From a virus: a stretch of 21,469 nucleotides of DNA. Location: the IMG/VR virus record IMGVR_UViG_3300048508_000330, positions 1-21,469 of that record, one strand, 5' to 3'. A program made the position numbers and the translations under genes. This document shows positions 1-21,469 of this stretch, one piece after another. Within the stretch, counting starts at the first letter, position 1. Each line of letters starts with the position of its first letter. A model generated the notes under the pieces. That model made no database searches. It had not been told where the DNA came from and saw only the letters and a list, made by a program, of their open reading frames with translations.

Positions 1-1129
1 CAACTTCAAAATTGGCAGTCATTCCACTACCAGAAACTCCAGCAGATCCGGTTCCTACTGTCATAGTAGCACCCATATTTGGGTGATTCTGACAATCGTA
101 TTTAAGTGCTTCTGATGGAGCGTTTGGAGAAATAATTAAATCAATAAATGATTCTGCAGTACCTTCTGTTCCAACTTTATTTACAATATAACTTTGAAAA
201 TCTAATGCTGCACCACCAGCAGTTAAAAATTGTAATGGGTGAGTTGATAAACTCGAATCTGAAATATCAAATCTATATGTATTTCCTTTTATTAAAGTTA
301 ATGCTTGCTGTGTAATACCATTAATCTGATATACATTATTTGGTGGAGGTGAACCAGGATTTGCTACAGAAGATAAAACATAAACAGCAGTAGCATTATT
401 TCTTATCGCAACTCCATTGTAGATGTTATCTGCATATAGAGATCCAGCATTAGATATCGAACCTGAAATTGTTTCTTCGCCAGTAATGGTAATATTAGCT
501 GTAGCGGATGATCCAGTGCCATTTTGGAGATTGACATTCTGATACTGTCCAGGAGCATACTGAGAACCATTACTTGTAATAGAACCATCAACAGCATCGA
601 CAGTAAAATCTACAGTAGCATTAGTTCCATTTCCACCAGCAAGGTTAACATTTGAAAATGATCCAGGATTGTAATTCTGTCCAGTATTTGTTGTAGTGCC
701 GGAATATGCCACTACTTCAATATCTAATGTTCCAAGATCACCAGATCCTCCAACAACAGAAATATTATTATAAGTTCCAAAATCGTAGTTTAATCCTGAA
801 CTTGTTATAGTTAAATTTGCATCTGCTAAAACTTTTTTTCTAAACGAAATATTCCTATAAGAAAAAATATCTTCGTTTGAGAAATCAATAATATTTTTTG
901 CTCCTCCTACAAGACCAAAAGTTCCACCAGAAGGTCTGTAAATACCAACTTGAGCATCATTCGTAAAAGATAATGACGGAGCAATTCTTGATCCATTCCC
1001 TAGTTTTAAATTGCCCGTAGCAAGATCACTGCCACCAGCAGTAACATTAAAAATTTGAGAACCAATTTCATTAATTTTGACCCTTTGTTTTTCAAAGGTA
1101 TCAGTTCTAGCGACATTAATTGCTGGCAT
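1..1129 (-). CDS. Tail-fibre-like virion protein with beta repeats and a cupredoxin-like domain (3' end outside window)
   Basis: The frame opens at ATG 1129 and stays open to the left edge, giving 376 residues with no stop. Residues 41-90 hold a segment typical of marine phage fibre proteins (motif SFTNDAQVGIYRPSGGT, 54-70). Residues 109-245 contain four tandem beta-type repeats with a G-x-x-Y core, the glycines lying at 112, 150, 188 and 229. A proline-rich linker (PPP, 261-263) leads into a domain at about 264-362 with H297, C346, H349 and M352 arranged like cupredoxin copper ligands. The start overlaps the end of the 68-residue gene by 14 bases, which suggests translational coupling; the purine-rich GAGAG upstream is only a weak ribosome site. 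The likely role is a fibre or decoration protein attached to the tail. The fibre assignment rests on domain style and on position next to baseplate genes; the exact T4 equivalent is unknown. Confidence 0.75.
   Translation of the reverse strand, partial: MPAINVARTDTFEKQRVKINEIGSQIFNVTAGGSDLATGNLKLGNGSRIAPSLSFTNDAQVGIYRPSGGTFGLVGGAKNIIDFSNEDIFSYRNISFRKKVLADANLTITSSGLNYDFGTYNNISVVGGSGDLGTLDIEVVAYSGTTTNTGQNYNPGSFSNVNLAGGNGTNATVDFTVDAVDGSITSNGSQYAPGQYQNVNLQNGTGSSATANITITGEETISGSISNAGSLYADNIYNGVAIRNNATAVYVLSSVANPGSPPPNNVYQINGITQQALTLIKGNTYRFDISDSSLSTHPLQFLTAGGAALDFQSYIVNKVGTEGTAESFIDLIISPNAPSEALKYDCQNHPNMGATMTVGTGSAGVSGSGMTANFEV
44..340 (-). other. Cupredoxin-like domain with complete type-1 copper ligand set
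   Basis: This marks about residues 264-362 of the fibre-like protein. It opens with NTYRFDISDSS, then THPLQF (H297), and about 49 residues later YDCQNHPNM (C346, H349, M352). Blue-copper proteins bind copper with His, Cys, His and Met. The His-to-Cys distance of 49 is close to the 47 of plastocyanin (H37 to C84), and C-x2-H-P-x-M matches the amicyanin ligand loop. The four residues are read directly; the fold and copper binding are inferred. Similar H...C-x2-H-x2-M segments occur, as far as I recall, in other marine phage structural proteins, usually without annotation. Confidence 0.55.
395..805 (-). repeat. Four tandem G-x-x-Y beta repeats in the fibre-like protein
   Basis: Protein-level repeats at residues 109-130, 147-168, 185-206 and 226-245. 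The units share a pattern of S/T-x-G-x-x-Y, then a glycine or aspartate turn, an aromatic, N-x-V/I and a GG/NG turn, for example SSGLNYDFGTY, NTGQNYNPGSF and SNGSQYAPGQY. The period is 38, 38 and 41 residues, and the last copy is degenerate. The second and third copies are the most alike. They look like beta-strand repeats of a fibre shaft. Confidence 0.7.
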
Positions 1130-1322
1130 TTTTTATTAACTCTCTAAGTAGGAATTTAATTTCAGAGACTTCATCCTTCAACATATTTATGTCGTCCAAC
1201 GCGGAATTCAGCTGTCGCTGCTTGCGTCTTGCTTGGATAGCAGAATCGCTGTGATTGACTATGGCACCTGAGGTCTCGTCTCTGACAAGACCATCATGCC
1301 CTTTGACTTTAATATAACCCAT
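1116..1322 (-). CDS. Small conserved phage protein with C-terminal coiled coil, function unknown
   Basis: A 68-residue protein starting at ATG 1322, 9 bases after the stop of the DUF4815-type gene, and ending 14 bases inside the fibre-like gene. The N-terminal third has the pattern IKVKGHDGLVRDETSGAIVN (residues 4-23), which I recall from small hypothetical proteins encoded among structural genes in T4-like marine phages. Residues 36-64 show regularly spaced hydrophobics (L38, L42, I45, L48, V52, I55, L58, L59, L62) separated by charged residues, as in a coiled coil. No signal peptide, membrane segment or catalytic motif is visible. The gene is GC-richer than its neighbours (31 of 60 bases in 1201-1260). 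No clear Shine-Dalgarno is present, so it is probably translated by coupling from the gene before it. A tail assembly or small structural role is inferred only from position. Confidence 0.8.
   Translation of the reverse strand: MGYIKVKGHDGLVRDETSGAIVNHSDSAIQARRKQRQLNSALDDINMLKDEVSEIKFLLRELIKNASN
1184..1191 (-). promoter_or_regulatory. Possible late promoter octamer CATAAATA inside the 68-residue gene
   Basis: On the minus strand the sequence reads CATAAATA, one base away from the T4 late consensus TATAAATA. It lies about 55 bases upstream of the fibre-like start at 1129, a spacing similar to those of the two better promoters in the window (36-37 bases) but longer. It also encodes part of the 68-residue protein, so it may be chance. 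Marine T4-like phages have been described with an N-ATAAATA late motif (from memory). Confidence 0.3.
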
Positions 1323-1331
1323 ACGCGGAAA

Positions 1332-4300
1332 TTAGAATGCAGCAACTGCACGAATATCTTGAATCTTCGGAACATATGCAGGATCATTTCCTTTCATAAC
1401 AATTTTAATTGCAAATGACGAGAACTCTGGGAGATCTGCTACGCTGTAAGTAATATCCTGATAAGATTCTTGCTTCTCAATTATACTCGAAATGCTATTT
1501 TCAGGAGTAGCAATTTCTAGAGAATCAGGTTGACCGGTGCCATTGAAGTATTCCCAATCAATATCCTCAAAGTTTTCATTGCTAGATGCTTTTTTGAATT
1601 TGTATAAAACTTCGATATCAGAAAGATCTCTGATATTTAAAGTTAGATGTATATCAATCGCAGTAGCTGGATTTGTAATAGAAACTTCTTTTGTAATATA
1701 CTTAGCAACAGAAGAACTATTCTTAGAAGTAAGCTCAGAAACAAATTCGGAACCATTGCTATATGCCATAGTGCCAACTTCCAAGAAGAAGGCTTCATCA
1801 GCAGGTTGGTTTGGATATGATACAATATCACCTACACGGAAAATATCAGAAACTTGATCAACTAACTGTGCTTTTCTAGCATATGCATCATTATCTCGAA
1901 TCCTTCCATTAAAATCACCGGCAATAGGTTGAGTGTCAGTTCTTAATGTCAATTCTTGTGTTCTATCATTCCAAATTACTGCTTTACCAGTAATAACATT
2001 ATCATAAGTTTCTGTTGGTGTAGCTGGATTTCTTGCCGTAATTGTAGAAGCATCAGGAATTTCCTGGAAGTTTTGAATTGGATTTGTATCAACGATTGCC
2101 AATGGAACTTCTACTCCATTTACAGTTTCAACCAACGTTGGTTGATTGCCTAAAGTAATTCTTTCTCCTTTCTGGAAGAACTGTGAAGTCTTAAGTTTTA
2201 CCCAAACTGTAGATCCAGAAACTTTTGCAATCTTACCAACTGCTTTAGAGTTATATCCCTCAATTGCTTGATCATTCTGAACAGTCACTCCAGTGATATT
2301 GGAAATATTAAATGAGTAGATGGGATAAAATTCAATGATTTGATCTTTTCTTCCATAGCGATCCTCTTGTCCATATGCTTTATCTATCCTATTAGTGGAT
2401 GTTTTTACACTAGAAGTTGATAGATCCACAACAGGAGAAAGGTGTGATACTGTAGAAGATAGTTGTAATTTATAGGATAGAGAATTGGTTAGATTATTTA
2501 ATATTTCATTAATATTTGAAGAAATGAATTTTTGATTAGCGAAGTAATGAGGTTCATTCAAGAAAGTTTTTTCGTAATCAGATTGATCATATGAATCATA
2601 ATTAATTTTGGAAGCATCTACTGCAATAACATTTGTGGTTTTTACCATAGATTCTATCTTAGTTCCCGTAAAAGATAGATATTGCATCTGTGGATATAAA
2701 GTTTCATATTTTCTGTTATAAGAAGAATAAACTTTATCTCCACCACCTATAATATTGCCAGAAGCAGCAATAGATGATGTAATGTCATACGTATCAACTC
2801 CGCTATTAGAAATCTGGAACAACGTGTTATTTAAAACATCTGATGTTATACCACCAGTTTCTAGTGCTGTTCTATAGAAAACATAAGAATCTCCAAGAGT
2901 TTCAAATCCGTGATCTCTGTGATTAACACGTACAATACTGTTATTGTTTCTAAACAACAACGAAGTTGCATTCGTGTTTGCTGTAGCACTGGTTTGGAAT
3001 GGATTCTTCTGTAGAAGTTCATATCCCAAATCTTCATTTGTAAGAATTAACTCTGCAGTTCTTGTAATATCAAACTCTGCTCTATACATTTTGAACTTGA
3101 TATCTTCATAATTATCTTCTGTCCAATTCTCAGTATTCTGAGATCTGTAAACAGAACCAAGTGAAGGTTGTGTAGTGATAACTGTGCTTGTAGCAATATC
3201 TGTTTCACCAAGTCGCGACACCCATAGTTCGTAATCAGTTGAATCTGTTTCAACAGCAAGAGCATATTCTGTATCATTCTGTAGATATACAGGATAATCA
3301 AAAGCAAAGTGTGTTGGTATTGTGGAGTCTGTGATCTCTTCAGAATCAATTGCTACACCCATTCTGACTGCTGGGGTGTTAATCTCTATCTCTGTCTCGA
3401 TAACACACCCTCCAGCGCCATTTCCGACGCCTCTGACGACTACTGATGGTGGTTCTGTATATCCAAAACCAGGTAGAGAAATTTCTGTGTTGTAAATTTT
3501 ACCACCAGAAACTTCTACTCGTGCAGTTGCAACCGATCCACCAGAAAGTTGTGGACTTTCAATTGTGATAATTGCGCTATCATAATTTAATCCGGGATTC
3601 AAGATTTTAACAGCAGAAACTTTTCCGCTATCTTTTGCAATAGTTAATACCGAATTTGTTCCTTGTGTGTTATTTGATAACGTTACTGATGGTATGATCA
3701 GATTTTCATTTTGATTAAATGAACGACCATTGTGGTTATCTAAAACCATAGTGTAAACTTGTTCGTTTGTTAGTAAGTATCTTCCTGAAGACGAAGGAAC
3801 TAGATCAACACCATTTTTGTCAATGATTTTAGAAAGAGGACCACTTGCGGCAGAAGTCGAACCAGTAATTGATTCTCCTTGAGTCAAGTAAACATTTCCG
3901 TTAGTGAAAATTTTAAGGAAAGTAAATGGAGATATAACTTTTTCTGTACCAGGAATAATATTTTTTCCTGGTTTATCAGAATCAACATTAGTAAGATAAA
4001 CTTTGATTGGAATTCTATTACTCTTATTACTAAAGAATAAATCAACACCAGTAGTAAATACTCCACCATCATAGTTTTCAACTTTGAAAGTTTGTGCTAA
4101 TGGATTAGGACGAACTGGATTATCAGTATTGCTATCTACAAACTGCACACCTTCATTTGCTTTAAAGAAAGATGGTTTTGTTGAAACAATTGTTCCTGGA
4201 TTTTCTGGCAAAATACCAGTTGCATAATACTTAACTTCTGCATAAGTATCTACAGTAGATTTGTCTTCGTCTGTGGAACTAGATGTAAATCTAAATGTTT

Positions 4301-7300
4301 TGATACCCGCTGCAATTTTTACTTCTTCTCCAGAAGAATCGTATGAAATAGTATCTACATCTCCCGTCCAAGTTGTATTTTCTTCCGGTGGAAGTCCAGC
4401 AGGAATAATAATAATACCACTAGCATTTCCATCATCATCTGTAGTTACTGGTCCATTAAAAGCAGACGGTGAATTACCAGCAACCCCAGTAAATCTGAGA
4501 TCTGGATTTACCCAACGACTAATGTTTCTACCTTCCAAAAAGACAGAAATAGTTGTATTTGGTTTTAGTCTTTTAACAACAAACTTAACTGGAATACTTC
4601 TAGCAAAAAATTGTAGAGCAGAAGATACAGCATTTCCTCTTACAGTTTTAGTTTGAACCCCTTTTGCAACATCATTATTTTTTGGACTGATGTTTGAAGA
4701 GCTAGCAGTAGATGCTAGTTTTACTTTTGACTGAGCATCCTGACTATTAACATTGCCAAGAGAATTAATTGAAGAGAATGATGGTGATGAACCAACCCAG
4801 TTAATTACAAAAGAATTATACAAACTAGAAAAACTTTCTTTTACATTTTCTTTGGATAAGAAAATCTTGTATAGATCAGTATTAGTATCTACAATTAGTG
4901 GTTCTTCTGTGGTATCATACCATTGATCGATACTTGGAGAGAGCACAGAATCTCCAACATACTGGAGAACAACAAATGGATTTGGATTAAGAGTCTTTGA
5001 TGCAAAACTATTACCGATAAATTCTAAACTAGAATATGGTAAAGTAACTACATTTCCAGATTTTTTATATCCAGAAACAACTCTTTGATCTTCTCTGGTA
5101 TTTACTTCCTTGAGTATAAAAGAATCTTCTTTCGATTGTGGGCGCAAGACTGCTTGCTGAGAATCAATGGAACACTGGTAATCTAAAGAAGTTAAATTGC
5201 CAGTTCTATGCGATTCAAAATTGTCTACCAAGAAACCAGATTTAAATCTGTCAAATCCAATTTCATCCTTAACTTGCATATTAAGAGCTTGTTGCTCAAG
5301 AACACTAAGAGTGGTATAATACTCAAGTCTCTCAATACGCTTCTCCAATTTACCAATATCGCGCATTGTATAACGGCGATTATCAACTGGAGTAATTCTT
5401 ACATCTTTACTATTTTGTGTAAACGCAGGAATGTATGCATAGAAAAGAGGAATTGCATCATCGATAAGATCTGGTTTGGATGGATTGAGTGAGGAATTTC
5501 CTTCCTTAACAATAAATTTACCATTCTTATTGAGGAATACACCATCAATTCTATCAAGATATTGTACTTGACTGAACGATAAAGTATATTCTAAATTGGT
5601 ATCAGATGCGGGACTTGATGCAATAATAGCACCAGAACCAGCAAATGGACCAACTGTTCTTGATAAAGACGCTGTATCCTGGAAACCAGCAATAGTTGCA
5701 GTGGTATCTACTTTAGGTCTGAAATCTAAAATATTTTTAAGATTGACAATACCATAAACAGATGAATTGAACGATGGAATTTCATCTTCCGTCACACCAG
5801 CTTCATGAATATAACTATCAACTGTACAGAAATCTCCAACAGAATGCTCGAAGTAATCGAAAGCAATTAGAAGTTGTCCAGTAGTCTGTTCATATCCTGG
5901 TTTTAGAACTAATCTAGAAACATCATAAACAGTGTCTCTTTGACCATCATCAAATGTAAATCTATCTGTGACATCAGAACCAGAAATTAACTCTCCAGCA
6001 GAGTTTGCTTGGGGTGGTTGAGTAGCACTACCTTCATAAACATATCTAAGTTTGTACGCATCAGAATATGAAAGTGTTTCAACAACTTCATTGTCATAAT
6101 TAACACCCCTAAATGGAATTACTCTATCACCACTAGAAGTAATTACAATTCTTCTATTTTCTACAGAAGTTTTTAATCTTGGTTTTGCATTTTCTACTTC
6201 TAATGTAGCAGTCAGTTTTAACTTTGGATAAGTTCCATTTGATGGAATTGTTCCAAAATATGTTGTTGGTAATTGTAAACTAATACTTCCAGCAATAAGT
6301 CCACTGCTAGTATCAGTAGATGAACTAATTTCTACTGCATCCTTATTAATATAAACAATATCTCCAATGTTTACAACAGGAGAATCGCCGGGATCTAGAA
6401 CAGTAATAATATAATTTTTTTCAGTAAAAGCAGCAAATCTTTGTGTGCCAAATGGCAACTGAGCAGCAAAGGTAATAATTCCACCACCAGTAGATGCAGT
6501 AGTTACAAAATCTCTGCGGAAGAAATACTTAATCTTAGTTTCCTCTGGTGTTGCAGCAATCTGCTTAATTTGATTGCTTCCAGTTGGATAAATTAAAGTT
6601 CCTTGGTTTGCACTATCTACTCTAGGACGCAAACGTACAATGCTAGTATTAACAACATCACCAGGAAGCATTGTATCCAAATAGATTCTGGTCTTAAATG
6701 CTCCTTGTTTTACTGTTGCATATTGGATAGTTGAACGTACTAAATTGTTATCTTCATCAGAGAACTGAATGATATCACCCTGCTGCAGTACATTACTAGC
6801 ATCTGCATTGAAACTGGTAGATTCAATAAAATTATATCCTTTAGATCCAAAGAAAGTAAAATCAGTAATAGATTTAATTTCTGCAAATTCTGAATCATCA
6901 ACTACAACATCTGCAGTAAATACGTTTTCTCCAGCAGATCCATACTTAGCAGAAACTGATTTTACATTTTGTGGAGTATATGTTGTTACTGCATTTCTAG
7001 TCAACACTGCTAAAATAACTGCACCTTGAGCGGGTGTTGCAGAACCATCAGGTTGTTTTACAGTTATTGACGGTGGTTGTGCATACTCTGTTGATAGAGC
7101 AGACTTATTTTTAACTTCTGCTCTATAGAAAGCACCGCTGTTTAATCTTGCTAGATCAACAACAGAGTTATCATACTCAACGCCATTAACTACAATATTT
7201 GAATTGTCTGCATATCCCAAACCAGGATTGGTTACAATAAAATGAGATACTGTATTATCTTTTGCAATTTTAACTACATTTCCACCTTCATCCTTAATAG

Positions 7301-9452
7301 ATTCTCCTGACTGAAATCTACCAGATAGAGTTTTTATGAACAAAAGTTTTCCTACGGAATATACTCCAGAAGGACTACCTTCAACAACTCCATATGCTCC
7401 AGATTTTAAACCAAATACATATTTACCAATTCCAAATGCTCCTGCTGCAGGAATGGTATCTAATAAAATTTTGGTAAAAAATTCTGGATCAAAATAAGAT
7501 AATCCAAATGTTGCATTGTAAGTTGTTGATCCATCAGATTGACGACCCTGTGATAAAATAATATCAGAGTCATTATTAAATCCTGATCCTGTTTTCTTAA
7601 GAGCAAAATTATTTGGTTTTGCTCTACCAATAACAGGTGTAATTGTTTCACTGTAATCTACAATAAAACCCAGTTCATTAGAGTCGGAAGATGCATCTGA
7701 ATTAGCAATAAATATTTTTCTTTGGTAATTTGAGTCTCCTAAATCATACTCAAGAAATAATAAATCTAGATCATCTTTCTTACCAAGAATTGTTAATTCT
7801 AGAAATTTAACGGAGTCATTTGCATTAATTAATGGTTTGTTTACTTTTGCAAAAGCAAGTCCTTTTACGGATGAAACCGAAGTTGCAGCACCAGAATCAT
7901 TTCTAGTTTTAATAAAATGAACTTCTCCAAGTAAAGTATCAAAGTTTGCATCTGTAATACTTGAAAGTGGTTGGGTAGTATTAGTTACTTCAACAACAAT
8001 AGTTTTTACAGCATCATCAGAACCAAAAACTTTTCCTCTTCTATCTGTGGTTTGTCTATGATCAGTAGGAAGTTCCGAGTCTCCTAATCCTACAGACCCA
8101 TCATTAAATGTGGAATATAAGTTAATGTATGGATATGCAGTAAGCTCTGCTCCTTCTTTGTTGAGGGGAACACTACCATATACATTAGTAATATTTAAAG
8201 TCGGCAAAGACTTAGTTTTTAATCTAATATTATCACTAGTAAGACTTGCTCTTGCCTTATTAATTTCTAGGTACTTAGTTTCTTTATTGACAATTTCATA
8301 TCCTTTGATGTATGCTTTGCCTGCGCTGACACTAGCTAACATCTTTCTTGATGCTTCTCCCTCAGTTAGACCATTGTAAAGTCCAAACGCATCTGCTTTA
8401 TAAAGTCCGCCGTTTCTATTTTTCTGTGCATATTCTCTGACATCAATATCAAAGTTGCCAACAACATAATCTCCACTCTCATCAAACGTTCTACGCGCAA
8501 GAGTTTGTTCAATTAAACTATAATTAGTTGGCGATACCTTTCTTTGTACTGCACCTCTTAACGTAGTGAGTAGTTGAATGAAATTTTTATCTGTAGTTTG
8601 ATTTAATTCAAACTTAACCAATTTCAATGAAATTTTTAATCTATGTGCTCCTGGAGCAGTGTAATTAGAAGACCCGATAGAATTATCATAAAGACTAGCA
8701 TCTTCCTCTGGAGTGATAATTTCTTCTTGAATTTTAAATCCTACTTTTGAAGAAGGACTGTCATAGTAATCATCGATTACTAGAATTTCTTTGTTGCATC
8801 TTACAAAATAACCATTTACAAAATAGATACCTTCTTCTACCTCCACAGCAGAAGCAAATCCCATTGCCGGACTTTCAATTGAAGTTATGTCTCCAGTATC
8901 TGGATTTGTAAGTTGAATACTGGTGGGAAGTACACTACCGTCAGTTCCAACAACTAATAATGGAGTATTAATACCATCAATAACTTCTAAAGTTTCTCCT
9001 TGACGAAATTTTGATTCGTTGTTAGAATTGCCACTATTTAAATAATTTACATAAACAGTGTCAGCAGTAGTTTCTGTCGCTAACTTTGTTTCTAGAACAG
9101 TAGAAATTACTCCTGAATTTAATCCACGTAATTGTCTACCAATTAGTTGACTGATATCGTATTTTTTATATACAATATCACCATCTTCTTCAACAGCAAC
9201 TTCTGACACAGAAGATAACTTAACGTAATCTAATTTTGTGTTAAGTCCGACTTCTCCAGGTACAACCAAGTCTCCTTGTTTGAAAGCATACTTACCAAAA
9301 CTTTCAACCTGATTCTGGAGAATAGATTGTATTTGTGTTAATTCTCTGCTCTGGATAGAGTACCCAGGACGGAATAGAATTTTATAAAAATTCTTACTTG
9401 CGTCGAAGTCCTCGTAATAAGGATTTACATTAAGGTTTGTCTTCTGTGGCAT
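1332..9452 (-). CDS. Giant DUF4815-type virion structural protein (baseplate/tail fibre connector region)
   Basis: A 2706-residue protein from ATG 9452, with GGCGG six bases upstream as ribosome site and a late promoter 37 bases upstream. The N-terminus (FRPGYSIQSREL, residues 27-38, followed by a Q-rich helix) is the hallmark start of DUF4815, a domain of T4-like marine phage structural proteins. A second conserved block lies at residues 1360-1412: RYTMRDIG, a short amphipathic helix KLEKRIERLEYY, then FKSGFLVDNF. A third is RPNPLAQTF with GGVFTTGVDLFF near residues 1780-1810. The C-terminus (FAIKIVMKGN and VPKIQDIRA, last 27 residues) is also typical of this family. Between them are long beta-rich stretches, including G-x-x-Y repeats. 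No enzymatic motif was found. By order it takes the place of T4 genes 9/10, so a role in the outer baseplate or fibre attachment is likely but inferred. The protein is far longer than the DUF4815 domain alone. Confidence 0.88.
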   Translation of the reverse strand: MPQKTNLNVNPYYEDFDASKNFYKILFRPGYSIQSRELTQIQSILQNQVESFGKYAFKQGDLVVPGEVGLNTKLDYVKLSSVSEVAVEEDGDIVYKKYDISQLIGRQLRGLNSGVISTVLETKLATETTADTVYVNYLNSGNSNNESKFRQGETLEVIDGINTPLLVVGTDGSVLPTSIQLTNPDTGDITSIESPAMGFASAVEVEEGIYFVNGYFVRCNKEILVIDDYYDSPSSKVGFKIQEEIITPEEDASLYDNSIGSSNYTAPGAHRLKISLKLVKFELNQTTDKNFIQLLTTLRGAVQRKVSPTNYSLIEQTLARRTFDESGDYVVGNFDIDVREYAQKNRNGGLYKADAFGLYNGLTEGEASRKMLASVSAGKAYIKGYEIVNKETKYLEINKARASLTSDNIRLKTKSLPTLNITNVYGSVPLNKEGAELTAYPYINLYSTFNDGSVGLGDSELPTDHRQTTDRRGKVFGSDDAVKTIVVEVTNTTQPLSSITDANFDTLLGEVHFIKTRNDSGAATSVSSVKGLAFAKVNKPLINANDSVKFLELTILGKKDDLDLLFLEYDLGDSNYQRKIFIANSDASSDSNELGFIVDYSETITPVIGRAKPNNFALKKTGSGFNNDSDIILSQGRQSDGSTTYNATFGLSYFDPEFFTKILLDTIPAAGAFGIGKYVFGLKSGAYGVVEGSPSGVYSVGKLLFIKTLSGRFQSGESIKDEGGNVVKIAKDNTVSHFIVTNPGLGYADNSNIVVNGVEYDNSVVDLARLNSGAFYRAEVKNKSALSTEYAQPPSITVKQPDGSATPAQGAVILAVLTRNAVTTYTPQNVKSVSAKYGSAGENVFTADVVVDDSEFAEIKSITDFTFFGSKGYNFIESTSFNADASNVLQQGDIIQFSDEDNNLVRSTIQYATVKQGAFKTRIYLDTMLPGDVVNTSIVRLRPRVDSANQGTLIYPTGSNQIKQIAATPEETKIKYFFRRDFVTTASTGGGIITFAAQLPFGTQRFAAFTEKNYIITVLDPGDSPVVNIGDIVYINKDAVEISSSTDTSSGLIAGSISLQLPTTYFGTIPSNGTYPKLKLTATLEVENAKPRLKTSVENRRIVITSSGDRVIPFRGVNYDNEVVETLSYSDAYKLRYVYEGSATQPPQANSAGELISGSDVTDRFTFDDGQRDTVYDVSRLVLKPGYEQTTGQLLIAFDYFEHSVGDFCTVDSYIHEAGVTEDEIPSFNSSVYGIVNLKNILDFRPKVDTTATIAGFQDTASLSRTVGPFAGSGAIIASSPASDTNLEYTLSFSQVQYLDRIDGVFLNKNGKFIVKEGNSSLNPSKPDLIDDAIPLFYAYIPAFTQNSKDVRITPVDNRRYTMRDIGKLEKRIERLEYYTTLSVLEQQALNMQVKDEIGFDRFKSGFLVDNFESHRTGNLTSLDYQCSIDSQQAVLRPQSKEDSFILKEVNTREDQRVVSGYKKSGNVVTLPYSSLEFIGNSFASKTLNPNPFVVLQYVGDSVLSPSIDQWYDTTEEPLIVDTNTDLYKIFLSKENVKESFSSLYNSFVINWVGSSPSFSSINSLGNVNSQDAQSKVKLASTASSSNISPKNNDVAKGVQTKTVRGNAVSSALQFFARSIPVKFVVKRLKPNTTISVFLEGRNISRWVNPDLRFTGVAGNSPSAFNGPVTTDDDGNASGIIIIPAGLPPEENTTWTGDVDTISYDSSGEEVKIAAGIKTFRFTSSSTDEDKSTVDTYAEVKYYATGILPENPGTIVSTKPSFFKANEGVQFVDSNTDNPVRPNPLAQTFKVENYDGGVFTTGVDLFFSNKSNRIPIKVYLTNVDSDKPGKNIIPGTEKVISPFTFLKIFTNGNVYLTQGESITGSTSAASGPLSKIIDKNGVDLVPSSSGRYLLTNEQVYTMVLDNHNGRSFNQNENLIIPSVTLSNNTQGTNSVLTIAKDSGKVSAVKILNPGLNYDSAIITIESPQLSGGSVATARVEVSGGKIYNTEISLPGFGYTEPPSVVVRGVGNGAGGCVIETEIEINTPAVRMGVAIDSEEITDSTIPTHFAFDYPVYLQNDTEYALAVETDSTDYELWVSRLGETDIATSTVITTQPSLGSVYRSQNTENWTEDNYEDIKFKMYRAEFDITRTAELILTNEDLGYELLQKNPFQTSATANTNATSLLFRNNNSIVRVNHRDHGFETLGDSYVFYRTALETGGITSDVLNNTLFQISNSGVDTYDITSSIAASGNIIGGGDKVYSSYNRKYETLYPQMQYLSFTGTKIESMVKTTNVIAVDASKINYDSYDQSDYEKTFLNEPHYFANQKFISSNINEILNNLTNSLSYKLQLSSTVSHLSPVVDLSTSSVKTSTNRIDKAYGQEDRYGRKDQIIEFYPIYSFNISNITGVTVQNDQAIEGYNSKAVGKIAKVSGSTVWVKLKTSQFFQKGERITLGNQPTLVETVNGVEVPLAIVDTNPIQNFQEIPDASTITARNPATPTETYDNVITGKAVIWNDRTQELTLRTDTQPIAGDFNGRIRDNDAYARKAQLVDQVSDIFRVGDIVSYPNQPADEAFFLEVGTMAYSNGSEFVSELTSKNSSSVAKYITKEVSITNPATAIDIHLTLNIRDLSDIEVLYKFKKASSNENFEDIDWEYFNGTGQPDSLEIATPENSISSIIEKQESYQDITYSVADLPEFSSFAIKIVMKGNDPAYVPKIQDIRAVAAF
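5216..5375 (-). other. Conserved RYTMRDIG / helix / FKSGFLVDNF block of the DUF4815-type protein
   Basis: Residues about 1360-1412 of the giant protein. The run RYTMRDIG is followed by charged heptads (LEKRIERLEYY), a further helix ending LNMQVKDEIGFD, and RFKSGFLVDNF. In my recollection this is the best conserved internal block of the family. The helical character contrasts with the beta-rich flanks and could form an oligomerisation core. Confidence 0.6.
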
Positions 9453-9488
9453 CGTTTTCCGCCAAATACTAGCATTCTTTGTCCTTAG

Positions 9489-9496
9489 TATTTATA
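9489..9496 (-). promoter_or_regulatory. T4-type late promoter for the DUF4815-type gene
   Basis: The minus strand reads TATAAATA exactly, the T4 late consensus -10 element recognised by the phage sigma factor gp55. It ends 37 bases before the ATG at 9452 and lies just 5 bases downstream of the terminator U-tract, so it restarts transcription after gp8. No -35 element is expected for this class. Transcription probably starts near 9482, giving a leader of about 30 bases that carries the GGCGG ribosome site. Confidence 0.8.
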
Positions 9497-9501
9497 GAGA
9501 T

Positions 9502-9533
9502 AAAAAAAATCCCCCGAGGATCTCAGGGGATTT
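9502..9533 (-). terminator. Intrinsic terminator after the gp8-like gene
   Basis: The minus-strand transcript forms a 12-pair stem AAAUCCCCUGAG / CUCGGGGGAUUU with a 3-base AUC loop, followed by five U (eight in a row counting the end of the stem). The ninth pair is U-G in the minus-strand RNA; read on the plus strand it would be a C-A mismatch and there is no U-run on that side, so the signal is oriented for leftward transcription. It begins 18 bases past the TGA stop of the gp8-like gene. Confidence 0.9.
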
Positions 9534-9551
9534 AAAGTTATTTACTTATGA

Positions 9552-11363
9552 TCAGAATTCGATGACTAGTTTGATATCTTCAATCTGGTCAGGAGCACGA
9601 GTGATCAAACGACGGTTCTCTTGGTAGATAACATCGCCAGAGTTATTCTTAATTTCTGCGGCTGCTAAACCAGCAGTAAATGATACACCCAGAAGTGTGC
9701 TTGCATATGTTGTATCAACATTACCTGCAGCAGCGGAAAGAACACCAGAAATAGCATTAGAACCATTACTTTCAAATGCTTGGACTACACCTTGATCAAC
9801 GTGTGCATCAACAGTTTGAATATACTTAAGAACACCTGCAGTAGAAGAACCACTGTCTAGAACCCAAGAAACAACAGTTCCTTTTGCAGTGCCACCAGTT
9901 ACAGTCTGAGAAATTGTTTCATCAGGAATAAAATCTGCAGTTGCTCCAGTAATCTTAACTGCTTTTAATCCAGATAGTGTATCTTGAGTAGCAAAGGTGC
10001 TTGTGCCTGCGCGAACGGGATCCTTGATAATACCAATACGACGGAAGTCGTTATCAACAGGGAAGTCTCCAGAACCTTCTGAATAGGTAAGGCGAATGTT
10101 AGTCATTACACGCTTGCCATTCAACTCTAGTTCATGATCGAAACCATGACCACCTTCAGGAGGCATCACAACCTCAATAGCACCCGTTGCGTCTGCAGCG
10201 GTAGCAACTGCTGTGGTTAAACCAGCATCAGAGAAGAGGTTGCCGTTTCCTAGAAGGACATTGGCATAGGTGTAATCCTGACCTCTTGCTTGGACACTAG
10301 CAGATGTAATAGTGCCAGAACCATCGGTAGCAAACTCAATTACTCCTCCAGTTCCATCACCCTTGATGCTAGTAAATAGTGTTTGTGAAGCAGGTAGGTT
10401 AACACCACCATCTTCAATAAGAGCGACATCAATTGCTCCATCAACAGCAGCACCAGTAACAGCAGTACGGGTATTGTTGGCAGGAAGAACAATCGGCATG
10501 AAGTCCGAAGATAAGAATCTTAGAACATCATCAGTTGGCATGGTGTACATGTACTTCCAGATGTATCCTGCACCAGATGTCTCAGTATAAAGACCGGTGC
10601 CAGAAGCATAGTTGCCACCACTAGTTTTTGGTTCTTCAGTGGCATTTTGACCGGATGCATTAGCAACGTTTTCTCCGTTGTAGAGGCACTTAAAGACTTC
10701 GTAATCAGAATTCATTACGTAGAACTTAGCATCGGAAATGCTTGTTTGGTTTGTAGCAGTCTGCTTACCAACTTGTCCACCACCACCAGGGGTAGCAGAA
10801 TAGTCTGGTTTCCACATGTCAAACTTAGGGTTGGCAACTTGATCCCAGTTATAACGACGGATAACTGTTCTCGCGAATGCATCAGTAATACGCTTGGCAG
10901 CAATGATTTCGTCGTATACGTTGAGTTTCTCTCTCTGGTTGTCCAAAGGAAGAGGGGGAATATCCTCTGTTGCGTAGCGATAAACACCAGATTGCGCTGT
11001 TGCAGCAGTATCAGATGAACCACCGTCTGCAGTTTCTTTTAGACTTGAACCAATGGGGGGAACAGAGTTTGTTCCGTTGCTGCCAAAAACGTCGGTTAAT
11101 AAAAGGGCACTATCATAAACTTCGGCAACTGTTGCACGGAAAGCAGTAGAACCATACGTTCCAACATACACTTCGTTTCCAACAGTAAAGTTAGTTGAAG
11201 ATTTTGAATAAACTTCGATATACGCTTTCCATGGTTGGGGTCTTCCAACAAAGAAATACATTCTGGTGCGCTCGGCACTGGTTTCACTTGGACCTTCTGT
11301 CAAGGATTCCAAGAATTGTTTAGCGTTAAAAATTCTAAACTTATCTGAGATAATAGCAGCCAT
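9552..11363 (-). CDS. 8: T4 gp8-like baseplate wedge subunit
   Basis: A 603-residue protein from ATG 11363 to TGA 9552. The N-terminus (MAAIISDKFRIFNAKQFLESL) and motifs YFFVGRPQPW (36-45), FDMWKPDY (181-188), YEVFKCLYNG (221-230) and GYIWKYMYTMPTDD (266-279) match the proteins annotated as gp8 in T4-like cyanophages, as I recognise them. T4 gp8 itself is 334 residues, so the marine form is much longer; the extra part is beta-rich and glycine-rich and includes a G-x-x-Y-like segment (ARGQDYTYANV). gp8 joins the wedge in the baseplate. The gene has its own pair of late-promoter octamers and its own terminator, so it can be made as a single-gene late transcript. Ribosome site is weak (GGAA about 10 bases upstream). 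Base composition is GC-richer than both giant neighbours (26/60 and 29/60 in two sampled lines). The gp8 family call is fairly sure; subunit details are by analogy. Confidence 0.8.
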   Translation of the reverse strand: MAAIISDKFRIFNAKQFLESLTEGPSETSAERTRMYFFVGRPQPWKAYIEVYSKSSTNFTVGNEVYVGTYGSTAFRATVAEVYDSALLLTDVFGSNGTNSVPPIGSSLKETADGGSSDTAATAQSGVYRYATEDIPPLPLDNQREKLNVYDEIIAAKRITDAFARTVIRRYNWDQVANPKFDMWKPDYSATPGGGGQVGKQTATNQTSISDAKFYVMNSDYEVFKCLYNGENVANASGQNATEEPKTSGGNYASGTGLYTETSGAGYIWKYMYTMPTDDVLRFLSSDFMPIVLPANNTRTAVTGAAVDGAIDVALIEDGGVNLPASQTLFTSIKGDGTGGVIEFATDGSGTITSASVQARGQDYTYANVLLGNGNLFSDAGLTTAVATAADATGAIEVVMPPEGGHGFDHELELNGKRVMTNIRLTYSEGSGDFPVDNDFRRIGIIKDPVRAGTSTFATQDTLSGLKAVKITGATADFIPDETISQTVTGGTAKGTVVSWVLDSGSSTAGVLKYIQTVDAHVDQGVVQAFESNGSNAISGVLSAAAGNVDTTYASTLLGVSFTAGLAAAEIKNNSGDVIYQENRRLITRAPDQIEDIKLVIEF

Positions 11364-11399
11364 TGGTTTTCTGTTCCGACGTAAGGTTTGTGCCTGAGT

Positions 11400-11413
11400 T
11401 ATTTATATTTATA
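11400..11413 (-). promoter_or_regulatory. Two overlapping T4-type late promoter octamers for the gp8-like gene
   Basis: The minus strand reads TATAAATATAAATA, two perfect TATAAATA octamers offset by 6 bases and sharing two bases (11406-11413 and 11400-11407). The proximal copy ends 36 bases before the ATG at 11363. It sits in the 60-base gap after the giant gene, which ends in tandem stops UAA-UGA (11426-11421). No terminator hairpin is visible in the gap, so read-through from the giant gene is expected to add to transcription from here. Confidence 0.8.
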
Positions 11414-11423
11414 CCGTTATTCA

Positions 11424-11620
11424 TTAAATTGTAAACGGAATCAATTCTTCTGTGGCGTTGATGGAATTTGGTCCATTATAAAGAGTGCAACCTGTAAATT
11501 GGGTTGCTGTCTTGCCAGTATATTGAATCACTGTTCCACCACTGGTAAATAAGTATCCTTCACTTGGGAAGTATGTAGTATCTTGAACAACGATGTTTCC
11601 GCCAATAGTTCCAGAAGAAG
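11424..11620 (-). repeat. Module copy D (C-terminal): V-x-D-T / GY / Y-x-G-K type
   Basis: The last about 65 residues of the giant protein: IVVQDTTYFPSEGYLF, then VIQYTGKT and FTGCTLYNG. This is one of four dispersed copies of a module of about 55-65 residues; the others are at 12366-12563, 17941-18130 and 20784-20942. The conserved frame is a short strand, D-T or its equivalent, a bend before G-Y, an E/T-I/V strand, and a final G/N-rich segment followed by N-A or T-A. Confidence 0.6.
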
Positions 11621-14600
11621 AACTAATTGCAACTGGATTTTGAATGGAAGGTGGCATCAAATTAAACTTATCCCCTACTAAAGTATAACTAGAGTTTCCT
11701 CTTTCCTGGAAATCTTTTATAGTGAGTGCTCTAAAGTAAATATCAATTTCTGCAAGTGTTAATCCAGAAACGGATGCTGTTCCATCATCAAATATACCCT
11801 CAAAATGTCCTATGGTATGACCAACATTGGTTTTAGTATAGTTTCCTATGTAATCTGCATCAAGACCAAATACCGAGTTATTGATGTAGATTATAGTTCC
11901 ATCACGTTTCACAACTCCGTAATCATCAAGTAGATTTACAAATCCATTCAGTCTAGTGCCAACTGGGTCGCTAATAAAGACACTCTCTTGGTATCCATCA
12001 ACTACACCACCAGGAGGTGGAGTTATGGATACTTCAGTTGCTGCTTTTTGGAGATCAAGTTGAGATTGAACAGATTGTAATGTGTTAATAATTTCTACAT
12101 CTGAAGTAGTTGTAAAAGAAGATACAATATTAAATGTTGGTTCTAATTTATACCTAATTTGAGACTCAATTGCAGAAACAGACTCTACATTAAATTGTTT
12201 TTGAACTTCAACAACTATTTGCTTAGTGATAGTCTTGATATCAGCAGGCGGTGTTATAAACTGTTTCTGTGATGCGCCACCACTAGAAATTCCAGAAGCA
12301 ATGTTGACTGTAACAAGTTGAGACTCGGACTCAACAATCGAGATACCCGCAGAAGCAACAGATACTGGATCGGGAACTTGTCTAATAAATGTGCCAGCGT
12401 TCCATGCTTGTGCAGAAGTATTATCAAGACCACGCTCAACCATTAAGAAACGATCATTTAACTTGCGTAGATAACGTACAATCTCTCCTCCAACCAGCAG
12501 GTATCCATTAGTACTAAACTTGCTTGTATCAGCAACGTAGATAATAGTATCTGTTGGAGATAGAGGTGCTTGTAGGAAGGATCCAGAAGCAAAGTAGTTA
12601 ACATTATTGAGGTAATTGTTCTCAACAATAGTCGTAAACTTATTGGTAATCTCCTTAGTTGCAGATATAGTAAGAGTAGACTCAGACTCGATGTCAACAA
12701 TATATGGAGTCTCAATAAAGAAGTAAATTTCAGTGCTATTATGTTGCGTATCAATAGGTGCTACTTGATCATTCAGTTGTTTTTCTGTTCTGATTGTATC
12801 CAATCCACCAGTCAAATCCGAACTAACTTCTAGTGCAGCAGGATATATTTCAGCAGTAATAACTTTGTCAATATTGACAGGACTATCAACTAATGTTGAC
12901 GAAAGAGATGTTACATCAACTGCTTCATTTCCTAAGATACTGACAGTGGAATATATAGAAAATCCAATTGACTGCTGTATGTTTATTTTGACATCGATTA
13001 AAGAAACACCAATATCAGTATCTTCTAATACATCATATCTTCTAGCGACAACAACTTTTGGTGCCTTAGTATATCCAGATCCACCTGTAATTAGTTCAAC
13101 ACTAATTACTTGACCTTTGCTTACAATTACTTGTGCTCTTGCACCACCACCATTGCCATCTTCTGATAAGAAGTTAATTATGGGTGGTGTATAATATTGA
13201 TATGCAGTAGGTTGTGTAATTGGAGCATAACTGCGCTTATTCCAATCGAGTCTTACAACTGATCCATTTTCAACTACTGCGACAATAGAAAGTCCTTCAC
13301 CTCTAGTGATACCACTATATGGTCCAATATTAACTTGTCCATAAAAAGAATTGGAAAGTTGTTCTCCTAGTCTCTGTTCTTTAGATGTAAGAACTGAAGG
13401 TAGTTCATTAATTTTTCTAAAACCTTCCTCACCTTCAACACGGATCAATGAACCATTTGAAATACTAACAAATGGATTTTTGTATGTCTTTCTCCAATAA
13501 GTTCCACGCCAGTTTTGATCAATACCTCTCAATAAAAGATTATTATCTTCATCTTTTTCATACGTTATGCTACTTCCAGCAAGTGTAAATGAAACGTCAG
13601 TGTTTAACGAATATCTTCCCTTAACAGCAAATGTTATTGGAATATTTTCAATCAATTCTGCTTTGTATCCAAAACATTCAAATGTCAGTGTAGATCCATT
13701 ACTACGTGGAGTATTAATTTCTCCAATAATATTATAAGTACCATCTGGTCTGATTTGGAAAGCTTGAATAGGAGCTCCGCCTTGATTGCCCATCCATGCT
13801 CTCAATTCAAAAGCAGGAAGACCACTTGTAGTTTCCAATACTACTACAGAGTTTGCATAATATTGATCTACATTATAATCATATAGATTTAGAATTTGAC
13901 CGACATCTCTACCATAAAGGTATCGCATGTCAACTTTCATTTGTTGTGTAACAGAAAATTCAAAGAAAATATTTGGTCCAGATACAGTATAAGAAATACC
14001 TTCTTTCTGTAATACTCCATCAACAAATACTAATAGATAATCTGGTTCTTCGATATTTGCAACCGTAAGGTCTTCTAGATCCAGAATAAGGAAAGGACCA
14101 CTCCTTATATTATTAATCAAATTAGGATCGATGGTGAGTCTTTTGTAATTACCAACACCAATACCAATAATTTTTTCTACTGCTGTAGGTTCCCCAAGAG
14201 TTTTGGCACCTTCATATTGATCCCAAATTGGTGCTACATCAAACACTAATTTATTTGGAACAACAGTTTTATCAATATAATACGAATCATCACCAGGATA
14301 ATTTGCATTATACTTAGTTTCTTGTAAAACAGCATTAATTGTAATTAAAAGATTTTCATCTTTTTCTGTGGATACTGCTGCTCCATCATCCCAATACATT
14401 TCAAACTCTTTTGTTTCTCCATCAACATAATCTGGAAGTGTTTTGTCTACGGAGATAGAATTTAATACATCATCTAAATTTTCATACAAAGAATTTACAG
14501 ACGATATAACATCATTACATTCTTCTGCAGTTAATAAAGGGTCTCCAATAATATTGTAATTTGAATATGTTGGGGTAGTAGACCAATATCCAGATTTATT

Positions 14601-17600
14601 TTCATTCTGTTTTACCGATTCTACAACACCCGATCCATTCTCAATAATATCTTTTGTGATATCAATAAATGTATTAATCGATGATTCGACTTCTTGGCAA
14701 TATGGGAACTGAGTATCTGCAGCAACCGTCGCATCTACAAAAGGTGCAATGCTAGTATATGTTCCAGCGCCAAGAGTATTTCTCATTGCCGAATTCATTA
14801 GAATCGCTAATTGATCCCATGCAGCAATAGCAGCAGTCGTTTCTGTTGATGATCTATTAATATACGTTAATTCTTCACCGTAAGGGTATCCTCTATTGGT
14901 ATAATAAAGTTGAGCAAAATTAACCACTCTTTCATTGCCACCAAATTTTAAATGATATACAATATTATCAATTAAGAATCCAAGATCGCGATAGCATTTT
15001 GCTTTATCGCTAGAGGGAAGAGCATAATTTGCATAGACATATTCGCTAACTTCTTCCTGAAGATACAATTTATTGCCAGCAATTAAATTTCCTGCATCAT
15101 AGAAAGTTCCGTTATTGATACCGCTTAGATAGAAAGTTGCGCTGTCTACACCAGAAAATGATAAAGGAACACTTAAAGTGTCTCCTGGATTAACGGCAAA
15201 CTGATCTCCTGGTTCTACATTACCAATACTAGTGGACAATCCAAGATCATTACCACCTGTATTTCCATCTAAAGATGTGGTTCCTGCAGATGCTCCACCA
15301 GCACCAACACCAGAGTTAACTAATGCTGCTTTTGATAATGTAAGTTTTGATATACTATCAATGGAAACAATTTTTGTGTCTGGAGTAAATGCTCTACCAG
15401 AACTAATATGCATTCCGACAGCAAGATTGTCTGTGTTAGAAACCGTTACTGTTTTTGATCCTTGAATATATTCAACAGTTTCTTCAACAAAATCCCAATT
15501 CCTAATAGCAAGTTTTGCTAAATTAGTTGCATATTTGAATATATTAAGCGATTCTGTTTTGTTATCTGTAATATATGCAGATCCAGAAAAGAAAATGCTG
15601 GCATAATCAACAACTTTAGTATTACCACCAAATCGTAAATCATGACTATAAGAATCTAGAATATATCCAATATCAGTTTGGTAATCATCTAATTTTGTAC
15701 TCCAATCTAAAGATCCATAAGATCCTTTACCATATCCAACCGATTCTTCTATGATAAACTGTTTGTTTCTTTCAATTTGATTTGCTGCATCAATCCATCT
15801 ACCGTTTCTTTGATAGATGTTTCTAAGTTTTCTTAAATGTTTTGTGTTATATTGACTATCCTTAAAGTAAAAACTTCTACCAACAAACTTCATTCCAACA
15901 TAAGGGGTTGTATCTGAAGAGTTGTTTCCTGTTAGTTTTACTCCATTACCAAGAGGAGGAGCAGAGAATACAATTGTATCTCCAGATACTGTATATGCTA
16001 CTCCTGGTTCTTGAATGATACCGTCTAATGTGACAATAATACTTTTTTCATTAATTGGACTGAATGCAACTCCAAAGTTATCCAAGACTTGGAAGACTGT
16101 AGATCCTTGCAATCTTCCATCTGTGTCATAATATCCATCAAATGGTGAAGCAAGAGTAAACTCAAATGCACGAGTTTCATTGAAGTTAAACTCTGATGTA
16201 GCGGCAGAACCCTGTCCTTTACGGATTCTGGTATTTTCAACTTTTTGAATTGTTTGTGTAGTTACTTGCTTGGTGCTTTGTACTGTAATTTGATTCTTTT
16301 CAGGATCCCATAGTTGAATAATACTAAAACTATCTGCTTTGCCAGTAGCAACAGGCATCACAGTATCTGCAGTTGTTTCTATATCAACTTGACCAAATAA
16401 CTTAAATCCTGCAGGGTGTGTGGTAGATTTAATTAAATCTCTCCACTGTTCTATAGGTGTTTTTGATTTGACAACATAAGAATAGTCTTGATAAAAGAAA
16501 CTATCAGTTAACTTTTGGTTTGCTACTCCCAATTTTCCTTTATCGGAAACATAGTATCCAAGGTTATCAAAGAAACTTGAAATATTAGTTTTGAATGAAG
16601 ATACAAAAATACTTTTAATAGTTCCTGTTGCATTGGAAACAATTCCAACCAAAGAAACATTTTCTCGTATAATTCCTTGAATATTAGATAACTTAACTAA
16701 ATTGGATCCATTTCTATACTCAGAAACTTTTGCACGAAGTACTTCAACACCATTGATTGTCTGAGTAACATATTCTCCATTCCTGAACTCCCCGCTAAAG
16801 TTAGTTAAAGATACTGTATACTGAGAAGTTACATCTGATGAAACTGTGTTATCTAAATGGTATGCTCCCCCATTATCAATAATTCTTATACTTTGTGGAA
16901 TACCAATACTGCTACTCTCTCCGTATAATTCAATATCACCTTCAACAATTTTAATTGTTGGAGCATAAGTATAACCTTTTCCAGGACTTACAACTGTAAT
17001 AGAAAACAGTCTTCCACTTTGTTGAACAACATCAAAAATAACACCAGAACCATCTGCATCCATAACAATTGCTTTTGGATTTACATAATCCGAACCAATG
17101 TTATCAATTCTTACTGATTGAATTGTTTTTGTTGCATCATCAAATAATACAGTGGCAGAACCTCTATAATTTAAAGTTGGATCTACACCAACAATCAAAG
17201 GAATTTTTTTATAATTTTCTCCAAGATTAACAATTTTAACATTATCAATTTCTCCAATAGCAAACTGACCAGATGTTGTGTAATTAATAGTTCCAGATCC
17301 ATCCCACAATGGTGCATAAGGAACATCATAGACAAATCTATTTGGTGTTACATAATTTAAAGTTTTTGTTCCCTGAAGTGGGTCATTAATAATTTTTAAA
17401 AATGCTCCATCGGAATTTACAATTTCGTTTTTATCAAAGTAGTAAAAATTGAGAAATTTTGTTCCTTTTTTGATAGTGTAATTATTCTGTGCTAATCTAG
17501 AACCAAATCCAAATTTAACTTCTGTATATGATCCAGTATTTCCTGGCAAAACAATAGAGGTAGTTTTTTCTTGTGTAATTAAGTTAAAACTCTTACTAGG

Positions 17601-20600
17601 ACTTAGGTCAAAATATGTTCCTGTCAATGAAGAATGTGAAGTATCAAATACGTACTTGTAAAACTCTTGTATGTTAATATTTGGATTCGGTGTAAATGAT
17701 ACGTTATCTTCAGAAAATTCAAACTTATACTCTACATCACTAACAGAACTAATTGAAACTAGTCTCTCTGGGGAACTTGCATCAAAGAATGTTGTACTAA
17801 TTGTTAACTCTTGCGCTACTCTTTTTTCAATAGAATACCCAAATACAATTGTCGCTTCTTGAGTTGAAGCATCATATGATTTGATGTATCCACTACCATT
17901 GTTATTGGTGATTTGATAATCTGCAGTAAAATTATAATTTGGTTTGTATAAAGATACCTCTGCTTCATTGTAATGATCTACTGCAGTTGTATTATCTTGT
18001 GCTCTAGAAACAGAAAGAATATTTCCATTGATCGCTGTAATTTGAACAATTTCAGAACCAATCGACAAGTAATCACCAACTGCAAATCCGTTTGTAGTTT
18101 TTAATGGAATACTACTAGAAGATAATGAAACACCAGCATGATCAACATATACAGTAAGTCTAGAAGAACTTAGTGATCCTCCAGATCTTGCAAGTTGATC
18201 ATCATCAACACCCAAATAATCACCTCTTTTATATCCACTACCACCGGTTTCAATTTGAATACTGTTAACAACTCCTGCACTGGAAACAGTAATTGATGCT
18301 GTAGCACCAGTTCCAGAACCTCCAGTAAGAGGAACTCCAGTATATGAACCTGATGTATAATCAGCTCCACCATTTAATATGGTAAATCTGCCAACACCGT
18401 TATACTCAATATTTGATTCGTTTTTTGGAGAATTGAAAATAACTGTTTGATACAGTCTTTTTCTTAAAAAGTAATTTTTAGTCTTAGATGCATCATCAGG
18501 AAAAATGCTAATAGAAACTTCATCGCCAATTGCTAAACCGTGATTCTCATCTGTCTCAATTAAACCAACACTTTGATTGACTTCAAATGGTTCTAAGTTA
18601 TCGCTAAGAGATACTAGAGTTACAATTTTAGATCCAGAAGTATTGAATAAATTGTCAGACTGTAAAAAATAATCTTCGTCAACTATCCAAGTTCCTGTTA
18701 AAACTTTAATTTTTAATGTGTTTTGTCTGCTAGTTCCTTCTAAAATTTCGGCAGTAGCAATAGGAGGATTAATACCATCAGTTAAACTTAATGTAGCACC
18801 TTTAGTGTAATTACTATCTTGATCAATAGTAAGAATGAAAGTTTTAATATCTGCAGAGAAAGTTCCGGTATTGTTAAATGTTCCAATAACATTTTTAAGA
18901 ACAATAATGTTATCATCTTTTACTGTTCCTACAATAGAGCCAGATGCTCCACTCGCCGGTTGCCTCAATACATCGTCAACAAACAAATATGCATTTTGAA
19001 TAGTAGTTAGTTTTACTACCTTATCTTCTCTAGATTGCAAATAACTTACAGTTTCACCTTTAACAGAAGAAACCAATGCTTCGACATTTTTTCCTTCAGT
19101 ACCAAAATTATCAAAGAATAATTTTGAGTTTATCGAAAAATTGCTAGATGATCTGTCAGTAGTAATACTATCTACAGTTCCTGAAGTAATTGCACCAATC
19201 TGTGCAATTAAACCTTCTCCATTACCTTGCATACCAGGACGATAAAACCTTTTGGAATTCTTAGGAACATCATTTTGATTGATGTCGGAATTATAATTGC
19301 TATTTACTGGTAGTGAATAATATTTGTCTCCTAAAACATATGGAAACTGTGGTACTTGATTGCTATCAATGGTCAGGAAATATGCATAAGTTCCTTCTGG
19401 AAAATCTGGAGTAATACAGAATCTTCCATTATTTTCATCCAAAGAACCACTCTTGTGATTATATTTGTAGTCATTGACAAAAGATCCCAATGCATAGTTT
19501 CTTTCAGCAGGTCCATTCTGACGATCTGATCTGATAGAATAACTAGAAGTCATTCTTTCAATGGATGATTGTGAATCTAAAGGATCTGAATGTCCAAATG
19601 GTCCGTAAATTGGGTTGCCATCATAAGCAAAACCTATGATAGGTGAATGAGTCTTAATTGTGGGTTCTGTATCTGCGCTGTTTAAGTTATCGTTAAGTGC
19701 GATTCTTAATGATTTTGGATTTGCAACCTGTCCATATCCATATTCTAGAACGTTATTATAATTTGCAAAAGAATATCCAAATTGTGTATCTAATTCTTCT
19801 TTTACCTTTTCAAATCTATTTTTAACCCATTCTTTCAGTAAAGGTGTCGCAGTTGCATCTTCGCCAACTGCAACAATTTGAACTTCAATATTTTTTTGTG
19901 TATAAAGAGTTCCACCAAAAACTTTATTCAGTTCAGTAATTTTTCCATCTGTATCAACAACAGAGGTATACTCAGCAAACCTACCTCTACCAACTTTGTC
20001 TCTTATTACTACAGTTGGTGGAGATGAATAGAATTTGCCAGGATCATCAATTACAATACTAGTTACTTCACCTCCTGTTATAACAGCAGTTGCTTTAGCA
20101 CCTCTTCCTGAAGTAATTTCGACAGTTGGTGTTCTTAAGAAAGTGTCATTAGTATCAACTACGATACTATCGATAACATTGCCTGTTAAAAATGATCTTG
20201 CTTTACTTGGAAGACCATCAATTAATACAAAAGGTGGATTTACATAATTTCTGCCTCTTGTATTAACAAGAATTTGTTCTAGTTTACCAAAACGAATACT
20301 CTCTTCATCTTTATAACCATAAACAGGAACACCATTGAGAAGAATACCAACATCTCTATTTGGTGTTCTATAGATTTCAGTGGTTGTTGCAGGAACTTTT
20401 CTTATGATTCTAAGAAGTTTCTGATCCAACATGGTTTCAGAAACTGTGCTACCATCAAAAATATTATATGATGGATAACTAGAACTTGTAATATAGTAAT
20501 ATTGATCATCTGCAAAAATAGCAGAGACATCTGTAGACACACCTGTTAGTGCATTTTGCACAGATGTATTAGTCGATGCACTAACGGATGCACCAGTTCC

Positions 20601-21469
20601 AAGAATCCATCTTGGTTGATTAGTTCCAGTCTGTACAATTCTAGGATCAGAGGTTTCAAATCCAGGATTTGAAATTTGTAATTTATCATCAGTAAATGAG
20701 TATGGTTGTTTATCTAATGGTAATGCATTATAAACAACACCAAGTGTCAATAATTTTACACTAGACCCTTTGATTATAACTGGTTTGTATACAGGAGTTC
20801 CTTGTGTGTGATTTACTGGAAGGTCTCCTCTATTTTTAATAATAAATTGAGTTATGTTTTTGTCATCAAACTCAATAACTTCTTCATCAATGAGGATACT
20901 ACCTACAGATTCCCACCCTATAGTAGAAGCTACATCAATTCTACTTCCTGCTCCGGCAGAGTCAGTAAATGTTTTTTCTAATCTAGTTTTGGTTGATACA
21001 TTAAACGATCCGTTTACTGTCTCTGGTGCTAATACAATATTCCAGATAACTTCATTATCTGACGTGCCATCTGGATATACGTTATCTACAGTAGCATCAG
21101 CATAAGAATACTCATCTGTCAATGCCTGAGTAATCTTCTTACCAATTAAATCTTTTGGGTTGCCTGATACAACTTTAACTTTTAAAGCATATACACTAAT
21201 CCAATCAGATTCCGAAGATTTATACGTAAAATCTTTTGGGTTGTATACTTCTGGTTTGTTCTCAACCTCTTTTGCAATAATGGTGTTGAAAACAAACTTA
21301 ATGGAACTAGTAGTTCCTTTTGATTTGTAAAACTTTTTAATGTTTTTGATAAGAGTTCTCTTATCAATATCACCTTTCAGATATTTTTCTGGGAAAGAAC
21401 CTAGGTACTGACTCTCAAAGTTCTTAACTAATGCATATAAGAATAAATTACTGACATTATAAACAGTTG
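11424..21469 (-). CDS. Giant tail/baseplate structural protein with YHYH-like domain (5' end outside window)
   Basis: The frame is open from the right edge (first whole codon at 21467) to TAA 11424, at least 3347 residues. Numbering here starts at that codon. The visible N-part has the helical pattern FYKSKGTTSSIKFVF (about 46-60), a feature I recall near the start of large T4-like marine phage tail proteins. A YHYH-like domain follows at 612-713. Around 1650-1691 is YQDYSYVVKSKTPIEQW and THPAGFKLFGQ, another block I associate with this family. Two copies of a GGN helical module (1932-1949, 2161-2178), several D-G-V-L-Q beta modules, and four copies of a V-x-D-T...RG-x-D-x-T-x-A module are spread through it. 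No enzyme motif is seen. Gene order before gp8 fits the place of T4 gene 7 (wedge initiator), but T4 gp7 is about 1030 residues and the equivalence is inferred. The protein ends in tandem stops UAA-UGA. Confidence 0.85.
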   Translation of the reverse strand, partial: TVYNVSNLFLYALVKNFESQYLGSFPEKYLKGDIDKRTLIKNIKKFYKSKGTTSSIKFVFNTIIAKEVENKPEVYNPKDFTYKSSESDWISVYALKVKVVSGNPKDLIGKKITQALTDEYSYADATVDNVYPDGTSDNEVIWNIVLAPETVNGSFNVSTKTRLEKTFTDSAGAGSRIDVASTIGWESVGSILIDEEVIEFDDKNITQFIIKNRGDLPVNHTQGTPVYKPVIIKGSSVKLLTLGVVYNALPLDKQPYSFTDDKLQISNPGFETSDPRIVQTGTNQPRWILGTGASVSASTNTSVQNALTGVSTDVSAIFADDQYYYITSSSYPSYNIFDGSTVSETMLDQKLLRIIRKVPATTTEIYRTPNRDVGILLNGVPVYGYKDEESIRFGKLEQILVNTRGRNYVNPPFVLIDGLPSKARSFLTGNVIDSIVVDTNDTFLRTPTVEITSGRGAKATAVITGGEVTSIVIDDPGKFYSSPPTVVIRDKVGRGRFAEYTSVVDTDGKITELNKVFGGTLYTQKNIEVQIVAVGEDATATPLLKEWVKNRFEKVKEELDTQFGYSFANYNNVLEYGYGQVANPKSLRIALNDNLNSADTEPTIKTHSPIIGFAYDGNPIYGPFGHSDPLDSQSSIERMTSSYSIRSDRQNGPAERNYALGSFVNDYKYNHKSGSLDENNGRFCITPDFPEGTYAYFLTIDSNQVPQFPYVLGDKYYSLPVNSNYNSDINQNDVPKNSKRFYRPGMQGNGEGLIAQIGAITSGTVDSITTDRSSSNFSINSKLFFDNFGTEGKNVEALVSSVKGETVSYLQSREDKVVKLTTIQNAYLFVDDVLRQPASGASGSIVGTVKDDNIIVLKNVIGTFNNTGTFSADIKTFILTIDQDSNYTKGATLSLTDGINPPIATAEILEGTSRQNTLKIKVLTGTWIVDEDYFLQSDNLFNTSGSKIVTLVSLSDNLEPFEVNQSVGLIETDENHGLAIGDEVSISIFPDDASKTKNYFLRKRLYQTVIFNSPKNESNIEYNGVGRFTILNGGADYTSGSYTGVPLTGGSGTGATASITVSSAGVVNSIQIETGGSGYKRGDYLGVDDDQLARSGGSLSSSRLTVYVDHAGVSLSSSSIPLKTTNGFAVGDYLSIGSEIVQITAINGNILSVSRAQDNTTAVDHYNEAEVSLYKPNYNFTADYQITNNNGSGYIKSYDASTQEATIVFGYSIEKRVAQELTISTTFFDASSPERLVSISSVSDVEYKFEFSEDNVSFTPNPNINIQEFYKYVFDTSHSSLTGTYFDLSPSKSFNLITQEKTTSIVLPGNTGSYTEVKFGFGSRLAQNNYTIKKGTKFLNFYYFDKNEIVNSDGAFLKIINDPLQGTKTLNYVTPNRFVYDVPYAPLWDGSGTINYTTSGQFAIGEIDNVKIVNLGENYKKIPLIVGVDPTLNYRGSATVLFDDATKTIQSVRIDNIGSDYVNPKAIVMDADGSGVIFDVVQQSGRLFSITVVSPGKGYTYAPTIKIVEGDIELYGESSSIGIPQSIRIIDNGGAYHLDNTVSSDVTSQYTVSLTNFSGEFRNGEYVTQTINGVEVLRAKVSEYRNGSNLVKLSNIQGIIRENVSLVGIVSNATGTIKSIFVSSFKTNISSFFDNLGYYVSDKGKLGVANQKLTDSFFYQDYSYVVKSKTPIEQWRDLIKSTTHPAGFKLFGQVDIETTADTVMPVATGKADSFSIIQLWDPEKNQITVQSTKQVTTQTIQKVENTRIRKGQGSAATSEFNFNETRAFEFTLASPFDGYYDTDGRLQGSTVFQVLDNFGVAFSPINEKSIIVTLDGIIQEPGVAYTVSGDTIVFSAPPLGNGVKLTGNNSSDTTPYVGMKFVGRSFYFKDSQYNTKHLRKLRNIYQRNGRWIDAANQIERNKQFIIEESVGYGKGSYGSLDWSTKLDDYQTDIGYILDSYSHDLRFGGNTKVVDYASIFFSGSAYITDNKTESLNIFKYATNLAKLAIRNWDFVEETVEYIQGSKTVTVSNTDNLAVGMHISSGRAFTPDTKIVSIDSISKLTLSKAALVNSGVGAGGASAGTTSLDGNTGGNDLGLSTSIGNVEPGDQFAVNPGDTLSVPLSFSGVDSATFYLSGINNGTFYDAGNLIAGNKLYLQEEVSEYVYANYALPSSDKAKCYRDLGFLIDNIVYHLKFGGNERVVNFAQLYYTNRGYPYGEELTYINRSSTETTAAIAAWDQLAILMNSAMRNTLGAGTYTSIAPFVDATVAADTQFPYCQEVESSINTFIDITKDIIENGSGVVESVKQNENKSGYWSTTPTYSNYNIIGDPLLTAEECNDVISSVNSLYENLDDVLNSISVDKTLPDYVDGETKEFEMYWDDGAAVSTEKDENLLITINAVLQETKYNANYPGDDSYYIDKTVVPNKLVFDVAPIWDQYEGAKTLGEPTAVEKIIGIGVGNYKRLTIDPNLINNIRSGPFLILDLEDLTVANIEEPDYLLVFVDGVLQKEGISYTVSGPNIFFEFSVTQQMKVDMRYLYGRDVGQILNLYDYNVDQYYANSVVVLETTSGLPAFELRAWMGNQGGAPIQAFQIRPDGTYNIIGEINTPRSNGSTLTFECFGYKAELIENIPITFAVKGRYSLNTDVSFTLAGSSITYEKDEDNNLLLRGIDQNWRGTYWRKTYKNPFVSISNGSLIRVEGEEGFRKINELPSVLTSKEQRLGEQLSNSFYGQVNIGPYSGITRGEGLSIVAVVENGSVVRLDWNKRSYAPITQPTAYQYYTPPIINFLSEDGNGGGARAQVIVSKGQVISVELITGGSGYTKAPKVVVARRYDVLEDTDIGVSLIDVKINIQQSIGFSIYSTVSILGNEAVDVTSLSSTLVDSPVNIDKVITAEIYPAALEVSSDLTGGLDTIRTEKQLNDQVAPIDTQHNSTEIYFFIETPYIVDIESESTLTISATKEITNKFTTIVENNYLNNVNYFASGSFLQAPLSPTDTIIYVADTSKFSTNGYLLVGGEIVRYLRKLNDRFLMVERGLDNTSAQAWNAGTFIRQVPDPVSVASAGISIVESESQLVTVNIASGISSGGASQKQFITPPADIKTITKQIVVEVQKQFNVESVSAIESQIRYKLEPTFNIVSSFTTTSDVEIINTLQSVQSQLDLQKAATEVSITPPPGGVVDGYQESVFISDPVGTRLNGFVNLLDDYGVVKRDGTIIYINNSVFGLDADYIGNYTKTNVGHTIGHFEGIFDDGTASVSGLTLAEIDIYFRALTIKDFQERGNSSYTLVGDKFNLMPPSIQNPVAISSSSGTIGGNIVVQDTTYFPSEGYLFTSGGTVIQYTGKTATQFTGCTLYNGPNSINATEELIPFTI
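12366..12563 (-). repeat. Module copy C of the giant protein
   Basis: Reads IIYVADTSKFSTNGYLLVGG, then EIVRYLRKL and MVERGLDNTSAQAWNAGT. This is the clearest copy of the module. The RG-x-D-x-T-x-A signature is typical of small beta modules in marine phage tail proteins, from memory. Confidence 0.65.
13958..14040 (-). repeat. D-G-V-L-Q beta module, copy 2
   Basis: Reads LLVFVDGVLQKEGISYTVSG followed by NIFFEF. It matches the copy at 15954-16041 (VTLDGIIQEPGVAYTVSG) over most positions. A more divergent third copy with ITINAVLQETKYN lies at about 14229-14362. The module occurs in phage fibre and tail proteins. Confidence 0.6.
14890..14987 (-). repeat. GGN helical module, copy 2
   Basis: Residues 2161-2178 and following: DLGFLIDNIVYHLKFGGN, then ERVVNFAQLYY. 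It pairs with the copy at 15580-15674. Shared frame: D-[IL]-G-[YF]-[IL]-[IL]-D, H-L or D-L, F-G-G-N, two residues, V-V, [ND]-[FY]-A. The copies begin 229 residues apart. Confidence 0.7.
15580..15674 (-). repeat. GGN helical module, copy 1
   Basis: Residues 1932-1949 and following: DIGYILDSYSHDLRFGGN, then TKVVDYASIFF. It is the better match to the pattern I recall from large phage tail proteins. It is preceded by the IEQW/HPAG block and a D-G-I-I-Q module. Confidence 0.7.
15954..16041 (-). repeat. D-G-I-I-Q beta module, copy 1
   Basis: Reads IIVTLDGIIQEPGVAYTVSG followed by DTIVFSAPP. The closing D/S-A-P-P is typical of this fibre module. Compare the copy at 13958-14040. Confidence 0.6.
17941..18130 (-). 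repeat. Module copy B of the giant protein
   Basis: Reads SIPLKTTNGFAVGDYLSIGS, then EIVQITAI and VSRAQDNTTAVDHYNEA. The R-A-Q-D-N-T-T-A-V-D-H segment parallels R-G-L-D-N-T-S-A in copy C. It ends in SLYKP, like PVYKP in copy A. Confidence 0.6.
18187..18380 (-). repeat. Pair of G-x-x-Y beta repeats in the giant protein
   Basis: Reads LNGGADYTSGSYTGVPLTGG, then about 30 residues later ETGGSGYKRGDYLGV. These are the same type as the tandem repeats in the fibre-like protein at 395-805. Further single units occur in this protein at about 13050-13110 (GGSGYTKAPKVVV) and 16960-16990 (PGKGYTYAPTIKI). Confidence 0.6.
19329..19634 (-). other. YHYH-like domain lacking both histidines
   Basis: Residues 612-713 of the giant protein. 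GFAYDGNPIYGPFG opens it, LDENNGRFCITPDFPEGTYA lies in the middle, and FPYVLG closes it. This order (DG-x-P-I-Y-G-P, LDE-x-N-G, Y-x-Y-x, P-Y-x-x-G) is that of the YHYH domain family. The naming motif is YAYF (694-697), so neither histidine is present, and the cysteine of the usual LDECNG is asparagine here. Confidence 0.7.
20784..20942 (-). repeat. Module copy A of the giant protein
   Basis: Residues 176-228: IDVASTIGWESVGSILID, then EEVIEFDDKN and IKNRGDLPVNHTQGTPVYKP. The RG...H-x-x-G-T ending is the same pattern as in copy C (RG...A...AGT). Confidence 0.6.

Follow-up and report, generated by a model that had tools for sequence, protein, structure and literature searches.

Metal sites on phage appendages have been proposed before, in the form of iron bound at the HxH motifs of T4 gp37 and of marine tail fibres (PMC11705849). 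This is the nearest published idea to the one developed here, and iron is the only metal discussed in the literature that we found; our search, in which few subscription papers were covered, returned no report of a cupredoxin domain, or of any other domain that binds copper, in the tails or virions of phages. Both the cupredoxin fold and its ligand set are well known; their recurrent use as a module of marine virion proteins appears, in the literature searched, to be undescribed.

Gene Context of the Domain

The stretch analysed here (“the window”, 21.5 kb in its entirety) is a virus contig from a marine, cyanobacteria-infecting virus. The gene of interest is a minus-strand ORF (1129..2) that is open at the window edge and gives the first 376 residues of a larger protein; the full-length protein, 1613 aa, is found in contig L019, where residues 1–376 are identical to the window protein. 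PHROG places this N-terminal part (2..1129, minus strand) in phrog_6005 (virion structural), with additional matches to baseplate-wedge families, and the ORF encodes the start of a virion structural protein of a T4-like cyanophage.

Directly upstream lies the gene of a 68-aa virion structural protein (1116..1322, minus strand; phrog_473 by PHROG, T4-GC 112 in the annotations of relatives), a position that it occupies in most relatives, followed upstream by genes found by domain and PHROG searches to code for a 2706-aa DUF4815 structural protein (1332..9452, minus strand) and a T4 gp8-like baseplate wedge subunit (9552..11363, minus strand). The complete order is a 3232-aa virion structural protein with baseplate-wedge matches, the gp8-like gene, DUF4815, the 68-aa gene, and the gene with the cupredoxin-like domain. 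The last three recur in the same order in ACG-2014j, S-H9-1, S-H9-2, Syn1, S-RIM32, and S-MbCM7, all of them Kyanoviridae with Synechococcus or Prochlorococcus hosts, and most of these records label the protein as virion structural. As a side observation, the 3232-aa protein includes a YHYH domain (PF14240, E 8.9e-30; window positions 19350–19655, minus strand), a further domain of the same virion module.

Given the gp8-like gene, we assign the locus to the baseplate module. The window protein had been called tail-fibre-like in a sequence-only reading of this DNA; its membership of phrog_6005 with baseplate-wedge matches, together with the gp8-containing module, makes “baseplate-associated virion structural protein” the better label. 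The older name is only partly right here; the domain does occur in annotated tail fibres elsewhere.

Four Candidate Ligands and a Predicted Cupredoxin Fold

The same reading had pointed out a complete blue-copper ligand set in this protein, and the residues are indeed where it had put them: H297 (239..241, minus strand; motif THPLQF), C346 (92..94), H349 (83..85), and M352 (74..76), the last three also on the minus strand, with the spacing H-x48-C-x2-H-x2-M, a His-to-Cys gap of 49, and the loop YDCQNHPNM. At the sequence level, this is the type-1 set of His, Cys, His, and Met, with Cys, His, and Met on one C-terminal loop. The likeness to amicyanin holds as well, its loop in PDB 1aac being CTPHPFM (C-x2-H-P-x-M), of which the window loop has the spacing and the Pro. 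The coordinates proposed for the domain (44–340) fell on the right site and spanned residues 264–362 only; from the AlphaFold2 model, Foldseek, and the relatives, we draw it at residues 246–362 (44..394, minus strand). There are two His and one Cys in the 376 residues, all three in the ligand set. One has to keep in mind that, in the window DNA, C-x2-H-x2-M by itself is no commoner than chance would have it (one observed against 0.93 expected); the same pattern with a His 40–60 residues upstream arose in 2 of 30,000 shuffles of the window protein. The motif in a single sequence is not decisive, and the conclusive evidence is its conservation in relatives.

With a 32-sequence alignment of the domain as input, AlphaFold2 returned a confident beta-sandwich of nine strands (pLDDT 92.9, pTM 0.85). 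In model numbering, H297 is residue 52, just before the predicted strand E54–58, and C346 is residue 101, at the end of the predicted strand E95–101, while H349 and M352 sit in the next loop; this placement of ligands on strands and loop is the plastocyanin arrangement. A Foldseek search of the PDB listed cupredoxins, namely rusticyanins and copper nitrite reductases, at all of ranks 1 to 11, with a rusticyanin first (E 3e-4) and plastocyanins and azurin below these eleven; TM-scores to solved cupredoxins were moderate (0.5–0.6), and the strand order of the model agrees with that of cupredoxins. The fold proposed earlier is, thus, borne out by prediction and structural search. Among predicted viral proteins (BFVD), the domain was found at TM 0.7–0.8 in structural and tail-fibre proteins. 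The same search brought up more distant proteins of the same fold, A0A6G8R690 and A0A1D7SL13, which are annotated as baseplate wedge tail-fibre connectors of other cyanophages (compare phrog_677), as well as three proteins named “beta-sandwich protein” (A0A481Z7Q7, A0A481Z6J5, and A0A481YWX9; query TM 0.62–0.68) from giant viruses with Pithovirus or Marseillevirus names.

Sequence comparison gives a fainter signal. The window domain reached no model in Pfam or NCBIfam, amicyanin TIGR02657 and plastocyanin TIGR02656 included, and the window sequence alone retrieved chance matches only from the PDB. Eight of 32 window-type phage copies match PF00127 (Copper-bind) at E up to 1, the best at 0.0016. 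Bacterial copies bridge the phage domain to known cupredoxins: a Woeseiaceae lipoprotein-like protein that ends in the domain, L285, scores 24.8 bits on PF00127, where the cut-off is 21.2, with most of the model covered, and its domain is 50% identical to the S-B68 phage copy. L285 is also the relative closest to the plastocyanin model TIGR02656, at 22.1 bits for a cut-off of 87.85. When the family was aligned by hhalign with amicyanin and two plastocyanins, 78 columns were matched and each of the four ligands fell on its counterpart (P 1.5e-4); of the three yardstick sequences, only amicyanin was checked letter by letter, against PDB 1aac. A family profile run against the PDB reached plastocyanins only at E about 0.2, and the search with the broader profile A4 was weaker than that with A1.

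Ligands Are Almost Always Kept or Lost Together in Homologues

The profile used to search 273 loci had its four ligand columns masked, which gave sequences with intact ligands no advantage in being found. A ligand-free motif, GNTYRFDxxD, fetched 54 non-redundant copies, two of which are split second copies whose C-terminal half lies further on. Among the remaining single-piece copies, all four ligands are present in 51/52 (one of these, L207, has a C-x4-H loop and was scored by eye) and none in 1/52: in L170, from the same contig as L056, they are replaced by Glu, Ser, Asn, and Ile. An alignment of 25 divergent phage and bacterial copies (A4) tells the same story, as its only invariant columns are Y40, H52, Y99, C101, H104, M107, and G108, that is, the four ligands (H52, C101, H104, and M107), two Tyr, and one Gly. 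In more than 90% of the copies, Pro follows the first His. Most loops have the form C-x2-H-x2-M and some are longer, as among known cupredoxins.

A second copy of the domain, split by an insert, is present in the full-length protein (H809, C926, H933, and M936 in L019), and there the ligands have a more eventful history. Of 22 aligned second copies, 11 have both the Cys and the loop His and 11 have neither, without exception. Counted by hand from the listings over 27 clusters, the upstream His and the Cys are both present in 11, both absent in 11, and present as His alone in 5, a Cys without the upstream His being found in none (Fisher p 3.5e-4, relatedness ignored); on the tree, the Cys was lost at least four times, too few for a significant relatedness-corrected test. 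The well-supported sister pair L035 (H-C-H-M) and L046 (I-S-Y-M) has three ligands changed together. The ligands of homologues, thus, covary, a check that the sequence-only reading had proposed: Cys and loop His come and go as a pair, and no copy with the Cys lacks the upstream His. Independent variation was considered and rejected, its sole apparent case, a Cys without His in L188, being a misalignment with the His a few residues further on in GSDHRMTF. The eleven second copies without Cys and loop His retain their surrounding sequence, and the ligands are, therefore, not needed merely for the fold.

The two copies can also be read together. In L056, the first copy (4968–5327) has no ligand at all and the second (6774–7355) has the full set; at least one full site is found in 27/27 non-redundant long relatives, a count in which L226 and the His of L159 were judged by eye and for which we claim no significance. 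The model of the second copy (pLDDT 88.8) matches mostly cupredoxins and laccases in the PDB, with a best hit (E 6.5e-3, TM 0.27) that is not significant, so that its assignment as a cupredoxin rests on sequence and ligands. In several second copies, the axial Met is replaced by Glu, with His, Cys, and His kept: L029 (6486–7085), L042 (6453–7046), L048 (6450–7043), L241 (7309–7923), L188 (7414–8004), and L001 (Cys at residue 1010). As Met gives way to Glu in these, the metal may differ between copies of the domain and may not be copper in all of them.

Distribution in Phages and Bacteria

With a single domain query, at least 600 matching stretches were found in IMG/VR, and the domain is present in 84 sequenced phage records, nearly all marine. 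It is shared with phages of the non-photosynthetic Pelagibacter and Methylophilales. In P-HM1 (L013, 2001–2204; loop CQTHGGGM), S-CAM22, and P-SSM7, the proteins that contain it are annotated as baseplate wedge gp7. Bacterial and archaeal assemblies yielded no locus when scanned with the window-type alignment and one motif; the scan was repeated with a canonical phage copy and gave 22. The upstream His and C-x2-H-x2-M are kept in 22/22 of these copies, although some of the bacterial loci were fetched by a Cys and loop-His motif, so that only the upstream His and the Met count there as independent evidence. Several copies come from long contigs, and the proteins that contain them either begin like lipoproteins or are as long as adhesins (SAR86, Woeseiaceae, and Bacteroidetes); others, such as L292 from a Prochlorococcus single-cell assembly, are probably phage-derived. 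We also note the domain in L285, L291, and L286 (at their C-terminal ends) and in L290, which are uncharacterised lipoprotein-like and adhesin-like proteins of marine bacteria (Woeseiaceae and SAR86).

A Putative Metal Site on the Baseplate

We propose that residues 246–362 are a cupredoxin-type beta-sandwich in a baseplate-associated virion protein, in which H297, C346, H349, and M352 form a mononuclear metal site like that of type-1 copper proteins, and we put the probability of this at about 0.7. The cupredoxin reading of the window domain is well supported, and the best overall reading is that of a real, uncharacterised cupredoxin family serving as a metal-binding module on marine virions. 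As the ligands are dispensable for the fold and the Cys and loop His are nonetheless lost together, a joint function is the best explanation, and in a cupredoxin fold the known one is metal binding. From there, we infer the occupancy of the site, the identity of the metal, its exposure, and its structural or contact role. The site would be retained because it binds a metal at the loop end of the sandwich. The ligand set makes copper the first candidate. Phage proteins, however, are assembled in a cytoplasm that contains very little free copper, which makes zinc a real alternative; the metal would most likely be copper acquired when the virion leaves the host or later, or zinc taken up in the cytoplasm during protein assembly. 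In either case, it would fasten the Cys-His-Met loop to the upstream strand, and the appendage would have a rigid, exposed end; such a metal-pinned loop, for stability or surface contact, is the role we favour.

The domain could instead be a cupredoxin by descent that is metal-free on the virion, its conserved residues being there to pack the fold, to form hydrogen bonds, or to link chains through the Cys. Assembly in a copper-poor compartment and the preserved surroundings of the ligand-less second copies would fit such a history, which we nevertheless consider unlikely: those very copies show that the residues are unnecessary for packing, all four were lost at once in L056, the Cys and loop His always go together in the second copy, and a disulfide would not call for two His and a Met. 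Slightly less likely again is a metal-baited contact in which appendage copper (or iron, or zinc) engages a metal-uptake or other receptor of the host, in the manner that the Ferrojan Horse idea proposes for iron in tail fibres. It would suit a domain that many marine phages carry in proteins of the tail fibre and baseplate, and iron-carrying HxH fibre sites have been discussed as receptor bait (PMC11705849), but the domain recurs across phages of unrelated hosts, and bacteria have it in lipoprotein-like and adhesin-like proteins that play no part in phage entry.

It is far less probable that the domain is a redox or electron-transfer blue-copper domain active during the infection of a photosynthetic host, even if the ligand set is of type 1 and cyanophages separately carry petE plastocyanin genes (PMC3037559). 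It is embedded in large structural proteins, it is shared with phages of non-photosynthetic hosts, and the Pro after its first His is not what plastocyanin and amicyanin have there; the first two points make electron transfer unlikely, and stabilisation or surface contact would be the likelier role. That the four residues fell by chance into a generic beta-sandwich is hardly credible: the bare motif is about as frequent in the window DNA as chance predicts, but conservation and linked loss across phage and bacterial homologues refute this reading.

A shared domain whose ligands are nearly always kept or lost as a set suggests that these phages carry metal-binding sites of which our literature search found no description. 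If the sites hold metal, each phage particle would carry several protein-bound copper (or zinc) ions, with consequences for the stability of virions, for their contact with hosts, and for trace-metal chemistry in the ocean; the co-existence of ligand-bearing and ligand-less copies in one protein family offers a natural experiment. More tentatively, and on balance short of what we would assert, marine tailed phages, and cyanophages above all, might commonly bear metal-loaded (copper) cupredoxin domains on their baseplates and fibres, virions then being uncounted strong copper ligands in seawater, and the split His/Cys/His/Glu copy might be a different metal site in the same chain.

Comparison with Known Systems

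The annotations of the protein's own families (phrog_6005, phrog_32294, and phrog_30742), which speak of virion structural, baseplate wedge, and tail fibre proteins, name neither a metal site nor a cupredoxin domain. In HxH sites of the T4 gp37 type, octahedral iron is held by paired His of a trimeric fibre; such a motif is absent from the window protein, whose 376 residues contain just H297 and H349, and from the 1613-aa L019 protein. Nitrosocyanin and Met-to-Glu variants of azurin resemble the second copies with His, His, Cys, and Glu, although nitrosocyanin draws its Glu from elsewhere in the chain. The best structural matches, rusticyanin and the N-terminal cupredoxin domain of Hyphomicrobium nitrite reductase, are 15–17% identical at TM 0.5–0.6 and are redox proteins, whereas the domain here is part of a virion. 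With the plastocyanins and amicyanins of PF00127, it has in common the fold, the H..C-x2-H-x2-M order, and the positions of strands and loop; it differs from them in having Pro instead of Asn after the first His, and in sitting inside a 1613-aa virion protein, away from the context of a secreted electron carrier.
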